Positions 1 to 64,000 of a stretch of DNA of 64,000 nt are shown here, in pieces; the stretch's first letter is position 1; each line of letters starts with the position of its first letter. Below the pieces are notes generated by a model that saw nothing but the letters and a program-made list of their open reading frames with translations, did not search any database and was not told where the DNA came from. The translations under genes were made by a program, and so were the position numbers. This stretch comes from Caldibacillus debilis DSM 16016 (GTDB lineage: Bacteria; Bacillota; Bacilli; Bacillales; Caldibacillaceae). The stretch is taken from positions 150-64,149 of the forward strand of contig NZ_KB912918.1 in assembly GCF_000383875.1 (NCBI RefSeq), written 5' to 3'.

Positions 1-291
1 AATGGGGCGGAAGGCATCCTTCAAACCAAGGAAGAATTGCATCAATTTTATCAACGTGTCGAAGAGTCAGGGATTGAAGCGTTTCAACGCTGTGTTCGGA
101 CTTTGAGGAATTGGGAAATGGAAATCCTGAACAGTTTTATTTTTGGCTACACGAATGGCTTTTTGGAAGGGATCAATAACCACACGAAAGTGATGAAGCG
201 AAATGCGTATGGATTCAGGAACTTCGAGCGGGCAAGGGCCAGGATCCTGCTTACATACAAGTATAAAAGAATCGGGGTCCATGTGGGGTAA
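1..291 (+). CDS. ISL3-family transposase, C-terminal part (truncated by window edge)
   Basis: The frame is open from base 1 to a TAA at 289-291. It encodes the last 96 residues of a DDE transposase, including the stretch GFLEGINNHTKVMKRNAYGF followed by RNFERARARILLTYKY, which I recognise as the C-terminal signature of ISL3 (IS1167/IS1193-like) transposases. The catalytic D/D part would lie upstream, outside the window, so intactness cannot be judged. The protein would catalyse movement of its own element. Confidence 0.8.
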   Translation, partial: NGAEGILQTKEELHQFYQRVEESGIEAFQRCVRTLRNWEMEILNSFIFGYTNGFLEGINNHTKVMKRNAYGFRNFERARARILLTYKYKRIGVHVG

Positions 292-329
292 GGCCGCAGG
301 CCCCCACCCCAACATTTGACAAAGGACCC
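1..329 (+). mobile_element. 3' end of an ISL3-type insertion sequence (left part outside window)
   Basis: The transposase tail is followed by a GC-rich non-coding end (about 292-329) running through the stretch CCCCCACCCCAACATTTGAC to AAAGGACCC at 321-329. Read on the other strand this gives a GGGTCCTTTGTCAAA-type terminus, as expected for an ISL3 inverted repeat. The terminus lies only two bases from the stop codon of the plsY-like gene. A diverged copy of the last ~150 bp is present at 31103-31249. The outer boundary is inferred from that second copy; the left end is outside the window. Confidence 0.75.
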
Positions 330-331
330 TT

Positions 332-964
332 TTATACCGTATAATGTTTTTCCTCTTTTTTCATCCGTTTGTTCTTAATGATGAGAATGATTCCTCTTTT
401 GTTTTTATGAAAGAGGAGGAGGAAATTCCCCAGCCAAATCCACTGGATGTATGCCGGATATGTTTGATGATAGAAATAAATGTACAAGAACAGCATTCCC
501 AGGGTGGTCTGGAAACCGTCTTCCTCGCTGGTTACCGGATTCCCCTTTTTCATCCATTTTGTGATCACGGCCAGCACGGCCAAAATAACCGCATACATGA
601 AGGATGCGCGAAATTCGGTCAAGCCGCTCCAGACGCCGAAACTGACCGCTATGCTTTTTCCTCCCCTTCCTTTCATAAACGGCGAAAAAGCATGCCCGTA
701 AATCGGGGCGAGGGCAATGGGGATGAATTGGTAATTTTGTGCCATCTCCCATTCTTTAATCAGGACAATCGGGATATAACCTTTCATAAAATCGAGGAAA
801 ATTCCCGTCAGCCCGTATTTGTAACCGGCCGCCTTCCATAAATTGGCCGCGCCGGGATTCCCGTCGCCGACCTCGGTAATGTTTTTCTTTTTCAAAAGAC
901 CCAGCCAATAGGAAAACATGAGCGAACCGCTTAAAAAGCAAAGGATGGTTAACAGGAGGATCAT
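332..964 (-). CDS. PlsY-like acyl-phosphate:glycerol-3-phosphate acyltransferase family protein
   Basis: A 210-residue polytopic membrane protein of the PlsY family. The family transfers an acyl group from acyl-phosphate to glycerol-3-phosphate at the cytoplasmic membrane. Recognisable PlsY blocks are GDGNPGAAN (motif 2) and KGRGGKSIAVSFG (motif 3), with hydrophobic segments between. I start at the ATG at 964 because GGGAAGGAG lies 8 bases upstream; that ATG follows the upstream glycosyltransferase stop (966-968) by one base, so the two are translationally coupled. The partner suggests a specialised paralogue acylating a glycolipid or carotenoid glycoside rather than the housekeeping PlsY, which is inference. 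The 3' end touches an IS terminus, so the extreme C-terminus may have been altered. Confidence 0.75.
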   Translation of the reverse strand: MILLLTILCFLSGSLMFSYWLGLLKKKNITEVGDGNPGAANLWKAAGYKYGLTGIFLDFMKGYIPIVLIKEWEMAQNYQFIPIALAPIYGHAFSPFMKGRGGKSIAVSFGVWSGLTEFRASFMYAVILAVLAVITKWMKKGNPVTSEEDGFQTTLGMLFLYIYFYHQTYPAYIQWIWLGNFLLLFHKNKRGIILIIKNKRMKKEEKHYTV

Positions 965-965
965 T

Positions 966-2060
966 TTATTTTCTCCTTCCCACATCGACATACCTGCCCT
1001 TCCAAACGACGGACTTGCGAAAAACCGCCTGGTACATGGAATACATCAAGACGACGAGAAAAAAGATGACGGAAAGAAAATGAAAAATCGGATGAATGAG
1101 TCCGAATTGGCCGACAAATTTGTTTATATACAGGATAAACAGAACATTGGCCAAATATCCCAAGAAAAACGGAAAAAAGTAAGGCGTGTGCAGGAAAAAT
1201 GGAAAGAGTTCGGACAGGATGACGCCGGCCAGCCACAAACCGCTAAACACCAAAGTCGGCGCCCGCAGCAAGGAAGTGCTTAAGACCGCCCCCTTTGCGA
1301 ACCCCTCCAGCTCGCTTTTGATTCCGCCGGGATACATCCGGAAACTGACAAGACCCTTTCCGATATAATTGGCCACCGGGATGCCCGCCCGTTGGAATCT
1401 TGCGCCCAAATTCAGATCATCCAGCATTTCCGACCGGACGCTCGCATGTCCGCCGATCCTTTCATAGTCGCGGCGGGCGGCCACGATGCAAGCCCCGTAA
1501 AGCCCTTTATTTCTGTTATGCCTTTCAAAGGGAGAGGTGAACGCGAAGACCCCCAGGATATTAACAATCATCGCAAACCGTTCATAAAACCTTTTCGTGA
1601 TGTGGTAGGGAACGACGGAGATCACGCCCCCCGTCCGTTTTCTTTCCGCGATTAACGCCTGCAATGCTTCCGGTTTGAGGCGGATGTCCGCATCCAAAAA
1701 GACGAGGATATCCCCGGTGGAATGGAGATAGCCGTTCCAAACGGCCCAGTTTTTCCCCGTCCAGCCCTTCGGCAGATCGCTGAGATTGATCAAATCCACC
1801 TGGAATTTTTCGGCGATTTCCTTCGTGTTGTCCTCCGAGTGGTCGTTGACGACAATGATTTCGTCGGGCAAAAGGGTTTGTTTCTTCAATGATTCCAAAA
1901 GGTCGGGAAGATTCTTCGCTTCGTTTCTGGCCGGGATGATGACGGAGATTTTTTCATCCTGACCGGAATGCGTGCGATCCATTGGGATGGCCGTTCTCCG
2001 GAAAAGGAGAACACCGGAAAGAATACCGATACCGATCACCGCTAAGGGTATCCACTTCAT
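966..2060 (-). CDS. GT2-family glycosyltransferase (CrtQ-like), membrane-anchored
   Basis: A 364-residue protein with one N-terminal membrane segment, a GT-A catalytic domain (about 35-265) and three C-terminal membrane helices. Seen motifs are VIIPARNEAKNLPDLL at the start of the domain, the metal-binding DAD in VFLDADIRLKP, and the acceptor-side EMLDDLNLGARF. This architecture and length match staphylococcal CrtQ, which glucosylates diaponeurosporenoate, and related enzymes that make glycosylated carotenoids or glycolipids. No phytoene synthase or desaturase gene is nearby, so the acceptor is unknown. It is followed after one base by the PlsY-like acyltransferase, implying a glycosylate-then-acylate pair. 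The Shine-Dalgarno before the ATG (AAGGTCGTGA) is moderate. Confidence 0.75.
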   Translation of the reverse strand: MKWIPLAVIGIGILSGVLLFRRTAIPMDRTHSGQDEKISVIIPARNEAKNLPDLLESLKKQTLLPDEIIVVNDHSEDNTKEIAEKFQVDLINLSDLPKGWTGKNWAVWNGYLHSTGDILVFLDADIRLKPEALQALIAERKRTGGVISVVPYHITKRFYERFAMIVNILGVFAFTSPFERHNRNKGLYGACIVAARRDYERIGGHASVRSEMLDDLNLGARFQRAGIPVANYIGKGLVSFRMYPGGIKSELEGFAKGAVLSTSLLRAPTLVFSGLWLAGVILSELFPFFLHTPYFFPFFLGYLANVLFILYINKFVGQFGLIHPIFHFLSVIFFLVVLMYSMYQAVFRKSVVWKGRYVDVGRRK

Positions 2061-2228
2061 TTTTTCACGACCTTTTCCGGAAAATGCAAGAATATGCGTT
2101 CTTATTTAAGGTGTCTGCCGCCAAGAAGCCGAAAAAAGCGAAAAAAAGAAGGATATGCCTACGGATGATGCAATCCCTCTTTTTTCCACGATGCCTCCCA
2201 TTCCAAGAAGAAAAGGGATGTTGTCTAT

Positions 2229-3164
2229 TTACCACAGATAGGAAAGGATGATCCCGATCGCCATGAGCATCCCGAATTGGGTGTTGGTTTTGGCGGTTGC
2301 CTTCATGGCCGGCAGCATTTCTTTCGGAGCGGTTTTGCCGATAAAGTTTCTGACGGCTTTGTACGCGGTCGGAAGGCTTAATAGAGCCAATAAAATCCAG
2401 GGCGTCATCCCTTCCGTCGCGATCAACAGAAACAGCCATAGATAGGAAACGGCAAACATGGCCGCCAAAAGGCCGATGGCCCGTTTTCTCCCGAGCAAAA
2501 TGGCGAGGGTTTTCCGGCCGCTCTTTTTGTCGCCGTCCATGTCCCGGATATTATTGGCCAAATTGATGGCCCCGATCAGAATGGCGACGGGAACGGAAAC
2601 GAGGGTTTGGGCCGTTTGAATCTCCCCTGTTTGGATGAAAACGGAAATCAAGATGATGACAACCCCCATGAAAAATCCGGAGAACAATTCCCCAAGGGGG
2701 GTGTAGGCGATGGGATAAGGCCCTCCGGTATACAAATAGCCGACCGCAATGGAAAGGGAACCGATGACGGCGATCCACCAGCTGGATTTCATGCAAATAT
2801 AGGCCCCGAGCAGGAGGGAAACGCCCACCAAAATAAAGGCGAGCCGGTACACGGTTTTCGGTTCGACGCCTTCCCGGACGATCGCGCCGCCGATGCCGAC
2901 GGAATGCTCGTTGTCCAGCCCCCTTTTGAAATCGAAGTATTCGTTGAACATGTTGGTGGCGGTTTGGATCAATAAACAGGCGATGAGCATGGCGAAAAAT
3001 AAACCGAAATGAATCCGGGTATATTCAGCGGCCAGAACCGTCCCGACGGTGACGGGGACAAAGGAAGCGGTTAACGTGTGCGGCCGCGTCAACTGCCACC
3101 AGACCCGCCATCCTTTCCTCCTGTCAAGGGTTTCCAGCGGCTTTGTCTTCGGGTCAGGCTGCAT
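2229..3164 (-). CDS. menA: 1,4-dihydroxy-2-naphthoate polyprenyltransferase
   Basis: MenA (311 aa) attaches the polyprenyl tail to 1,4-dihydroxy-2-naphthoate, giving demethylmenaquinone in the membrane. It has the UbiA-family architecture of about nine helices. Both Asp-rich motifs are visible: NMFNEYFDFKRGLD (about residue 91-104) and NNIRDMDGDKKSGRKT (about 204-219), which bind Mg-prenyl diphosphate. The ATG at 3164 has GGGGAGAG just upstream. It lies beside menFDHBE but on the opposite strand, with ohr between, so it is a separate unit of the same pathway. A weak sigma-A-like promoter (TTGATA, 17 bp, TTTAAT) can be drawn upstream around 3185-3215; this is tentative. Confidence 0.95.
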   Translation of the reverse strand: MQPDPKTKPLETLDRRKGWRVWWQLTRPHTLTASFVPVTVGTVLAAEYTRIHFGLFFAMLIACLLIQTATNMFNEYFDFKRGLDNEHSVGIGGAIVREGVEPKTVYRLAFILVGVSLLLGAYICMKSSWWIAVIGSLSIAVGYLYTGGPYPIAYTPLGELFSGFFMGVVIILISVFIQTGEIQTAQTLVSVPVAILIGAINLANNIRDMDGDKKSGRKTLAILLGRKRAIGLLAAMFAVSYLWLFLLIATEGMTPWILLALLSLPTAYKAVRNFIGKTAPKEMLPAMKATAKTNTQFGMLMAIGIILSYLW

Positions 3165-3815
3165 AACACTCTCCCCTCTATAAAGATATTAAAATGGAAT
3201 ACAGAAATAATATCAAATTCAGTTTATGTAAAAAAATCAGCAGCTGTCAAATCAATGATATCAGAAATAAGATTCCATATCCCGGAAAAAAGCCGGCCGA
3301 ACCAGAGCAGAGGAAAAAAGGAAAGGAATCCCTTTCCCTCGGGGTTACCCGTGATTTTCATCAATCACAAAGTTTTGCCGGGAATAACAAAGCCCGTTCT
3401 GGATTCCCATCGATCATAAAGACGGATCGGGGATGGGCTGGAGATGAAAGGGTACCGGACGATCCGTCGGTTTTGATAAAAAAGGAAGGCCGCGCTTGAC
3501 CTTCCGTTCCGATTTCTGCCGTCGGCAATAAAGATGGATTTGTCCCGGTTTTTATGGATGCGTGAGGCCATCGGCAGACTCACCCGGGGAAACGCCACCC
3601 GGTTCCGGCTTTGATCGCCTATGACGCGGCTGCTGATTGTCCGGCGGGAACCCGTTTTTTTTCGGTTCCGCTTCGGTTTTCCATCGGGCAGAACCGGATC
3701 TCGGACGGCCGCAAGATCAACGGGACCGCGGCGGGTGATCCAGCCGCAGCGCTTCGGTAAAGCGGTTTGCCCGGATCCGGGCCCAATTGGCGAAAAATCC
3801 GGTACCCGCCTTTGC
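3165..3815. other. 650-bp gene-free spacer between ohr and menA
   Basis: Both neighbours are on the minus strand. The part next to menA (3180-3260) is AT-rich and probably holds the menA promoter; the rest is GC-rich. Open frames exist on both strands but lack a plausible start, and the longest runs antisense or out of frame into ohr. I see no RNA gene or clear terminator. Confidence 0.5.
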
Positions 3816-4232
3816 TCAGACCGCTTTTGCGACGATTTCGACGTCGATATTGCCGCGGGTCGCTTTGGAATAGGGGCAGAATTCATGGGCGGCGTGCGCC
3901 AATTCTTCCGCCTGTTCCTGGGTGACGCCCCGGATTTCCACTTCCAGGACAACGCCGATTTTATACCCGTTGTCTTTCTCATCTTTTAGGAGGCTGACGT
4001 TGGCCGTCACCGTGGAATCGATGTTCATCCCCTTTTTTTGCGCGATGAAATTCAGGGCTCCGTCGAAGCAGGCGGAATATCCGGCGGCAAAAAGCTGTTC
4101 GGGATTGGTCGCGGCCGGTTGTTGATCCGGCTTCGGCATGGCCAATTTCAAATCGAGAACGCCGTCGCTGGATTTAACCCTTCCTTCCCTTCCGCCCTTT
4201 GCGGTAGCGGATGCCGTAAAATAAACCGTCAT
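3816..4232 (-). CDS. ohr: Organic hydroperoxide resistance protein (Ohr/OsmC family)
   Basis: A 138-residue Ohr peroxidase that reduces organic hydroperoxides using a reactive thiol. The two redox cysteines are Cys55 in GYSACFDGAL and Cys119 in HEFCPYSKATRGNI. Residues NPEQLFAAGYSACF and the overall length identify Ohr rather than OsmC. I start at the ATG at 4232, because AAAGGGG lies about 9 bases before it, while the in-frame ATG at 4241 abuts that sequence. No OhrR-type MarR regulator is adjacent, and no operator was recognised in the AT-rich stretch upstream (4240-4280). The gene is monocistronic on the minus strand between menA and menF. Confidence 0.92.
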   Translation of the reverse strand: MTVYFTASATAKGGREGRVKSSDGVLDLKLAMPKPDQQPAATNPEQLFAAGYSACFDGALNFIAQKKGMNIDSTVTANVSLLKDEKDNGYKIGVVLEVEIRGVTQEQAEELAHAAHEFCPYSKATRGNIDVEIVAKAV

Positions 4233-4766
4233 TTTCCTCATCCCCTTTAAAAAATGTATTTTTTTAAAATTTTAATCGTTTTGCTGCCAATTTGCCAATG
4301 ATCCGGTTCCAATCCGCGGTGCGCTTCCCGGACCGTTTCCGCCTTTCAACCGGCGCCGTTTGGGGGGATATAAAACGCGGTCTTCTCCGCACGACGAACC
4401 AGTTCACCCATCAGAATGGTTAACTGGGGGATAAAAACGCAATTTCTTCGAACGCGGAGGGTCCGACTAAGGGAGGAATCCGCTTTCACGGAAAGTTTTC
4501 TTCGAGCGTCAGCGGGGCCGGAACCGATCTTTACACGGCTCGGCTCTCGGCGACCCGGTTTTTTCAAACGCTTCAAAACCTCGGGCGCGGCGGACAAGAT
4601 CATTGGGGGAAAAATTTTTCCGTGATATAATGAATATTAGTGTTGAAACTTTTTAGACCATCGGAATCTTTTGACCGTTTTTTCGTCCCCTTCGTTTTGC
4701 GGAAGCCTTTCAGAGGGAAAGGGACGAACGGTTGTTTGATCGAAACAAAAAGAGGTGCAACCGGAC
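4233..4766. other. Divergent spacer between ohr and menF
   Basis: About 530 bp separates the ohr and menF starts. The ohr-proximal 4240-4280 is AT-rich and probably carries the ohr promoter. The middle (4300-4590) is GC-rich with no convincing gene. The menF promoter sits at 4603-4631, leaving an untranslated leader of roughly 130 nt in which no terminator or riboswitch was recognised. Confidence 0.5.
4603..4631 (+). promoter_or_regulatory. Putative sigma-A promoter of the men operon
   Basis: TTGGGG at 4603-4608, a 17-bp spacer, and TATAAT at 4626-4631 preceded by TG (extended -10). This is the best promoter in the spacer and lies about 135 bp before the menF start. Confidence 0.6.
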
Positions 4767-6185
4767 ATGAATGGGCCATTTGCTGCAGAAAGAGGGGCCG
4801 ATTTTCCTTCATCCGAAAATGTTCTTATAAGCAAGGTTGTTAAGGTGAAAAATATCGATCCCTTAAAATTTTTCCTTGAAAACCGAAGATTTTTCCCCGG
4901 CCGGAATTTCTTTTGGAAGGAAAAGGATTCGGATTTTTTTATGGCCGGTTTTGGCGCTGCGAAAATCATCCGTTTTCGGGAAAAAAAGGACCGCTTTTTG
5001 GAACTGAAACGTTATTGGGAAGATATATGTGAAAAACTAATCATTAATAATCCCTATGGACCGGTCCGCGGAACGGGACCTTTGTTGTTCGGCGGCTTTT
5101 CTTTCCGGCCGTTAAAAGATGGGGCGTTATGGGGGAATTTTCTGGACGGCTTTTTTTATTTGCCCCGTTATTTGTTGACGAAGGCGGACGGGGAAACCTA
5201 TTTGACGGTTAACGGCGGGGAGGAGGAAGCCGTCCCGGAATGGGTGAATCGGTTTTCGGAGGAAGCGGAAGGATCCGGCTTGGCCGAAATGTTCCCCGAT
5301 GAAAGCGGTTTTGGCGCCGGCGCTTACCCGGCAAAGGGCACGGAACTTCAGCCGGAGCGGTGGAAGGAACATGTCGGGAAGGCCATATCCCTTTTAAAGG
5401 AAGGCTATGGGGAAAAAGTCGTTTTGGCCCGGGAAATGAAGGTTGCCTGCGAAGGCGGGATCGACGCGGGCATGGTGCTGGCGAATCTATTCCGGAGCCA
5501 AACCGCCAATTATCTGTTTTTGTTGGAAAACGGCGGGGAAGCTTTCATCGGGGCGTCCCCGGAGAGGCTCGCCAGAAAAGACGGGGAACGGATCTTTTCC
5601 GAATGTGTGGCCGGTTCGGCGCCGCGGGGGAAAGACCCGCAGGAAGACGAACGGATCGGCCGGGAATTGTTAAGCGATGAGAAAAATTTGCAGGAGCACC
5701 GGTTCGTCGTGGAGATGATCACCGGGGCCATGGCCCGGTATTGCCGGGATCTTCGCGTCCCCGAACAACCGGTGATTTTAAACAATCCGGATATTAAACA
5801 TTTATATACCCCGGTTGCCGGCATATTGCGGGAGGACGGCGCCTTCTTCGACGTTCTCCGTTCCCTCCATCCGACCCCCGCTTTGGGAGGGACCCCCCGG
5901 GATGTGGCGCTGGAATTGATCGGCCGGTTGGAATTGTTTGAACGGGGATTGTACGGCGCGCCGATCGGATGGGTCGATCACCGGATGGACGGAGAGTTTG
6001 CCGTGGGGATCCGGTCCGCCCTCATCCGGGGCAATGAGGCCCGCTTGTTTGCCGGCTGCGGGATCGTGAAAGACTCCGAAGCGGAAAAAGAGTTTGCGGA
6101 AACGAGGGTAAAATTCCGTCCGATGTTGCGGGCCCTTTGCGGAAAGACTTGGGATGACGGAGGGATGTTCGATGAGCGGGAATGA
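4767..6185 (+). CDS. menF: Isochorismate synthase
   Basis: MenF (472 aa) converts chorismate to isochorismate, the committed step of menaquinone synthesis. The C-terminal chorismate-binding domain (about 205-460) shows AFIGASPERLARKDG, HPTPALGGTPRD and the terminal FAGCGIVKDSEAEKEFAETR. The N-terminal part includes DPLKFF and NFFWKEKDSDFFMAGFG, matching Bacillus MenF. I choose the ATG at 4767 with AGAGGTG nine bases upstream; a GTG at 4755 is in frame but overlaps that ribosome-binding site. It is the first gene of menFDHBE and overlaps menD by 14 bp. Confidence 0.95.
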   Translation: MNGPFAAERGADFPSSENVLISKVVKVKNIDPLKFFLENRRFFPGRNFFWKEKDSDFFMAGFGAAKIIRFREKKDRFLELKRYWEDICEKLIINNPYGPVRGTGPLLFGGFSFRPLKDGALWGNFLDGFFYLPRYLLTKADGETYLTVNGGEEEAVPEWVNRFSEEAEGSGLAEMFPDESGFGAGAYPAKGTELQPERWKEHVGKAISLLKEGYGEKVVLAREMKVACEGGIDAGMVLANLFRSQTANYLFLLENGGEAFIGASPERLARKDGERIFSECVAGSAPRGKDPQEDERIGRELLSDEKNLQEHRFVVEMITGAMARYCRDLRVPEQPVILNNPDIKHLYTPVAGILREDGAFFDVLRSLHPTPALGGTPRDVALELIGRLELFERGLYGAPIGWVDHRMDGEFAVGIRSALIRGNEARLFAGCGIVKDSEAEKEFAETRVKFRPMLRALCGKTWDDGGMFDERE

Positions 6186-7920
6186 GGCATTAACCAAATA
6201 TGCGGGGGCATTTATCGATGAATTGGCCAAATCGGGGGTAAAAAAAATCGTCATCAGCCCGGGGTCCCGGTCGACGCCTTTGGCCTTGCTCGCCATGGAA
6301 CATCCGGACTTGGACTGTTACGTTCTCGTGGACGAGCGTTCGGCGGCTTTTTTCGCCATGGGCGCCGCGAAAGCGGGGAAGGAACCGGTGGCGATTTTGT
6401 GCACGTCGGGGACGGCGGCGGCCAATTATTTTCCCGCCGTCATTGAAGCCTGCCTGTCCCGGGTGCCGCTCGTGGTCATCACGGCGGACCGCCCCCATGA
6501 ATTGCGGGATGTCGGGGCGCCGCAGACGATCGATCAAGTCCGTTTGTACGGGAATTTCGTCAAATGGTTTCAAGATTTGCCGCTGGCGGAAGTTTCCGGC
6601 ACGATGCTCAAATTCGTCCGGACCGTTTCCGCCCGGGCCGTTCATACGGCCAAGCAAAATCCCGCCGGCCCGGTCCATATCAATTTTCCCCTGCGGGAAC
6701 CGCTTCTGCCGGAGGAGGATTTCTTTTCCGGGGAAATGCCGGCGGCCCCGCGGGTCGTCTTTCGCGATCCGGTGATGACCTTGGACGAAAGGGAGTTTGC
6801 CGCCTTGTCTTCCCGTTTGCCGGAAAAGGGGCTGTTCATCTGCGGTCCGATGGAAATGGCCGATGACCGGTTTTTCCGATCCCTTCTCCGTCTGGCCGAA
6901 GCCTTGCATTATCCGGTCCTCGCCGATCCGTTGTCCCAGCTGAGAAGCCGGGCGCCCGAACATTCCCCGTTGGTCGATAGCTACGATGCCTTTTTGCGGA
7001 ATCCGGATGTGCGCCGGTCGTTAAAGCCGGAACTGATCATCCGCTTCGGCGCGATGCCCGTTTCCAAAGCGCTTCATTTTTACCTCCAGGAACACGGGGA
7101 AGTCCCCCAATGGGTCGTCGACTCCGGGCGGGGTTTTCGCGATCCGGCGTACGGCGGAAGCGAATGGATTTATTGCGACGAATCGGTCTTTTGCGAGGAA
7201 ATGCTGAAACATCCGGCTCCCTTCCGCACCGCGGGCGAATGGGAAGGGACCTGGAAAAGCATGAACGCCAGGGCAAAAAAAATCATGGCCGAAATCGGCG
7301 GCGAAGAAGGGATAGCGGAAGGGAAGATCTTTTACCATTTGCCGGAATTCCTTCCGGATCATGCCGCCCTTTATGTCGGCAACAGCATGCCCATCCGCGA
7401 CATGGATTCGTTTTTCTTTGCCTGCCAAAAGCCGGTCCGGGTCTACGGCAACCGGGGGGCCAGCGGCATCGACGGCGTCGTATCTTCCGCCATGGGGGCG
7501 AGCCTGTTCCATCCGCATACCTATCTGTTGATCGGCGATTTAAGCTTTTATCATGACTTGAACGGCCTGCTGGCGGCAAAGCTGTACGGCTTAAATCTTA
7601 CGGTTGTCTTGATCAACAATAACGGCGGCGGCATCTTTTCCCTCCTTCCCCAGGCGGAGCGGCCGAAGCATTTCGAAGCGCTGTTCGGGACGCCGACGGA
7701 TCTCGATTTTAAGCATGCGGCGCGACTATACGGCGCTTATTACGCCTGCCCCGAAACGTGGGAGGAATTTTGCGGGACGATGGCGAAGGTAAGGGACATG
7801 GACGGATTGAAGATCGTCGAAGTCCGCACCGGCCGGAAGAGGAACGCGGCGATCCGCAAAGGGCTGTGGGCAAAGGTTTCCCGGGAAATCGCCGGACTTC
7901 CGCGGGAGGATGGGCGATGA
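6172..7920 (+). CDS. menD: 2-succinyl-5-enolpyruvyl-6-hydroxy-3-cyclohexene-1-carboxylate synthase
   Basis: MenD (582 aa) is a thiamine-diphosphate enzyme that joins 2-oxoglutarate-derived succinic semialdehyde to isochorismate. Visible features are SPGSRSTPLAL near residue 29, the cofactor-activating Glu55 in VDERSAAFF, and CTSGTAAANYFPA. The ThDP/Mg part is GDLSFYHDLNGL followed by LINNNGGGIFSLL. The start is the ATG at 6172, with GGAGGG seven bases upstream inside the end of menF; the alternative at 6154 would add six residues without a ribosome-binding site. It overlaps menH by four bases (ATGA), indicating coupled translation. Confidence 0.96.
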   Translation: MSGNEALTKYAGAFIDELAKSGVKKIVISPGSRSTPLALLAMEHPDLDCYVLVDERSAAFFAMGAAKAGKEPVAILCTSGTAAANYFPAVIEACLSRVPLVVITADRPHELRDVGAPQTIDQVRLYGNFVKWFQDLPLAEVSGTMLKFVRTVSARAVHTAKQNPAGPVHINFPLREPLLPEEDFFSGEMPAAPRVVFRDPVMTLDEREFAALSSRLPEKGLFICGPMEMADDRFFRSLLRLAEALHYPVLADPLSQLRSRAPEHSPLVDSYDAFLRNPDVRRSLKPELIIRFGAMPVSKALHFYLQEHGEVPQWVVDSGRGFRDPAYGGSEWIYCDESVFCEEMLKHPAPFRTAGEWEGTWKSMNARAKKIMAEIGGEEGIAEGKIFYHLPEFLPDHAALYVGNSMPIRDMDSFFFACQKPVRVYGNRGASGIDGVVSSAMGASLFHPHTYLLIGDLSFYHDLNGLLAAKLYGLNLTVVLINNNGGGIFSLLPQAERPKHFEALFGTPTDLDFKHAARLYGAYYACPETWEEFCGTMAKVRDMDGLKIVEVRTGRKRNAAIRKGLWAKVSREIAGLPREDGR

Positions 7921-8756
7921 TTTTGACGATCAACGGCATGCCCTATTCCTTTATGCAAACCGGAGAAGGGGAACCGTTGCTGCTTTTGCACGGTTTTACA
8001 GGGGACAAAAACGATTGGGCGCCCTTTTTTCCGCTCTGGGGCGAACATTTCCGCGTCATTGCCGTAGATCTTCCCGGACACGGGGAGACGGGAAAGCCGA
8101 AGGATGTCAGCCGGTACAGGATGGAATCCGTCGTCAGGGACATCGACGAACTGCTCGGCAAACTGGACGTCCGCCGGGTCCATGTGTTGGGCTATTCGAT
8201 GGGGGGAAGGACCGCCCTCGCCTACGCGATTCTCCGGCCGGGACGGATCCGTTCGTTGATTTTGGAAGGCGCCTCTCCCGGATTGAAAACGGAAGAAGAA
8301 AGGGAGGCAAGAAAAAAATCCGACGAGCTTTTGGCCGAACGGATCCTGAAAAATGGGCTGGCGGATTTCGTCGATTATTGGCGGGAGCTCCCCCTTTTCC
8401 GGACCCAGAAGGAATTGCCGGAACCGGTTTATGAAAGGCTGTGGCGGAAGCGGCTGGCCAACGACCCTTACGGGCTGGCTTACAGCCTCCGCGGCATGGG
8501 GACGGGGGTGCAGCCTTCCTTTTGGGAGGATTTGCCCAGGCTCGATATCCCGGTTCTGCTCCTCGCCGGGGAAAGGGACGGGAAATTTCTTCGGATTGGC
8601 CGGGAGATGGAAAAAGCGATCAAGAAGGCCAAATTGGTCGCCGTCCCCGGGGCGGGCCATGCGGCCCATGTGGAAAATCCGAGTTTTTTTGGTAAAATTG
8701 TTATGAAATTCATCAAGGAAAGTGAGGGTGAACCGCTTTGCCGAGAGAATGGGTGA
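7917..8756 (+). CDS. menH: 2-succinyl-6-hydroxy-2,4-cyclohexadiene-1-carboxylate synthase
   Basis: An alpha/beta hydrolase of 279 residues (B. subtilis YtxM/MenH) that eliminates pyruvate from the MenD product. The nucleophile elbow is GYSMGG with Ser94; the oxyanion-side [10 protein letters not shown] is near residue 25; the catalytic His is in [12 protein letters not shown] near the C-terminus, and the acid Asp in [10 protein letters not shown]. The ATG at 7917 overlaps the menD stop (ATGA) and is preceded by GGGAGGA. The 3' end overlaps menB by 19 bp. Position between menD and menB supports MenH over a generic hydrolase. Confidence 0.93.
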
Positions 8757-9556
8757 AGGTGAAAGATTATGAGGATATAAAATACGAAACCTACAACGGG
8801 ATCGCCAAAATAACGATCAACCGTCCGGAAGTGCGCAACGCCTTCCGTCCGAAAACGGTCGCCGAGATGATTGACGCCTTCAGCCATGCGCGGGATGATT
8901 CGAGCATCGGCGTGATCATTTTGACCGGGGAAGGCAAGGAGGCCTTCTGCGCCGGCGGGGACCAGAAGGTGCGCGGCCACGGCGGGTACGTCGGGGAAGA
9001 CCATATTCCCCGCTTGAACGTCCTGGATTTACAGCGGCTCATCCGCGTCATACCGAAACCGGTTATCGCCATGGTCGCCGGCTACGCCATCGGCGGAGGA
9101 CATGTGCTGCATGTCGTTTGTGATTTGACCATCGCCGCCGACAATGCCATCTTCGGACAATCCGGTCCGAAAGTGGGAAGCTTCGACGGCGGATACGGCG
9201 CCGGATATTTGGCGAGAATCATCGGCCACAAACGGGCGAGGGAAATGTGGTATTTGTGCCGGCAATATACCGCCCAGGAAGCTTACGAAATGGGGCTTGT
9301 CAACAAGGTCGTCCCCCTGGATCAGCTGGAAGAGGAAACGGTGAAATGGGCGGAAGAAATTTTGGAAAAAAGCCCGACGGCGATCCGCTTCTTGAAGGCC
9401 GCTTTCAACGCGGATTCGGACGGCCTCGCCGGCCTTCAGCAATTGGCCGGGGACGCGACCTTGCTGTTCTATACGACCGATGAGGCGAAGGAAGGCAGGG
9501 ACGCCTTTAAGGAAAAACGGAAACCCGACTTCAGCAAGTTCCCCCGTTTTCCGTGA
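8738..9556 (+). CDS. menB: 1,4-dihydroxy-2-naphthoyl-CoA synthase
   Basis: MenB (272 aa) is a crotonase-fold enzyme that closes the second ring of o-succinylbenzoyl-CoA. Motifs include [36 protein letters not shown] and [20 protein letters not shown]. The C-terminus [15 protein letters not shown] is the standard MenB ending. The TTG at 8738 gives [20 protein letters not shown], colinear with Bacillus MenB, and has GAGGGTGA upstream. Its start lies inside menH, and a terminator-like hairpin follows about 50 bp after its stop, before menE. Confidence 0.97.
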
Positions 9557-9604
9557 TGTCCGGCTGGAAGCCGGTTTGGCAAGGAAAAGAAAAGCCAATT
9601 TTGG

Positions 9605-9639
9605 AAAAACAGCTGCGTGAATCCGTCACGGCTGTTTTT
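9605..9639 (+). terminator. Hairpin with T-run between menB and menE
   Basis: AAAAACAGC (9605-9613) pairs with GCTGTTTTT (9631-9639), extended by CGTGA/TCACG around a small loop. It resembles an intrinsic terminator or attenuator, so menE may be expressed at a lower level or partly from its own promoter. Confidence 0.6.
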
Positions 9640-9750
9640 CCTTTATGGCCGCCGGGGGATGCGCCGGGCGCCGGGTGCCGCCGCGCCGTCGCGTCTTCTC
9701 GGCGGAAACTTTGCGAAGGTCAAAAATCAGCACAGGATAGGAAGGATCCG

Positions 9751-11262
9751 ATGATGGATGAACGGTGGAACGAGAAGATCCCCAACTGGATAGCCAAACG
9801 GGCCTTTTTGACGCCGGACCGGACCGCCGTCATTTTCCACGATGAAAAGATCACGTTCCGGCAATTGTTCCAGGAAGCGAAAAAAACGGCCGAAAAGCTG
9901 TTCCGCCTCGGTTGCGGCAGCGGGAAAAAAGCGGCCGTCCTTCTGAAAAACCGGCCGGAATCCCTTTATTTGCTTGCGGCCCTGCAATTGTGCGGCACCG
10001 TTACCGTATTTTTAAATCACCGTTTGACGGCGGGGGAACTTCTGTTTCAATTGAAGGACAGCGGGGCGGATCTGCTGGTCGCCGATGAAACGTTTCGGGA
10101 GAAATGCGAAGCGATCCGGACGGAGCTGTCGGCGTTGAACATCGTATATTTGCGGGAGCTGGACGGCCTGGAAGGAAAACCGGACCCGCTCAAAGAAGAA
10201 TTTGCTTTGGATGATGTTTGTTCCGTCATGTACACTTCGGGAACGACCGGATTTCCGAAAGGGGTTTTGCAAACTTACGGCAACCATTGGTGGAGCGCCG
10301 TCGGATCGGTCATCAACCTCGGCCTGGCTCCGGAAGACGCATGGGCCCTGGCCGTTCCGCTTTTCCATATCAGCGGTTTTTCCATTTTCATCCGCAGCCT
10401 GATTTACGGGATTCCGGTCGTTTTATACGAAAAATTTGAGCCGGAACGGATCAACCGGGATTTAAGGGAAGGGAAAATTTCCATCATCTCCCTCGTTCCG
10501 CAGATGCTTTCCGCTTTGATCGAGGGCCTCGGTGACGGAACGTATCATGAAAGGCTCCGCTGCGTCCTGCTGGGGGGAGGGCCGGCGCCGGTCCGTCTGC
10601 TACAGATCTGCAAGGAGAAAGGAATCCCCGTTTACCAAACGTACGGCCTGACGGAAACTTGTTCGCAAATCGTGACTTTGGCCCCGGAAGACAGCCTGGA
10701 AAAAATCGGATCGGCGGGCAAACCGTTGTTCCCGAATCAATTGCGGATCGTATCACCCGACGATCCGGAGACGGACCTCGCTCCGAAGCAAATCGGGGAA
10801 ATCGCCGTCAAAGGCCCCGTTGTCATGAAAGGATATTACCGGAGGGAGGAAAGCAATGCAAAAAGTTTTTTGCCGGGCGGATGGTTTTTGACGGGGGATC
10901 TCGGATATGTCGATGAGGAAGGGTTTTTATATGTGGTCGACCGCCGCGCCGACTTGATCATATCCGGAGGGGAAAACATTTACCCGGCAGAAATCGAAAA
11001 TGTCCTGCTTTCCCATCCGTCCGTTCAGGAGGCTTGCGTCGTCGGGGTCGACGATGAAAAATGGGGCCAGGTCCCCTTCGTGTTTTATGTCCGGAAGAAA
11101 GGCTGCGAAGTCGGCCGGGAGGAGCTGGAGCAATATTGCAGGAAGCATCTGGCGTCCTATAAGGTGCCGAAAGGCTGGGAGGAAGTGGACCGGCTTCCGA
11201 GAAACGCGGCCAACAAGCTGATGCGAAGGGAATTAAAAAAATTGGCAAAGGAGCTCCGTTAG
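9751..11262 (+). CDS. menE: o-succinylbenzoate-CoA ligase
   Basis: MenE (503 aa) is an adenylate-forming ligase that activates o-succinylbenzoate with ATP and CoA. ANL-superfamily motifs are visible: YTSGTTGFPKGV (A3), YQTYGLTETCSQ (A5), GWFLTGDLGYVDEEG (A7), DRRADLIISGGENIYPAEIE (A8) and the catalytic lysine region NAANKLMRREL. The frame is open upstream to 9553, but ATG 9751 (or ATG 9754) has GGAAGGA immediately before it and aligns with the family start. MenC, normally the next gene in Bacillus, is absent here: menE is followed by a terminator and the convergent yidD. Confidence 0.95.
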   Translation: MMDERWNEKIPNWIAKRAFLTPDRTAVIFHDEKITFRQLFQEAKKTAEKLFRLGCGSGKKAAVLLKNRPESLYLLAALQLCGTVTVFLNHRLTAGELLFQLKDSGADLLVADETFREKCEAIRTELSALNIVYLRELDGLEGKPDPLKEEFALDDVCSVMYTSGTTGFPKGVLQTYGNHWWSAVGSVINLGLAPEDAWALAVPLFHISGFSIFIRSLIYGIPVVLYEKFEPERINRDLREGKISIISLVPQMLSALIEGLGDGTYHERLRCVLLGGGPAPVRLLQICKEKGIPVYQTYGLTETCSQIVTLAPEDSLEKIGSAGKPLFPNQLRIVSPDDPETDLAPKQIGEIAVKGPVVMKGYYRREESNAKSFLPGGWFLTGDLGYVDEEGFLYVVDRRADLIISGGENIYPAEIENVLLSHPSVQEACVVGVDDEKWGQVPFVFYVRKKGCEVGREELEQYCRKHLASYKVPKGWEEVDRLPRNAANKLMRRELKKLAKELR

Positions 11263-11284
11263 AAAGCGGGCGCTCCTTTTTTTT
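11247..11284 (+). terminator. Terminator of the men operon
   Basis: AAAGGAGC at 11247-11254 pairs with GCTCCTTT at 11272-11279, followed by a run of T to 11284. The 5' arm lies in the last codons of menE. Confidence 0.75.
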
Positions 11285-11412
11285 GGGTTTGGCAGCCTGA
11301 ATCCCGTTTCCTTCAGGGGAACCGGCACGATGCCGGGCTTGGGGCCATGAATCCCGCCATTTTTCTTATGGGTACCCCGTCCGCTTCCCGGGACGGGGCC
11401 CGTCTTTTCGCA

Positions 11413-11658
11413 TTACCGCTTTTCCCCCGTTTTTTTCGGCCATTCCAAAGGAACCGGATCGAAGCCGCCCTTATGGAAAGGATGGCATTTTAAAATCCGT
11501 TTCACCGTCAAATACCCGCCCTTCACCGCTCCGAAACGGCGGACGGCTTCGAGTCCGTACTCGGAACAGGTCGGTTGAAAACGGCAGGTGGGGGGTTTTA
11601 AAGGAGATACGAACTTCCGGTAAAATCGGATGAGCCCGATCAGGATTTTTTGGCCCAT
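11413..11658 (-). CDS. yidD: Membrane protein insertion efficiency factor YidD
   Basis: An 81-residue YidD-family protein that assists YidC/OxaA-dependent membrane insertion. It has the invariant core: [13 protein letters not shown], then [15 protein letters not shown] with its conserved cysteines, and [16 protein letters not shown], ending in GGFDPVP. The ATG at 11658 is six bases from AGCAAGGG, while the ATG at 11664 abuts it. It is convergent with menE. B. subtilis ytjA is the equivalent. Confidence 0.93.
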
Positions 11659-11861
11659 TGTCATCCCTTGCTTTCCGTTTTCCGTTTATTGACAGGGTTA
11701 TCCCTCGGCGACGGGAGGAATATTTTACAATTTTTCCACACATCTTCATCTTATTATAACATGGGGCGGAAAAGGGTTTATAATTTTATTAATAAGGGGA
11801 ATGATAACGGAAGAGAAACGGACGCGCGGAAAATGGAAAAACATTTGAAGGAGGGGTTGAC

Positions 11862-12356
11862 ATGTCGAAAGCTTTGGCGGACGGCATGAACAACATCATC
11901 GCCAATTTTACCGTATTGTACATGAAGATGCACCATTTCCATTGGTACGTCAAAGGGACGAATTTTTATGTGCTGCACGAGAAATTTGAGCAGTTTTACA
12001 ACGATTTGGCGGGCTACATCGACGAGATCGCCGAACGGCTGCTGACGTTGAACGAGGCCCCGGTTTCCACGCTGGAGGAATGCTTGCGGCGCGCAACCGT
12101 CGAGGAAGCGAAGGGCGACCTGTCCGAACAGCAGATGGTGGAAGAGACGATCAGCGATTTTGCCAAAGTCATCCAACAACTGAAGGAATGCCTGAAAGCG
12201 GCTGAACAAGAAGGCGATGATATCACCAACGACCTGCTTTTGTCCATCGCCGCTCAAATGGACAAGAATATTTGGATGCTGCGGGCGTTTTCCGGAAAAA
12301 ACGCCGTGCCCCCGCAAAAGGCTGAACCTGTCGCGTGGCTGAAAAAGAGAGGATAA
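11862..12356 (+). CDS. dps: Dps/MrgA-type DNA-binding ferritin-like protein
   Basis: A 164-residue Dps dodecamer subunit that oxidises and stores iron using peroxide and can coat DNA. The intersubunit ferroxidase ligands are visible in KMHHFHWYVKG and HEKFEQFYNDLAGYIDEIAE, in the standard Dps spacing. The ATG follows AAGGAGGGG with a five-base gap. A TATAAT lies at 11779-11784. An imperfect PerR-like half site (ATTATAA at 11753-11759) sits just upstream, but the dyad is too weak to call. The next gene starts two bases after the stop, so the two form an operon. Confidence 0.93.
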   Translation: MSKALADGMNNIIANFTVLYMKMHHFHWYVKGTNFYVLHEKFEQFYNDLAGYIDEIAERLLTLNEAPVSTLEECLRRATVEEAKGDLSEQQMVEETISDFAKVIQQLKECLKAAEQEGDDITNDLLLSIAAQMDKNIWMLRAFSGKNAVPPQKAEPVAWLKKRG

Positions 12357-12357
12357 T

Positions 12358-12693
12358 ATGGAAAAAAAAACCTATTATGTCGATCTGGCGAGCGGCTCCA
12401 TCAGCCAAAGCCGCTCGTCAAGCGCATGGAATTACGAAATCGAAGCGACGGATGAGGAGATCATCCAGCTCCGGAAGCTGTTCGACCTAGCCTTCGAAAA
12501 GGACGGTTTCAGCTTCATCCGGGCGCATGTGCCGTACGTACCCTATCATTACGACCGGGAAAACGACGCGTATGACAGGCTGCTGTCAAAAATATTCGCC
12601 ATGCTGCACCATCTGGGCGACGAAGCGGCGAAAAAGCATATTGAAAGCCTGGGGATTTTGGGACAGGAGAGTGCCTGGCCCGGCGAAGAATAG
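12358..12693 (+). CDS. Conserved small protein of unknown function downstream of dps
   Basis: A 111-residue soluble protein that I cannot assign to a named family. It is acidic, has no signal peptide or membrane segment, and contains an aromatic/His-rich central stretch (HVPYVPYHYDREND) followed by a helical segment with HHLGDEAAKKHIESLG. ATG 12358 is preceded by GAGAGGA and follows the dps stop after one base, so it is co-transcribed and probably co-translated with dps. An oxidative-stress or iron link is guilt by association only. A ytkD promoter follows in the spacer. Confidence 0.7.
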   Translation: MEKKTYYVDLASGSISQSRSSSAWNYEIEATDEEIIQLRKLFDLAFEKDGFSFIRAHVPYVPYHYDRENDAYDRLLSKIFAMLHHLGDEAAKKHIESLGILGQESAWPGEE

Positions 12694-12743
12694 GCGGGCC
12701 GGGTCGGAGTTTAAGGGCCGGATTCGGTATCCGGACTTTGCCG

Positions 12744-12772
12744 TTGACGGCCGGTCCTTCCTTTCCTACAAT
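12744..12772 (+). promoter_or_regulatory. Sigma-A promoter of ytkD
   Basis: TTGACG (12744-12749), exactly 17 bp, TACAAT (12767-12772), about 40 bp before the ytkD start. Confidence 0.75.
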
Positions 12773-12810
12773 GGGGGTTGGATTGACAGCAAGGGGAAGG
12801 AGCATGGAAG

Positions 12811-13323
12811 TTGAAATCCTTTTTTGATTTGCGCGGCCAACTCGTCCGGCTGGCCTTCGGGGAAAACCCTTTTCCCCAAGAGCCGAAACATGTCTTTGTC
12901 CTTTGCCGTTACCGGGATCGCTGGCTCTTGACCGACCATAAAAAGCGGGGATGGGAATTCCCCGGCGGAAAGATCGAGGCGGGGGAGGACGCCAAGGACG
13001 CGGCCGTGCGGGAAGTGTATGAAGAAACCGGCGGGGTGGTGGACCGCCTCGTTCCGATCGGGCAATATCAAGTTTTTGACGAGCGGGAAGCCTTTGTCAA
13101 AAAGATTTTTTTTGCCACGATCCGGGAAATCCGGCAAAGGCCCCACTATCATGAAACGAACGGTCCGCTCCTCGTCGACGAGGAAACCTTGGTGAAACCG
13201 TTGAACGACCGGTTCAGCTTTCTCATGAGGGATTCGGTCGTGGCCGAATCCATCCGCTATTTGAAGGAAAACCGGCTGCCGGACATTTTGTCTCCGGAGG
13301 GGAGCGAAAACGGGAAAGGATGA
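12811..13323 (+). CDS. ytkD: Nudix nucleoside triphosphate pyrophosphohydrolase
   Basis: A 170-residue Nudix hydrolase matching Bacillus YtkD, which cleaves (oxidised) nucleoside triphosphates and has an RNA pyrophosphohydrolase-like activity. The Nudix box is complete within GGKIEAGEDAKDAAVREVYE plus ETGG, at about residues 50-73. The TTG at 12811 is chosen because AAGGGGAAGGAG ends eight bases before it and no ATG is available in frame. It has its own promoter and a strong terminator overlapping its stop codon. Confidence 0.9.
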   Translation: MKSFFDLRGQLVRLAFGENPFPQEPKHVFVLCRYRDRWLLTDHKKRGWEFPGGKIEAGEDAKDAAVREVYEETGGVVDRLVPIGQYQVFDEREAFVKKIFFATIREIRQRPHYHETNGPLLVDEETLVKPLNDRFSFLMRDSVVAESIRYLKENRLPDILSPEGSENGKG

Positions 13324-13361
13324 GGCTGCCGCAGGAAGGGATGCGGCAGCCTTTCCTTTTT
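13323..13361 (+). terminator. Terminator of ytkD
   Basis: Perfect 11-bp stem AGGCTGCCGCA (13323-13333) / TGCGGCAGCCT (13342-13352), then TTCCTTTTT. The stretch from here to 13626, facing the convergent ytlD, shows no gene. Confidence 0.85.
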
Positions 13362-13626
13362 GGCGAGACGGCCCGTGTTGCGGATAACGGGACGGTCTGC
13401 CGGCCCGTACCTGATCGATGGGTCATTTTCCCGGTTCCACGCCAGCGGCCGGGAAACGAATGAAGTCCAAGAATTTGTGCAAAAGGCAGCGGGCACAAAT
13501 CTGTTCCCTTACCGGAAGGCTAAGTTTCCTGGACTGGGAGCCGGATTTTATACAAACATTAGGACTTGGCCGGAAAACGGGCCAGGTCAGCCTTATTCCG
13601 CCGCGGATAAAAAGGCCGGCAGCGGG

Positions 13627-14433
13627 TCAGGTCCGGTTTTTAATCAGCTTTTTTTCCAGGAAATCGACGAATTGGTACATGATCGTTGCCAAGAAGGCGA
13701 TGATGACGAGGGCCAGGAAAACCAAAGTCAAATTGAACACTTGGAATCCGTAGATGATTAAATAGCCCAGCCCCCTCTGGGACGCGAGAAATTCCCCGAC
13801 GATCACCCCGACCCAGGAAAGGCCGACATTGACTTTTAACGTGGAGATGATCGCCGGGAAAGAGGCGGGCAAAATGATCTCCCGGAAACGGTCCAGCCGG
13901 CTCGTGCCGAAGGTTTCCAAAACCCGCAGATAATTCGGGTCGACTTCTTTGAAGGATGTGTAGACGACGATGGTCGTGATGATTACCGAGATGATGGCGC
14001 CCATGGCGATGATCGAGGTGAAGTTCGGTCCGAGGGCAACGATCAGGATCGGTCCGAGGGCCACTTTCGGCAAGGCGTTAAGGACGACCAAATAGGGATC
14101 CAAGATTTTTGCCAGCCGCTCCCACCACCAGAGGGCCGCGGCCAGCAAACAGCCGGCCAGGGTGCCGAGGAGAAAGCCGGATACCGTTTCCGTCAGGGTC
14201 ACCCCCGTATGGACAAGGAGCGTACCGTCCCTGATGTTTTCCATCAATAAATGCCATACCTTGGAAGGGGAACTGAAGATTAACGGATCGATCCATTTGT
14301 TTCGGCTTGCCGTTTCCCAAAGAAGGAAAAACAAAAGAAAAATGGCCGCCTGAAAAAAGCGGACGATCCTTTTTTCCCGGCGCAAGGCCTTTTTGTATTT
14401 TTCATGAAGGAGTTCGCTGTTCACTCGGCTCAA
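13627..14433 (-). CDS. ytlD: ABC transporter permease (SsuC/TauC/NrtB type)
   Basis: A 268-residue inner-membrane permease with about six helices and the BPD_transp_1 EAA-like loop near [20 protein letters not shown]. It is the last gene of ytlA-ytlC-ytlD, matching the transporter next to ytkD in B. subtilis. It overlaps ytlC by 32 bp. I keep the TTG at 14433, with GGAAGGAG ten bases upstream; a GTG at 14424 is possible. The substrate is unknown; relatives move sulfonates, nitrate, or thiamine/pyrimidine precursors. Confidence 0.88.
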
Positions 14434-15190
14434 GGTTCTCCAACTCCTTCCAGATCATATCGAACAGCCGTTGGAAATCCGGATGCTGCCTTGCCAAAAA
14501 GGGAGGCAGGGCCCTTATTTCCTCCGGTATCGCAAAAATTTTCCGGACCGTACCGGGGCGGTTGGACAACAGAATCACCCGGTCGCTCATGGCGATGGCT
14601 TCGCCGATGTCATGGGTCACCAAAAGGGCGGTTTTGCGGTAATGTTTCAGCGTGCGGTAAACCAATTCTTCCATTTTCAATTTGGTTTGGAAATCCAGCG
14701 CCGAGAAGGGTTCGTCAAGCAGGAGGATCTTCGGGTCGGTCGCCAGCGTCCGCACCAGGGCGGCCCGCTGCCGCATGCCCCCGGACAGCTGGGCCGGGTA
14801 TTGTTTCTCCACTCCCCGGAGCCCGATTTCGTGCAGCAGGGAGAGGGTTTTCCGCCTTGTTTCCTCGTTCAATTGACGGGTCAGTTTCAGGCCGATCAAG
14901 ATATTTTCTTCCACGGTCTTCCAGGGGAACAAATAGTCCTGTTGCAGCATGTAACCGATTTTCCGGCTTTTCGGGTGAACTTTTTCATTTTCCAACGTGA
15001 CTTTCCCGACAGTCGGCTCCATCAGGCCCGCCATAATGGAAAGCAGGGTCGTTTTCCCGCATCCGCTCGGCCCCACGAGGGAAACGAACTCCTGCTCGCG
15101 GACGGAAAAAGAGATATCCAGGAGTGCCGCTGTTTTCGCATCCTTTGAAAAATAAATATGGGAAACATCCCGGACGGTTAAAAGGCTCAT
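14402..15190 (-). CDS. ytlC: ABC transporter ATP-binding protein (SsuB/TauB type)
   Basis: A 262-residue ATPase with the full set of ABC motifs: Walker [11 protein letters not shown]-loop [13 protein letters not shown], signature LSGGMRQR, Walker [13 protein letters not shown] and H-loop VTHDIGEA. It powers the YtlD permease for the substrate delivered by lipoprotein YtlA. The ATG at 15190 has GGGAG at eight bases. It lies 13 bp after ytlA and overlaps ytlD, so the three genes are one operon. Confidence 0.92.
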
Positions 15191-15203
15191 AGGCAAGTCT
15201 CCC

Positions 15204-16211
15204 TCATTCTTTCATGGCCTTTTCCGCAAAGGAAGGATCGACCAGTTCCCCGATGTCAATGCGTTTCGGCAATTCGCCGGCTTCTTCCATGATATCTTGG
15301 AGGTTCTTCCATTCCTCTTCGTCGAGCAAGGGATTTTCCGCGTAGGTTTTTTGCGACCGGTAGCGGTCGACGACCATCTCAATGACGGAAAGCTCCGTGT
15401 CTTCGAAATACGGCTGGATCGCCTTCGCCACTTCCTCCGCGGAAGATTCATAAACCCATTTTTGCCCTTCATAAAGGGCGGCGGTAAATTTTTCGATGAT
15501 ATCCTTGTTGTTTTTCATATAACTGCTTTTTGCCATAAAGCAGGTATAGGGCACTTTTCCGCTTTCCGCGCCGAAGGATGCCACGATATGGCCGATTCCT
15601 TCCAATTCGAACAGGCTTGCCTGGGGTTCGAACAATTGCACGAAATCGCCCGTTCCCGAGGCGAAGGCGTTCGGGATATTGGCGAAGTCCACGTTTTGCA
15701 GGAGGTTGAGATCTTTATGCGGGTCGATGCCGTTCTTTTTCAGCACGAATTCCCCCACCATCTGCGGCATTCCTCCTTTCCGCTGGCCGAGAAAGGTTTT
15801 TCCCTTCAGCTGTTCCCAGGAAAACCGGTCCATTTTTTCCCGGGAGACGAGAAAGGTTCCGTCGGTTTGGGTCAATTGGGCGAAATTGATCACCGGATCT
15901 TCGGAACCTTGGGCATACACGTAGATGCTCGTTTCCGCCCCGACGAGGGCGATATCCGCGCCGCCCGTTATGAGGGCGGTCATCGTTTTGTCTCCGCCCC
16001 ATACCGTCTTCAATTCAACGTCGATGCCGTGTTTTTGGAAGAAACCCTTCTCGATCGACGCATAAAGGGGGGCATAGAAAATGGATCGGGTCACTTCCGC
16101 CAGGCGCACTTTCTGCCGCCCTTCTTTTTTCGTCCCTTCGCATCCGGAAGCGGCTGCGAGCAGGAAAAGGCAGAGGAACGGCAATAATTTTTTTCTCCAG
16201 CTCTTTTTCAT
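15204..16211 (-). CDS. ytlA: ABC transporter substrate-binding lipoprotein (NMT1/THI5-like)
   Basis: A 335-residue lipoprotein. The signal peptide MKKSWRKKLLPFLCLFLLAA ends at a lipobox with the acylated Cys in ASGC. The mature part belongs to the NMT1/SsuA-like periplasmic fold, with VRLAEVTRSIFYAPLYASIE near the start and GFFQKHGIDVELKTVWGG after it. Start at ATG 16211, with GGGGAGG seven bases upstream; the longer upstream reading would spoil the signal peptide. First gene of ytlACD. The ligand is not inferable from sequence. Confidence 0.88.
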   Translation of the reverse strand: MKKSWRKKLLPFLCLFLLAAASGCEGTKKEGRQKVRLAEVTRSIFYAPLYASIEKGFFQKHGIDVELKTVWGGDKTMTALITGGADIALVGAETSIYVYAQGSEDPVINFAQLTQTDGTFLVSREKMDRFSWEQLKGKTFLGQRKGGMPQMVGEFVLKKNGIDPHKDLNLLQNVDFANIPNAFASGTGDFVQLFEPQASLFELEGIGHIVASFGAESGKVPYTCFMAKSSYMKNNKDIIEKFTAALYEGQKWVYESSAEEVAKAIQPYFEDTELSVIEMVVDRYRSQKTYAENPLLDEEEWKNLQDIMEEAGELPKRIDIGELVDPSFAEKAMKE

Positions 16212-16417
16212 GGAGCATCCTCCCCAAACCATCTGGTATGAAAATTTACGTTTTATTCTATGTGCCATGGGGAAAAAAGGTGAAAACGCCCATATCCGGA
16301 AACAGGAAAATTACCGCGCTCGGGGCGGAGGGTCGGACCGGCAATGATGCAGCCATAGGAATGGGGAAAACCGTTGCCCTTTCCCGGCCGCTCCAGCCTG
16401 TCCGGAAATCTTTTCGC

Positions 16418-16499
16418 CCTTATTGAGAAACTGCAACGTCCAGACTAAGAATACCGCCAATATCAAAACGGCTTTGCCCCCTTATTGAGAAACTGCAAC
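16418..16499. repeat. 20-bp direct repeat, 62-bp spacing
   Basis: CCTTATTGAGAAACTGCAAC occurs at 16418-16437 and again, identical, at 16480-16499, directly before the 21-bp array. Confidence 0.85.
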
Positions 16500-16510
16500 C
16501 CTGTCGGCAG

Positions 16511-16970
16511 GAAGTCGGACAAACCGCCTTTGATGTTGGACATCGGGAGCGATGATGGACATTTTTCGGGTGATGATGGACGTTTTTTCCGCGATGTTGG
16601 TTATTTTTCCTTTCATGTCGGACAAATTTTTTTCCATATTGAACATAAATTTTAAAATGTTGAACCAATCGTTGAAAATGTTGGACAGTCTTATGCGGTG
16701 TTGGACGTTTTTTTGCCGATGTCGAACCATCCGGCGGGAATGTTGGACATTCCGTCGTTAAGGCCGTAACCGATGTTGAACGTTCGACTCAAGATATTGG
16801 ACAAACGGGCCGTTTATCGGACGTTTTATAAAAAATGTTGAACATTTATCCCCTGATGTCGGACCATCCGGCCGCAAAGAAAAATGAAATGTTGGACATT
16901 CCGGCCCGGAAAAAGGGAATGAGGGATATGCCTGATCCGGCGAAAGACCATGTTGGACAATCATTCCCCT
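16511..16970. repeat. Degenerate 21-bp tandem array, copy A
   Basis: Units resemble nATGTTGGACATTTTTnCCn. Unit starts can be placed at 16511, 16532, 16551, 16572, 16593, 16614, 16635, 16656, 16677, 16697, 16718, 16739, 16772 and 16793. Further looser units (16813, 16834 and near 16951) follow. The intervals are 21, 19, seven... that is 21 for most, with single 19-, 20- and 33-bp steps. No unit is identical to another. The same order of intervals recurs in copy B at 50407-50698. The array lies between the divergent ytlA and DUF2584 genes. Confidence 0.88.
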
Positions 16971-17450
16971 TAGTCGGCCGAACCGATTCTGTCCTGGAAT
17001 GCACGGATTGGCATCGGGGCAGGCTTTCGATGCGCCGCATGAGCGGGATCCGTTTCTGGGCAGGGAAAATCCCCCATTGTTCAGGGGGAACACGGGAAAA
17101 GCACATTTCGAGGAAGATTTCCCATTTGTTCAGGCGGAATCCAAGATTTCCGCATGAAAAGCCATTTTTGCCGGGGACAGTTCCGCGGGCGGTCGGCGGA
17201 AAAAACTCGCGGCTTCAGCTTCCCTTCAAAAGGTAAAGGCATCTTCCCTTTTAACGGGCTGTTTCGCCGAAAGGTTAAACATTATATAATGGATGTAAAG
17301 CATGCCGGGAATCCGGCATCCCCGCTTCCGGGTTCCGAAAAAAGGACAAGGGAAGGGCAAAGACGGAAAGAGAAGTCCCCTTCAACGAGGAGCGGGAAGG
17401 GCGGGGTGCCGGGGACGGATCACGAGCTGGCACGGAAGGGAGGTTCGGGA

Positions 17451-17687
17451 ATGCAGCTGGAATTGAACACGGTCATCGAAACGGAAGGAAAGGAAAAAAG
17501 ATTGGAAGGGAACAACTTCGTCCTTGAAAAAGAAGGGTATCACCTATATCCGTTAAATACGCAAGTTTACGTTTACGGTTCGAAAGGGGACGAGCCCATC
17601 GGACTGGGCACCATCACCAGATTGGTATTTGAAGGGGGAAAGACGGTGATCACTTATCAGCTCGTGAAACTGAAAAACACCAACTGA
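17451..17687 (+). CDS. DUF2584-type small protein
   Basis: A 78-residue soluble protein. MQLELNTVIETEGKEKRLEG followed by EGYHLYPLNTQVYVY and a C-terminus VITYQLVKLKNTN fits my recollection of the Bacillaceae DUF2584 family, whose function is unknown. ATG 17451 has GGGAGG seven bases upstream. The open frame extends far upstream without plausible starts, reflecting GC-rich sequence. Probably monocistronic; a possible TATAAT lies at 17285-17290. Confidence 0.7.
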   Translation: MQLELNTVIETEGKEKRLEGNNFVLEKEGYHLYPLNTQVYVYGSKGDEPIGLGTITRLVFEGGKTVITYQLVKLKNTN

Positions 17688-17802
17688 CCGCGGCCGCCCG
17701 ATGCCGGGGTTTTTTTATAGGCAACTTTAATCTGAAAAATCAAAAAACATTCAAAAACAATCATAAAAATGATTATTTATGATAGATTTTGATTGAAAAT
17801 GA

Positions 17803-17831
17803 TTGATTTTTGGAATCGTTTTCGGTATGAT
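17803..17831 (+). promoter_or_regulatory. fruRKA promoter with embedded cre-like site and operator repeats
   Basis: TTGATT (17803-17808), a 17-bp spacer, TATGAT (17826-17831). Within the spacer, TGGAATCGTTTTCG (17811-17824) matches the catabolite-responsive element TGWNANCGNTNWCA at most positions, suggesting CcpA repression. Upstream (17755-17808) are several AT-rich, ATGATT-containing repeats, plausible FruR operators; this part is inference. Confidence 0.6.
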
Positions 17832-17860
17832 GAAAATGAAGTCGGATAGGAGGGTTGATT

Positions 17861-18610
17861 TTGTTAACTCCGGAACGGCATCAAATCATCCTTTCGCTGT
17901 TAAAGGAAAAACAAACGGTAAAAATCCAGGAACTGGTGGAATTGACCAAAGCGTCGGAATCCACCATCCGCAGGGATTTGATTCAACTGGAAAAAGGGAA
18001 GTTTTTGAAGCGGATCCACGGCGGCGCCGCCCGCCTGCAAGGAAAATTGCAGGAACCGAGCATGACCGAAAAATCTTCCAAAAACCTTCAGGAAAAACGG
18101 CTGATCGCCAAATACGCGGCAAGCCTCGTGGAAAAGGGAGATTGCATCTATTTGGATGCGGGCTCCACGGTCATGCAGATGATTCCCTATCTTCCGGAGG
18201 ATATCGTCGTTGTCACAAACGGGCTGACGCACATCGGTCCGCTATTTGAAAAAAGGATCGAAACCTATGTCATCGGCGGTTACGCCAAGCATAAAACCAA
18301 CGCCGTCATCGGCAGGGGCGCCTTGGCCAGCTTGGGCATGTACCGGTTTGACAAATCCTTCATGGGGGTGAACGGCATCCATCCGGAATACGGGTTTACC
18401 ACCCCCGACCCGGAGGAAGCCCTCATTAAACAGACGGCGATTTCTCTATCGCGGGAGGCCTACGTCCTCGCCGACCATACGAAATTTTCGGAGATCGCCT
18501 TCGCGAAGATCGCCGACATTCATGAGGCGGCGATCATCACGGACGGCCTGGACAAAGAGGTTGCCGGGCAATATGAAAATAAAACAAGGATCGAGGTTGT
18601 GACCCCATGA
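17861..18610 (+). CDS. fruR: DeoR-family fructose operon repressor
   Basis: FruR (249 aa) regulates the fructose PTS operon in response to fructose 1-phosphate. The N-terminal DeoR winged HTH (about 5-55) contains KIQELVELTKASESTIRRDL and the family hallmark HGGA. The C-terminal sugar-phosphate sensor resembles the DeoRC domain, with YLDAGSTVMQM and GVNGIHPEYGFTTPDPEEA. The TTG at 17861, giving MLTPERHQ, matches B. subtilis FruR and has AGGAGGG six bases upstream. It overlaps fruK by four bases (ATGA). Confidence 0.94.
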   Translation: MLTPERHQIILSLLKEKQTVKIQELVELTKASESTIRRDLIQLEKGKFLKRIHGGAARLQGKLQEPSMTEKSSKNLQEKRLIAKYAASLVEKGDCIYLDAGSTVMQMIPYLPEDIVVVTNGLTHIGPLFEKRIETYVIGGYAKHKTNAVIGRGALASLGMYRFDKSFMGVNGIHPEYGFTTPDPEEALIKQTAISLSREAYVLADHTKFSEIAFAKIADIHEAAIITDGLDKEVAGQYENKTRIEVVTP

Positions 18611-19533
18611 TTTACACCTTGACATTGAACCCTTCCGTTGACTACGTCATCCAGCTGGAAGAACTGAAGCTCGGGGAATTGAACCGGGTGTTGCGGGAAG
18701 CCAAATTCCCCGGCGGAAAAGGGATCAATGTTTCCCGGGTTTTGCAGCGGATGGGCGTATCGAGCAAGGCCCTCGGCTTCATCGGAGGATTCACCGGAAA
18801 ATATATTGAAGAACGCTTGAAACAGGAAAAGATCAGCTGCGATTTCGTGCACGTCAAAGGGGATACGCGGATCAACGTGAAACTGCAAGCGGGAACGGAA
18901 ACGGAGATCAACGCCAGCGGTCCGCCCATTTCCAAAGCCGATTTTGAAGCTTTAAAAGAAAAAATCGGCGCTCTCACCGGCCGGGATGTGCTCGTCTTGG
19001 CGGGAAGCGTCCCCGCCGTCCTGCCGGAGACGGCCTATGAGGAACTGGTGAAGATCTGCGTGCAAAACGGAACGAAATTCGTCGCCGACATGGAAGGGAG
19101 GCTGCTGGAAAAAGTCCTGCCCTACCGTCCTTTCCTGATAAAGCCGAACCATCATGAACTGGGAGAACTTTTCCATACGGAAATCGCCGATTTTGCCCAG
19201 GCGGTCGCCTGCGGCAAAAGATTGGTCCAAAGGGGAGCGGAAAATGTCATCGTTTCCATGGCGGATCAGGGGGCTGTCTTTGTCAGCCGGCAATCCGCCT
19301 TTATTGCCGAAGTGCCAAAGGGGGAGGTGAAAAGTTCGGTGGGGGCGGGCGACTCCATGGTTGCCGGCTTCCTCGCCAAATATGGAGAGACCGGAGACGT
19401 AAAAGAGGCCTTCCGTTACAGTGTCGCGTCGGGATGCGCCACGGCGTTTTCGCTGGATTTGTGCACGAAGGAGAAGGTGGAAGAAATATTGCCTCATATT
19501 ATCATTAAAAATTTCGGAGGAGATAGCGGATGA
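18607..19533 (+). CDS. fruK: 1-phosphofructokinase
   Basis: FruK (308 aa) is a PfkB-family kinase that phosphorylates fructose 1-phosphate to fructose 1,6-bisphosphate. Seen features are the N-terminal TLNPSVDYVI, the substrate-side FPGGKGINVSRVL, and the ATP/anion-hole motif VGAGDSMVAGFLAKY with the catalytic Asp in GAGDS. Start and stop overlap fruR and fruA by four bases each, so the three genes are tightly coupled. Confidence 0.95.
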   Translation: MIYTLTLNPSVDYVIQLEELKLGELNRVLREAKFPGGKGINVSRVLQRMGVSSKALGFIGGFTGKYIEERLKQEKISCDFVHVKGDTRINVKLQAGTETEINASGPPISKADFEALKEKIGALTGRDVLVLAGSVPAVLPETAYEELVKICVQNGTKFVADMEGRLLEKVLPYRPFLIKPNHHELGELFHTEIADFAQAVACGKRLVQRGAENVIVSMADQGAVFVSRQSAFIAEVPKGEVKSSVGAGDSMVAGFLAKYGETGDVKEAFRYSVASGCATAFSLDLCTKEKVEEILPHIIIKNFGGDSG

Positions 19534-21407
19534 AAATCACGGAGCTTTTAACGGAAGCGACGGTCACCATGACCGTTTCCGGCTCCGGCAAAACGGAGGC
19601 CATCGGGGAGCTGGCAAAGCTCCTCGACGGGGCCGGAAAATTGGCTGACGTCCAAAGGTTTATGGAAGCGGTTTTACGAAGGGAAGACCAAGGAACGACC
19701 GGCATCGGCGACGGAATCGCCATTCCCCACGCGAAATCCAGCGCGGTGAAGGAGGCGGCCATCGCCTTCGGAAAATCGGAAAAAGGGGTGGATTTTGCTT
19801 CCCTGGACGGGAAGCCTGTCCATCTCATCTTCATGATTGCGGCTCCCGAGGGGGCGGACAACCAACATTTGGACGCCCTTTCCCGCCTGTCGGAACTGCT
19901 GATGAAAAAGGAAGTCCGGGAGGGATTGATGAAGGCCTCCTCCCCCGATGAAGTATTGGAAGTGATCGGACGTTATGAAGAGGAGAGGAATGAAGGGAAG
20001 AAGGATCCCGGAAAGAATCGGGAATTCATCGTGGCCGTCACCGCCTGCCCGACGGGGATCGCCCATACTTACATGGCCGCCGACGCCCTGAAAACGAAGG
20101 CGGAGGAAATGGGTGTGGACATCAAGGTGGAAACCAACGGATCCGCGGGCGCCCAAAACGTATTGACCAGGGAAGAAATCGAAAAGGCGAAAGCGGTCAT
20201 TGTCGCCGCCGACACGATGGTGGACATGGAGCGGTTCAAAGGAAAACATGTGATACGGACGGCCGTCGCAGAAGGAATCCGCAGGCCGGAGGAGCTGATC
20301 CAGCGGGCGCTTCTGCAGGATGCTCCCGTTTACGAAGGGGAAAAGCTGAAAGCCGACGAGACGGGGGCCGAACAAGGCAAAACGGGCATCTACAAGCATT
20401 TGATGAACGGGGTTTCCAACATGCTCCCCTTCGTCGTCGGGGGAGGGATCCTGATCGCCATCTCGTTCCTGTTCGGCTATAAGGCGGCCGATCCGAACGA
20501 TCCGTCCTATCATCCCCTCGCCGAGGCGCTGATGACGATCGGAGGAGGAAACGCGTTCGGATTAATGGTTCCGGTTTTGGCCGGATTTATCGCCATGAGC
20601 ATTGCCGACCGGCCTGGATTCGCGCCTGGCATGGTCGGCGGGATGATGGCTACAAGCGGAGGCGCGGGTTTCCTCGGCGGGATCATTGCCGGGTTTTTGG
20701 GCGGCTACATCACTGCCGGTCTGAAAAAGGGACTGGCCGGCATGCCGAAATCCCTGGACGGAATCAAGACGATCCTCCTTTATCCCTTGCTCGGAATCGC
20801 GGCCACCGGATTTTTGATGCTCTATGTCATCAACAAGCCGGTCGGCGCCTTAAACAGCGCGATCACCGACTGGCTTTCCGGCCTCGGCACGGGGAATGCG
20901 GTCCTTTTGGGCATCGTCCTTGGGTTAATGATGGCTTTCGATATGGGCGGCCCGGTCAACAAAGCGGCCTACGTGTTCGGCACCGGGCTGATCGCCAACG
21001 GGGTTTATGAACCGATGGCCGCCGTGATGGCCGCCGGAATGGTTCCTCCCCTCGGCATCGCCCTCGCCACCTATTTGTTCAAAAATAAATTTACGAAAGC
21101 GGAGCGGGATGCGGGCAACGCAAATATCATCATGGGGCTGTCCTTCATTACGGAAGGGGCGATTCCCTTTGCCGCCGCCGATCCGCTCCGCGTCATACCC
21201 TCGATCATGGCGGGTTCGGCCGTCGCCGGCGCCCTTTCGATGCTGTTTCATATCGGTCTGCGCGCTCCCCACGGCGGCGTGTTTGTCGTCTGGCTCGTTG
21301 AAGGGAGCAAAATCCTGTACCTGGCGGCCATATTGGCGGGTTCCATTGTCACCGCCCTGTTGCTTGGTTTGTTGAAAAAACCGGTCGAACCGGCCGGAAA
21401 ACAATAA
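19530..21407 (+). CDS. fruA: Fructose-specific PTS enzyme IIABC
   Basis: A 625-residue fused transporter that imports fructose and phosphorylates it to fructose 1-phosphate. EIIA (1-150) carries the phosphohistidine His67 in GIAIPHAKS. EIIB (about 165-265) carries Cys173 in VTACPTGIAHTYMAA. EIIC (about 285-615) is the multi-helix membrane channel, with NMLPFVVGGGILIA near its start. Domain order A-B-C matches B. subtilis FruA. Last gene of fruRKA; a hairpin with a T-run overlaps its 3' end. Confidence 0.96.
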   Translation: MKITELLTEATVTMTVSGSGKTEAIGELAKLLDGAGKLADVQRFMEAVLRREDQGTTGIGDGIAIPHAKSSAVKEAAIAFGKSEKGVDFASLDGKPVHLIFMIAAPEGADNQHLDALSRLSELLMKKEVREGLMKASSPDEVLEVIGRYEEERNEGKKDPGKNREFIVAVTACPTGIAHTYMAADALKTKAEEMGVDIKVETNGSAGAQNVLTREEIEKAKAVIVAADTMVDMERFKGKHVIRTAVAEGIRRPEELIQRALLQDAPVYEGEKLKADETGAEQGKTGIYKHLMNGVSNMLPFVVGGGILIAISFLFGYKAADPNDPSYHPLAEALMTIGGGNAFGLMVPVLAGFIAMSIADRPGFAPGMVGGMMATSGGAGFLGGIIAGFLGGYITAGLKKGLAGMPKSLDGIKTILLYPLLGIAATGFLMLYVINKPVGALNSAITDWLSGLGTGNAVLLGIVLGLMMAFDMGGPVNKAAYVFGTGLIANGVYEPMAAVMAAGMVPPLGIALATYLFKNKFTKAERDAGNANIIMGLSFITEGAIPFAAADPLRVIPSIMAGSAVAGALSMLFHIGLRAPHGGVFVVWLVEGSKILYLAAILAGSIVTALLLGLLKKPVEPAGKQ

Positions 21408-21435
21408 TTTTCAAAAGCGATCGCGGCCGGTTTTT
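21388..21435 (+). terminator. Putative fruA terminator
   Basis: AACCGGCCG (21388-21396) pairs with CGGCCGGTT (21424-21432), followed by a short T-run. The loop is long (27 nt). Confidence 0.5.
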
Positions 21436-21590
21436 GGCGGACTGGACGGAGAGAACGCCGCCTCCTTTCGCGGCATGCCTCCGGGGTTCCGCCGCTTTTC
21501 GGGAAGGGTTGCCGGGGTGCCTTCCCGGTTTTAACCGTCCCGTCGATGGCCATCCAAGACATTTTCGGAAAATATGGAAGGGGTTCAACT

Positions 21591-21620
21591 GCGGCGGAGC
21601 GTTCCGCCGCTTTCTTTTTC
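21591..21620 (+). terminator. Hairpin terminator upstream of ypcP
   Basis: GCGGCGGA (21591-21598) pairs with TCCGCCGC (21603-21610), then TTTCTTTTTC. A second stop for fruA read-through, just before the ypcP promoter region (extended -10 TGATATAAT ending at 21657). Confidence 0.7.
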
Positions 21621-21687
21621 AAAATTTCCCCCGCCTCCATTCTCCCCGTGATATAATGGAAGAAGTTTACGATGGAGGATGTTTCGA

Positions 21688-22575
21688 ATGGAAAAATCCC
21701 GATTTTTGCTCGTCGACGGAATGGCGCTGCTGTTCCGTTCTTATTACGCGACAAGCGTAACCGGACAATTCATGGTGAACGGGAAAGGCATTCCGACAAA
21801 CGGCGTCCAAGGGATGCTGAAACATTTTTTTCTTGCCTTGCAAACCTTCCGGCCGACCCATACGGCAGTTTGCTGGGACATGGGGAGCCGGACGTTCCGC
21901 AGCGAGCTTTACCCGGCATATAAATCCAACCGTCCGGAGCCGCCGGAACAGCTGATTCCCCAATTCGACCTGGCAAAAACCGTCATGGATGCTTTGAATG
22001 TGCCGAATATCGGCATCGAAGGATACGAGGCCGACGATGTGATCGGGACTTTGGCGAAAAGGCATTGCCGCGATTCGGAAATCCTGATCTTGACCGGCGA
22101 CCGGGACATCCTGCAGCTGATCGGCGGGAATATTTCCGTCGCCTTGCTGAAAAAAGGCTTCGGAAATTACCAGGTTTATTCGGAGGAGACGTTCATCCGC
22201 GAAATGGGGATTCCGCCCGCCGCCCTGGCCGACGTCAAGGCGCTGATGAGCGATCCGGCCGATCATTATCCCGGGGTGAAAGGGATCGGAGAGAAAACCG
22301 CCTTGAAGCTCGTCCAACAGTTTTCCTCCGTCCAAGGATTGCTGGAGAATCTTGACAAGGTGGCAAAGGGGGTCCGGGCAAAGATTGAAAGAGACCGGGA
22401 AATGCTGCTTTTGTGCCGGAAACTGGCGGAAATCCGGTGCGACGCCCCGGTACATTGCCCGCTGTCTGAAGCGAAAATCCGGATCGATTGGCAAAAGGCT
22501 TCGGCCGTATTTCTCGAGCACGGCTTCACCGGTTTCGGCCGCTTTCTCCGGTACGGCGAAGCGAGCTCCGCGTGA
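21688..22575 (+). CDS. ypcP: 5'-3' exonuclease (YpcP, FEN-like)
   Basis: A 295-residue flap-endonuclease-family nuclease resembling the N-terminal exonuclease domain of DNA polymerase I but free-standing. Metal ligands are visible in LLVDGMALLFR, CWDMGSRTFR, EGYEADDVIGTLA, LTGDRDILQL and DPADHYPGVKGIGEKTA; the last is the helix-hairpin-helix. It removes RNA primers or flaps at Okazaki fragments. ATG 21688 lies nine bases from GGAGG, whereas ATG 21679 abuts it. It appears monocistronic. Confidence 0.9.
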   Translation: MEKSRFLLVDGMALLFRSYYATSVTGQFMVNGKGIPTNGVQGMLKHFFLALQTFRPTHTAVCWDMGSRTFRSELYPAYKSNRPEPPEQLIPQFDLAKTVMDALNVPNIGIEGYEADDVIGTLAKRHCRDSEILILTGDRDILQLIGGNISVALLKKGFGNYQVYSEETFIREMGIPPAALADVKALMSDPADHYPGVKGIGEKTALKLVQQFSSVQGLLENLDKVAKGVRAKIERDREMLLLCRKLAEIRCDAPVHCPLSEAKIRIDWQKASAVFLEHGFTGFGRFLRYGEASSA

Positions 22576-22978
22576 GGCGGAAACGGTACCTAGGAAAAAC
22601 ATGCAAATCTTTCTGCCCGGCGGCAGACGTTCACCGCGCGGGCCCCTTTCCTGGGGAGGGCAGCCTTTCCCGATCTTACGGCCTGGACTTTTTCTCTTCG
22701 TCCGGAAAAGATGAAACGGCTCCCGGTCCCTTTTTTCGGTCTTGATCATCCGCCGAGGAAAGGGAGGACGTCCGGCCTTCCGGAACTTTCCGGCCGACGT
22801 CCCCTGATCATCGCTTTTAAAATGCCGGATCCTGACAAGGCAATCGGCCTATCGGCGGAAAAGAGACCGGACGGCCGACATATTGCACCGGATCCTGACA
22901 AGGTAATCGTCCTTTCGGACCGTCTTCGCCCCCGATCAGTCCGCGAAAGGGAAAACCGGCGGTCCCCGGAAATCCTTC
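22576..22978. other. 400-bp convergent spacer with a 63-bp-spaced repeat
   Basis: Lies between the convergent ypcP and LysM/GH18 genes. CCGGATCCTGACAAGG occurs at 22825-22840 and 22888-22903, exactly 63 bp apart, with partly similar flanks (AATCGGCC and AATCGTCC follow). No gene recognised. Confidence 0.6.
22825..22903. repeat. 16-bp direct repeat, 63-bp spacing
   Basis: Two identical copies of CCGGATCCTGACAAGG, starting at 22825 and 22888. Confidence 0.85.
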
Positions 22979-24391
22979 CTACATAATCTTTCGGATGCGG
23001 AAATTGTCCCGCAGCAGGAGCCAATTTTGCGGGAACGGATAACCGAGCACCCAGTAGCTGATTCCCCGCAAACGGTAATTTTTGACGGTATCGAATTTCG
23101 CCTGGGCGCTTCGCGCGTCCTCGAACCAGACTTCATGGAGCCTTCCGCTTTCATCCCGGTAGCGGAAAAACGGGGTTTGGGAAACCGGATCGAACTGGAT
23201 TTCCGCGCCGTAGCGGACCGCCCGGCGGACGGCTTCCTGCATGTCGAAGGTTTCCGCCTCCATCCCTTCTTCGTGGGGGAGGAGCCAATCCCGGGCATAC
23301 AGCTGGAACCCCATGAGGATTTTATCCCGGGGGATCGCCGTCACCGCATAATCCAGGACGCGGCGGATTTGGTTGAGGGGAGAGATGGCTTGCGGAGGGC
23401 CGAGCCGGTAGCCCCATTCATACGTCATCAAGATGACAAAATCAAGGATCCTGCCGTGGGCGGAATAATCATGGGCTTCATAAAGGAGCCCTTTTTGGTC
23501 CGGGCTGATTTTCGGGGCGAGGGAACTGGATACGAAGTAGCCGTAAGGATGCAACGTTCGCACGGCCCTTTCCAAAAATTGATTGTAATTCTGGCGGTCC
23601 GCCGGCTCCACATTTTCAAAATCGATATTTAACCCCCGGTAGCCTTTTTGCCTTATCGTGCGGACGGTTTCCTCCAGCAGCCGATCCTGGAGCCGGGGAT
23701 CGGACAAAATCGTGTGGACGAGCCTCGTCCCGGGATCTTCGGCGGTAAAATTGGTGATGCACATCATGGGCGCGACCGAGCCGGAAAGCATGGCCTGTAT
23801 GGCGGGGCCGTCGTTGATCTCCCGCAAAGTCCCGTCTTCCCTGATGCGATAGGCGAACGGAGAGGCGTAAGTCAAGGCGCCGGCGAACGGACGGACGTCC
23901 TCCGCCCCTTCCTCCCCGGTGCGGATGATGAAGGCGTTCACTTCGATGACCGGTTTCGGAAAGGGAATGACGATTAGCGTTCCCGGAAAAATCCGGTCCG
24001 GGTCCTGGATTTGATTGATTTCCGTCAGTTCCGCCACGGTTGTGCCGAACCGTTGGGCGATTTGCCCCAAGGTATCCCCGGCTTGCACCCGGTAAGTTTT
24101 CGCGGGGATATTTAACACCATGCCGGGAAAAATGAGGGCGGGATTGGCGATCCGGTTGTTTTGAATGAGCGCGGCCGGCTCCAGGCCGTATCTTGCGGCA
24201 ATATTCCACAAGTTTTCCCCGGGCTGCACCACATGCCGGCGGCCGGGAACGGGGATGACCAGCGATTGGCCCACGGCCAGCCGGTCCGGGTCGGGCAATT
24301 CATTGGCGGAAACGAGCCGGGAAACGGGAAGCCCGTAAAGATCGGCGATCCTTTGCAGCGTTTCCCCCCTTTGGACGGTGTGAATAAGCAT
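22979..24391 (-). CDS. Spore cortex-type glycosylase with three LysM domains and GH18 domain
   Basis: A 470-residue protein of the YaaH/YdhD/SleL type, which cleaves N-acetylglucosaminyl bonds in cortex muropeptides during germination. Three LysM repeats are at about 1-45, 50-94 and 98-142, each beginning with a form of HxVQxGxTLxxIA (IHTVQRGETLQRIA, HVVQPGENLWNIA, YRVQAGDTLGQIA). A GH18 barrel (about 150-465) follows, with LNIDFENVEP carrying the catalytic acid and WVLGYPFPQNW near the end. No signal peptide is seen, as for spore proteins assembled from the mother cell. Start ATG 24391, with GGAGGG eight bases upstream. Confidence 0.88.
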   Translation of the reverse strand: MLIHTVQRGETLQRIADLYGLPVSRLVSANELPDPDRLAVGQSLVIPVPGRRHVVQPGENLWNIAARYGLEPAALIQNNRIANPALIFPGMVLNIPAKTYRVQAGDTLGQIAQRFGTTVAELTEINQIQDPDRIFPGTLIVIPFPKPVIEVNAFIIRTGEEGAEDVRPFAGALTYASPFAYRIREDGTLREINDGPAIQAMLSGSVAPMMCITNFTAEDPGTRLVHTILSDPRLQDRLLEETVRTIRQKGYRGLNIDFENVEPADRQNYNQFLERAVRTLHPYGYFVSSSLAPKISPDQKGLLYEAHDYSAHGRILDFVILMTYEWGYRLGPPQAISPLNQIRRVLDYAVTAIPRDKILMGFQLYARDWLLPHEEGMEAETFDMQEAVRRAVRYGAEIQFDPVSQTPFFRYRDESGRLHEVWFEDARSAQAKFDTVKNYRLRGISYWVLGYPFPQNWLLLRDNFRIRKIM

Positions 24392-24632
24392 GTCGATCTC
24401 CCTCCATCGCTTTCTCACCCATTTTATGCCGCTGGCCTTCAAATAGGCACAGGAATAAGGAAAAACCGTTTTCGGACATGATAAGAACATCGCCCTTTCC
24501 CGTCCGGCCCGCTGAAACGGGACGGACGGGAAAACGGTGAAAAAACGGGATTTGAAAAAAGAAAGAATCCATATTATTTTTATTTCCAGCAGTTCTTTTC
24601 AATACTCCTTTCCGGGATTCGGGTGAAACACG

Positions 24633-24833
24633 ATGGACAAACATAAACGGTTAATCTTGTATTCGGAAGCGGATAAATGGATGGAGGACTATTGCCGGGG
24701 CTGTTTCCTGCACAAATATTTCTCCAAGGAAAAGGGAAGAAGATACGCCCACAATTTTTGCATCAACAAGTGCACCGTGGGCGAACGTTTGCGAAAAATC
24801 GGACAGGAACTTGAAAATTCAAGCGGGAAGTAA
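24633..24833 (+). CDS. Small zinc-finger protein (zf-C2HCIx2C type)
   Basis: A 66-residue protein with the conserved metal-binding layout CRGCFLHKYFSKEKG then YAHNFCINKCTVGERL. This matches my memory of the Bacillaceae family PF10782 (zf-C2HCIx2C), whose function is unknown. The ATG has GGTGA eight bases upstream. It is single, between the divergent LysM/GH18 gene and the oligopeptide operon. Confidence 0.75.
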   Translation: MDKHKRLILYSEADKWMEDYCRGCFLHKYFSKEKGRRYAHNFCINKCTVGERLRKIGQELENSSGK

Positions 24834-25350
24834 TATCCGGGCTGATCAATTATTGAACAACCGGCCGGGATGCCGGCCGTGAAACGCGCCTGGGCAACAG
24901 AAACGGGAAAGGACTGCCCGTTCCATCGGACAACCGGGGGCTTTTCCCCCGCCCCGCTTTCACCCGGGGTGAAGCCCGTTCGGCGCATTGATTTTCCGTC
25001 GGGCAGATGACATTTCCCCGCTATTTCACGGGCGGTTCCTAAATGTTTTTTCCAACCCCATTGACAACGGGTCGATTCTTGTTGTAAAAAATTTTTATAA
25101 GAAAATAAATTTGTTCTCTTTACTCTTATTTTTTTGAATTTTTCTTTTATAAATTGTTTTAGGACAAATGTTTTCTTGAAAAAATTTGAAAGAATGTATT
25201 GCAATAGTAATCTATTTGTAATATTATTGAATTCAAACATAAAATAAAGTATTCAAACATGTCTAAAATCGTTTATCCGATTAATAAATTAACAGATTAA
25301 AAGATAGAATATTGTAAATATTTGTAGTATTTTGAAGAGGAGGCATCATT
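24834..25350. other. Leader region of the oligopeptide operon
   Basis: GC-rich to 25060, including a 7-bp CGGCCGG/CCGGCCG hairpin near 24861 without a T-run. It then becomes strikingly AT-rich (25070-25340), as expected for promoter DNA. A candidate TTGTAA, 18 bp, TAAAAT lies around 25215-25245. AT-rich dyads resembling CodY boxes occur but none is convincing. Confidence 0.5.
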
Positions 25351-26373
25351 TTGACAAAGCAGCCGCTACTGGAGATCAAAGACCTGACCACGTCTTTTAA
25401 AATCGGCGACGAATACTATGCGGCGGTGGATCATGTTTCATTGACCGTGAATGAAAACGAAGTGGTTGCCATCGTGGGAGAGTCCGGATGCGGAAAAAGC
25501 GCATTGGCTCTTTCCGTCATGAGGCTGCATCAAGAAGTGCGGACAAAGGTGGAAGGGGAAATCCTGTTTAAAGGCAGGAACCTGCTCCCCCTGTCCCTTT
25601 CCGATATGAACAAAGTCCGCGGAAGCGAGATCGGCATGATCTTTCAAGACCCTTTGACGGCGCTGAACCCGCTGATGACGGCGGGGAAGCAGATCGAAGA
25701 AAATATGCGGAATCACATGAAACTTTCCAATAAGGAGTATAAAGAACGCGCCATCGAACTGCTGAAAAAGGTCGGCATTCGCAATCCGGAACGGGTATAT
25801 GCCATGTACCCCCATGAATTGTCGGGAGGCATGAGGCAACGGGTCGTCATCGCCATCGCGATCGCCTGCAATCCCTCGCTTTTGATCGCCGACGAACCGA
25901 CGACGGCTTTGGACGTGACGATCCAGGCGCAAATCATGGATCTTTTGCGGGATCTGCAGGGGCAGATGAAGACGGGGATCATCCTGATCACCCATGATTT
26001 GGGCGTCGTCGCGGAAATGGCGGACCGGGTCGCCGTCATGTACGCCGGCGAAATCGTGGAGATCGCCGATGTCCGCACGATTTTCAACAATCCGTTGCAT
26101 CCCTATACCCGCTCCTTGCTAAACTCGATTCCTTCGACGACGGAAGTGAAGGATCGTCTCCACGTCATACAAGGGATCGTTCCTTCGCTGAGCAAATTGC
26201 CGCGAGCCGGCTGCCGTTTCCGGCACCGGATCCCGTGGATCGATGAATCGGTACACGAGGAAAACCCCGTGCTGCGCGAAGTGGAAAAAGGGCATTGGGT
26301 CCGATGCACCTGCTATCAGCATTTTCACTTTCCAGATACAGTATCGGAGGCACTGAAACATGACATTACTTAA
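25351..26373 (+). CDS. oppD: Oligopeptide ABC transporter ATP-binding protein (OppD/AppD type)
   Basis: A 340-residue ATPase with Walker A GESGCGKSALALS, signature LSGGMRQR, Walker B LLIADEPTTALD, H-loop ITHDLGVVAEMADR, and the oligopeptide-type C-terminal extension. That extension is cysteine-poor: the usual Cys cluster is partly replaced (AGCRFRHR, VRCTCYQH). It powers the OppBC channel with OppF. The TTG at 25351 has GAGGAGG eight bases upstream. First gene of a D-F-B-C-A operon; overlaps oppF by 14 bp. App- and Opp-type systems cannot be separated with certainty here. Confidence 0.9.
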   Translation: MTKQPLLEIKDLTTSFKIGDEYYAAVDHVSLTVNENEVVAIVGESGCGKSALALSVMRLHQEVRTKVEGEILFKGRNLLPLSLSDMNKVRGSEIGMIFQDPLTALNPLMTAGKQIEENMRNHMKLSNKEYKERAIELLKKVGIRNPERVYAMYPHELSGGMRQRVVIAIAIACNPSLLIADEPTTALDVTIQAQIMDLLRDLQGQMKTGIILITHDLGVVAEMADRVAVMYAGEIVEIADVRTIFNNPLHPYTRSLLNSIPSTTEVKDRLHVIQGIVPSLSKLPRAGCRFRHRIPWIDESVHEENPVLREVEKGHWVRCTCYQHFHFPDTVSEALKHDIT

Positions 26374-27295
26374 GGTGAATCATCTGAAAGTGTACTATCC
26401 CGTCCGCGGAGGCTTTTTCCGCCGGGTGGTGGATTACGTAAAAGCGGTGGATGACATCAGCTTCGAGATTCGGGAAGGGGAAACCTACGGACTGGTCGGG
26501 GAGTCGGGCTGCGGAAAAACGACGACGGGAAGGACGATCATCGGCTTGCTGAAAGCCACATCGGGGGAGATCTTATTCAATGATGTGGATTTGACGAAAT
26601 TGAAGAGGAGAGAATTTTTCCAATACAGAAGAGATATCCAGATGATCTTCCAGGATCCCTATTCTTCCTTGAACCCGAAAAAACGGATCTTGGATATCGT
26701 CGCGGAACCTTTCCGGAACTATGAAAAGTTTTCCCCGCAGGAGGAGAAACGTCGGGTTCAGGAATTGCTGGAAAGGGTGGGGATCAGCCCGGACTCCATC
26801 TATAAATACCCCCATGAATTTTCCGGCGGCCAAAGACAGCGGATCGGCATCGCCCGGGCACTGGCCCTGAAGCCGAAGCTGATCATCGCCGACGAACCGG
26901 TTTCGGCCCTGGACGTTTCGGTGCAGGCCCAAGTATTGAACTTTATGAAGGACATCCAGGAAGAATTTAAATTGTCCTATCTTTTTATCAGCCACGATTT
27001 GGGCATCATCCGCCACATGTGCGACCGGATCGGCATCATGTACCGCGGCCGCCTGGTGGAAGAAGGAACGGGGGAAGACATATATACGAATCCCCAGCAT
27101 ATATATACAAAAAGGCTCATTGCGGCCATACCCGACATCAAACCGGAAGAACGGGATAAGCATAAAGCCCTTCGGAAGGAAATTAACCAAGAATTTTCGG
27201 AGCATTTTGATAGATATTTGGATGCTGAGGGACGGATCTTCGATTTGAGGCCAGTTACGGAAACCCATAAAGTCGCGCTACCGTTGGAGTCGTAG
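26360..27295 (+). CDS. oppF: Oligopeptide ABC transporter ATP-binding protein (OppF type)
   Basis: The second ATPase (311 aa), with Walker A GESGCGKTTTGRTI, signature FSGGQRQR, Walker B LIIADEPVSALD and H-loop SHDLGIIRHMCDR. The N-terminal FFRRVVDYVKAVDDISFEI is typical of OppF/DppF subunits. The start lies within oppD, implying coupled translation. The C-terminus after IPDIKPEERDKHKALRKEI is slightly longer than usual and ends without the common Cys-rich motif. It pairs with OppD. Confidence 0.92.
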   Translation: MTLLKVNHLKVYYPVRGGFFRRVVDYVKAVDDISFEIREGETYGLVGESGCGKTTTGRTIIGLLKATSGEILFNDVDLTKLKRREFFQYRRDIQMIFQDPYSSLNPKKRILDIVAEPFRNYEKFSPQEEKRRVQELLERVGISPDSIYKYPHEFSGGQRQRIGIARALALKPKLIIADEPVSALDVSVQAQVLNFMKDIQEEFKLSYLFISHDLGIIRHMCDRIGIMYRGRLVEEGTGEDIYTNPQHIYTKRLIAAIPDIKPEERDKHKALRKEINQEFSEHFDRYLDAEGRIFDLRPVTETHKVALPLES

Positions 27296-27313
27296 GAGAG
27301 GAGTTGTCTGCAG

Positions 27314-28282
27314 ATGCTGAAGTTTATTTTGCGGCGAATTTTAGTCATGATCCCTCAGTTGATTCTTCTCAGCATTTTGGTTTTTTTGCTGGCGAAAATG
27401 ATGCCCGGTGACGCGTTGACGGGGAGGATCGCCGGCAATGCGAACATCGATCCGGAGACGGTCGCAAAATTGCGGGAAGAGCTCGGATTGAATGATCCCT
27501 GGCACGTCCAGTATTGGAATTGGATACAAAATTTGTCCCAGGGAGACTGGGGAATTTCGTACATCCACCAGGTCGAAGTGACGAAATTGTTGGGTAACCG
27601 GCTGTTAAACACGGTGAACTTGGGAATTTTTATCCTTGTGCTCACCTATATCATCGCCATTCCTTTGGGCATTGTCGCCGGACGCTGGACCAATTCGTGG
27701 GCGGACAAGGTGATCGTCGCCTATAACTATTTGAGCTACGCGACGCCATTATTCATTTTTGCCCTGTTCATGCTGTTCATTTTTGGCTATGTCTTGGGAT
27801 GGTTTCCGACGGGAGGCAGCGTGGACGTCCGCCTGGAAAAGGGAACGCTGGATTACTATATTAACAAATTTTATCATTTGATCCTTCCGGCTTTCTCGGC
27901 GGCACTGCTTTCGACGACGACGACCATTCAATATTTGCGCAGCGAAATCATCGACACGAAGGTAAGGGATTTTGTGAAAACGGCAAGGGCGAAGGGAACG
28001 CCCGAAAGGAAGGTCTACACGAGGCATATTTTGCGGAATTCCTTTTTGCCCATCGCAGCTTTTTTGGGTTACGAAATTACCGGAGTCATCAGCGGATCGA
28101 TTTTCATTGAATCGATTTTCAGCTACCCCGGAATAGGCCAATTGTTCGTCCAATCCATCGCGCAACGGGATTATCCGGTCGTCACGGCTCTCGTCATGCT
28201 CACCGGCTTTGCTACACTGATCGGGACATTGCTTTCGGACATCATCTTGAGCGCCGTCGACCCGAGGATCCGAATCGACTAG
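27314..28282 (+). CDS. oppB: Oligopeptide ABC transporter permease (OppB type)
   Basis: A 322-residue permease with six predicted helices and an N-terminal FILRRILVMIPQLILLSILV helix typical of OppB/DppB. The EAA loop is in VKTARAKGTPERKVYTRHIL, contacting the ATPases. The end DIILSAVDPRIRID is the family signature (YxxxDPRI). Eighteen bases after oppF, same operon. Confidence 0.93.
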   Translation: MLKFILRRILVMIPQLILLSILVFLLAKMMPGDALTGRIAGNANIDPETVAKLREELGLNDPWHVQYWNWIQNLSQGDWGISYIHQVEVTKLLGNRLLNTVNLGIFILVLTYIIAIPLGIVAGRWTNSWADKVIVAYNYLSYATPLFIFALFMLFIFGYVLGWFPTGGSVDVRLEKGTLDYYINKFYHLILPAFSAALLSTTTTIQYLRSEIIDTKVRDFVKTARAKGTPERKVYTRHILRNSFLPIAAFLGYEITGVISGSIFIESIFSYPGIGQLFVQSIAQRDYPVVTALVMLTGFATLIGTLLSDIILSAVDPRIRID

Positions 28283-28313
28283 AAGAAAAGGCCTGTTGAA
28301 AGGGGGATAAACG

Positions 28314-29222
28314 ATGAAGCCGGATATCGCCAATCCGGAAATGCCATTTGCTCAGGAAGAAAAATCGCCATCCAGCATGCGAATCATCTGGAGAGAGCTC
28401 CTTAAAGATAGAGTTGCCCTGTTTTCACTCGTCTTATTGACGATCCTTCTCATCATCGTTTACGGAGGTTCCTTGCTGATCGATGAAAAAGAAGTGACGA
28501 GAATCGATTTGTTTAACATGTATTCGCCGCCTTCGCCCGATAATTGGCTCGGCACCGATTACGGCGGCAGGGATATTTTCGGACAGCTGATCATCGGCGC
28601 GAGGAACTCCTTCACGATCGGTTTGTTGATCACCCTCCTTACGGGGCTGATCGGACTGACGATAGGATTGATCGCCGGCTATTTCGGCGGAGCGGTCGAC
28701 AACGTGATCATGCGGATCATCGATTTTATTCTCATCCTTCCCACGTTGATGCTCATTATCGTATTCGTCACCTTGGTGCCGAAATTTACGATCACCAATT
28801 TCATCCTGATCATGAGCGCCTTTTTATGGACGGGGAAGGCGAGGCTGATCCGTTCGAAAACGCTGGCGGAAAAGGAAATGGAATACGTGAGTGCCTCCCG
28901 GACATTGGGCACTCCCCATTGGAAAATCATTCTCTTTCAAATTCTGCCGAATTTAAGTTCCATCATCATCGTCAACCTGACCTTGAATCTCGCCGGAAAC
29001 ATCGGCATTGAAACCGGCTTGAGCTATCTCGGATTCGGACTTCCGGAAGACAAACCGAGCTTGGGGACATTGATCGGTTACGCGCGAAATCCGGAAGTCA
29101 TGCAAGGAAAATGGTGGGTTTGGTTGCCCGCATCATTGCTGATCCTGGTAATGATGCTGTGCATAAATTTCATCGGCCAGGCGCTGCGCCGTGCGGCCGA
29201 TGCAAGGCAAAGATTAGGATAA
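28314..29222 (+). CDS. oppC: Oligopeptide ABC transporter permease (OppC type)
   Basis: A 302-residue permease. The N-terminal cytoplasmic tail is followed by a helix, then NWLGTDYGGRDIFGQLIIGARNS-type sequence (28541 onward), the OppC/DppC hallmark of TDxxGRD. The EAA loop lies near YVSASRTLGTPHWKIILFQI. It ends FIGQALRRAADAR, as in the family. It forms the channel with OppB; 31 bases downstream of oppB with an AAAGGGGGATAA ribosome-binding region. Confidence 0.93.
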   Translation: MKPDIANPEMPFAQEEKSPSSMRIIWRELLKDRVALFSLVLLTILLIIVYGGSLLIDEKEVTRIDLFNMYSPPSPDNWLGTDYGGRDIFGQLIIGARNSFTIGLLITLLTGLIGLTIGLIAGYFGGAVDNVIMRIIDFILILPTLMLIIVFVTLVPKFTITNFILIMSAFLWTGKARLIRSKTLAEKEMEYVSASRTLGTPHWKIILFQILPNLSSIIIVNLTLNLAGNIGIETGLSYLGFGLPEDKPSLGTLIGYARNPEVMQGKWWVWLPASLLILVMMLCINFIGQALRRAADARQRLG

Positions 29223-29241
29223 AAAAGAAGGGGGATATTGG

Positions 29242-31011
29242 ATGAAAAAACTTAAGCTGTTGAGCCTTTTCATCGCCTTTGCGCTGCTGCTTTCCGCTTG
29301 CAGCTCCTCATCCGGCGGCAGCAAGAAAAAGACAGCGGAAAAGGTCGACACCAGCCTGTTCCCGCAGACCGTCAAAAACGACAAGGAGATCATCGAAGAC
29401 GGTACGTTGAATTACGGGCTGGTCACCGACACGCCCTTTGAAGGGACGTTGGACTACGCCTTCTATCAAGGGGCATACGACGCTGAAATCCTGCAATTTT
29501 TCAGCGAGCCGCTTTTCAGCTACAACGCCGACCATGAAATGACCAACGACGGTCCGGCGACTTTCGAGTTGTCCGATGACTGGAAAACGATCACCATCAA
29601 GATTTCCGACAAATTGAAATGGCATGACGGACAACCGGTAACCGCGGAAGATTACGAATATTCCTTCCTCGTCATCGGCCATCCGGATTACAAAGGTGTC
29701 CGCTATGACGCCCTCATGGAAAACATCGTCGGAATGGCGGAATATCATGCGGGCAAAGCGGATAAGATTTCCGGGATCGAGGTTCTCGATGAGCATACGG
29801 TGCGGATCCAATTTAAGAAAGCCAACCCGTCCCTCTTGACCGGATTGTGGCCTTACGCCATGCCGAAACATTATCTCGGGGACGTTCCGGTAAAGGATCT
29901 TGCCAAATCTGATAAGATCCGCACGAAACCGATCGGCTTCGGACCGTTCAAAGTGAAAAACATCGTTCCCGGCGAATCGGTGGAATTTGAACGGTTCGAC
30001 GATTACTGGAAAGGCAAACCGAAGCTGAAAACCGTTATCGTAAAAGTGGTTGACCCGTCGGTCGTTCTTGAATCGCTGAAGAAGGGCGAAATCGACATCG
30101 CCTATGGATTCCCGACCACCATGTATCCGGACGCCAAAAAACTGAAGAACGTCCAATACCTGGGAAGAATCGAAGATGCGTACACCTACATCGGTTTTAA
30201 ACTCGGGCATTGGGATGCCAAGAAAAATGAAGCGGTGATGGACAATCCGAAATTCCAAGATGTCCGTCTGCGCCAAGCCATGGCCTACGCCATCGACAAC
30301 AAGACGGTTGCCGAAAGATTCTATCACGGCTTGCGCGAACCGGCCACGACTTTGATCCCGAAATTCTTCAAGACCTGGCACAACGACAAGGTGAAAGGGT
30401 ACAACTACGATCCGGAAAAGGCGAAACAATTGCTGGATGAAGCGGGTTACAAAGACGTCGACGGTGACGGCTTCCGTGAAGATCCGAACGGCAAAAAATT
30501 CGTCATCAATTTCGCGTCGATGAGCGGCAGCGACGTCGCCGAACCGTTGGCCAAATTCTACATTCAAAACTGGAAAGATGTCGGTTTGAATGTGCAGCTG
30601 ACGAACGGCCGTCTGATCGAATTCAACTCCTTCTATGACATGATTGAAAAAGACGACCCGAACGTCGATATTTACCAAGCGGCCTGGGGCACCGGTACGG
30701 ACGTCGACCCGTGGGGCCTGTATTCGAAGAAAGCTCCGTTCAACTACAGCCGTTTTGTTGACGAAGAAAACGAACGGCTGCTGGAAGAAGGACATTCCGA
30801 AAAGGCCCTTGACAAAGAATACCGCAAGAAAATCTATGACCAATGGCAAGAATATATGGCGGAAAAAGTACCGGTCATTCCCACCCTTTACCGCTATGAA
30901 CTCTGGCCGGTCAACAACCGGGTGAAGAATTTCACCATCGAATGGGGCAAGAACAGCTTCATGTGGTCTGATGTCGGCGTAACTTCCGACAAACCGGAAG
31001 TTGCCAAATAA
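29242..31011 (+). CDS. oppA: Oligopeptide-binding lipoprotein (OppA type)
   Basis: A 589-residue extracytoplasmic binding protein (SBP_bac_5). The signal peptide MKKLKLLSLFIAFALLLSA ends at lipobox LSAC, followed by a Ser/Lys-rich linker. The mature part has KLKWHDGQPVTAEDYEYSF and RLRQAMAYAIDN, both characteristic of peptide-binding family members. It lies last in the operon, after the permeases, and is closed by a strong terminator. Codon use is strongly biased, consistent with high expression. The peptide preference cannot be read from sequence. Confidence 0.93.
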   Translation: MKKLKLLSLFIAFALLLSACSSSSGGSKKKTAEKVDTSLFPQTVKNDKEIIEDGTLNYGLVTDTPFEGTLDYAFYQGAYDAEILQFFSEPLFSYNADHEMTNDGPATFELSDDWKTITIKISDKLKWHDGQPVTAEDYEYSFLVIGHPDYKGVRYDALMENIVGMAEYHAGKADKISGIEVLDEHTVRIQFKKANPSLLTGLWPYAMPKHYLGDVPVKDLAKSDKIRTKPIGFGPFKVKNIVPGESVEFERFDDYWKGKPKLKTVIVKVVDPSVVLESLKKGEIDIAYGFPTTMYPDAKKLKNVQYLGRIEDAYTYIGFKLGHWDAKKNEAVMDNPKFQDVRLRQAMAYAIDNKTVAERFYHGLREPATTLIPKFFKTWHNDKVKGYNYDPEKAKQLLDEAGYKDVDGDGFREDPNGKKFVINFASMSGSDVAEPLAKFYIQNWKDVGLNVQLTNGRLIEFNSFYDMIEKDDPNVDIYQAAWGTGTDVDPWGLYSKKAPFNYSRFVDEENERLLEEGHSEKALDKEYRKKIYDQWQEYMAEKVPVIPTLYRYELWPVNNRVKNFTIEWGKNSFMWSDVGVTSDKPEVAK

Positions 31012-31012
31012 A

Positions 31013-31045
31013 AAAGAAGGCGGCGAAAGCCGCCTTTTTCTTTTT
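31013..31045 (+). terminator. Terminator of the opp operon
   Basis: AAGGCGGC (31017-31024), loop GAAA, GCCGCCTT (31029-31036), then TTTCTTTTT; starts two bases after oppA. Confidence 0.9.
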
Positions 31046-31102
31046 AGGCCCTTTACGGTTTGTTGGGTTCTCATTCAATTACAGATGGGCCGCTCTGTCC
31101 CG

Positions 31103-31249
31103 GCACGAAAGCGAATGACGGGATGGGTATGGATTCAGGAACTTCGAGCGGGCAAGGGCCAGGATATTGCTTTCATACAAGTATAAAAGAATCGGGGACC
31201 ATGTGGGGTAAGGACGTAGGCCCCCACCCCAACAATTGACAAAGGACCT
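31103..31249 (+). mobile_element. Remnant of the same ISL3-type element as at 1-329
   Basis: About 145 bp nearly identical to 181-329. The stretch from TATGGATTCAGGAACTTCGA through the transposase stop to AAAGGACC is shared with few changes (for example ATCCTGCTTACA here reads ATATTGCTTTCA). Only the last ~45 codons and the terminus remain, and an indel near 31111-31125 breaks the frame. It marks the left border of an AT-richer segment. Confidence 0.85.
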
Positions 31250-32069
31250 TTTTCACTAGGCTGCGGTGCATTGCTTTTGCGGGTGGTTCGGCAGATTCCT
31301 GCTGTTATCGAAAAGTCTTTCCTCACCAAACCGAAATGCATGCCCACATTTCTTTGAAAAGTACACCATTTTTTGCGCAATGTTTCCGTTGCAATGCCTG
31401 TTTTTGATGCTTTCTTAAACAAAGGGGAGCCCGTTAATCCCTCTGAAATCTGCTTTTCCTCATCCGACAAGCCATCCCTTTCATCCCCGGTTTTCTTTCC
31501 TTCCTTTACGGTGATCCGATAGGAATACTATGCGAAACAAATCGTCTATAAAATTAAGAGCAATAGCGTCCCGGAGAAAATCACAAAATCGGCATCGTTA
31601 CCTCACCCTGCTTCAAACCGCTTGACTTCTGCTCCCCTTTCATTTGTTTCCCTAATGGACAGCATCAATAACCGGCGTAGTTCGTCATGGCTGATGCCCG
31701 TCAAAAAAATCCTTTGAATCCATCGAAGGTCGCACAAGAACACAATTTCTTGGAAAACGCGTCTTTAGGGATAATAATTGATATAAAATGGAGACGAGAA
31801 TGTTCTTTTTTCTTAAGCCTTTGTTGTCATGCCCCATGAACTTATGGATTTGTTTTTTCAATGATTTACAACCGGAATAGTCCTGGCGTATACATCCTGT
31901 CTCTTCTCACCGAAGGCTATCCGAAAAAACGGTTCTCTTTTGGTTTTGAAAATCGGGAATGACTTTGGAAGCCATTAAGGATCTTGAAATCCGGAAAAAT
32001 GATAAACGCGAAGGGGAAGAAGTTTCGCTGACAACATGCCGGAAAATATCGACCGATGGGTGGGGGGCG
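31250..32069. other. 820-bp AT-rich region with no clear gene
   Basis: Only short frames are seen. The minus-strand frame at 31135-31470 runs into the IS remnant and is unconvincing. A 52-codon minus-strand stretch (31619 to about 31775) containing GISHDELRRLLMLSIRE looks coding-like but has no start, and may be the tail of a decayed gene. Together with the IS remnant this suggests decayed accessory DNA. Confidence 0.45.
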
Positions 32070-33269
32070 ATGCGGATGAATAAGAGGGAAATATGGAAAA
32101 AATTGAAAAAACAATTAAAAGCCAATCAGCATTTAATAGGTGTAGCTGCCGGTTCAGGATTAACTGGCCGGTATGCTGAAAAAGGCGGCGCCGATTTTAT
32201 TTTGGCGCTAAGTTCCGGAAAATTCCGGCAAATGGGTGTCAGTTCTCTTGCTGGATATCTGCCCTTTTCTAACAGTAATGAAATCGTCATGGATTTCGGG
32301 CTAAAAGAATTATTGCCGATCATCAAAAATATTCCGATCATTTTCGGTTTGATGGCCACTGATCCAACGATTGACCTAAAAAGCTATATCGCTTTGATTA
32401 AAGAAAAGGGCTTTGCGGGGATCAATAATTATCCGACGATAGGGTTAATCGACGGAAAATATCGGGAAGCTCTGGAAGAAGCAGATATTTCATATGATAA
32501 GGAAGTGGAAGCCATTTCGATCGCCAATGGGTTGGATCTCTTTACGGTAGCTTTTGTCTTTAACAAAACGCAAGCCATACAAATGACAAAGGCCGGAGCC
32601 GATGTCATTTGTGTGCACTTTGGCTTGACCAAAGGCGGAATGTTGGGCGCCAAATATGTTCAAACCCTGCAATCCGCTAAAAATTTGGCGACCGAGATTT
32701 TTGAGGAATGTCAAAAAATTAATCCAAATATCATTAAGATGATTTATGGCGGTCCCGTCAGCAAACCTGTAGATGTCCAATTTATGTATAATGGGACGGA
32801 TATACACGGATATATCGGCGGATCAGTTTTTGAACGGATTCCTTCTGAACAGGCCATTCTGCATGTTACCCAATCATTTAAACAAACCAATGATATCAAA
32901 TATGAACAACTCATTCAAAGAATTATTGACGGATTTAACACTCAAAAAGAATATATCGATTTTGTCAAGAAATATATCAGTTTACATTACAATGAGGAAA
33001 TTACCTTACATGAACTGGCCGGGATGTTGGGCTTGTCCAGACCCTATTTAAGCCTATTGTTCAAAACAGAAGTAGGGATTTCTTTTCGTGACTATTTGAT
33101 CGATTATCGGATTAACCGTGCCATTGAAATTTTAAAGGAAAAGAAAGTCCCGTTAACGATTGTATCGGAAATGGTCGGTTATCCCGATTATGCCCAGTTC
33201 AGTAAAATATTTAAGAAACGAACGGGGATGTCCCCGAAAGAATATGTAAAAACAAACATAAATCCATAA
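32070..33269 (+). CDS. One-component regulator: PEP-hydrolase-like TIM barrel fused to AraC HTH
   Basis: A 399-residue protein. Residues about 5-275 are a TIM-barrel of the PEP-hydrolase-like family (PF09370 type), closely parallel to the protein at 34588-35412. For example, GVAAGSGLTGRYAEKGGADF aligns with [20 protein letters not shown], and NNYPTIGLIDGKYREALEE with [19 protein letters not shown]. Residues about 300-399 are an AraC-type DNA-binding domain with two HTHs (ITLHELAGMLGLSRPYLSLL and VSEMVGYPDYAQFSKIFKKR). I infer that the barrel senses the substrate or product of the downstream enzyme. The start is ATG 32070 or 32076, after a GGGGGG run; the frame is open upstream. Confidence 0.8.
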   Translation: MRMNKREIWKKLKKQLKANQHLIGVAAGSGLTGRYAEKGGADFILALSSGKFRQMGVSSLAGYLPFSNSNEIVMDFGLKELLPIIKNIPIIFGLMATDPTIDLKSYIALIKEKGFAGINNYPTIGLIDGKYREALEEADISYDKEVEAISIANGLDLFTVAFVFNKTQAIQMTKAGADVICVHFGLTKGGMLGAKYVQTLQSAKNLATEIFEECQKINPNIIKMIYGGPVSKPVDVQFMYNGTDIHGYIGGSVFERIPSEQAILHVTQSFKQTNDIKYEQLIQRIIDGFNTQKEYIDFVKKYISLHYNEEITLHELAGMLGLSRPYLSLLFKTEVGISFRDYLIDYRINRAIEILKEKKVPLTIVSEMVGYPDYAQFSKIFKKRTGMSPKEYVKTNINP

Positions 33270-33318
33270 TCTTCAAACAAAAGAACATATATTTTCAATG
33301 ATGGAAGCGGTATCATTT

Positions 33319-33340
33319 GGGTGAAAATAAATTTTCACCC
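33319..33340. promoter_or_regulatory. Perfect 22-bp palindrome, probable operator
   Basis: GGGTGAAAAT, two bases (AA), ATTTTCACCC. It lies 20 bp before the GTG start of the next gene and lacks a T-run, so it reads as an operator rather than a terminator. Either it is the AraC-type regulator's site or it binds another repressor. Confidence 0.6.
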
Positions 33341-33359
33341 ATGGGAAAGGAGTGATACG

Positions 33360-34598
33360 GTGGACAAGACGATCGCTTTGGTCGGCACGTTCGATACAAA
33401 GGGTAAAGAGTTTTTGTTCGTTAAAGAATTGATCGAATCATTGGGTTTTCGCACGTTTACGATCCATACCGGTGTTTTTGAGCCGGTTTTTGAACCCGAT
33501 GTTTCGAATCGTGCAGTCGTTGCAGCTGCGGGAGGGGATATTGAAGAAATCGTTGAACGTAAAGACAGAGCCTATGCGACAGCTACGCTTGCAAAAGGAA
33601 TGGAAGTGTTATTGCCCGAGTTGTTTAAAGAAGGGAAATTTGATGGGGTTTTATCTTTCGGCGGTACGGGGGGCACTTCCATTGCAACAGCAGGCATGAG
33701 AAAGTTGCCGATTGGTGTTCCGAAAGTGATGGTTTCCACCGTTGCATCCGGAAATACGCTCCCTTATGTTGGAATGAGCGATATTGTCATGTTTCCGTCC
33801 ATCGTAGATATCGCAGGCATCAACTCGTTTTCGATTAAAATTTTTTCAAATGCTGTTTTTGCCATTGCCGGCATGCTGCAATATGAGCAAAAAACGACAA
33901 AGGAACAAAAACCATTAATTGCGGCGACCATGTTCGGCCTTACGACGCCTTGCATCAATTATGCAAAAAAATACTTGGAGGATCATGGATATGAAGTTTT
34001 GATCTTCCACGCAACGGGTATTGGCGGGAAAACGATGGAAAGCCTTATCGAAAACGGGTTTATTGAAGGAGTATTGGATATTACAACGACCGAATGGGCA
34101 GACGAGTTGGTGGGAGGAATTTTGGCGGCCGGTCCACATCGATTGGAAGCCGCAGCATTAAACCGGGTTCCTCAAGTAGTATCCCTTGGGGCGATTGATA
34201 TGGTCAATTTTGGACCGCGTGATACCGTCCCTGCAAAATTTGCCGGAAGGAAATTTTATCAGCATAATCCATCCGTCACCTTGATGCGGACGACCGTGGA
34301 AGAAAACAGGAAAATTGGCGAAAAGATTGCGGAAAAGTTAAATATGGCTTCCGGCAACACGGCATTATTGTTGCCGTTAAAAGGTCTTTCCGGTTTGGAT
34401 GCGGAAGGGCAACCATTCTATGGACCGGAAGAGGACAAGATGCTATTCGACACAATTAAAGAAAATATTGACCAAAGCAAAGTGGAGATCATTGAAATTA
34501 ATGCGCACATCAATGAAAAAGTATTCGGAGAAACTGCAGCTAAAAAACTTATCGAATTAATGGAAAGAAAGAAAGGAGAAAATGAACATGCCTTCTAG
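33360..34598 (+). CDS. Tm-1-like ATP-binding domain protein (UPF0261)
   Basis: A 412-residue soluble protein matching the UPF0261/Tm-1-like family, named after the tomato virus-resistance protein Tm-1, which binds ATP. Seen are the N-terminal [20 protein letters not shown] and the glycine-rich [19 protein letters not shown]. Also present are [17 protein letters not shown] and [15 protein letters not shown], the strongest family blocks. The GTG at 33360 has AAAGGAG seven bases upstream. It overlaps the next gene (PEP-hydrolase type) by 11 bp. These two families commonly occur side by side; the catabolic role is unknown. Confidence 0.85.
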
Positions 34599-35412
34599 AC
34601 AAGAAATTTTAAAACGATTTAGAGAAGAAATCGCCAAAGGAAGAATATTATTAGGGGTTGGAGCAGGTACAGGTATAACGGCAAAAAGCAGTGAAGCCGG
34701 CGGTGCGGATATGTTAATCGTTTATAATTCTGGCCGTTACAGAATGGCTGGACGCGGGTCATTGGCAGGTTTACTTCCATATGGTGATGCGAACCAAATT
34801 GTCGTTGAAATGGGCAATGAAGTGTTGACCGTTGTGAAAAATACGCCTGTGCTTGCAGGGGTTAACGGTACAGATCCCTTTCGAATCATGGATGTATTTT
34901 TAAAACAATTAAAGGACCAAGGTTTCAGCGGAGTACAAAATTTCCCGACGGTAGGATTGATTGATGGGGTGTTCCGGCAAAACTTGGAAGAAACAGGAAT
35001 GGGTTATGACTTGGAAGTGGATATGATTCGGAAAGCCCATGAATTGGACATGCTCACAACTCCATATGTTTTTGATGAAGAACAAGCAATAAAAATGGCA
35101 AATGCAGGTGCTGATATTTTAGTCGCTCACATGGGCTTAACGACGAAAGGTACAATTGGAGCCAAAACGGCTTTATCCCTGGACGACTGTGTTGAAAGAA
35201 TCCAAAGAATCGTTGATGCCGGACGATCCGTTAATCCTGACATTTTGGTAATTTGCCATGGAGGTCCTATCGCGGAACCTGAAGATGCCGAATACGTCAT
35301 TAAAAGGGTGGACGGCCTGGTTGGATTCTTTGGAGCATCCAGCATCGAAAGATTTGCTGCTGAGAAAGGGATTAAAGCTCAAACGGAAGCATTTAAACAG
35401 ATAAAAAGATAA
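34588..35412 (+). CDS. PEP-hydrolase-family TIM-barrel enzyme
   Basis: A 274-residue TIM-barrel protein of the phosphoenolpyruvate hydrolase/phosphonopyruvate-hydrolase-like family (PF09370 type). Conserved blocks are [42 protein letters not shown], and [16 protein letters not shown] near the C-terminal third. A paralogous domain forms the sensor of the AraC-type regulator two genes upstream. ATG 34588 is nine bases from AAAGGAG (34572-34578), better than ATG 34582 at three. Likely partner of the Tm-1-like protein; the chemistry is unproven. Confidence 0.82.
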
Positions 35413-35459
35413 TCAAAAAATATGGTAATCAAAAAATATGGAAGAATCATTCCATCATC

Positions 35460-35490
35460 GGGTGTCCCAAGATAAGGGCACCTTTTTAAT
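35460..35490 (+). terminator. Terminator after the PEP-hydrolase gene
   Basis: GGTGTCCC (35461-35468) pairs, with one bulge, with GGGCACC (35475-35481), then TTTTTAATATTTT. Confidence 0.65.
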
Positions 35491-35545
35491 ATTTTAGTAA
35501 GATTAGAGATGGGTTTGATTATTTTATTATTAGGAGGATGATTTT

Positions 35546-36253
35546 TTGCGGACGCTTGTTATCAGCGACATTCACGGTTGTCTGAATGAGTTCTTGGAAC
35601 TCTTGGGCCTGGTAGATTATCAAGCCGGTAAAGACCGGTTGATTTTGCTCGGGGATTACGTGGATCGCGGCCCCAAAAGCAAAGAAGTTGTACAAAAAGT
35701 AATGGATTTGGCGAAAAACGATAATGTCGTCGTTTTAAGGGGAAATCACGACCAGCGATTTGTAACATTAGTGGAGAATCGTAATCCTGAGATGCAAAAA
35801 ATTTTTATAAAATACGGCGGTCTAGAGACGCTGAAAAGCTATTGCCCCTTTCTTGAAGATAACGATTTGGTTGGGGCATTCGAATTCATCCGCAAAGCGT
35901 ATAGCCATCATATTGATTTTCTGAAAAAAACAAAACTTTATTATGAAGATAATCATTATATTTATGTCCATGCCGGTTTGAATCCAAATTATGAAAATTG
36001 GAAAAATCAACCGGAGAGGGATTTTTATACGATTAGGGGAGAGTTTATCAACCATAAATCAAATACCGAGAAAAAAGTGGTTTTTGGGCATACAGTAACG
36101 GTATTCATCCATGGTTTTGCGGATATTTGGTTTTCCGAAGATAAAATAGGGATCGATGGGGGATGTGCTTATGGGTATCAATTAAATTGTCTGGAAATCG
36201 GGACCGACCATAAGCTTAAGCAGTATCATGTACCTTGCAGAAGTATTTCATGA
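35546..36253 (+). CDS. PPP-family serine/threonine-type metallophosphatase
   Basis: A 235-residue calcineurin-like phosphoesterase of the bacterial PPP group, related to lambda phosphatase and PrpE. The metal-site motifs are intact: SDIHGCLNE (GDxHG-equivalent), LLGDYVDRGPKS, VVLRGNHDQRF, and HAGLNP followed by FGHTVT. The TTG at 35546 is supported by AGGAGG eight bases upstream. It is separated from the PEP-hydrolase gene by a terminator, so it is probably its own unit. Substrates could be phosphoproteins or dinucleotide polyphosphates. Confidence 0.85.
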   Translation: MRTLVISDIHGCLNEFLELLGLVDYQAGKDRLILLGDYVDRGPKSKEVVQKVMDLAKNDNVVVLRGNHDQRFVTLVENRNPEMQKIFIKYGGLETLKSYCPFLEDNDLVGAFEFIRKAYSHHIDFLKKTKLYYEDNHYIYVHAGLNPNYENWKNQPERDFYTIRGEFINHKSNTEKKVVFGHTVTVFIHGFADIWFSEDKIGIDGGCAYGYQLNCLEIGTDHKLKQYHVPCRSIS

Positions 36254-36550
36254 GGGTATGACGGAAAGGTTTCGTTTGATAAGGGCAATAAGAATCCGAT
36301 GCGATGTCTACAGAACTTTTGATTGTCAAACCGCTTTAGGGGATCTAAACCTATTTTGAATGTTTTCATGAATATGCCAATATGTTTGTGGGTTATGGGG
36401 GTGTTAAGTTTTGGCCAACGGAGAAATTTTTTCGAAAACCTGTTAGTGAAAAAATTCTAAACTTCTCACCATTTTTCCCGTGCTGAAGATTTTGATCGTT
36501 AACTTACCATGCCGCATTTTACATCATAAATTTGAAAATTGAACGGTTGA

Positions 36551-36576
36551 GGATGATCGGGATAGATCATCCTTTT
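36551..36576 (+). terminator. Plus-strand hairpin terminator
   Basis: GGATGATC (36551-36558), 6-nt loop, GATCATCC (36565-36572), TTTT. Confidence 0.55.
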
Positions 36577-36715
36577 GATCGTCGTATTCGTCCCCCGGCA
36601 AAAGAGCTCGGGTATCCGGTGGTGGACGCGTCATCTCATTCGCCAGGAGCAAATCCGCTGTCCCTTTTCCGGGGCGTCCTTTCCGCCGGAAAGTTGCTAG
36701 GATGGGAACAAGAAA

Positions 36716-36750
36716 GGGAAAAACCCGAGTGCATTGGTGCATGACTCGGG
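36716..36750 (-). terminator. pckA terminator
   Basis: On the minus strand, CCCGAGT and ACTCGGG pair (plus-strand 36744-36750 and 36724-36730), followed by TTTTTCCCTTTC. It lies about 75 bp after the pckA stop. Confidence 0.7.
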
Positions 36751-36822
36751 CTGGTTTTATTTGCAAAACCGAGGAAAAATTTCCCCATCCCCTGCCGGGC
36801 GGTCCGCTCCGAAGAAGAAAGA

Positions 36823-38412
36823 TCACGGTTGAATGAGCGGTCCGCCTTTTTTGCGGATCTCCTCCGGGATGCCGGCGAATTTATTGAAGTTTTCCATGAA
36901 TTTGCGGGCCAAATCGGCCGCTTTTTTCTCATAATCTTTTTCGTTTCCCCATTGTTTTTTCGGATTCAGGATTTCGCGAGGCACACCGGGGACGGATGCG
37001 GGGATGTGCAAGCCGAAGATCGGATCCTGCACCGTTTCGATCCCCTGCAGCCGATGTTCCAAGATCGCATGGACAATCGCCCGGGTATGGGGCAGACTGA
37101 TCCGTTTTCCGACCCCGTATTCGCCGCCGATCCACCCCGTATTGACGAGGAAAACCTCCACCCGGTGCTTGTCGATCAGATTTCCCAACATTTCCGCATA
37201 TTTGAGCGGCGAAAGCGGGAGGAAGGGGGCCCCGTAGCAGGCCGAGAAGGTGGCCTCTGGCGTGGTCACTCCCCGTTCCGTCCCGGCCAGCTTGCTCGTA
37301 TACCCGCTCAAAAAATGGTACATGGCCTGCTCCCTGGTCAGTTTCGCCACGGGGGGCAAGACGCCGAAGGCGTCGGCCGTAAGGAAGATGATGCTGGACG
37401 GATGGCCGGCGACGCTCGGCTTTACGATATTCTTCACCGCTTCGATCGGATAGGCCGCCCGCGTATTTTCCGTGAGGCTGGCATCGTCGTAATCGGGGAC
37501 CCGTGTCACCGGATCCACGACGACGTTTTCCAATACGGAACCGAAACCGATGGCGCGGAAAATCTGCGGTTCCTTTTCTTCGGACAAATGGATGCATTTC
37601 GCATAGCAGCCGCCTTCGATGTTGAAAATCCCTTCATCGGACCATCCGTGTTCGTCGTCTCCGATCAATTTGCGGCGCGGATCGGTGGACAGGGTCGTTT
37701 TTCCCGTCCCGGACAGCCCGAAAAACAGGGCCACATCCCCTTGATCCCCGACGTTGGCGGAGCAATGCATGGACAGGATCCCCTGTTCCGGGAGCAGATA
37801 GTTCATCACGGTAAAGATGGATTTTTTCATTTCCCCCGCATATTCGGTCCCGCCGATCAAAACGAGGCGGTGTTCAAAGGAAATGATGATGAACGTTTCC
37901 GAACGGAGGCCGTCTTCCAGGGGATCGGCCTTGAAATTCGGCGCAAACAAAAGGGTGAAGCGGGCTTCGTGATGTTTCAATTCATTTTCATCGGGGCGGA
38001 TAAACAGCTGCCGCGCGAACAGGCTGTGCCAGGCGAATTCGGTATACACGTCGATCGGCAGCCGGTATTTCGGGTCGCTTCCCGCAAAGCCTTTAAACAA
38101 AAACAATTCCTTATCCTTCAAATAATGGACCATCTTTTTGTACAGATTTAAAAAGCGGGAAGGCGGCAGGGGCTGGTTGACGGTCCCCCAATCGATTTTA
38201 TCCTTTACCGAGGGCTCCTCCACGATGTATTTGTCTTTCGGGGATCTTCCGGTATATTTCCCGGTCATGACCCTTACGGCCCCCGTCGACGTTAACATGC
38301 CTTCCTTCCTTTCCAAGATTTTTTCCACCAATCGGGGGGTGCTCAATTGGACATGAACATTCCCGAAATCTTTCAAGTCCTTCGTCAAATTTGGCCGGCT
38401 GACGGTATTCAT
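36823..38412 (-). CDS. pckA: Phosphoenolpyruvate carboxykinase (ATP)
   Basis: PckA (529 aa) converts oxaloacetate and ATP to PEP and CO2, the entry to gluconeogenesis. The kinase P-loop is [12 protein letters not shown] at residues 231-242. The PEPCK-specific [20 protein letters not shown] follows, as does RTGRSPKDK-like [16 protein letters not shown] near residue 51, and the Arg-containing ENTRAAYP. The ATG at 38412 has AAGGAAGG seven bases upstream. It is divergent from metK, as in B. subtilis, but an insertion sequence now separates them. Confidence 0.97.
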
Positions 38413-38446
38413 ACAAAACCTTCCTTTTTCATGATTTCGTTAAAAA

Positions 38447-38457
38447 AGTATAACACA
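38447..38457 (-). promoter_or_regulatory. CcpN-type operator overlapping the pckA -10
   Basis: On the minus strand TGTGTTATACT matches, at all 11 positions, the CcpN consensus as I recall it (TRTGHYATAYW). It contains TATACT as a -10, with only a weak -35 candidate (ATATAC) 17 bp upstream. CcpN represses pckA and gapB during glycolysis in B. subtilis. Confidence 0.6.
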
Positions 38458-38526
38458 TATATGCTATTAGTATATAATATTTCCACGAAAAATGGAATAG
38501 GTTTTAACGATGATATTTAAAGACAC

Positions 38527-38542
38527 GGGAATGGGAAAATCG
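38527..38542. repeat. Left target-site duplication of the IS1202-type element
   Basis: GGGAATGGGAAAATCG immediately precedes the left terminus at 38543; an identical copy follows the right terminus at 40134-40149. Confidence 0.85.
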
Positions 38543-38609
38543 TGTCAAGCGTCAGTGAAAATGTCATACTAACGCGTCAGTGAATTTGTCACATTGATTT
38601 ATTTTTTTA

Positions 38610-38744
38610 TTCCTTTCACCCTGTGTTTTGAATTTTGGCCTGGACCGCTCATTTCATCAAGGGTAAAGGCCCAAGGGCCTTCGCTTCGCTCACCCTTGAT
38701 TCATTTGCGGTCCAGGCATGGAAGCCATCAAGGGGTGAAAGGAA
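38610..38744. other. Large nested inverted repeat at the 3' side of the transposase gene
   Basis: Three nested arms: TTCCTTTCACCC (38610-38621) with GGGTGAAAGGAA (38733-38744); CCTGGACCGC (38639-38648) with GCGGTCCAGG (38707-38716); and ATCAAGGGT (38656-38664) with ACCCTTGAT (38692-38700). The outer right arm overlaps the last codons of the transposase. It could stop or insulate transcription. Confidence 0.8.
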
Positions 38745-40080
38745 TTGGAGTCGGTTCTCTCAAACCGTTATAGCCAAATTCAGCCCGTTGTGGTATCCTT
38801 GGCTTGGGTAGGAATGGTTTTCGCCAAGGATGATTGGCAGCGGGCTTGTGAGGCGTTCTCACGATGCCCGCCTTTTCTTTTTGCGAAGATTCTTGGCGAT
38901 CAGGCTTTTGCACTTCTTCCAGCAGGTATTTTTCCCCTTTGTACCAGATAAATCGATCCCCGTTTAGGGTTTCACGGACTTCAACCCGTGTTTTCACGGG
39001 AATGGTTTGTTTGGAGTTCTTCGTTACGATCTTGTACGTCTTTCCACCATACGATACGGTTTCGCCAGAACCGACCGTGCGTTTCTCCCGATAGCACAGG
39101 ATATGATCCAAGGATTGTTCCTCAGCCAAGGGAACAAACGCGCTTTCCGGATCGGCAGGTTGAACCGCAAAGAGATGATTATGTTTACGGATAAGTTCCG
39201 GAAGAACCTGATTTGCTTCTTCGATGGTGTTGACATTGCGAAGACGCAATTCCACCACGCAGCGATCCTGTAAGGTTTCAAAGAGGCGTTCGATTCGTCC
39301 TTTGGCCTGTGGCGAAAGGGCCTTGATGTGGGTAATCCCCAATTCCTGTAAGACTTGGCCGAACTGGGAGAGCGGAGGGGCTTCACCGGCCAGCTCTTGT
39401 TCGATCGACAGGGTTGCTTCTTTTGGCGAACGGAAGATGGTATGCCGGTCGGAGTAAATACTCATCGGGATTCCCTTTTGTTCGATCATCTGTTTGAGGA
39501 GAAGCAAATACCCTTCCGTATCCTCCTGAGGACGAAACACGGCAGCCACGATCTCTCCCGTGGCATCGTCAATCGCTGCCAGTAAAGCAAATGGCTTGGC
39601 TCGGTCCTCCAACCAGGGATGAAAGCTGGCATCCACTTGAACGAGCATCCCCGCCTGAGGTTTTCTAGGCCTTGGACGATGGGCTTTGGGTGGACGACGC
39701 TTTCGCTTCGGCGGGAGGTTGGATTCACAGCGAATTCGGCGAACGGTAGAAGGGCTTATGTGAATACCCTCATGCTGTGCCAACAATTCAGCCAAATGAT
39801 GATCATTACAGTTGCGATAACGCTCGCTTGTGAGAAGATTACGAATATATTCACGTACTTCATTTGAAAGTGCGTGTGCCGGTTTTCGCCCACGATTTTT
39901 ATGGATGATTCCGGTTTCTCCCTCCTCCAGGATTCTTTTCTTCAGGCGAAAAACCTGGCGGGTGCTTAATCCTAGTTCATTCGCAGTTTCACGTACAGTC
40001 ATGAGTCCATGAATATGTTTCAACATCACATTGTAACGCCACAATTCTTTTCTGGTCATCGTAATTTTCTCCTGTCCCAT
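38728..40080 (-). CDS. IS1202/ISNCY-family DDE transposase
   Basis: A 450-residue transposase. The N-terminal HTH (about 25-55) reads GLMTVRETANELGLSTRQVF, followed by an HTH-like second half (about 65-120). The catalytic core has Asp150 in LVQVDASFHPWLED, Asp211 in IYSDRHTIFRS and Glu264 in KGRIERLFETLQDR, the expected D, D, E triad. The C-terminus is basic and proline-rich. No frameshift or stop is seen, so the element is potentially active. The start at 40080 (GTG/ATG context GQEKITMTRKELW) could instead be the Met at residue 8. Confidence 0.9.
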   Translation of the reverse strand: MGQEKITMTRKELWRYNVMLKHIHGLMTVRETANELGLSTRQVFRLKKRILEEGETGIIHKNRGRKPAHALSNEVREYIRNLLTSERYRNCNDHHLAELLAQHEGIHISPSTVRRIRCESNLPPKRKRRPPKAHRPRPRKPQAGMLVQVDASFHPWLEDRAKPFALLAAIDDATGEIVAAVFRPQEDTEGYLLLLKQMIEQKGIPMSIYSDRHTIFRSPKEATLSIEQELAGEAPPLSQFGQVLQELGITHIKALSPQAKGRIERLFETLQDRCVVELRLRNVNTIEEANQVLPELIRKHNHLFAVQPADPESAFVPLAEEQSLDHILCYREKRTVGSGETVSYGGKTYKIVTKNSKQTIPVKTRVEVRETLNGDRFIWYKGEKYLLEEVQKPDRQESSQKEKAGIVRTPHKPAANHPWRKPFLPKPRIPQRAEFGYNGLREPTPIPFTP

Positions 40081-40133
40081 AGTGACATTTTCACTGAAGC
40101 GTTACAATATGACAATATCAAAGACGTTTAACA

Positions 40134-40149
40134 GGGAATGGGAAAATCG
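40134..40149. repeat. Right target-site duplication of the IS1202-type element
   Basis: Exact copy of 38527-38542, ending one base before TTGACA of the metK promoter. Confidence 0.85.
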
Positions 40150-40178
40150 TTGACAGGCTAAAGCCGGTGTTGTATGAT
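40150..40178 (+). promoter_or_regulatory. metK promoter
   Basis: TTGACA (40150-40155), 17 bp, TATGAT (40173-40178). The IS insertion left both boxes intact but replaced everything upstream of the 16-bp duplication. Confidence 0.85.
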
Positions 40179-40194
40179 TGTAACTTGAACGGAT

Positions 40195-40351
40195 ACTCTT
40201 ATTGCGAGTAGGCGGAGGGACTGCCCCGAGGAAGCCCGGCAACCTGCTTATTGACAAATAAGTAAGGTGCTCAACTGAGCAAGGGAATTCCTTGAACGAT
40301 AAGAGTGAAAGGTAAAATCACACCCTTTCCTCAGCGGAAAGGGATTTTTTT
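40195..40351 (+). ncRNA. S-box (SAM-I) riboswitch with terminator
   Basis: The aptamer runs from ACTCTTATTGCGAG (40195) to the closing strand AAGAGT (40301-40306). It has the family core GGCGGAGGGACTG, GAGGAAGCCCGGCAACC and AAGGTGCTCAACTGAGC. It is followed by terminator CCCTTTCC (40323-40330) / GGAAAGGG (40336-40343) and seven T. S-adenosylmethionine binding favours the terminator, so metK is expressed when SAM is low. Confidence 0.95.
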
Positions 40352-40466
40352 ATAACCTTCCATGGGATCCAGGCATAATTTACGGAACTAGGATCGATAT
40401 TTTCGTGCAAAATATGAAATAAGGTATCCGTGACAGTCAGCAAAGGAACCGGAAGGAGGAATTTTT

Positions 40467-41666
40467 ATGGGAAGAAGATTGTTTACATCAGAGTCGGTCA
40501 CGGAAGGGCATCCGGACAAAATTTGCGATCAGATCTCCGACGCGATCCTTGACGCCATCATCGCCGAAGATCCCGATGCCCGCGTGGCGGTGGAAACGTC
40601 TATTACGACCGGGCTTGTTTTCGTTGCCGGGGAAATTTCCACGTCATCCTATGTGGATATTCCGAAAATCGTTCGGGACACCGTCCGCGAAATCGGTTAT
40701 ACCCGGGCCAAGTTCGGATTTGATGCCGATACATGCGGAATCATCACATCGATTGACGAGCAATCCCCGGATATTGCGATGGGGGTTGACCGAGCCCTGG
40801 AAGCCAGGGAAGGGAAGATGACCGACGAGGAAATCGAAGCCATCGGCGCGGGGGATCAGGGATTGATGTTCGGATTTGCATGCAACGAAACGGAAGAGCT
40901 GATGCCCCTTCCCATTTCATTGGCCCACAGATTGTCCCGCAGGTTGAGCGTGGTGCGGAAAACGGGGATCCTGCCCTACCTGCGTCCCGATGGAAAAACC
41001 CAGGTTACCGTGGAATATGACGGAGAAGGAAAGCCGGTGCGGATCGATACGATCGTGATCTCCGCCCAGCACCATCCGGAAGTGAGCCAGGAGCAGATCA
41101 AGCGGGACTTGATGGAACACGTCGTCCGTGCCGTCGTCCCGGAACAAATGCTTGACGGGGAAACGAAATATTTCATCAATCCGACCGGAAGGTTTGTCAT
41201 CGGCGGTCCGCAGGGAGATGCGGGGCTGACGGGAAGGAAGATCATCGTCGACACTTACGGCGGTTACGCCAGACACGGAGGCGGCGCCTTTTCCGGCAAA
41301 GATCCGACGAAGGTGGACCGTTCCGGGGCTTATGCGGCCCGTTACGTGGCGAAAAACATTGTCGCCAGCGGATTGGCGGACAAGTGCGAAGTCCAGTTGG
41401 CCTATGCCATCGGCGTCGCCCGGCCGGTGTCCATTTCCGTGGATACCTTCGGCACGGGGAAAGTCAGCGAGGAAGTGCTGGAGGAACTGGTGAGAAGGAA
41501 TTTTGATTTGCGGCCTGCCGGCATTATCCGGATGCTTGATTTAAGAAGGCCGATTTACAAACAAACGGCGGCCTACGGCCATTTCGGCCGGACGGATCTG
41601 GATCTGCCCTGGGAAAGGGTCGACAAGGCGGAATTGTTGAGGGAACAGGCGTTCCGCCGGGCATAA
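40467..41666 (+). CDS. metK: S-adenosylmethionine synthetase
   Basis: MetK (399 aa) makes S-adenosylmethionine from methionine and ATP. Signature blocks are [20 protein letters not shown] at the N-terminus, [13 protein letters not shown] (about 130-142), [20 protein letters not shown], and the P-loop-like [29 protein letters not shown] precedes the ATG. It is controlled by the S-box leader; a weak terminator candidate lies about 150 bp downstream. Confidence 0.98.
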
Positions 41667-41814
41667 GCGGAAAAAGAAAGGCGTTTGGACGTCTTCGGAA
41701 AAAAGGAATCCTATAAAGATTGACATCCGGCCAGGCACAGGCGGAAAGAGGGGCGTTTCTTTTCCGCCGGAAAATGCGGAATCACAAGAAGGGCATGGGC
41801 GGCCGGGGAAAAGC

Positions 41815-41839
41815 GGGGGTATGAATGGCCCCCTTTTTT
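41815..41839 (+). terminator. Putative metK terminator
   Basis: GGGGG (41815-41819) pairs with CCCCC (41829-41833), followed by six T. Confidence 0.55.
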
Positions 41840-41969
41840 CTTGGATCGCATGTGCAAAATTTTTCTCGGGATCGGATCCTTCAATCGGCAATAATCGGAA
41901 CCTTCAACTGGCAAGTAAAAAGAGAAGGCGCCCTGTCATCCCGCAATTTTATTCGACAACCTTTTTTGA

Positions 41970-41975
41970 TACAAT
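41970..41975 (+). promoter_or_regulatory. Extended -10 of a putative asnB promoter
   Basis: TGATACAAT (41967-41975) gives an extended -10 TACAAT; the -35 (TTTTAT, 17 bp upstream) is poor. Confidence 0.45.
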
Positions 41976-42121
41976 AATGGGGTGATCATTCGCGCCGTTT
42001 CCCATCCGGATCATTGGTTTTCGGCGTTTCAGGATTTCCCCGTTACGGATTGCTCCTTTTCCACGTCTCATGGAAGTAAATAGGATTTTCGGCATCAGGA
42101 AAGGAAAAGAAGGTGAATGGA

Positions 42122-44020
42122 ATGTGCGGATTTATCGGCTGTGTTCATGACCAACCGAAGGAGTTTTCCAACGAAGATCGGGATGCCTTCAAAGAGCGGA
42201 ACCATCTTTTGACCCACCGCGGTCCCGATGACGAAGGGTATTATTTCGACGAACATGTCCAGTTCGGTTTTCGCCGGCTGAGCATCATCGATCTTGAATC
42301 GGGCAGGCAGCCCCTGTCCTATGCCAATGAACGGTATTGGATCATCTTTAACGGGGAAATTTATAACTATATCGAACTGCGGGAAGAATTGCAGGAAAAG
42401 GGAATGGAATTTGCCACCGAATCCGATACCGAAGTGATTTTGGCATTGTACGACCATTATAAAGAAAAATCGGTGGATAAATTGCGGGGGATGTTTGCCT
42501 TCCTCATCTGGGACAGGGAAGAAAAGCTCCTTTTCGGCGCCCGGGATCCTTTCGGCATCAAGCCGTTGTACTATTATGCGGATCCGGACAAAGGGTGCAC
42601 CTTTTTTGCCTCGGAAAAGAAGGCGATCCTCCATGCCTTGGAAAATCCGGCGCTCAACGGAAGATCCCTCCAGCAATATTTGACGTTCCAATATGTTCCC
42701 GAACCGTATACCATGCATGAAAAGATCGAAAAATTGCTGCCGGGGACTTATTTCAAGAAACGGCCCGGAAAACCTTTGGAAATTTTTACATATTGGAAAG
42801 CGGAATTCCGCCCCGCCTTACAGCCGGAGGAAAAATGGGTCGAAGAAATCCGGGAAGCGATGTTCGATTCGGTGAAGGTCCATATGCGGAGCGACGTGCC
42901 GGTCGGCTCTTTCCTGTCCGGCGGAATCGATTCGACGATGATCGCGGCGATCGCGAAGGAATTCCATCCGAGGATCCAAACCTTCTCCGTCGGTTTTGAA
43001 CGGGAGGGCTACAGCGAGATCGACGTGGCCAGAGAGTCGGCGGAAAAGATCGGGGTGGAAAATATCAGTTACGTGATCACGCCGGAAGAATACATGAAGG
43101 AATTCCCGAAAATCATGTATTATATGGACGATCCGCTTGCCGATCCCGCCTGCGTGCCCCTCTATTTCGTCGCCAGGGAGGCGCGGAAACATGTGACCGT
43201 CGTCCTTTCCGGCGAAGGTTCCGACGAGCTGTTCGGCGGCTACAATATATACCGCGAACCGCAAAGCTTGGCCGTCTTCCAGAAAATCCCCTCCCCGTTG
43301 AAAAAGGCGCTGTACTTTTTGTCCCTCCTTTTGCCGGACGGGGTGAAAGGGAAAAGCTTCATCCAGCGGGGAGTGACGCCGCTGGAGGAACGGTACGTCG
43401 GCAACGCGAACATCTTTTCCGAAAAGGAAAAAAGGAAGCTGCTGGTCCATTATGATTCGGGCATCGACTACAAAGACATTACGCGGCCGTTTTATGCGGA
43501 AGCGAAAGATTATGATCCCGTCGAAAAGATGCAGTATATCGACATCCACACGTGGCTTAGGGGGGACATCCTGCTGAAGGCGGACAAAATGACGATGGCC
43601 CATTCTTTGGAATTGCGGGTGCCTTTCCTGGACAAACGGGTGTTTGAAGTGGCTTCCCGCATTCCGGCCTCGATGAAAACGGCGGACGGAACGACGAAAT
43701 ATATCCTTCGGAAAGCGGCAGAAGGCATCGTTCCCGATCATGTGCTAAACCGGAAAAAATTGGGCTTCCCTGTGCCGATCCGCCACTGGCTCAAAGAAGA
43801 AATGTACGACTGGGCGGCGGGGATCATTAAGGAGAGCGGAACGGATGAATATCTAAATAAGCAGGCGGTCTTGGCCATGCTGGAAGACCACCGGAAAAAT
43901 AAGGGGGACTACGGCCGGAAGCTTTGGACGATCCTCGCCTTCATGGTCTGGCACCAAGTATTTGTCGAGAAAAAATATTCCTTTGATCGGTCCGATGAAG
44001 CGGCAAAGGTTTATGTCTGA
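42122..44020 (+). CDS. asnB: Asparagine synthetase (glutamine-hydrolysing)
   Basis: AsnB (632 aa) makes asparagine from aspartate, glutamine and ATP. Translation from ATG 42122 begins MCGFIGC, exposing the Ntn nucleophile Cys2 after Met removal; the upstream GTG 42113 would bury it. The glutaminase domain (2-200) has RGPDDEG and FNGEIYNYIEL. The synthetase domain has the PP-loop SFLSGGIDSTMIAAIA and VLSGEGSDELFGGY. The length equals that of B. subtilis AsnB, and metK-asnB adjacency is conserved. AAGGTGA lies upstream. Confidence 0.97.
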   Translation: MCGFIGCVHDQPKEFSNEDRDAFKERNHLLTHRGPDDEGYYFDEHVQFGFRRLSIIDLESGRQPLSYANERYWIIFNGEIYNYIELREELQEKGMEFATESDTEVILALYDHYKEKSVDKLRGMFAFLIWDREEKLLFGARDPFGIKPLYYYADPDKGCTFFASEKKAILHALENPALNGRSLQQYLTFQYVPEPYTMHEKIEKLLPGTYFKKRPGKPLEIFTYWKAEFRPALQPEEKWVEEIREAMFDSVKVHMRSDVPVGSFLSGGIDSTMIAAIAKEFHPRIQTFSVGFEREGYSEIDVARESAEKIGVENISYVITPEEYMKEFPKIMYYMDDPLADPACVPLYFVAREARKHVTVVLSGEGSDELFGGYNIYREPQSLAVFQKIPSPLKKALYFLSLLLPDGVKGKSFIQRGVTPLEERYVGNANIFSEKEKRKLLVHYDSGIDYKDITRPFYAEAKDYDPVEKMQYIDIHTWLRGDILLKADKMTMAHSLELRVPFLDKRVFEVASRIPASMKTADGTTKYILRKAAEGIVPDHVLNRKKLGFPVPIRHWLKEEMYDWAAGIIKESGTDEYLNKQAVLAMLEDHRKNKGDYGRKLWTILAFMVWHQVFVEKKYSFDRSDEAAKVYV

Positions 44021-44034
44021 ACGGGCCGCATCGG

Positions 44035-44072
44035 AAAAAAGCGCCTTGAATCCGGATTTCAAGGCGCTTTTT
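44035..44072 (+). terminator. asnB terminator
   Basis: AAAAGCGCCTTGAA (44037-44050) pairs perfectly with TTCAAGGCGCTTTT (44058-44071), loop TCCGGAT, with T-run. Confidence 0.9.
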
Positions 44073-44141
44073 CAACGGTCTTCGGGACTGGCCACGAGGG
44101 AGTCCGGCCTTGGCGTCCGCGGCTGCGACGGACGCCGGGGC

Positions 44142-44290
44142 CTTCAGGGGAAGCGGTCTGGACGGATTGCGATTTCCTGCTGGCCGATAAAGGCGTCGAC
44201 GACCACTTCAGAGGAAGCGGTCTGGACGGATTGCCCGGGTCACGTCGGACAAAACCGTCCCGGGGGCCTTCAGTGGAGACGGTCCCCGTA
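44142..44290. repeat. Three-copy repeat, about 63-bp period
   Basis: Units begin CTTCAGnGGAGAC/AAGCGGTC at 44142, 44206 and 44268 (64 and 62 bp apart). The first two share GGAAGCGGTCTGGACGGATT. The third is shorter and overlaps the stop codon of the C39 peptidase gene, so the array may have altered that C-terminus. Confidence 0.75.
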
Positions 44291-45082
44291 GGTGATCGCC
44301 TGCCGGCCCATTTGCTCCCAGGAAGCGATGAAATCATGCAGGGGGGCCTTTCTTTTTTTCCCGGTCAGCGGGTCGTTAAAATAGACGTACTGCGGATCGT
44401 AACCGGTGAGCAAAACGGAATGCTCTTTGTAGGTAATTTTGATTTTCCCTTTTTCCGTGTTCCATATCCGAAAATAAGAGTCGGGCAGTTTCCGGTATTC
44501 GGTGTTCGTGATCACCCAAACCGGTTTGCCGTGGGAAAGGTAAAGTTTCACCTTTTCGAAATTTTCGCCCGTCAAATCGATCGCTTGTCCGGGTTGAAGG
44601 TACCGGGCGGCCAATTCATAGACCGGCCGATGATACGCGCCCAATCCCGGCTTTTTCCAGGAACGGATGTCCCCGACGAAACCGTCGTTCGGGTGCCCGG
44701 AATATATTTGTCCGCCCTTCTTGTAGGTGAAGGGGACTTTTTTGATTTTTTCCGCCAGTTCCATTTTATCCACATCGGCCCCGGCGAAATTCAGGAGCAT
44801 CGCCAGGCTGGTCACCTCGCAGCCCCGCTGGAGCTCCGGCAATTGGGAAATGACGGGGACATCGATGAAAACGTCGTCGGCGATCCGGAACAATTCGGAA
44901 ACCGGAACGGGATCCTCTTCCCTGCCCTGGACTTCAGGGATTTTTTCGGGGAGGACGTTGACGGTTAAAACGAGGACGATGATGGTCAAAATAAAATAGA
45001 AAAGGCGGACGAACCGGTTTTTATGAATGATGGCGATGAAAGAAAACAGGAGAACGGTAATGGGCAGGATGATGATTTCCAT
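44270..45082 (-). CDS. C39-like cysteine peptidase family membrane protein
   Basis: A 270-residue protein with two N-terminal hydrophobic helices (MEIIILPITVLLFSFIAIIH and FYFILTIIVLVLTVNVL), then a peptidase C39-like domain (about 70-265). The catalytic Cys is in ELQRGCEVTSLAMLL and the His in EHSVLLTGYDPQYVYF. YvpB-type proteins share this layout; substrates are unknown. ATG 45082 has AAAGGTGA upstream and lies four bases after the ytoA stop, so it is co-transcribed with ytoA. Its stop codon lies inside a repeat unit. Confidence 0.78.
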   Translation of the reverse strand: MEIIILPITVLLFSFIAIIHKNRFVRLFYFILTIIVLVLTVNVLPEKIPEVQGREEDPVPVSELFRIADDVFIDVPVISQLPELQRGCEVTSLAMLLNFAGADVDKMELAEKIKKVPFTYKKGGQIYSGHPNDGFVGDIRSWKKPGLGAYHRPVYELAARYLQPGQAIDLTGENFEKVKLYLSHGKPVWVITNTEYRKLPDSYFRIWNTEKGKIKITYKEHSVLLTGYDPQYVYFNDPLTGKKRKAPLHDFIASWEQMGRQAITYGDRLH

Positions 45083-45086
45083 GTTT

Positions 45087-45632
45087 TCACCTTTCATCTG
45101 TTGTGGATTCGAGTTCGTTTTGCAGGCGGCGGTAGTATTCGCCCTTTTCCCGGTAGCTTTTTACGATCCGTTCCATTTCTTTCCGGTCCCGATCGGCGAC
45201 CGGACGGATCACTTTCGCCGGCCTTCCGAAAGCGAGGGTGCCGGGCGGGATCTTCTTCCCGGGAGGAACGAGGCTGCCGGCGCCGATGAAGGCCCCTTCG
45301 CCGATTTCCGCCCCGTCCATGATGAGGGACCCCATGCCGATCAGCGCCCCTTTGCGGATGACGCAGCTGTGGAGAATCACTTGATGTCCGACGGTCACTT
45401 CATCTTCGATGATTAAGGGCAGCCCCGGGCTCTGATGAAGCAGGCACAGGTCCTGGATGTTGCAATTTTTCCCGATTCTTGTCGGGGCCACGTCCCCGCG
45501 GATCACCGTTTGAAACCAGATGCTCGTATGGGGGCCGATTTCCACATCGCCGGTAATGGTGGCGTTGTCCGCAAGGAAGCAGGTTTCGTGGATTTTGGGC
45601 CAGATTTCCCGGTACGGATAAATGAGTACCAT
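45087..45632 (-). CDS. ytoA: Gamma-carbonic anhydrase family protein
   Basis: A 181-residue left-handed beta-helix protein of the gamma-carbonic anhydrase/PaaY family, matching B. subtilis YtoA. The hexapeptide repeats cover most of the length. Zinc-ligand histidines appear in LLHQSPG and TVGHQVILHSC. The start is ATG 45632, after GAGGAG at six bases, not the much longer upstream reading. It is divergent from ytpB. Whether it is an active carbonic anhydrase is unproven. Confidence 0.88.
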   Translation of the reverse strand: MVLIYPYREIWPKIHETCFLADNATITGDVEIGPHTSIWFQTVIRGDVAPTRIGKNCNIQDLCLLHQSPGLPLIIEDEVTVGHQVILHSCVIRKGALIGMGSLIMDGAEIGEGAFIGAGSLVPPGKKIPPGTLAFGRPAKVIRPVADRDRKEMERIVKSYREKGEYYRRLQNELESTTDER

Positions 45633-45717
45633 CTTTTGCTCCTCTCCTCGCGCTTTTATTTTCATTGTACAACAAAAATTTTGTGCTGCCGAAAAAGAAG
45701 GGACCGGAGGTGTTCCT

Positions 45718-46806
45718 GTGGCGAAAGTTGCGATTCCCGTTCGTTTCATCGCTCAAATTTATCGGAAAATTTTTCCGGAAGTCCGAACCCAGCTCCTCTA
45801 CTGGGAAAAACGGGCGGAGGAAATCCCGAACCGGGAACTGCGCAAACAGGCATTGGCCAGCATGAGACAGAAGCGGTTCCACTGCCAGGGAGGTGCGGTC
45901 TTCGCGTTATTGGCCGGGGAAAATTACCGGGAAGCCGTCCGTTTTATTGTCGCCTATCAGACGATCAGCGACTATTTGGATAATTTGTGCGACCGGAGCA
46001 ACTCCCAGGATCCGGGGGATTTCGCCGCCCTCCACGAGGCCCTTCGGCATTGTCTTTCGCTTCATGCCGAGATTCCGCCCGGCAGCGAGTATTACCGCTT
46101 CCGGAACGACAAGGAAGACGGCGGCTATTTGCGGGAGCTTGTCCAGACCTGCCGGGAGGTTTTAAGAAAAACAAAACATTACGGTTCCATGGAAGAGGAG
46201 CTGCTGCGGCTTTGTACGCTATATTGTGCCTTGCAGATCCATAAACATGCGCCCGTATCCGAACGGGTTCCCCGTCTCCGATCCTGGTTCCGGGAGCATA
46301 AAGAATGGGCTTCGGACATGGACTGGCACGAATTTTCCGCCTGCGCCGGATCCACTTTGGGAATTTTTTCCCTCGTTTCTTACGGCCTGACCGGAAAGAT
46401 GACGCCGGAACTGGCGCGAAAAATCGCGGAGGGCTATTTTCCCTACATCCAGGGATTCCATATTTTGTTGGATTATTTGATCGATCAGGAAGAGGACCGG
46501 GCCGGCGGCGATTTGAACTTTTGTTTTTATTATGAAAGCGAAGAAATCATGCTGCGGCGGCTCTTCCATTTTTTTCGCATGGCGAAGCTGCAGGCCGGGC
46601 AACTGCCGGACGCCGCTTTTCATCTATGGATTGTAAAGGGCCTCCCCGGCTTGTATTTGTCCGACGGGAAAGTCAGCCGGAACGCCGGGTTGAAAAGGCT
46701 GGCAAAACCGTTGATCCGAGAAGGCGGTTGGACGGGGAAATTTTTTTATTGGCAAGCCAAGCTCTACCGCCTGATCTTGAACCGGAAGGGAAAGCCGTTC
46801 AGTTAA
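45718..46806 (+). CDS. ytpB: Tetraprenyl-beta-curcumene synthase-type terpene cyclase
   Basis: A 362-residue class-IV terpene synthase (DUF2600 family, YtpB). In B. subtilis the enzyme converts all-E-heptaprenyl diphosphate to tetraprenyl-beta-curcumene, the precursor of C35 sesquarterpenes (sporulenes) in spores. The Asp-rich motif is TISDYLDNLCDR at about 83-93, and a second acidic motif is LLDYLIDQEEDR. GTG 45718 has GGAGG seven bases upstream; upstream in-frame codons lack one. Divergent from ytoA. Confidence 0.88.
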   Translation: MAKVAIPVRFIAQIYRKIFPEVRTQLLYWEKRAEEIPNRELRKQALASMRQKRFHCQGGAVFALLAGENYREAVRFIVAYQTISDYLDNLCDRSNSQDPGDFAALHEALRHCLSLHAEIPPGSEYYRFRNDKEDGGYLRELVQTCREVLRKTKHYGSMEEELLRLCTLYCALQIHKHAPVSERVPRLRSWFREHKEWASDMDWHEFSACAGSTLGIFSLVSYGLTGKMTPELARKIAEGYFPYIQGFHILLDYLIDQEEDRAGGDLNFCFYYESEEIMLRRLFHFFRMAKLQAGQLPDAAFHLWIVKGLPGLYLSDGKVSRNAGLKRLAKPLIREGGWTGKFFYWQAKLYRLILNRKGKPFS

Positions 46807-47232
46807 TGGGTTTTTTCGGATTGCCGGTTCCCGCCTGCGCGGCCGTCCCCTTTTTCCGCCGGGCCGAAAAGAAGAGGTTGTCCCTTTCCTTTCGTTGATA
46901 CATGGGGCGTTTTCCCCGCAGCGGTTATTTTCTTTGACGGGTGGCCCGCGGGAAAGGACGTTCTTGCGGACAGCTTTTCTTCCCAAGGATGGCCGGCTTT
47001 TCCCTTTCGGATGGGGTACCTATATCTATCCTTCGCCGACGGGCCTTCGTCCTTTTTCATCTGCCTTTGGGAGGCGGACGGCCGTGCGAGTTTCGCTTCC
47101 GATAAGGATTTCCGTCCCGGGGGCGGACGGCGGATTGGTTCCAACGGCAGGGAAACTTTTCCTTGAAAACTTTAAGGAATATCCATAAAATGGGTTTATC
47201 TGCATTTGATCAAAGGGAAAAGGAGAAAAAAC
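46807..47232. other. 425-bp GC-rich spacer between ytpB and yttB
   Basis: Several frames are open because of high GC, but none has a credible start or recognisable product. GGCGGACGGC recurs near 47072 and 47132. No terminator was confidently seen. Confidence 0.45.
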
Positions 47233-48435
47233 ATGCCGCGGAAATTTTGGCTGCTCATCCTCGGTGCCGTTGTCAATGCGACCGGTTCGGCTTTCCTATG
47301 GCCTTTGCACACCATCTATATCCACGACTATTTGGGAAAATCCCTGTCCGTTGCCGGCATGGTCATCATGCTGAATTCGGCCGCCAGCGTCGTCGGCAGT
47401 TTGGCGGGCGGCGCTTTATACGATAAGATCGGTGCCTTCCGGACGATCGTCCTGGGGATCGCCATCGACCTGCTGTCGTTGGCCGGCCTCACCATTTGGC
47501 ACGGATGGCCCCAATATCCCTTCTTTTTACTATTTATCGGCTTAGGTTTCGGAATTGTTCATCCCGCGATGTACGCTTTCGCAGGCGAATTGTGGAAAGA
47601 AGGGGGAAGGAGGGCATACAACGCCCTTTACGTGGCCATCAATTTGGGGGTCGCCGTAGGATCCGCCTTGGGCGGGATGATCGCGTCCCTTTCCTTTGAT
47701 TATATTTTTGTCGCCAATTTGCTCCTGTTCATCGTATTCTCCATGATGGTCGTCATCGGATTCCGCGATGCCGGCGGGCAAGGGAAGGCCGGCGGCGTCC
47801 GCCGGCAGGGCCCGGAGACCGGCGACGACCACAAATATTTTGCCGCCCTGCTCATCCTTTGTTTCGGGTACTTGCTTTGCTGCATCGCCTACTCCCAATG
47901 GACGACGACGATCGCTACCTATACCCAGGAGCTCCGTGTTTCCTTGAAACAATACAGCCTTTTGTGGACCATCAACGGCCTCCTCATCATCCTCGGCCAG
48001 CCCTTGTTGAACCTTTTCATCCGGGCCTTCATGCGGACGATTAAGAAACAAATGGTCGCAGGCCTGGTGATATTTATTGCGTCCTTTTACATCGCTTCCA
48101 TCTCGGAACATTTTTACGGTTTTGCGGCGGCGATGGCGGTTTTGACCGTCGGGGAAATGCTCGTATGGCCGGCGATTCCGACCGTCGCCGATCAGCTGGC
48201 GCCGAAAGGAAAGGAAGGTTTTTATCAGGGGGTCGTCAACAGCACGAACACCGGGGGAAGGATGATCGGCCCGCTGTTGGGCGGATGGCTGGTGGACAGG
48301 TTCAACATGCAGGTGTTGTTTAACGTTCTCATGTTTTTGTTCGTGATCGCCATCGTCACCTCCCTCACTTATGATAAAGGGTTGAAAAAAGGGGCCGTGA
48401 TCCGCGCCAAGGATGCGGCTTCCATGAAGGATTAA
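47233..48435 (+). CDS. yttB: MFS transporter (YttB-like)
   Basis: A 400-residue major-facilitator protein with about 12 helices in two halves, joined by a cytoplasmic loop rich in Gly/Arg/Gln (about 190-215). The MFS loop 2-3 motif appears as GALYDKIGAFRTI. B. subtilis YttB is annotated as a multidrug-type exporter and occupies the same neighbourhood. ATG 47233 follows AAAAGGAGAAAAAA. The substrate is unknown. Confidence 0.82.
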   Translation: MPRKFWLLILGAVVNATGSAFLWPLHTIYIHDYLGKSLSVAGMVIMLNSAASVVGSLAGGALYDKIGAFRTIVLGIAIDLLSLAGLTIWHGWPQYPFFLLFIGLGFGIVHPAMYAFAGELWKEGGRRAYNALYVAINLGVAVGSALGGMIASLSFDYIFVANLLLFIVFSMMVVIGFRDAGGQGKAGGVRRQGPETGDDHKYFAALLILCFGYLLCCIAYSQWTTTIATYTQELRVSLKQYSLLWTINGLLIILGQPLLNLFIRAFMRTIKKQMVAGLVIFIASFYIASISEHFYGFAAAMAVLTVGEMLVWPAIPTVADQLAPKGKEGFYQGVVNSTNTGGRMIGPLLGGWLVDRFNMQVLFNVLMFLFVIAIVTSLTYDKGLKKGAVIRAKDAASMKD

Positions 48436-48490
48436 ACAAGCGGAAGGTTACCCGCCTTCTTTTCAGTCGTGGCATACGCGGCTTTTTCTG

Positions 48491-48552
48491 AAAAAATGGA
48501 AAAGGGGCTGTCCCGCGGTCCTTGGGCTGACGGGCGCCCCTTCCCATTTTTT
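48491..48552. terminator. Bidirectional terminator between yttB and the PAP2 gene
   Basis: AAAAAATGG (48491-48499) plus AAAAGGGGC pairs with GCCCC plus TTCCCATTTTTT ending at 48552; one interior mismatch. A/T-runs on both sides suit the two convergent genes. Confidence 0.7.
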
Positions 48553-48705
48553 AGGTGCTTGCCGTTTGCGGCTTGCGTTTGGTTTGTCTACGGAAAACCT
48601 TTGGGACTGCCGTCGCTTCCGGCTTTTTGGAAGGATTTAAGAAAAGCGCCGCCCCGAAGGAGCCGCCGGTCTCAGCAGACGGCCGGGATGAAGAGGGCGG
48701 AAAGG

Positions 48706-49359
48706 TCAGCCGGGCGGACTGATCGTTCCATCTTTTTTTAACTTCCCGCCTATCCAGATGGAAAAGAAAAGCCAAGAAGCCCCGGCCAAATATCCGCCGG
48801 CGACATCGCTCGGATAATGAACCCCCAAATAAATCCGGCTGACGCCGATCAGAAGGATCATTGCGGCACTGGAAAAAAGAAGAAGACCGCGGCCGGCGGC
48901 GGACCGGATATGCCGCCAGAGCAAAAAGGCGAGCATTCCGTACAAACTGAGTGCTGCCATCGAGTGGCCGCTCGGAAAACTGAAGCCGCCGATGTCAATG
49001 ATCCGGTGAAAGGCCGGCCGGGAACGGCGGAAGATCTGCTTTATAGTTTCGTTCAACAGCACCGATCCCGCAAGGGCCCCGGCAAAGAAAATCCCTTCCG
49101 CGTTCCGGCGGAAAATGACGGACAGCAGGATGAAGGCCATCGCGGAAATGCAGGCCAGGGGAACGGGATTCCCCAAATAGGTGAAAAATTTCATGATTTT
49201 AGTCAACAGCGGGGTTTCAAGCCCCTGGATGAAGTTGATCAGCCGCAGATCGAAGGAAACGGTCCACCCGAGGGCGACAAGGAGGGAAAACCCGCCGAAA
49301 CCGAAGAGGCAAAGAAGGCAGGCCAACAAAGGACGGAAAAGGGAAATTTTTCGGCACAT
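48706..49359 (-). CDS. PAP2-family phosphatase
   Basis: A 217-residue membrane phosphatase with about six helices. The three PAP2 motifs are seen: KQIFRRSRP, FPSGHSM, and SRIYLGVHYPSDV, carrying the catalytic histidines. Relatives dephosphorylate phosphatidic acid, phosphatidylglycerophosphate or undecaprenyl pyrophosphate. ATG 49359 lies nine bases after AAGGAG; the upstream TTG at 49365 is less likely. Its exact substrate is not inferable. Confidence 0.87.
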   Translation of the reverse strand: MCRKISLFRPLLACLLCLFGFGGFSLLVALGWTVSFDLRLINFIQGLETPLLTKIMKFFTYLGNPVPLACISAMAFILLSVIFRRNAEGIFFAGALAGSVLLNETIKQIFRRSRPAFHRIIDIGGFSFPSGHSMAALSLYGMLAFLLWRHIRSAAGRGLLLFSSAAMILLIGVSRIYLGVHYPSDVAGGYLAGASWLFFSIWIGGKLKKDGTISPPG

Positions 49360-49551
49360 ACCCAAAATCTCCTTATTCTCTCATTCTTTTTTTCCCGTTG
49401 ATGCCGAAAATCCGGGAAAGGCATTTCCTCGTTAGGGGCTAACGCTTGCGGGGAGAAAATCGGGAAGGCTTTCCCGTTTGCGGTAACCCGAGGAAAAACC
49501 GCCCGGTCCGTCCGGTCCATTCCTGCGGCCATAAAGGCGCCGCCGGTCCGG

Positions 49552-50142
49552 TTACCGGTCCGGGGCGGGGGCCGTTTTTTCAATGGCAAGGCAGAAGGGC
49601 GGGTCATTTTTTTGGTTGATGAAACGGTACATCAGCACCCGGGCCCGGGTTTGGTCGATTTTCTGCACATAATCGAGCAGCGCTTCCTTTTCCGCCTTTC
49701 CCCCCGGATGGCCTTCGTAAACGACGATGGAGATCACCCCGCCGGGAGCCGTGATTTGGAGCAGGCCCTCAACCGCCTTCAGCGTCGTCTCCGGTTTTGT
49801 TATGATGGTATGATCCCCTTTCGGCAGATAGCCTAAATTGAAGATGGCCCCGGAAATCTTCCCGTGGTCTTTCTCCGGGATGCGGTGCAGCAGCTCTTCG
49901 TGGCCGCAATGGAAAAGGACGACGTTTTGACCGGCCCGTTCTTTTTCCAAACGCTCCTTTGTCCTTCGGATCGCGATTTCTTGGATGTCAAAGCCGTACA
50001 CTTTCCCTGCCGGGCCGACGAGCTTGGCTAAAAACAACGTATCATGGCCGTTCCCCACGGTGGCATCGACGACGATGTCCCCGGGCTGAACCCGTTTTTC
50101 CAAAATCGAGTGGGAAAAGGCCAGAACCGGTTCCAAGATCAT
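49552..50142 (-). CDS. mnmM: tRNA (mnm5s2U34) methyltransferase
   Basis: A 196-residue class-I SAM methyltransferase matching B. subtilis YtqB, identified as MnmM, which completes mnm5(s2)U at the tRNA wobble position. The SAM-binding motif I is VVDATVGNGHDTLFLA, followed by GFDIQEIAIRRTKERL. The family NLGYLPKGDHTIIT (motif IV) and YEGHPGGKAEKEAL are present. The ATG has GGGTGA seven bases upstream. It is divergent from leuS across the repeat-bearing 1.4-kb spacer. Confidence 0.88.
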   Translation of the reverse strand: MILEPVLAFSHSILEKRVQPGDIVVDATVGNGHDTLFLAKLVGPAGKVYGFDIQEIAIRRTKERLEKERAGQNVVLFHCGHEELLHRIPEKDHGKISGAIFNLGYLPKGDHTIITKPETTLKAVEGLLQITAPGGVISIVVYEGHPGGKAEKEALLDYVQKIDQTRARVLMYRFINQKNDPPFCLAIEKTAPAPDR

Positions 50143-51246
50143 TTTTCGTCACCCGAATCTGTTGTGGATTTGGGAAACGGTCTACCGGAAAGTTCTCCCA
50201 ATCTAACATTTTATCAGTTTTCGCCGGAAAAATCCTGCCGGTTAAAGGAAAGGGTTTTTCGCGACGGTCCTTTTGGGAGAGGCCGCCCCTTGAAAGGTTT
50301 TGCTCATGTTTCGGGATTCGAAAAAGGGAAGGTCCTCCGGTCCGCGGGTAAGCCCGTTCGGGCCGTTTTTTTCACGGTCTGGGTGATTCGTGGTATATTT
50401 CCGAAACATGTTGAACAATCCAAAACCGATGTTGGACACCCCGATCGATGATGGACATTTTTTGCCGGATGATGGCTAAATTTTTTGCGGTGATGAACAT
50501 ATTTTCTTCCAAGTTGAACAAATTTTTTCCCATGTTGGACAAAAATTTTAAAATGTTAAACAAAACTTTTCTTATGTTGGATACTGACATGCGATGTTGG
50601 ACAATCCATTCCGAATGATGGACCATTCGATCCCGATATCGGACAAACGGGTTTTCCGGACGAAGGAGATGTCGGACCATTTTCCCGGAATATTGGACAA
50701 ACCCGGCCGGATGTATGTTGGTCATTAGGAAAAAATTCCATGCCGGAAAATCCGATCGCAGGGACAAAAGGGATATTGGATATTCCAACCGGCGGCCATG
50801 GGCATTGTTTTTCCGCCGGGCCGTTTGTCCCTATCCCGGAACGGGCAGAATGAAAATGGGAGCGAAGGAAAGTTTTCCGGCGAAACGGCCGTATTTCGCG
50901 AAACGGACGGGGAAAACCGGCCGTGCGGCCGATTGCCGGCATAACCGCAGCGCAGGCCGGATCCGTACCGCCAATTGCCGACGAAGCATGGCGTTCCGCG
51001 CCAGCGGCGGATTTGGCCAGGACAGACGGCGTTAATGAAATACTTATGCAAAAAGATCGGAAGGCATTCCGATAATTGTTGAATTTTTATTTGGGAGCTG
51101 ATCCTTCCATAAGCAAAAAGAATCAGGAGGCCCTACTGCCAATACCACTTCCCAGAAACGAGGCCCATTCTCATGGACAGCTTCTCATAAATTTACGGAA
51201 TCCTGAAGGATCCCGCGAACGGATGGAAGCAAGAAAAAAACGCCTC
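50143..51246. other. Long divergent spacer between mnmM and the leuS promoter
   Basis: The 21-bp array copy B occupies 50407-50723. The rest is GC-rich without a credible gene; the minus-strand frame over the array is discussed under rejected items. Confidence 0.55.
50407..50723. repeat. Degenerate 21-bp tandem array, copy B
   Basis: Unit starts are at 50407, 50428, 50447, 50468, 50489, 50510, 50531, 50552, 50573, 50593, 50614, 50635, 50668 and 50689. Each lies exactly 33,896 bp from a unit of copy A, so the two align without gaps, although many bases differ. Best-conserved stretches are GATGTTGGACA at the second unit and AATTTTAAAATGTT at 50544-50557, against 16648-16661. It sits between the divergent mnmM and leuS. 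Confidence 0.88.
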
Positions 51247-51275
51247 TTGCTTTTTCGCATTTCCTTTTTTATAAT
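51247..51275 (+). promoter_or_regulatory. leuS promoter
   Basis: TTGCTT (51247-51252), 17 bp, TATAAT (51270-51275). Confidence 0.75.
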
Positions 51276-51290
51276 ATTTCATACAATATC

Positions 51291-51541
51291 CAAAGGCTGT
51301 GAAAAGGAGCAGTAGCAGGCGGATTCCCGTCACAGAGAGCCGGCGGTCGGTGCAAGCCGGACGGTTACGCTTGCGAACTCGCCTTGGAGCCGCAAATGCG
51401 AAGGGAAGTAGCATTTGCCGCATCCCTGCGTTACGGGCAATGAAGGGAACGCCGTCCCTGAATATTCAGGAGGCGTTAATTTGGGTGGTACCGCGGGAGA
51501 TTCGCCTCCCGTCCCAAGGTTATTGGGACGGGAGGTTTTTG
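51291..51541 (+). ncRNA. T-box leader, leucine-specific
   Basis: Stem I includes the conserved AGAGAG and a GAACTCGCC loop whose CTC (51378-51380) is the probable leucine specifier codon. The T-box bulge sequence GGGTGGTACCGCG lies at 51483-51495. The terminator is CCTCCCGTCCCAA (51506-51518) / TTGGGACGGGAGG (51524-51536) with a T-run. Uncharged tRNA-Leu (GAG) would stabilise the antiterminator and switch on leuS. Confidence 0.95.
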
Positions 51542-51581
51542 TTTTTCAGGATAAAGCAAAATCAGAGAAGGGGTGAAACCA

Positions 51582-53999
51582 TTGAGTTACAATCACCGCG
51601 AGATCGAGAAAAAATGGCAGCGCTATTGGGAAGAAAATAAAACCTTTAAAGCCGAAGAGGACTATTCGAAGCCGAAGTTTTACGTCCTTGACATGTTTCC
51701 CTATCCTTCCGGGGCGGGCCTTCACGTAGGGCATCCGGAAGGTTATACGGCGACCGACATTTTGGCGAGAATGAAGCGGATGCAAGGGTATAACGTCCTC
51801 CATCCGATGGGCTGGGACGCCTTCGGGCTTCCGGCGGAACAATACGCCCTCGACACGGGAAACGATCCGGCGGAATTCACCAGGAAAAATATTGAAACCT
51901 TCAAAAGGCAGATCAAATCCCTTGGCTTTTCCTACGACTGGGACCGGGAAATCGACACGACCGACCCGAAATATTATAAATGGACCCAGTGGATCTTCAC
52001 GAAGCTGTTTGAAAAGGGGCTCGCCTACATCGACGAGGTTCCCGTCAACTGGTGCCCCGCTTTGGGAACGGTGCTCGCCAACGAGGAGGTCATCGACGGG
52101 AAAAGCGAACGGGGCGGATACCCGGTCATCCGCAAGCCGATGAAACAATGGATGTTAAAAATCACCGAATACGCCGACCGGCTGTTGGAAGATTTGGAAG
52201 AGCTCGACTGGCCGGAAAGCATCAAAGAGATGCAGCGGAACTGGATCGGTCGTTCGGAAGGGGCGGAGATCACCTTTAAGATCGACGGCAGCGAACATAC
52301 CTTCACCGTCTTTACGACGAGACCGGACACCCTTTTTGGCGCAACCTACGCGGTATTGGCCCCGGAACATCCCCTCGTGAAAAAGATTACGACGAAGGAA
52401 CAAATGCCCAAAGTGGAAGCCTATCTGGAAGAAGTCCAGTCGAAGAGCGACCTGGAACGCACCGATCTGGCGAAGGAAAAAACCGGGGTGTTCACCGGCG
52501 CTTATGCGATCAACCCGGCAAACGGGGAAAAAATACCGGTTTGGATCGCCGATTATGTGTTGATGAGTTACGGTACCGGGGCGATCATGGCCGTCCCCGC
52601 CCACGACGAAAGGGACTATGAATTCGCGAAAAAATTCGGTTTGCCGATCAAAGAGGTGGTGGCCGGCGGAAACATCGAAAAGGAAGCGTACACCGGCGAC
52701 GGCGAACATATCCATTCCGGTTTTCTCGACGGCCTGAACCGGGAAGAAGCGACGAAAAAGATGATCGAATGGCTGGAAGAAAACAAGATCGGCAAGCGGA
52801 AGGTTTCCTACCGGCTGAGGGACTGGGTTTTCAGCCGGCAGCGTTATTGGGGGGAACCGATCCCGGTCATCCATTGGGAGGATGGGACGATCACGACGGT
52901 GCCCGAAGACGAACTGCCTTTGGAACTTCCGGTCATGAAAGAAATTAAGCCTTCCGGAACCGGCGAATCTCCCCTGGCCAACGCGAAGGAATGGCTGGAA
53001 GTGACGGATCCGAAGACGGGCAAGAAGGGGCGCCGGGAAACGAACACGATGCCCCAATGGGCGGGAAGCAGCTGGTATTTCCTGCGCTATATCGATCCCC
53101 ACAACGACGAAAAGCTGGCGGACCCGGAAAAATTGAAGTACTGGCTCCCGGTGGACATCTATATCGGCGGAGCGGAACATGCGGTCCTTCACTTGCTTTA
53201 CGCCCGCTTCTGGCATAAATTTTTATACGACATCGGCGTCGTCCCGACGAAGGAACCGTTCAAGAAACTGTTCAACCAAGGGATGATCTTGGGCGAAAAC
53301 AACGAAAAAATGAGCAAGTCGAAGGGCAATGTCGTCAATCCCGATGAAATCGTGGAAAAATACGGGGCGGACACGTTGAGGCTGTATGAAATGTTCATGG
53401 GACCGCTTGAGGCTTCCGTCGCTTGGTCGACAAAGGGGATCGAAGGGGCGCGGCGCTTTTTGGACCGGGTATGGCGGCTCTTCGTCAACGAGGACGGCAC
53501 GTTGAATGAAAAAATTTCGGATAAGGCCGATTTAAAGCCGATGGAAAAAATCTATCACCAGACGGTGAAAAAGGTGACCGAAGACTATGAGGGAATCCGG
53601 TTCAATACCGCTATTTCCCAGCTGATGGTGTTCATCAACGAGGCCTACAAGCAGGATGAACTTCCGAAGCAATATATGGAAGGCTTCGTCAAACTGCTCT
53701 CCCCCGTCTGCCCCCACATCGCCGAAGAATTGTGGGAAAAACTCGGGCATCAGGGGACGATCGCCTACGAATCCTGGCCCGCTTACGACGAGTCCAAAAC
53801 CGTTGAAGAGGAAACGGAAATCGTCATCCAGATCAACGGAAAAGTCCGGGCGAAAAAGACGGTGCCCCGGGGCATTGACAAAGGGGAGCTGGAAAAACTC
53901 GCCCGCGAAGATGAACGGATCCGGCAGCTCCTCGAAGGAAAGACGGTGCGGAAAGTCATCGTCGTTCCGGATAAATTGGTCAACATCGTCGTCGGATAA
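51582..53999 (+). CDS. leuS: Leucyl-tRNA synthetase
   Basis: LeuS (805 aa) charges tRNA-Leu. Class-I signatures are [12 protein letters not shown] (HIGH, about 39-50) and [10 protein letters not shown] (KMSKS). The CP1 editing domain has [12 protein letters not shown] and [19 protein letters not shown]. Starting at TTG 51582 gives [16 protein letters not shown], colinear with B. subtilis LeuS; GGGGTGA precedes it. The GTG at 51573 overlaps that ribosome-binding site. Regulated by the T-box upstream and closed by the hairpin at 54094-54151. Confidence 0.97.
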
Positions 54000-54323
54000 C
54001 CGGATGCCGTCCGGAGGCTGCCGATCCGGAGGCTGTCCGCGAAGGGCTCATGAACGGATTTTCAAACCGTGCTTCGTTCCCCTATGCCATCCGGAGACTG
54101 TCTGCAAAAGGTCCTTTTGCCGGCCTTTTGCGGCAGTCTCTTTCCTTTTTTCGGGGGCAGAATGCCATCTTGCCCGGGCGGATTGCGAAGGAGTTGAAGG
54201 GGTGATTGCCACCGCCGCACAATGGAGGGCGAGAAATAGTAAAAATGTTTTGAATAAACTTATAAAACGAAAAAATACCGCCGATACTGGAAATAGATCT
54301 TTCCATGGAAAGGCGGTGTTTCT
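54000..54323. other. Spacer between leuS and cse60
   Basis: TCCGGAGGCTG or close variants occur three times (near 54009, 54025 and 54091), the last being the 5' arm of the terminator. The AT-rich 54230-54300 probably carries the cse60 promoter. Confidence 0.5.
54094..54151 (+). terminator. leuS terminator
   Basis: GAGACTG (54094-54100) pairs with CAGTCTC (54134-54140), and TGCAAAAGG with CCTTTTGCG inside; followed by TTTCCTTTTTT. Confidence 0.8.
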
Positions 54324-54506
54324 TTGGTTCAAGTCAAACTTTTCGACTATGAACATGAAAAGGATTTGGAATGGGCGGTTAACCGGTTTTTAAAGAACAT
54401 TGACGAAAACGACTTGATCGATATCAAATACCATATCGCCGCGATGAAGGAAGATGAGGACGAGCAGATCTACTGTTTTTCCGCCATGATCATTTACCGG
54501 GATTGA
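54324..54506 (+). CDS. cse60: Small sporulation protein Cse60
   Basis: A 60-residue protein matching B. subtilis Cse60, a mother-cell (sigma-E-dependent) sporulation protein of unknown mechanism. Shared features are KLFDYEHEKDLEWAVNRFL at the start, then DLIDIKYHIA and the ending QIYCFSAMIIYRD; the length is the same. TTG 54324 follows AAAGGCGGTG. A sigma-E promoter may lie in the AT-rich upstream stretch but I could not place it confidently. Confidence 0.85.
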   Translation: MVQVKLFDYEHEKDLEWAVNRFLKNIDENDLIDIKYHIAAMKEDEDEQIYCFSAMIIYRD

Positions 54507-54631
54507 GTATGCCCGCACCCGGCGTCTTTAGGGAAGGGGATTCCCGGAACCATGCCGCGGAAGGCGGCCCGCCGCAGGCTCCCCCTGTCTCCCGCGGTTC
54601 AGCCGGAAGATGGACGGGCAGGGGTCGCTCC

Positions 54632-54775
54632 CCGGATCGTCATTTTTTCACAAGATTCGGCATGGCCGGCTCTCCGGATCGTCTTTTCCGCAAGGTTCCC
54701 GAGGCCCGATCCCGGGACCGCCTTTTTCGCAAGATTCCCAGGTTCCGCCCCGGGTCGGCCCTTTTCACAAGTACT
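54632..54775. repeat. About 40-bp tandem repeat, four degenerate units
   Basis: Units have the pattern GGATCGTCnTTTTnCnCAAG-ATTCC. The CAAG element recurs at 54651, 54691, 54730 and 54768 (40, 39 and 38 bp apart). The array ends at the stop codon of ytfP. Confidence 0.75.
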
Positions 54776-54780
54776 CGCCC

Positions 54781-56052
54781 TTATTCCTTCGCATAGGTCC
54801 CGGCGCTCATCCCGGCGAGCCTGCCCGTGACGAGGGCGGCGGTAATGTTGAACCCGCCGGTATAGCCGTGGATGTCAAGAATCTCCCCGCAAAAATAAAG
54901 GCCTTGCATCTTCTTGGAAGCCATCGTTTTCGGATCGATTTCTTTCACGGACACGCCGCCTCCCGTTACGAAGGCCTTTTCCAGCGGCTGGGTCCCGCTT
55001 GCAAAAAAGCGGAAGTTTTTCAGGATGCGGCTGAATTCCCGGCATTTTTCCTTTGAAAGGGAATGGAAAGGGGTTTCGGGAAGGATTCCGCATCGTTCCA
55101 GCAGAAAGGCGGCATATCGTTCGGGGACCCATTCCTTCGCCAAATTTTTGACCGCCTTTTTCGGTTGTTCCCTCCCTTTTTCCTGGAGGTCAAGGAAGAT
55201 TTCTTCTTCGGTCCGTTCGGGCAGGGCGTCCAAGTTCATTTCAATCCGGGAAAGCTTCCATTTTTTCATCCCTTTCACGACGAACTGGCTGCATCTTAAC
55301 GCTGCCGGACCCGAGACCCCGAAATGGGTGAAAATGAGGTCCATCCGGTGGGTGATGACCGGTTTCCCCTTCGGGTCGAGCACGGACAAGGCCGCGTTCC
55401 TTAAAGAAAGACCTTGGAGCTTCCGCTCCTTGATAAAAGGTTCGTCGGAAACGATGGGCACCTCCGTCGGAAAAAGTTCCGTAATGGTGTGGCCGGCCTT
55501 TTCGGCCCACGGATAGCCGTCGCCGGTGGAACCGGTATGGGGGACCGATTTTCCCCCGACCGCGACCACGACCGCCTTCGGCCGGATTTCCCCGCCGTCC
55601 TGCAAAAGGACCTTCGCGACCCGGCCCTTTTCATATTCGATATCGATCACTTTCGTCCTCGTTTGGATAACCACTTTCAATTCCTTTAACCGGCGGATGA
55701 GGGCGTTGACGACGGATTTGGCGTCGTCGTTCGCGGGGAACATGCGCCCGTTGTCCTCCTCTTTGAGCTTGACGCCGAGTTTTTCAAAAAAGCGGATGAT
55801 GTCTTCGTTGTTGAAAATGGAAAAGGCGCTGTATAAAAATTTTCCGTTGCCGGGGATATTTTTTACGATTTCATCGACGGGGAGCCGGTTGGTGACATTG
55901 CAGCGTCCGCCCCCGGATATGGCCAATTTCCGGCCGAGTTTATCCCCCTTGTCGACGAGGAGCACCTCCGCCCCCGTTTCGGCGGCGGCGATCGCGGCCA
56001 TTAAACCGGCGGGTCCCCCGCCGATGACGAGCACTTCCGTTTTCCGTATCAT
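54781..56052 (-). CDS. ytfP: HI0933/BaiN-like FAD-dependent oxidoreductase
   Basis: A 423-residue flavoprotein of the HI0933 family (B. subtilis YtfP, distantly BaiN). The N-terminal dinucleotide fold is [19 protein letters not shown], followed by the diagnostic [16 protein letters not shown]. The second FAD contact is [16 protein letters not shown] and [18 protein letters not shown] near the C-terminus. The start is ATG 56052, after AAAGGAG at six bases. The substrate is unknown; some relatives reduce bile-acid intermediates, but that cannot be transferred here. Confidence 0.88.
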
Positions 56053-56514
56053 GGTTCTCTCCTTTCTTTTCCGAAGCGGATTGAATGGGCGAGGATAAAT
56101 CTTCCGAATGATTGCCGCAAATCCAAGAAATTCCAAAACGAAAGGTTTTGGCCAATAACCGTTTAGTGGAAAACATCGACCGGGAAAATGAGGGAAAACA
56201 GGCGGCTGATGGTTTTAGCCAAAAACCGTTAATGGAAAAACGCTCCGGCCCCGCAGCCGGCCGGTCCGTCAATCCCATTTTGTCCAAAACCGCTGCTGAT
56301 GAAAATGTATGTACAGAACATTCCCAAGAAATTTTTGATCGCGGAAATCCCGGAAAAAAAGCGGCTTCTGGCGCTCGGACCGGACGTTTCGGAAACGAAG
56401 GGAACGTTTGTCAAAAGCGGATGATCGGTGTAAACTACATGTAGCCGTAATTATTTTAAAAAAAATGGAAAAAGAAATCGAGCGGATTCGCGGGATGCAA
56501 AAAGAAGGGGTTTT
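56053..56514. other. Divergent spacer between ytfP and murJ
   Basis: A degenerate direct repeat: GGTTTTGGCCAATAACCGTT (56144-56163) and GGTTTTAGCCAAAAACCGTT (56211-56230), 67 bp apart and followed in both by a TGGAAAA-type segment. AT-rich sequence at 56440-56475 probably holds the murJ promoter. No gene. Confidence 0.6.
56144..56240. repeat. 20-bp imperfect direct repeat, 67-bp spacing
   Basis: The two copies differ at two of 20 positions, and similarity continues into TAGTGGAAAA and AATGGAAAAA. Confidence 0.75.
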
Positions 56515-58125
56515 ATGTCGAAACTTTTGCGAGGCACCTTTATTTTAACCCTGGGAAACTACATATCGAAAATTTTGGGCGTTTTATATGTGATCCCCTT
56601 TGCCGCCCTCGTCGGCAGCCATGGGACGGTTTTGTACAATTACAGCTACGTTCCTTACTCGATCTTCATCAGCATCAGCACGGCGGGGATTCCGCTCGCC
56701 GTCTCCAAATTCATCGCCAAATACAATACGCTGGAGGAATACACCGTCGGCTACCGGCTGTTCAAATCCGGGCTGTTGGTGATGACCCTGTCCGGGCTGG
56801 CTGCCTTCTTGACCCTGTATTTTTCCGCGCCTCTTTTGGCGGACATCATTCATGCGAGCGACGACCAGATCACGACGAAAGGGGAAGTCGTGGTCGTCAT
56901 CCGCTCCGTCAGTTTCGCCCTGATCATCGTTCCCGTCATGAGCCTGCTCCGCGGTTTTTTCCAGGGGCATGAATCGATGGGGCCGACGGCCGTGTCCCAG
57001 GTGGTGGAACAGATCGTCCGCGTCGTCTTCTTGCTGGCGGGCGCTTTTATTGTATTGCACCTCATGGACGGGACCGTCGTCCAGGCCATTCAGGTGGCGA
57101 CCTTTGCCGCATTCGTCGGGGGCGTCGGCGGTTTCCTCGTCCTGATCTGGTATTGGATCAAGCGGCAGCCCTATTTGCAAAGCCTTTTCCGAAAGGACCG
57201 GGGGACGAAAAAGATTTCCTACAGAACGATTTACAAGGAAATCCTCAGCTATTCCATCCCCTTTGTCATCGTCGGGATCGCCAACCCTTTGTTCCAATTG
57301 GCCGATATCTTCACTTTCAACCGGGCCATGGCGGCCGTCGGATTGGCCCGCCAATCCGACGTGCAATTGAACTACGTCAATTTTTACGCCCATAAATTGG
57401 TGACCATTCCCGTCTCTTTGGCGACGGCCTTTTCTTTAACCCTGATCCCCCTTGTAACGGGCGCCTTTGTCCGCGGGGACAGGAGATCGTTAAATCATCA
57501 GTTGAACCAAACCTTTCAAGTCCTTCTCTTTTTGACTTTGCCCGCCATATTCGGCCTGATCGTCCTGGCGGAACCGATCTATACCATATTTTACGGGCAT
57601 GATCCGGCCGGTTCGGAAATATTGGCCTTTTATTCGCCGGTTTCCCTGCTGTTCGCCCTCTTTTCCGTAACGGCGGCGATTTTGCAGGGAATCGAGAAAC
57701 AGAAATACGCCATACTAAGCTTGCTGATCGGTTTGCTGATAAAATTGCTTTTGAATGTTCCGTTGATCGAATGGCTGGCGGCGAAAGGGGCCATCCTCGC
57801 CACGGCTGCGGGGTATTCGGCCGCGGTGCTGCTCAATTTGGCCGTCATCGGGTTTTTTGCCGATTATCGCTATCATTTGGTCTTCCGCCGGGGCCTGCTG
57901 ATGGTCATTCTGAATTTCGCCATGTATTTTTGCGTCTATTTGGCCCTTCGCCTGCTGTCTTTCGTTTTCGATCCGGCAAGCCGGCTGCAGGCCTTTCTGC
58001 TCGTGATCCTTTGCGGGCTGATCGGGGCGGCCGTCTACTTTTATCTGAGCAAAAAATCCAGGCTCCTTCATCTTCTGTTCCGCGAACAGATGTTGAAAAT
58101 GAAAAAGCGCCTTTCCACGGAATGA
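56515..58125 (+). CDS. murJ: Lipid II flippase MurJ (YtgP)
   Basis: A 536-residue MOP-superfamily exporter with about 14 helices. It matches B. subtilis YtgP/MurJ, which flips lipid II, rather than the shorter sporulation paralogue SpoVB, although the two are hard to separate by eye. The N-terminus RGTFILTLGNYISKILGVLY with ISISTAGIPLAVSKFIAKYN is characteristic. Adjacency to rsuA/ytzG supports YtgP. The ATG at 56515 follows AAGGGG. Confidence 0.85.
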   Translation: MSKLLRGTFILTLGNYISKILGVLYVIPFAALVGSHGTVLYNYSYVPYSIFISISTAGIPLAVSKFIAKYNTLEEYTVGYRLFKSGLLVMTLSGLAAFLTLYFSAPLLADIIHASDDQITTKGEVVVVIRSVSFALIIVPVMSLLRGFFQGHESMGPTAVSQVVEQIVRVVFLLAGAFIVLHLMDGTVVQAIQVATFAAFVGGVGGFLVLIWYWIKRQPYLQSLFRKDRGTKKISYRTIYKEILSYSIPFVIVGIANPLFQLADIFTFNRAMAAVGLARQSDVQLNYVNFYAHKLVTIPVSLATAFSLTLIPLVTGAFVRGDRRSLNHQLNQTFQVLLFLTLPAIFGLIVLAEPIYTIFYGHDPAGSEILAFYSPVSLLFALFSVTAAILQGIEKQKYAILSLLIGLLIKLLLNVPLIEWLAAKGAILATAAGYSAAVLLNLAVIGFFADYRYHLVFRRGLLMVILNFAMYFCVYLALRLLSFVFDPASRLQAFLLVILCGLIGAAVYFYLSKKSRLLHLLFREQMLKMKKRLSTE

Positions 58126-58136
58126 AAGGGCGCTTT
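58102..58136 (-). terminator. Terminator of the 58150-58350 gene
   Basis: On the minus strand GAAAGCGCCCTTTC pairs (one bulge) with GAAAGGCGC, then TTTTTC. The stem overlaps the murJ stop and may serve both strands. Confidence 0.65.
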
Positions 58137-58149
58137 CAGCCGGACCCGT

Positions 58150-58350
58150 TTAATAGGAAATGCCCAGCCGCCGCTCGATGCGGCTTAACCGCTGTTCGAG
58201 CCGCCGAACTTCCCTTTCCAGCTGATTGACCTGTCGCTCCAGCCTTTCGATTTGCCGTCCCAGGTTTCCGCCTGGAAACGGAAAGGAGCCACCGGGGAAA
58301 AACGGAATCTGAGTTCCCTGGGGCGGTACGTACTGGCGGTAATCGTACAC
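58150..58350 (-). CDS. Small coiled-coil protein, possible spore/coat-associated
   Basis: A 66-residue protein that I do not recognise by name. The N-terminal half is Pro/Gly/aromatic-rich (YDYRQYVPPQ, then FFPGGSFPFPGG). The C-terminal half is a clear coiled coil with Leu/Ile at heptad positions (IERLERQVNQLEREVRRLEQ). GTG 58350 is chosen because GGAGGG lies eight bases upstream; the ATG at 58355 is out of frame. The composition recalls small Bacillus spore-coat proteins, which is inference only. It has its own terminator. Confidence 0.7.
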   Translation of the reverse strand: MYDYRQYVPPQGTQIPFFPGGSFPFPGGNLGRQIERLERQVNQLEREVRRLEQRLSRIERRLGISY

Positions 58351-58958
58351 GGCATACCCTCCTTATGATCGGTGATGCTTTAGTTTATGCGGGATGTTCG
58401 GGGAGGGTCACCGTCGGGCTTTGCTTCTGGAAATTCCGCGGCACCCGCATCGTGTTTCATCCTTTCGTCCGTCACCATCGGGCTTTTGCGGCGGGAAATG
58501 CCGGAGAGGGGGAAGGAACTTTGCCCGTCCGGTAAAAGATTGGCTTTGAAAAGGCGGCCGGGGCCCTTTTTCGGCTTGGCGGCCCGGGAACCCTTGTCCG
58601 AAAGGCGTTTTGAACCGGTCGGAAGTCTCGGCGGCACATAACTTGGAATTTCCGACAATAAGGGTTTCCTTTAAGGGGTCGGAAGGCGTGCATGCCGCTT
58701 TCCCTTCGAAGCCGGGCCGGAGGGATTTTCCCGATGCGGCGGGGACTCCGGGGAAAAGGGCCTGATCCCGGCCTTTTTCCGGGAGAGGGCGGGATCTCCC
58801 TTGGGGAATGGAGCTCCGCAAAACAGGGACAGGAATCGCGCCGTATTCGGTGCGGAACTGTCGGGCTCCGCTTTCGTCCTTCCGTTGATTTCACCACTGA
58901 ATTGCACCATATTCTTATTCTGTACGACACCCCCGTTTGGGAAAAGGAGGGCATGTTG
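58351..58958. other. 600-bp divergent spacer upstream of rsuA
   Basis: Contains the 64-bp-spaced repeat at 58407/58471 and otherwise GC-rich sequence. Upstream in-frame extension of rsuA is open but lacks a ribosome-binding site. Confidence 0.5.
58407..58505. repeat. Imperfect direct repeat, 64-bp spacing
   Basis: GTCACCGTCGGGCTTTGC (58407-58424) and GTCACCATCGGGCTTTTGC (58471-58489). Each is followed by GGAAATTCCGCGG or GGGAAATGCCGG. Confidence 0.75.
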
Positions 58959-59705
58959 ATGAGGCTTGATAAACTCCTGGCGAACATCGGCTACGGGAGC
59001 AGGAAAGAAGTGAAAAAATTATTAAAGGAAGGCTTCGTCCAAGTGAACGGCGAAACGGTCACCGACGGAAAAACGCATGTGGACCCGGAGAAGGACGAAA
59101 TCTACTTCGGAGAGGAAAAAATCATCTACAGACCTTTCATTTATTTAATGATGAATAAGCCGAAAGGGGTTTTGTCGGCGACGGAAGATCCCGGCGGCGA
59201 AACGGTGATCGATCTGTTGGAAGAGGCGGAGGCCGCCTACCGGCCGCATCCCGTCGGAAGGCTGGACAAAGATACCGTCGGCCTGCTGCTTTTGACGAAC
59301 GACGGGAAGCTGACCCACCAATTGTTGTCCCCGAAAAAACGCACGCCGAAAACCTACTATGCCATTGTCGAAGGAACAGTGACGGAGGATTTGGTTCCCA
59401 AGTTCAAACGCGGGATCCGCCTCGATGACGGATATCAAACGATGCCTGCCGAATTGAAGATCCTTCGTTCCGGGGAAGATTTCTCGGAAGTGGAACTCAC
59501 CATTTTCGAGGGAAAATTTCATCAAGTGAAGCGGATGTTTCTTGCCGTAAACCACAGGGTCCGTTATTTGAAAAGGCTCGCCGTCGGCCCGATCGTCCTG
59601 GACGAACGGCTGCGGGAAGGGGAATACCGGCATCTTACCGAAGAGGAGATGGGGCTTTTAAAAGAATATGTCCAAAAGCAAAAAAAAATCGCGGACAGCG
59701 ATTGA
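58959..59705 (+). CDS. rsuA: 16S rRNA pseudouridine synthase (RsuA/YtzG type)
   Basis: A 248-residue RsuA/RluB/E/F-family enzyme, expected to make pseudouridine 516 in 16S rRNA. The N-terminal S4 domain (MRLDKLLANIGYGSRKEVKK) binds RNA. The catalytic Asp is in HPVGRLDKDTVGLLLLTNDG. The C-terminal KFHQVKRMFLAV is typical. ATG 58959 lies eight bases from GGAGG, better than ATG 58953. Adjacent to murJ, as ytzG is in B. subtilis. Confidence 0.92.
   Translation: MRLDKLLANIGYGSRKEVKKLLKEGFVQVNGETVTDGKTHVDPEKDEIYFGEEKIIYRPFIYLMMNKPKGVLSATEDPGGETVIDLLEEAEAAYRPHPVGRLDKDTVGLLLLTNDGKLTHQLLSPKKRTPKTYYAIVEGTVTEDLVPKFKRGIRLDDGYQTMPAELKILRSGEDFSEVELTIFEGKFHQVKRMFLAVNHRVRYLKRLAVGPIVLDERLREGEYRHLTEEEMGLLKEYVQKQKKIADSD
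59681..59703 (-). terminator. ytzE terminator
   Basis: Minus-strand AATCGC, loop TGTCC, GCGATT followed by a T-run; overlaps the end of rsuA. Confidence 0.6.
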
Positions 59706-59724
59706 TTTTCCGATTGCGGTTCAA

Positions 59725-59946
59725 TTAAGAAGAGATTTTCACTTTTTTGTTTGTCGTCGTCCATTTTCCTCTGCTTGGACTTTTCACCAAGTTGTTGTAA
59801 GCCAATACATTCAAGTCCCTCTGAACGGTTCGTGGAGTGATGCCAAATTCGTCGACCAGCTCTTGCGTCGTCACGGTACCCTTTTCCTGGATGAACAGGT
59901 AGATCGACTTAATGCGCGTCAACATCCGGTCCGTTGAATTTTTCAA
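59725..59946 (-). CDS. ytzE: Small DeoR-type HTH protein (YtzE-like)
   Basis: A 73-residue winged-helix protein: IKSIYLFIQEKGTVTTQELV, then DEFGITPRTVQRDLNVLAYN, a DeoR/HTH_11 domain without a sensor domain. It corresponds to B. subtilis YtzE in size and location next to ytzG. TTG 59946 is preceded by GGGAGTGG at five bases; the internal ATG at 59925 has no such site. The targets are unknown. Confidence 0.78.
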   Translation of the reverse strand: MKNSTDRMLTRIKSIYLFIQEKGTVTTQELVDEFGITPRTVQRDLNVLAYNNLVKSPSRGKWTTTNKKVKISS

Positions 59947-60206
59947 AAAACCACTCCCTGAAATTTTCTTAGAAGGAGACGAATTCGTTCGAGTCTTCGA
60001 TGTATCCGGCTTTTTCCGTTTCACCCGGGCGGGGGTGAAAAGGATTGTATATATTATAATCAATCTGATTGAATATTTCCAGTGTAAAAAATTTCCCGAT
60101 TCCTCGAATTTTGCCCGTAGCGGCCGTAAAATCGAAAAAAATTCAAGGGGAATCCGCTCCCCTGAACTTCCTTTATAAAAAATCGACGGATAAAGGCGGG
60201 ATGATG

Positions 60207-60779
60207 ATGAATGATTGGCCGAGACCCCATTACTTTTTCGCCGTGAAGCTTCCCGATGAGACGAAATCGTTCCTTTCCCGCTGGGTGGGCGGGGCGTTCC
60301 CGAAAGACTGGTTCGGGCGCTGGGTTCATCCCCTCGACTATCATATTACGATGGCATTTTTGGGAAATGTGAAGGAAAATAAGGTAAAGGACTTTTCCTT
60401 GAGGATGGCCGATATGCTGAAGGAGGAAACCGCCTTTCCCTTGACATTGGGAGAGACGGGGTATTTCGGGAAAAAAGATTCGCCGAGGGTATTTTGGGCG
60501 GGGGTGCAGGATTCCCCTCCTTTGGCGGAACTGCAAAGGAAGATTTTCCGGCTCTGCCTCGATGAAGGGTTCCGCTTGGATCAAAAACCTTTCCGGCCTC
60601 ATATCACCTTGGCAAGGAAGGGGACGGAACACTTGGAACCCGGCTCCGTCGTCAAGCCGATCCATCATCCGGAAGGCACCCCCCATACCTTTTTCGTCGA
60701 ACAGGTCGTCCTTTATAAGACGGCAAGGCGAGAATCCCCGAAATATCAAGAGCTGGTGGTCATGCCGTTGAAAAAATGA
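60207..60779 (+). CDS. thpR: RNA 2',3'-cyclic phosphodiesterase (2H family)
   Basis: A 190-residue 2H phosphoesterase/2'-5' RNA ligase-like protein (B. subtilis YtlP). The two catalytic HxT motifs are DYHITMAFLG and PHITLARKG. It opens 2',3'-cyclic phosphates on RNA ends. Three tandem ATGs start the frame; the third (60207) lies six bases from GGCGGG. It is followed by ytlQ and ytlR, as in B. subtilis. Confidence 0.88.
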   Translation: MNDWPRPHYFFAVKLPDETKSFLSRWVGGAFPKDWFGRWVHPLDYHITMAFLGNVKENKVKDFSLRMADMLKEETAFPLTLGETGYFGKKDSPRVFWAGVQDSPPLAELQRKIFRLCLDEGFRLDQKPFRPHITLARKGTEHLEPGSVVKPIHHPEGTPHTFFVEQVVLYKTARRESPKYQELVVMPLKK

Positions 60780-60857
60780 CCCCCGGGGAACCGAAGGAAA
60801 CTTGAGGAAATCTTTCGGAGAATCGGAGAAAGGGGCAGGACAGAGAGGGTTTTGAAG

Positions 60858-61745
60858 ATGGGGCAACTGATTAAACTGCAGGATTATATTTCCCGCTACG
60901 AAGAGGATCTGGCCGCTTACACGACCCGTTTTATCCTGTTCAAGCGGCGCCGCTGGGAGCGGTTGAAACAGTGGTGGGAATCCGCCCGGGAAGCGGGGGC
61001 GCCGGGCGCCGGAAACCGGGCGGATGGGGATGCCGGTTTTTCCCCGCCTCCGTTTCCGGAAGAAAGCGTCATGGCGCAAAGATCGGGGCGGCTGGCGGCG
61101 GATCCCGGCACAGCGGAAAAATCCGCCTCGTTGGAGGCGTTGAAAAAGGCTTTTTTAAATGATCTGTTCGAACTGCAAATCAAATGGGCGAGCTCCACGG
61201 CGGCGAAAATATCCTATGTCGACCGGTCCTATTACCGTGACGGCCATTTGAAGTTCCTGATGCAGCGTTTTCCCGATACCTTTTTATGCCTCTACAAGCC
61301 GGTTTTTCTGCTGAAAAAAGCGCCCGTGGAGGCGGAGATCGTTCTGATCACCCCCGTGGAGCTCCTTTGCTTGAGCTTTTTGGAAGAAGAGGAGGATGCG
61401 ATTTATATCGCGTCATCGGAAAAATTTTGGCTGAAGCGGGCCGGGGAACGGGAGGAGAAAATCGTGAACCCGTTTTTGGCCTTGAACCGGACGGAAGCGA
61501 TTGTCCGCCGCCTGCTGAAAGAATACGGGATCGGATTCCCGGTTACGAAAACGGTCGTCGCCAGCAACGGTTATATAGATTATCCGTCCGCCTCCTTCGG
61601 GCAGGAGACCGTCGACCGGCTCAATTACGAATCCTGGTTCCAGCGTTTGCGGAACCTCCGTTCGCCGCTGAAGCACGAACAATTGAAAGCCGCCCGGGCC
61701 CTCCTCCGGCATTGCCATTCCGTCTATTTGCCGCGGCAAAGATGA
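60858..61745 (+). CDS. ytlQ: NERD-related protein YtlQ
   Basis: A 295-residue soluble protein that I assign to B. subtilis YtlQ by position and general look. The N-terminus MGQLIKLQDYISRYEEDLAA is followed by a basic segment (FKRRRWERLKQWW). A low-complexity Gly/Ala/Pro insert (about 48-80) is probably lineage-specific. The C-terminal half has EIVLITPVELLCLSFLEEEE, resembling nuclease-related (NERD-like) folds. ATG 60858 has GAGAGGG eight bases upstream. The function is unknown. Confidence 0.75.
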   Translation: MGQLIKLQDYISRYEEDLAAYTTRFILFKRRRWERLKQWWESAREAGAPGAGNRADGDAGFSPPPFPEESVMAQRSGRLAADPGTAEKSASLEALKKAFLNDLFELQIKWASSTAAKISYVDRSYYRDGHLKFLMQRFPDTFLCLYKPVFLLKKAPVEAEIVLITPVELLCLSFLEEEEDAIYIASSEKFWLKRAGEREEKIVNPFLALNRTEAIVRRLLKEYGIGFPVTKTVVASNGYIDYPSASFGQETVDRLNYESWFQRLRNLRSPLKHEQLKAARALLRHCHSVYLPRQR

Positions 61746-62004
61746 TGGCCAGGGCCGCTCTCCGTTTTTTCCGCCGCGGCGGCGGACCTTTTGCCTTGAG
61801 GGCGGGATTTCGCTGTGGCAGGGCCGGCCGGTTCTTCAAACAAGAGTGCGGGCCCGCCGGATATTTTGTCCATCGCATCCATTTGCCAAGAATGTATGAG
61901 ACGCCGCGTATTACCAAATTTCCGTTCATCATGTCCGCCATCCGTGCCGCGCGTGCGGGATGATCGAACCATTTTCGTATTTTGCAAGGTAAAGAGGGAA
62001 GAAG
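61746..62004. other. Spacer between ytlQ and ytlR
   Basis: GC-rich to 61950, then AT-rich with a GAGGGAAGAAG ribosome-binding region before ytlR. No gene or terminator stands out. Confidence 0.45.
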
Positions 62005-62958
62005 ATGAAACTATATTTTATCATCAATCCGGTTGCAGGAAACGGATTCGGTTTAAAAATCTGGAAAAAAATCGAAAATCTATTGATCCAACAAAATATT
62101 TCCTTCTCCGCCTTGTACACCAAATTTGCCGGACACGCCTCCCTTTTGGCCGAGGAAATCGCCAAAAGGAACAAACAGGCGGTGGCTGTCGTTGCCGTCG
62201 GCGGGGACGGAACGATTCACGAAGTCGTCCAAGGGGCGAACCGCTATGAACATGTCTCCGTCGGCTACATCCCGGCCGGTTCCGGGAACGACTTTTCCCG
62301 GGGCTTTGCCATTCCGAAAAAACCGCTGCAGGCGGCGAAGCAGCTGATCGGCCTGTTGGACCGGAAGCATTTCCCGAAATTTGACATCGGCCTTTTCCAA
62401 AACAAAAAATTTGACCGGGGGACCTTCGTCAACAATTTCGGATGCGGATTCGACGCCGCCATCTCCATGAAGGTGAACCGGTCGAGGCTGAAACGGATCC
62501 TCAACCGCCTGGCTTTGGGAAAATTCGTTTATGTCTGTTATCTATTGCAGCAATTGTTCCTTTATAAACCTTCCAAGGTGACGATACAAATAGATGAAAA
62601 GTCCTATGAATTCGAGAAGGTCTGGCTTGTGACGGTGTCGAACCAGCCCTATTACGGCGGCGGAATGAAAATCGCGCCAAGCGCGAATTTGTCCGACGGG
62701 AAATTGGATGTGATCTGCGTCCACAACATTTCCCGCATGAAGATCTTATTTCTGTTCGTCACCGTTTTTTGGGGCGGACATATCAAAATGAAGGAAGTTT
62801 CCGTCCTGACCGGGAAGAGGATCCGGATTTCGCCCGCCCGGGCATTGCCCCAGCATGCGGACGGGGAATTTGCCGGGTACGGTCCGGTGTCGTTGGCGGT
62901 AAAACCGCGGGGGATCGCCGTGTTGACGGAGGGTTCGGCAGAAGATTTTGGTGCTTGA
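62005..62958 (+). CDS. ytlR: Diacylglycerol/lipid kinase family protein YtlR
   Basis: A 317-residue protein of the DgkB/LCB5 lipid-kinase family. The N-terminal INPVAGNGFGLKIWKKIE and the nucleotide-binding VVAVGGDGTIHEVVQG are intact, followed by YIPAGSGNDFSRGF. Family members phosphorylate diacylglycerol or sphingoid bases with ATP. The lipid substrate of YtlR is not established. The ATG at 62005 follows GAGGGAAGA. Confidence 0.87.
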   Translation: MKLYFIINPVAGNGFGLKIWKKIENLLIQQNISFSALYTKFAGHASLLAEEIAKRNKQAVAVVAVGGDGTIHEVVQGANRYEHVSVGYIPAGSGNDFSRGFAIPKKPLQAAKQLIGLLDRKHFPKFDIGLFQNKKFDRGTFVNNFGCGFDAAISMKVNRSRLKRILNRLALGKFVYVCYLLQQLFLYKPSKVTIQIDEKSYEFEKVWLVTVSNQPYYGGGMKIAPSANLSDGKLDVICVHNISRMKILFLFVTVFWGGHIKMKEVSVLTGKRIRISPARALPQHADGEFAGYGPVSLAVKPRGIAVLTEGSAEDFGA

Positions 62959-63028
62959 CGAATCCGTTTTCAAAACTGTACAATCATGAGGTGTTTATTT
63001 TTCCGACGGATAAATGAAGGTGAAACCG

Positions 63029-63802
63029 GTGGAGCATATATTGGGAAGCGGATGGCAGATTGAACCGGCAGGCGGAGTGACCGGTGAAGCTTTTTTCGCC
63101 AAACATCAAAACGATAAACTGTTTTTGAAGCGGAATTCTTCCCCGTTTTTGGCCGTGCTTTCGGCGGAAGGGATCGTGCCGAAACTGATATGGACGAAGC
63201 GGCTGGAAAACGGCGACGTCATCACGGCCCAGAAATGGGTGGAGGGCAGGGTGCTGGAGCCCCGGGAAATGAACAACCCGGATGTGGCGAAGCTTTTGAA
63301 AAAAATCCACGGTTCCCAGCCGCTCCTGACGATGATGCGCCGCCTGGGGAAAAAGCCCCTGTCCCCGGACACGATGCTCCGGCAGCTGGCCGAGCGGCTC
63401 CATCCGGATCTGAAAAAGGAAAAAGCCGCCCTTGCCGCGTTGTATGAACAGCTCCCGCTTCTGCCGGATGACCAGTGGGCGGTATGCCATTCGGATGTTC
63501 ACCACCAAAACTGGCTCTTGACGAAGGACGGAAGGCTGTATCTGATCGATTGGGAACAGGCGGCGATTTCCGATCCGGCCCTCGATCTCGGCCCGCTTCT
63601 CTACTGGTATATCCCCGAAAGCGGCTGGGAAAATTGGCTCCGCCATTACGGGGCGGAATTGACGGATCAGCTAAGACACCGGATGAAATGGTACGCCATC
63701 TACCAAACGATATGGAACGCCAATTTTTACAAAAATAAGGGAGAAGAGGAAATCTCCCGCTTTTGGTCGCAATATTTGGACAAGATCCAACCATTCTCCT
63801 GA
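63029..63802 (+). CDS. ytmP: APH-family phosphotransferase YtmP
   Basis: A 257-residue choline/aminoglycoside-kinase-fold protein. Kinase-like features are KLFLKRNSSPFLAVLSAEGI (ATP side), CHSDVHHQNWLLTKDGRLYL (catalytic loop, HxDxxxxN) and LIDWEQAAISDPALDLGPLL (metal-binding D). GTG 63029 gives MEHILGSGWQIEPAGG, colinear with B. subtilis YtmP, and AAGGTGA lies just upstream; ATG 63014 would add five residues with a poor site. The substrate is unproven. Confidence 0.87.
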   Translation: MEHILGSGWQIEPAGGVTGEAFFAKHQNDKLFLKRNSSPFLAVLSAEGIVPKLIWTKRLENGDVITAQKWVEGRVLEPREMNNPDVAKLLKKIHGSQPLLTMMRRLGKKPLSPDTMLRQLAERLHPDLKKEKAALAALYEQLPLLPDDQWAVCHSDVHHQNWLLTKDGRLYLIDWEQAAISDPALDLGPLLYWYIPESGWENWLRHYGAELTDQLRHRMKWYAIYQTIWNANFYKNKGEEEISRFWSQYLDKIQPFS

Positions 63803-63819
63803 AAGGGAGAATTTTTTAT
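63793..63819 (+). terminator. ytmP terminator
   Basis: ATTCTCC (63792-63798) pairs with GGAGAAT (63806-63812), then TTTTTATTTT; overlaps the ytmP stop and faces the convergent ytzH. Confidence 0.7.
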
Positions 63820-63820
63820 T

Positions 63821-64000
63821 TTACTCCGAAATTTGTCCGAGCAGGCCGATCCATTCGGCAAGCCGTTCCCGATGATTCTGGATATGGGATTCCGGCCGGT
63901 TCGTATTCTTCCCCTTTTGGCCGTATTCGTAAACGTCCATTAAAACGGCTTTGAAACTTTCGTCGATGCTGCCGTCGGCCAAGAGGGATTTCACGGTCCG
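63821..64000 (-). CDS. ytzH: YtzH-like protein, C-terminal part (truncated by window edge)
   Basis: The last 59 codons of a minus-strand gene ending at TAA 63821-63823. The residues SLLADGSIDESFKAVLMDVY, then EYGQKGKNTNRPESHIQNHR and LAEWIGLLGQISE, match my recollection of the YtzH-like family (PF14165). Its place between ytmP and trmB in B. subtilis agrees. The function is unknown; the start lies outside the window. Confidence 0.7.
   Translation of the reverse strand, partial: RTVKSLLADGSIDESFKAVLMDVYEYGQKGKNTNRPESHIQNHRERLAEWIGLLGQISE

Follow-up and report, generated by a model that had tools for sequence, protein, structure and literature searches.

A PF09370 barrel–AraC regulator as a candidate substrate sensor for the adjacent Tm-1-like and PF09370 enzyme genes of Caldibacillus debilis

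The stretch of DNA analysed here (the window) comprises 64,000 bp of the Caldibacillus debilis DSM 16016 genome (RefSeq accession number NZ_KB912918.1; positions 150 to 64,149), and the cassette features described below are on its forward strand. A regulator gene (coordinates 32070 to 33269; alternative start at 32076), whose open frame reaches upstream to 31959 and stops at 33269, encodes a protein of 397 residues. In a profile search, the TIM-barrel family PF09370 matched residues 5–270 (E 4.9e-106), and an AraC-type DNA-binding domain was identified by HTH_18 at residues 314–392 (E 1.3e-18, 67.5 bits) and by HTH_AraC in two stretches (60.8 bits). The next gene (coordinates 33360 to 34598) encodes a Tm-1-like protein with UPF0261 N (E 9.1e-59) and C (E 4.7e-96) domains, and its start at 33360, which is preceded by AAAGGAG, was preferred over an in-frame alternative at 33321. 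Tm-1 binds ATP, and the window's Tm-1-like protein is ATP-binding by name. The third gene (coordinates 34582 to 35412) encodes a stand-alone PF09370 TIM-barrel enzyme (E 3.3e-131). The profile matches bear out the layout of regulator, Tm-1-like protein and stand-alone barrel given in the initial annotation of this DNA. The two barrels scored 436.8 and 354.2 bits against a curated cut-off of 33.8, and in the genome assembly (95% complete, 40 contigs) PF09370 matched twice and UPF0261 once, each time in one of these genes.

The stand-alone barrel matched the structure 2P10 (mll9387, PF09370) with E 6.1e-116, and its model aligned with 2P10 at 57% identity over 252 residues (Z 37.4); the regulator barrel matched the same structure with E 1.1e-65. 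The initial annotation had assigned the enzyme to a PEP hydrolase family and proposed a phospho- or phosphono-ligand. The label and the phosphono-ligand proved to be unsupported, as the family name, 'phosphoenolpyruvate hydrolase-like', traces to the title of 2P10, and the model of the stand-alone barrel resembles TrpA, IGPS and TIM barrels. No established catalytic activity for 2P10 was found in the literature searched. After 2P10, the best 50 fold matches of the enzyme model were mostly TrpA, IGPS and TIM, with PEP mutase still possible; for the regulator model, PEP mutase was one among many barrels (E about 2e-7, Foldseek), and the window's proteins gave no Pfam match to the PEP mutase/isocitrate lyase superfamily.

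The window's UPF0261 protein matched tomato Tm-1 (E 6.3e-95) and 9MPY (E 4.6e-65), and the UPF0261 proteins counted with Tm-1 among the closest known systems are 3WRW–3WRY and 9MPY. Tm-1 is a fusion of the UPF0261 and PF09370 families (PMC5028733), so that the two domains lie in one protein in plants, whereas the window has two genes beside a regulator gene. The same paper finds the pair across bacteria, archaea, fungi and plants, and divides the barrels by tree and domain structure into four groups, three of them bacterial only. This grouping may already include regulator fusions, though the terms AraC, HTH, sigma and DNA-binding are absent from the paper's main text. It also gives 'TIM-barrel signal transduction' as the existing database name of PF09370 and, with this name and the barrel–sigma54 relatives described below, an enzyme-like sensor is not wholly unforeseen. 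Elsewhere, a UPF0261 gene that came out of a signature-tagged mutant screen is listed in a Brucella S19 comparison (PMC2364660), and a profiling study couples COG5441 with COG5564 in fungi (PMC8963296). The literature searched, which covered the UPF0261/PF09370 pair, barrel–AraC and barrel–sigma54 fusions and enzyme-derived regulators, yielded no paper on function and no substrate of the pair.

The same three-gene arrangement, which the initial annotation had suggested searching for, recurs in Bacilli, Clostridium and Erysipelotrichaceae. The trio is kept together while the flanks vary between lineages, and the regulator gene is close to the enzyme gene at all loci where the contig extends far enough; at two loci (L128 and L034), the DNA examined contained an AraC-type regulator and no recognisable Tm-1-like gene. 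Sugar ABC transporter, RuBisCO-like, cupin and xylose-isomerase-like genes are neighbours at some other loci, and many loci, including the window, are without sugar-type neighbours. The upstream flank in the window is an oligopeptide transporter operon ending in a terminator-like hairpin at 31014, and this operon was not found, by eye, beside the cassette in four relatives of the family. This transporter and argG/argH were considered as clues to the substrate and rejected, as they flank the cassette in some genomes only.

PF09370 was also found fused to sigma54 activators (L037, L038, L117–L119, L121–L124 and L131, and the plasmid loci L047, L052 and L053). These resemble the AraC-type regulators in their side of the barrel tree, in their Tm-1-like/enzyme neighbourhood and in two lost residues, but their output is an AAA+ sigma54 activator, and those of Bacillota are associated with a -24/-12 promoter and not with a cre box. 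In MocR/GabR-type regulators an enzyme fold is likewise reused as a sensor, and the AraC output domain is common to the window's regulator and the AraC/XylS catabolic regulators. Unlike in either group, sensing here is assigned to a (beta/alpha)8 barrel whose paralogue is the neighbouring enzyme itself.

This paralogy had been proposed in the initial annotation and stood up well: both proteins belong to PF09370 and, in an alignment that also includes their counterparts from four relatives, the window's two barrels share 38% identity, a level that is, judged from the alignment, far beyond chance. In a tree of 43 regulator barrels (30 AraC-type and 13 sigma54-type) and 85 stand-alone barrels, a single branch (support 100/99) splits all of the former from the latter, and a quick tree gave the same split with support of 95. 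The careful tree recovered no sigma54 clade and several sigma54-type rows have long branches, so the sigma54 fusions are not taken to share one origin. Derivation of the regulator barrels from the second stand-alone barrel of two-barrel loci (L125–L127, L132–L135 and L137) was rejected, as both barrels fall on the enzyme side. The regulators have diverged about 3.4 times faster than the enzymes. Across 27 AraC pairs, regulator and enzyme distances are correlated (r 0.89; 0 of 2000 permutations), which is also expected from common vertical descent.

Two residues at the predicted pocket, Tyr48 and His226, were each kept in 84 of the 85 stand-alone barrels and in none of the 43 regulators. The window's stand-alone barrel has both, and its regulator has Leu and Tyr at these positions. 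This signature was defined here and not taken from print, its columns being chosen on 61 enzymes and 40 regulators; in the rows outside that choice, each residue was kept in 23 of 24 stand-alone barrels and both were absent from all three Proteobacterial regulators. In the alignment, 2P10 has the same Tyr and His as the stand-alone barrel, whereas the window's regulator lacks them and, unlike 2P10, carries an AraC domain. The regulators replace Tyr48 with Leu or Phe, His226 with Tyr and, usually, Tyr162 with Phe, and R54, N71, N120, E136, H183, G228 and S253 are retained in all or nearly all of them, the three Proteobacterial sigma54 regulators having altered pocket residues (H183N and T187N). 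The catalytic face contains ten of 21 enzyme-only columns (3.7 expected, p 0.001) and 15 of 41 shared invariant columns (7.3 expected, p 0.0014), and the opposite face contains none and nine, respectively; both p-values take columns as independent. Conservation suggests catalytic roles for Tyr48 and His226, and the regulator barrel is best read as a pseudoenzyme. A relationship between the two pockets, on which the initial annotation depended, was therefore found, with many residues in common and two family-typical residues gone. As two enzyme residues are lost and much of the pocket is retained, the regulator probably senses the substrate of the enzyme, which is probably sugar-like.

Ahead of the Tm-1-like gene, a candidate AraC-type operator (coordinates 33253 to 33282) consists of direct repeats CAAACATAA (33253–33261) and CAAACAAAA (33274–33282) placed 21 bp apart, the first falling within the 3'-terminal codons of the regulator gene. 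AraC binds tandem direct repeats 21 bp apart, near the -35 element; no good -35 was found for the Tm-1-like promoter, and a weak one lies next to the repeats. A putative -10, TATCAT (33311–33316), placed from sequence and alignment, is overlapped by a cre (CcpA) box TGGAAGCGGTATCA (33302–33315) that perfectly matches the cre consensus used for scoring, and the genome carries a CcpA gene (TIGR01481, 538.7 bits; cut-off 442.35). A perfect 11-bp inverted repeat, TGGGTGAAAAT/ATTTTCACCCA (33318–33341), immediately precedes the ribosome-binding site. Although it gives a better fold than its shuffles (z -2.38), it was rejected as an operator, since inspection by eye did not show it in the gaps examined at other loci. 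A simple promoter/terminator scan found sites to be no commoner than in shuffles. As terminator-like sites numbered 7 against 6.4 in shuffles, the hairpin and T run located 3' of the operon (35460–35493) is put forward as a terminator by its form and place.

The region upstream of the Tm-1-like gene was compared in 14 sigma54-type loci, 29 AraC-type loci and 29 loci without a fused regulator. Sites of the -24/-12 type (up to two mismatches) were present in 11, none and one of these, respectively, and the three Proteobacterial sigma54 regulators had none ahead of the Tm-1-like gene. Cre boxes (up to one mismatch) were present in one, 23 and one, and shuffles of the AraC-type loci gave a mean of 1.33 and a maximum of 5. 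Of the six AraC-type loci lacking cre at one mismatch, the promoter of L019 falls outside the 250 bases scanned; L016 was counted via a second cre site, its aligned box having two mismatches. Direct repeats 21 bp apart (up to two of 14 positions mismatched) were found at 14 of the 29 AraC-type loci (shuffles: mean 0.38, maximum 3), using a motif derived from the same data as its counts. At three mismatches, a spacing of 11 fares as well as one of 21 (21 versus 22 of 29 loci), and repeats at the Erysipelotrichaceae loci L030–L033 and L036 misfit, with four to five mismatches. Both cre and repeat counts were taken from related loci. Where the order is Tm-1-like gene, enzyme, regulator (L021), the cre box and repeats remain ahead of the Tm-1-like gene. 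The comparison supports the conclusion that promoter class at this gene tracks regulator type, a pattern that in turn supports, at the level of sequence, a catabolic operon sensing its own substrate. Neither of the two results that the initial annotation had named as contrary to its proposal, an unrelated pocket or a regulator acting elsewhere, has emerged so far.

It is reasonably probable that this cassette works as a self-sensing catabolic module, combining a pseudoenzyme sensor, activation by AraC and control by CcpA. Its domains, paralogy, tree position, residue loss and promoter elements were computed, and from these we infer ligand binding, activation, substrate class and division of labour. 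The PF09370 enzyme would have been duplicated long ago, and the copy would have lost catalysis, retained much of the remaining pocket and acquired an output domain by fusion, which is AraC in one lineage and a sigma54 activator in others. The window's AraC-type regulator may be expressed independently of the operon. A pathway substrate or intermediate, probably a phosphorylated sugar-acid-like compound, would occupy the dead pocket, whereupon the AraC domain would bind the direct repeats adjoining the weak -35 and activate the Tm-1-like/enzyme operon (33360–35412). CcpA, acting at the cre box that overlaps the -10, would keep the operon off in the presence of preferred sugars, and the Tm-1-like protein and active barrel would jointly process the compound.

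The regulator barrel might instead sense the enzyme protein through mixed oligomers, with free enzyme or its ligand state gating the AraC domain. The two barrels are paralogous, co-inherited and encoded close together, and barrel oligomers are plausible because the 2P10 entry contains six chains. However, the enrichment of invariant columns at the pocket face is that expected of a ligand site, and the faster divergence of the regulators gives little hint of a tightly conserved interface, making this explanation unlikely. The many pocket residues kept by the regulators would also suit a trigger enzyme that remains catalytic and reports flux, but with Tyr48 and His226 missing from every regulator this is very improbable.

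Control of the operon is deduced from its context, and the regulator could have another target, such as the upstream oligopeptide transporter operon, its place beside the Tm-1-like operon being incidental and CcpA alone setting expression. However, promoter type tracks regulator type, the trio stays together between differing flanks, and the transporter operon closes with its own terminator-like hairpin and is not beside the cassette in the four relatives, so that a different target is unlikely.

Extending the self-sensing module to the family is more tentative. With a likelihood somewhat short of even, the regulator barrels form one pseudoenzyme sensor lineage that diverged a single time from the active PF09370 enzyme. 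Accompanied by the enzyme and the Tm-1-like protein, this lineage would have travelled through Bacillota and into Proteobacteria, its output module, AraC or a sigma54 activator, being swapped in step with the operon promoter class, and the sensor would therefore preserve the ligand specificity of the enzyme in frozen form. The system clearly illustrates how an enzyme can become the apparent sensor of its own operon, with joint changes of output domain and promoter class. A sensor that probably binds but does not consume the substrate is a direct handle on the ligand of the pair, and naming that ligand could reveal the native role of the gene family to which the tomato virus-resistance gene Tm-1 belongs. 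If the reading of a single sensor lineage is true, screening the sensor would show what the pair behind this plant antiviral protein originally did in metabolism.

The three genes were found to have the domains and order given in the initial annotation. The regulator gene (32070 or 32076 to 33269) encodes a PF09370 barrel (residues 5–270) and an AraC domain (residues 314–392), the middle gene (33360–34598) a Tm-1-like protein with both UPF0261 domains, and the third (34582–35412) a stand-alone PF09370 barrel, referred to here as the enzyme. The paralogy claimed for the two barrels was also borne out, as both belong to PF09370 and share 38% identity when aligned, and no further PF09370 or UPF0261 genes were found elsewhere in the assembly. 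The upstream flank is an unrelated oligopeptide ABC transporter operon (25351–31011) closed by a terminator-like hairpin (31014–31039). Behind the terminator-like hairpin of the cassette operon lies a metallophosphoesterase gene (35546–36253), which among the loci compared adjoins the cassette only in Fervidibacillus halotolerans (L016; 64% identical), and an ISNCY-family transposase gene is located at 38728–40080 (-).

The same three-gene arrangement, proposed as something to look for in other genomes, was found in five of the eight genomes of the same family (that of the window included); the 53 further genomes covered by the search yielded no PF09370 gene. PF09370 matches above the cut-off were present in 33 of 398 genomes in a class sample and 38 of 398 in a phylum sample, which share members. 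Fused regulators, sought among frames of ~390 residues or longer, were identified in 18 genomes of these samples, nine of AraC type and nine of sigma54 type (one broken, in G428), and in all 18 a stand-alone barrel (partial in G469) lies within ~3.5 kb, start to start. A regulator-alignment search of genome contigs gave 28 loci, 22 with an AraC-type regulator (frameshifted in L040, cut by the contig end in L035); a stand-alone barrel adjoins it in 21 of these 22, the exception being L035 and the count including L030, where that barrel is cut by the contig end. The sensor barrel was also found on sigma54 activators (L037, L038), and local profiles identified further sigma54-type regulators (L117–L119, L121–L124, L131 and the broken L120), including some in plasmid loci (L047, L052, L053). 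The genes flanking the cassette vary from lineage to lineage, and its patchy spread suggests horizontal movement. No Tm-1-like gene was found in the locus DNA examined of L034 and L128, nor, using the local profile, in that of L041 and L042 (Chloroflexota), which carry divergent stand-alone barrels. The broken regulator copy of L040 (10001–11193) is split across two overlapping frames; in L120 (7112–10317) the regulator is split and a Tm-1-like piece shares one frame with the barrel.

In total, 129 barrels were gathered (30 AraC, 13 sigma54 and 86 stand-alone by label), with pieces under ~220 residues excluded (e.g. L040, the L120 regulator and the L030 enzyme), and 128 remained in the tree after the identical row L032 was dropped. 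The careful tree placed 43 regulator barrels, the contig-cut L035 being counted as AraC-type, and 85 stand-alone barrels on opposite sides of one branch (support 100/99). AraC-type barrels formed a clade (support 100/98); no single sigma54 clade was recovered in this tree, and a number of the sigma54 barrels sit on long branches. Regulator and enzyme distances were correlated over loci with exactly one of each, L128, L120 and L052 excluded (r 0.89 for 27 AraC pairs, 0.78 for 12 sigma54 pairs and 0.92 for all 39; 0 of 2000 permutations each time), with a median regulator/enzyme distance ratio of ~3.4. The correlation could be explained by shared descent alone.

TIM barrels bind ligands at the C-terminal strand ends. 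Comparison of 61 main enzymes with 30 AraC-type and 10 Bacillota sigma54-type barrels identified 41 columns common to all three and 21 kept in the enzymes and lost in both regulator types. When mapped onto strands predicted in the regulator (pLDDT 83) and enzyme (pLDDT 84) models, strand 5 of the enzyme being taken from the regulator model, both sets were concentrated at the C-terminal strand ends (15 of 41 common columns, expected 7.3, p 0.0014; 10 of 21 enzyme-only columns, expected 3.7, p 0.001), with nine common and no enzyme-only columns on the opposite face. Of the 85 stand-alone barrels, 84 retain Tyr48, which directly follows strand 2, and 84 retain His226, at the end of strand 7; none of the 43 regulators has either residue, and 40 of the 43 carry Phe in place of Tyr162. 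Arg54, Asn71, Asn120, Glu145, Gly228 and Ser253 are kept in every regulator, and Glu136 (42), Asp98 (42), Gly227 (41), Thr187 (40) and His183 (39) in nearly all. Among rows outside the column choice, Tyr48 and His226 were each kept in 23 of 24 stand-alone barrels (16 from loci with two barrels and eight divergent) and absent from all three Proteobacterial regulators. As His183 and Thr187 are changed in the latter too, their ligand may differ. Conservation points to a catalytic role for Tyr48 and His226, and the simplest reading of these alignments is that the regulator barrel would be a sensor, binding without catalysis.

The enzyme model aligns with the solved PF09370 homologue 2P10 at Z 37.4, and its best other matches were tryptophan synthase alpha, indoleglycerol-phosphate synthase and triosephosphate isomerase (Z ~19–20), in which phosphate is held at strands 7–8. 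GG after strand 7 and G-S after strand 8 are kept in nearly all regulator and stand-alone barrels, and we take these to resemble the phosphate-holding motif of those barrels. Nothing in the analysis supports the phosphonopyruvate hydrolase activity in the title of 2P10.

A cre-like box (at most one mismatch to the consensus) was found in the regulator/Tm-1-like gap of 22 of 28 AraC-type loci (shuffles mean 0.76, maximum 4), and a -24/-12 site (at most two mismatches) in that of all 11 Bacillota sigma54-type loci (mean 0.53, maximum 3). When the 250 bases preceding the Tm-1-like gene were compared over 72 loci, -24/-12 sites were present in 11 of 14 sigma54-type, 0 of 29 AraC-type and 1 of 29 loci without a fused regulator, the three sigma54-type loci lacking one being Proteobacterial. 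The corresponding cre counts were 1, 23 and 1 (shuffle means 0.63, 1.33 and 0.95), with L016 included via a second site as its aligned box has two mismatches. As many loci are near relatives, these counts are not independent. The gene order in L021 is Tm-1-like, enzyme, regulator, and there the promoter elements remain with the Tm-1-like gene. The cre box of the window (33302–33315) matches the consensus perfectly and overlaps TATCAT (33311–33316); the window holds two perfect matches against 0.76 expected, the other being at 19245–19258 (-), and a CcpA gene was found in the genome. By eye, a hairpin-like repeat and T run overlaps or follows the putative -10 in the gaps of L111, L116, L136, L027 and L030–L033, and can be read as a regulator-gene terminator or attenuator.

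Alignment on the cre box revealed direct repeats 21 bp apart in nine loci of the window's kin, repeat identity peaking at that spacing among spacings of 10–35. Two copies of AACATAA spaced 21 bp apart, with no more than 2 of 14 mismatches, were found in 14 of 29 AraC-type loci (shuffled sequences averaged 0.38, maximum 3), 0 of 14 sigma54-type and 0 of 29 other loci; among the 15 spacings tried, the runner-up gave nine loci. The preference fades when three mismatches are allowed (22 of 29 at 21 bp versus 21 of 29 at 11 bp), and Erysipelotrichaceae loci L030–L033 and L036 do not fit the pair (4–5 mismatches). The candidate operator repeats of the window, read off the sequence and alignment, are at 33253–33261 and 33274–33282, the second abutting the -35 region, as does the site of an AraC-type activator. 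Immediately 5' of the Tm-1-like ribosome-binding site is an inverted repeat with perfect 11-bp arms (33318–33341), which was not seen by eye in other regulator/Tm-1-like gaps and whose folding is better than that of shuffled sequences (z -2.38).

The idea that an enzyme-derived AraC regulator senses the ligand of its paralogue and controls the Tm-1-like/enzyme operon holds up well at the level of sequence, and may be extended by a putative sensor derived from a dead enzyme, a promoter matched to the output domain and catabolite control. Most Bacillota loci with an AraC-type regulator have no transporter of their own in reach of the cassette. The neighbour scan covered a selection of 38 genes picked from locus lists (8 + 30). 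Genes near the pair in other loci include sugar ABC transporters in L039, L145 and four of ten plasmid loci (L048, L049, L052, L053), Gfo/Idh/MocA oxidoreductases (L039, L049, L053), xylose-isomerase-like barrels (L039, L145), a branched-chain-type transporter (L037), another ABC transporter in Haloarcula and, in some loci, cupins. Four others of the ten plasmid loci (L045, L046, L050, L051) have no ABC transporter of any kind nearby. Eight Bacillota loci (L125, L126, L127, L132–L135, L137) have two different stand-alone PF09370 barrels around the Tm-1-like gene, and all eight encode a RuBisCO-like protein (partial in L127; closest PDB match in L126, 2,3-diketo-5-methylthiopentyl-1-phosphate enolase) and five a ComB-like phosphatase, possibly a separate undescribed RuBisCO-like pathway. 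A RuBisCO-like protein is also present in L139. Because of the neighbour genes in other loci, a phosphorylated sugar-acid or keto-acid is favoured as the substrate, a guess from the company the pair keeps; with neighbours this varied, a single reaction may be shared by several pathways.
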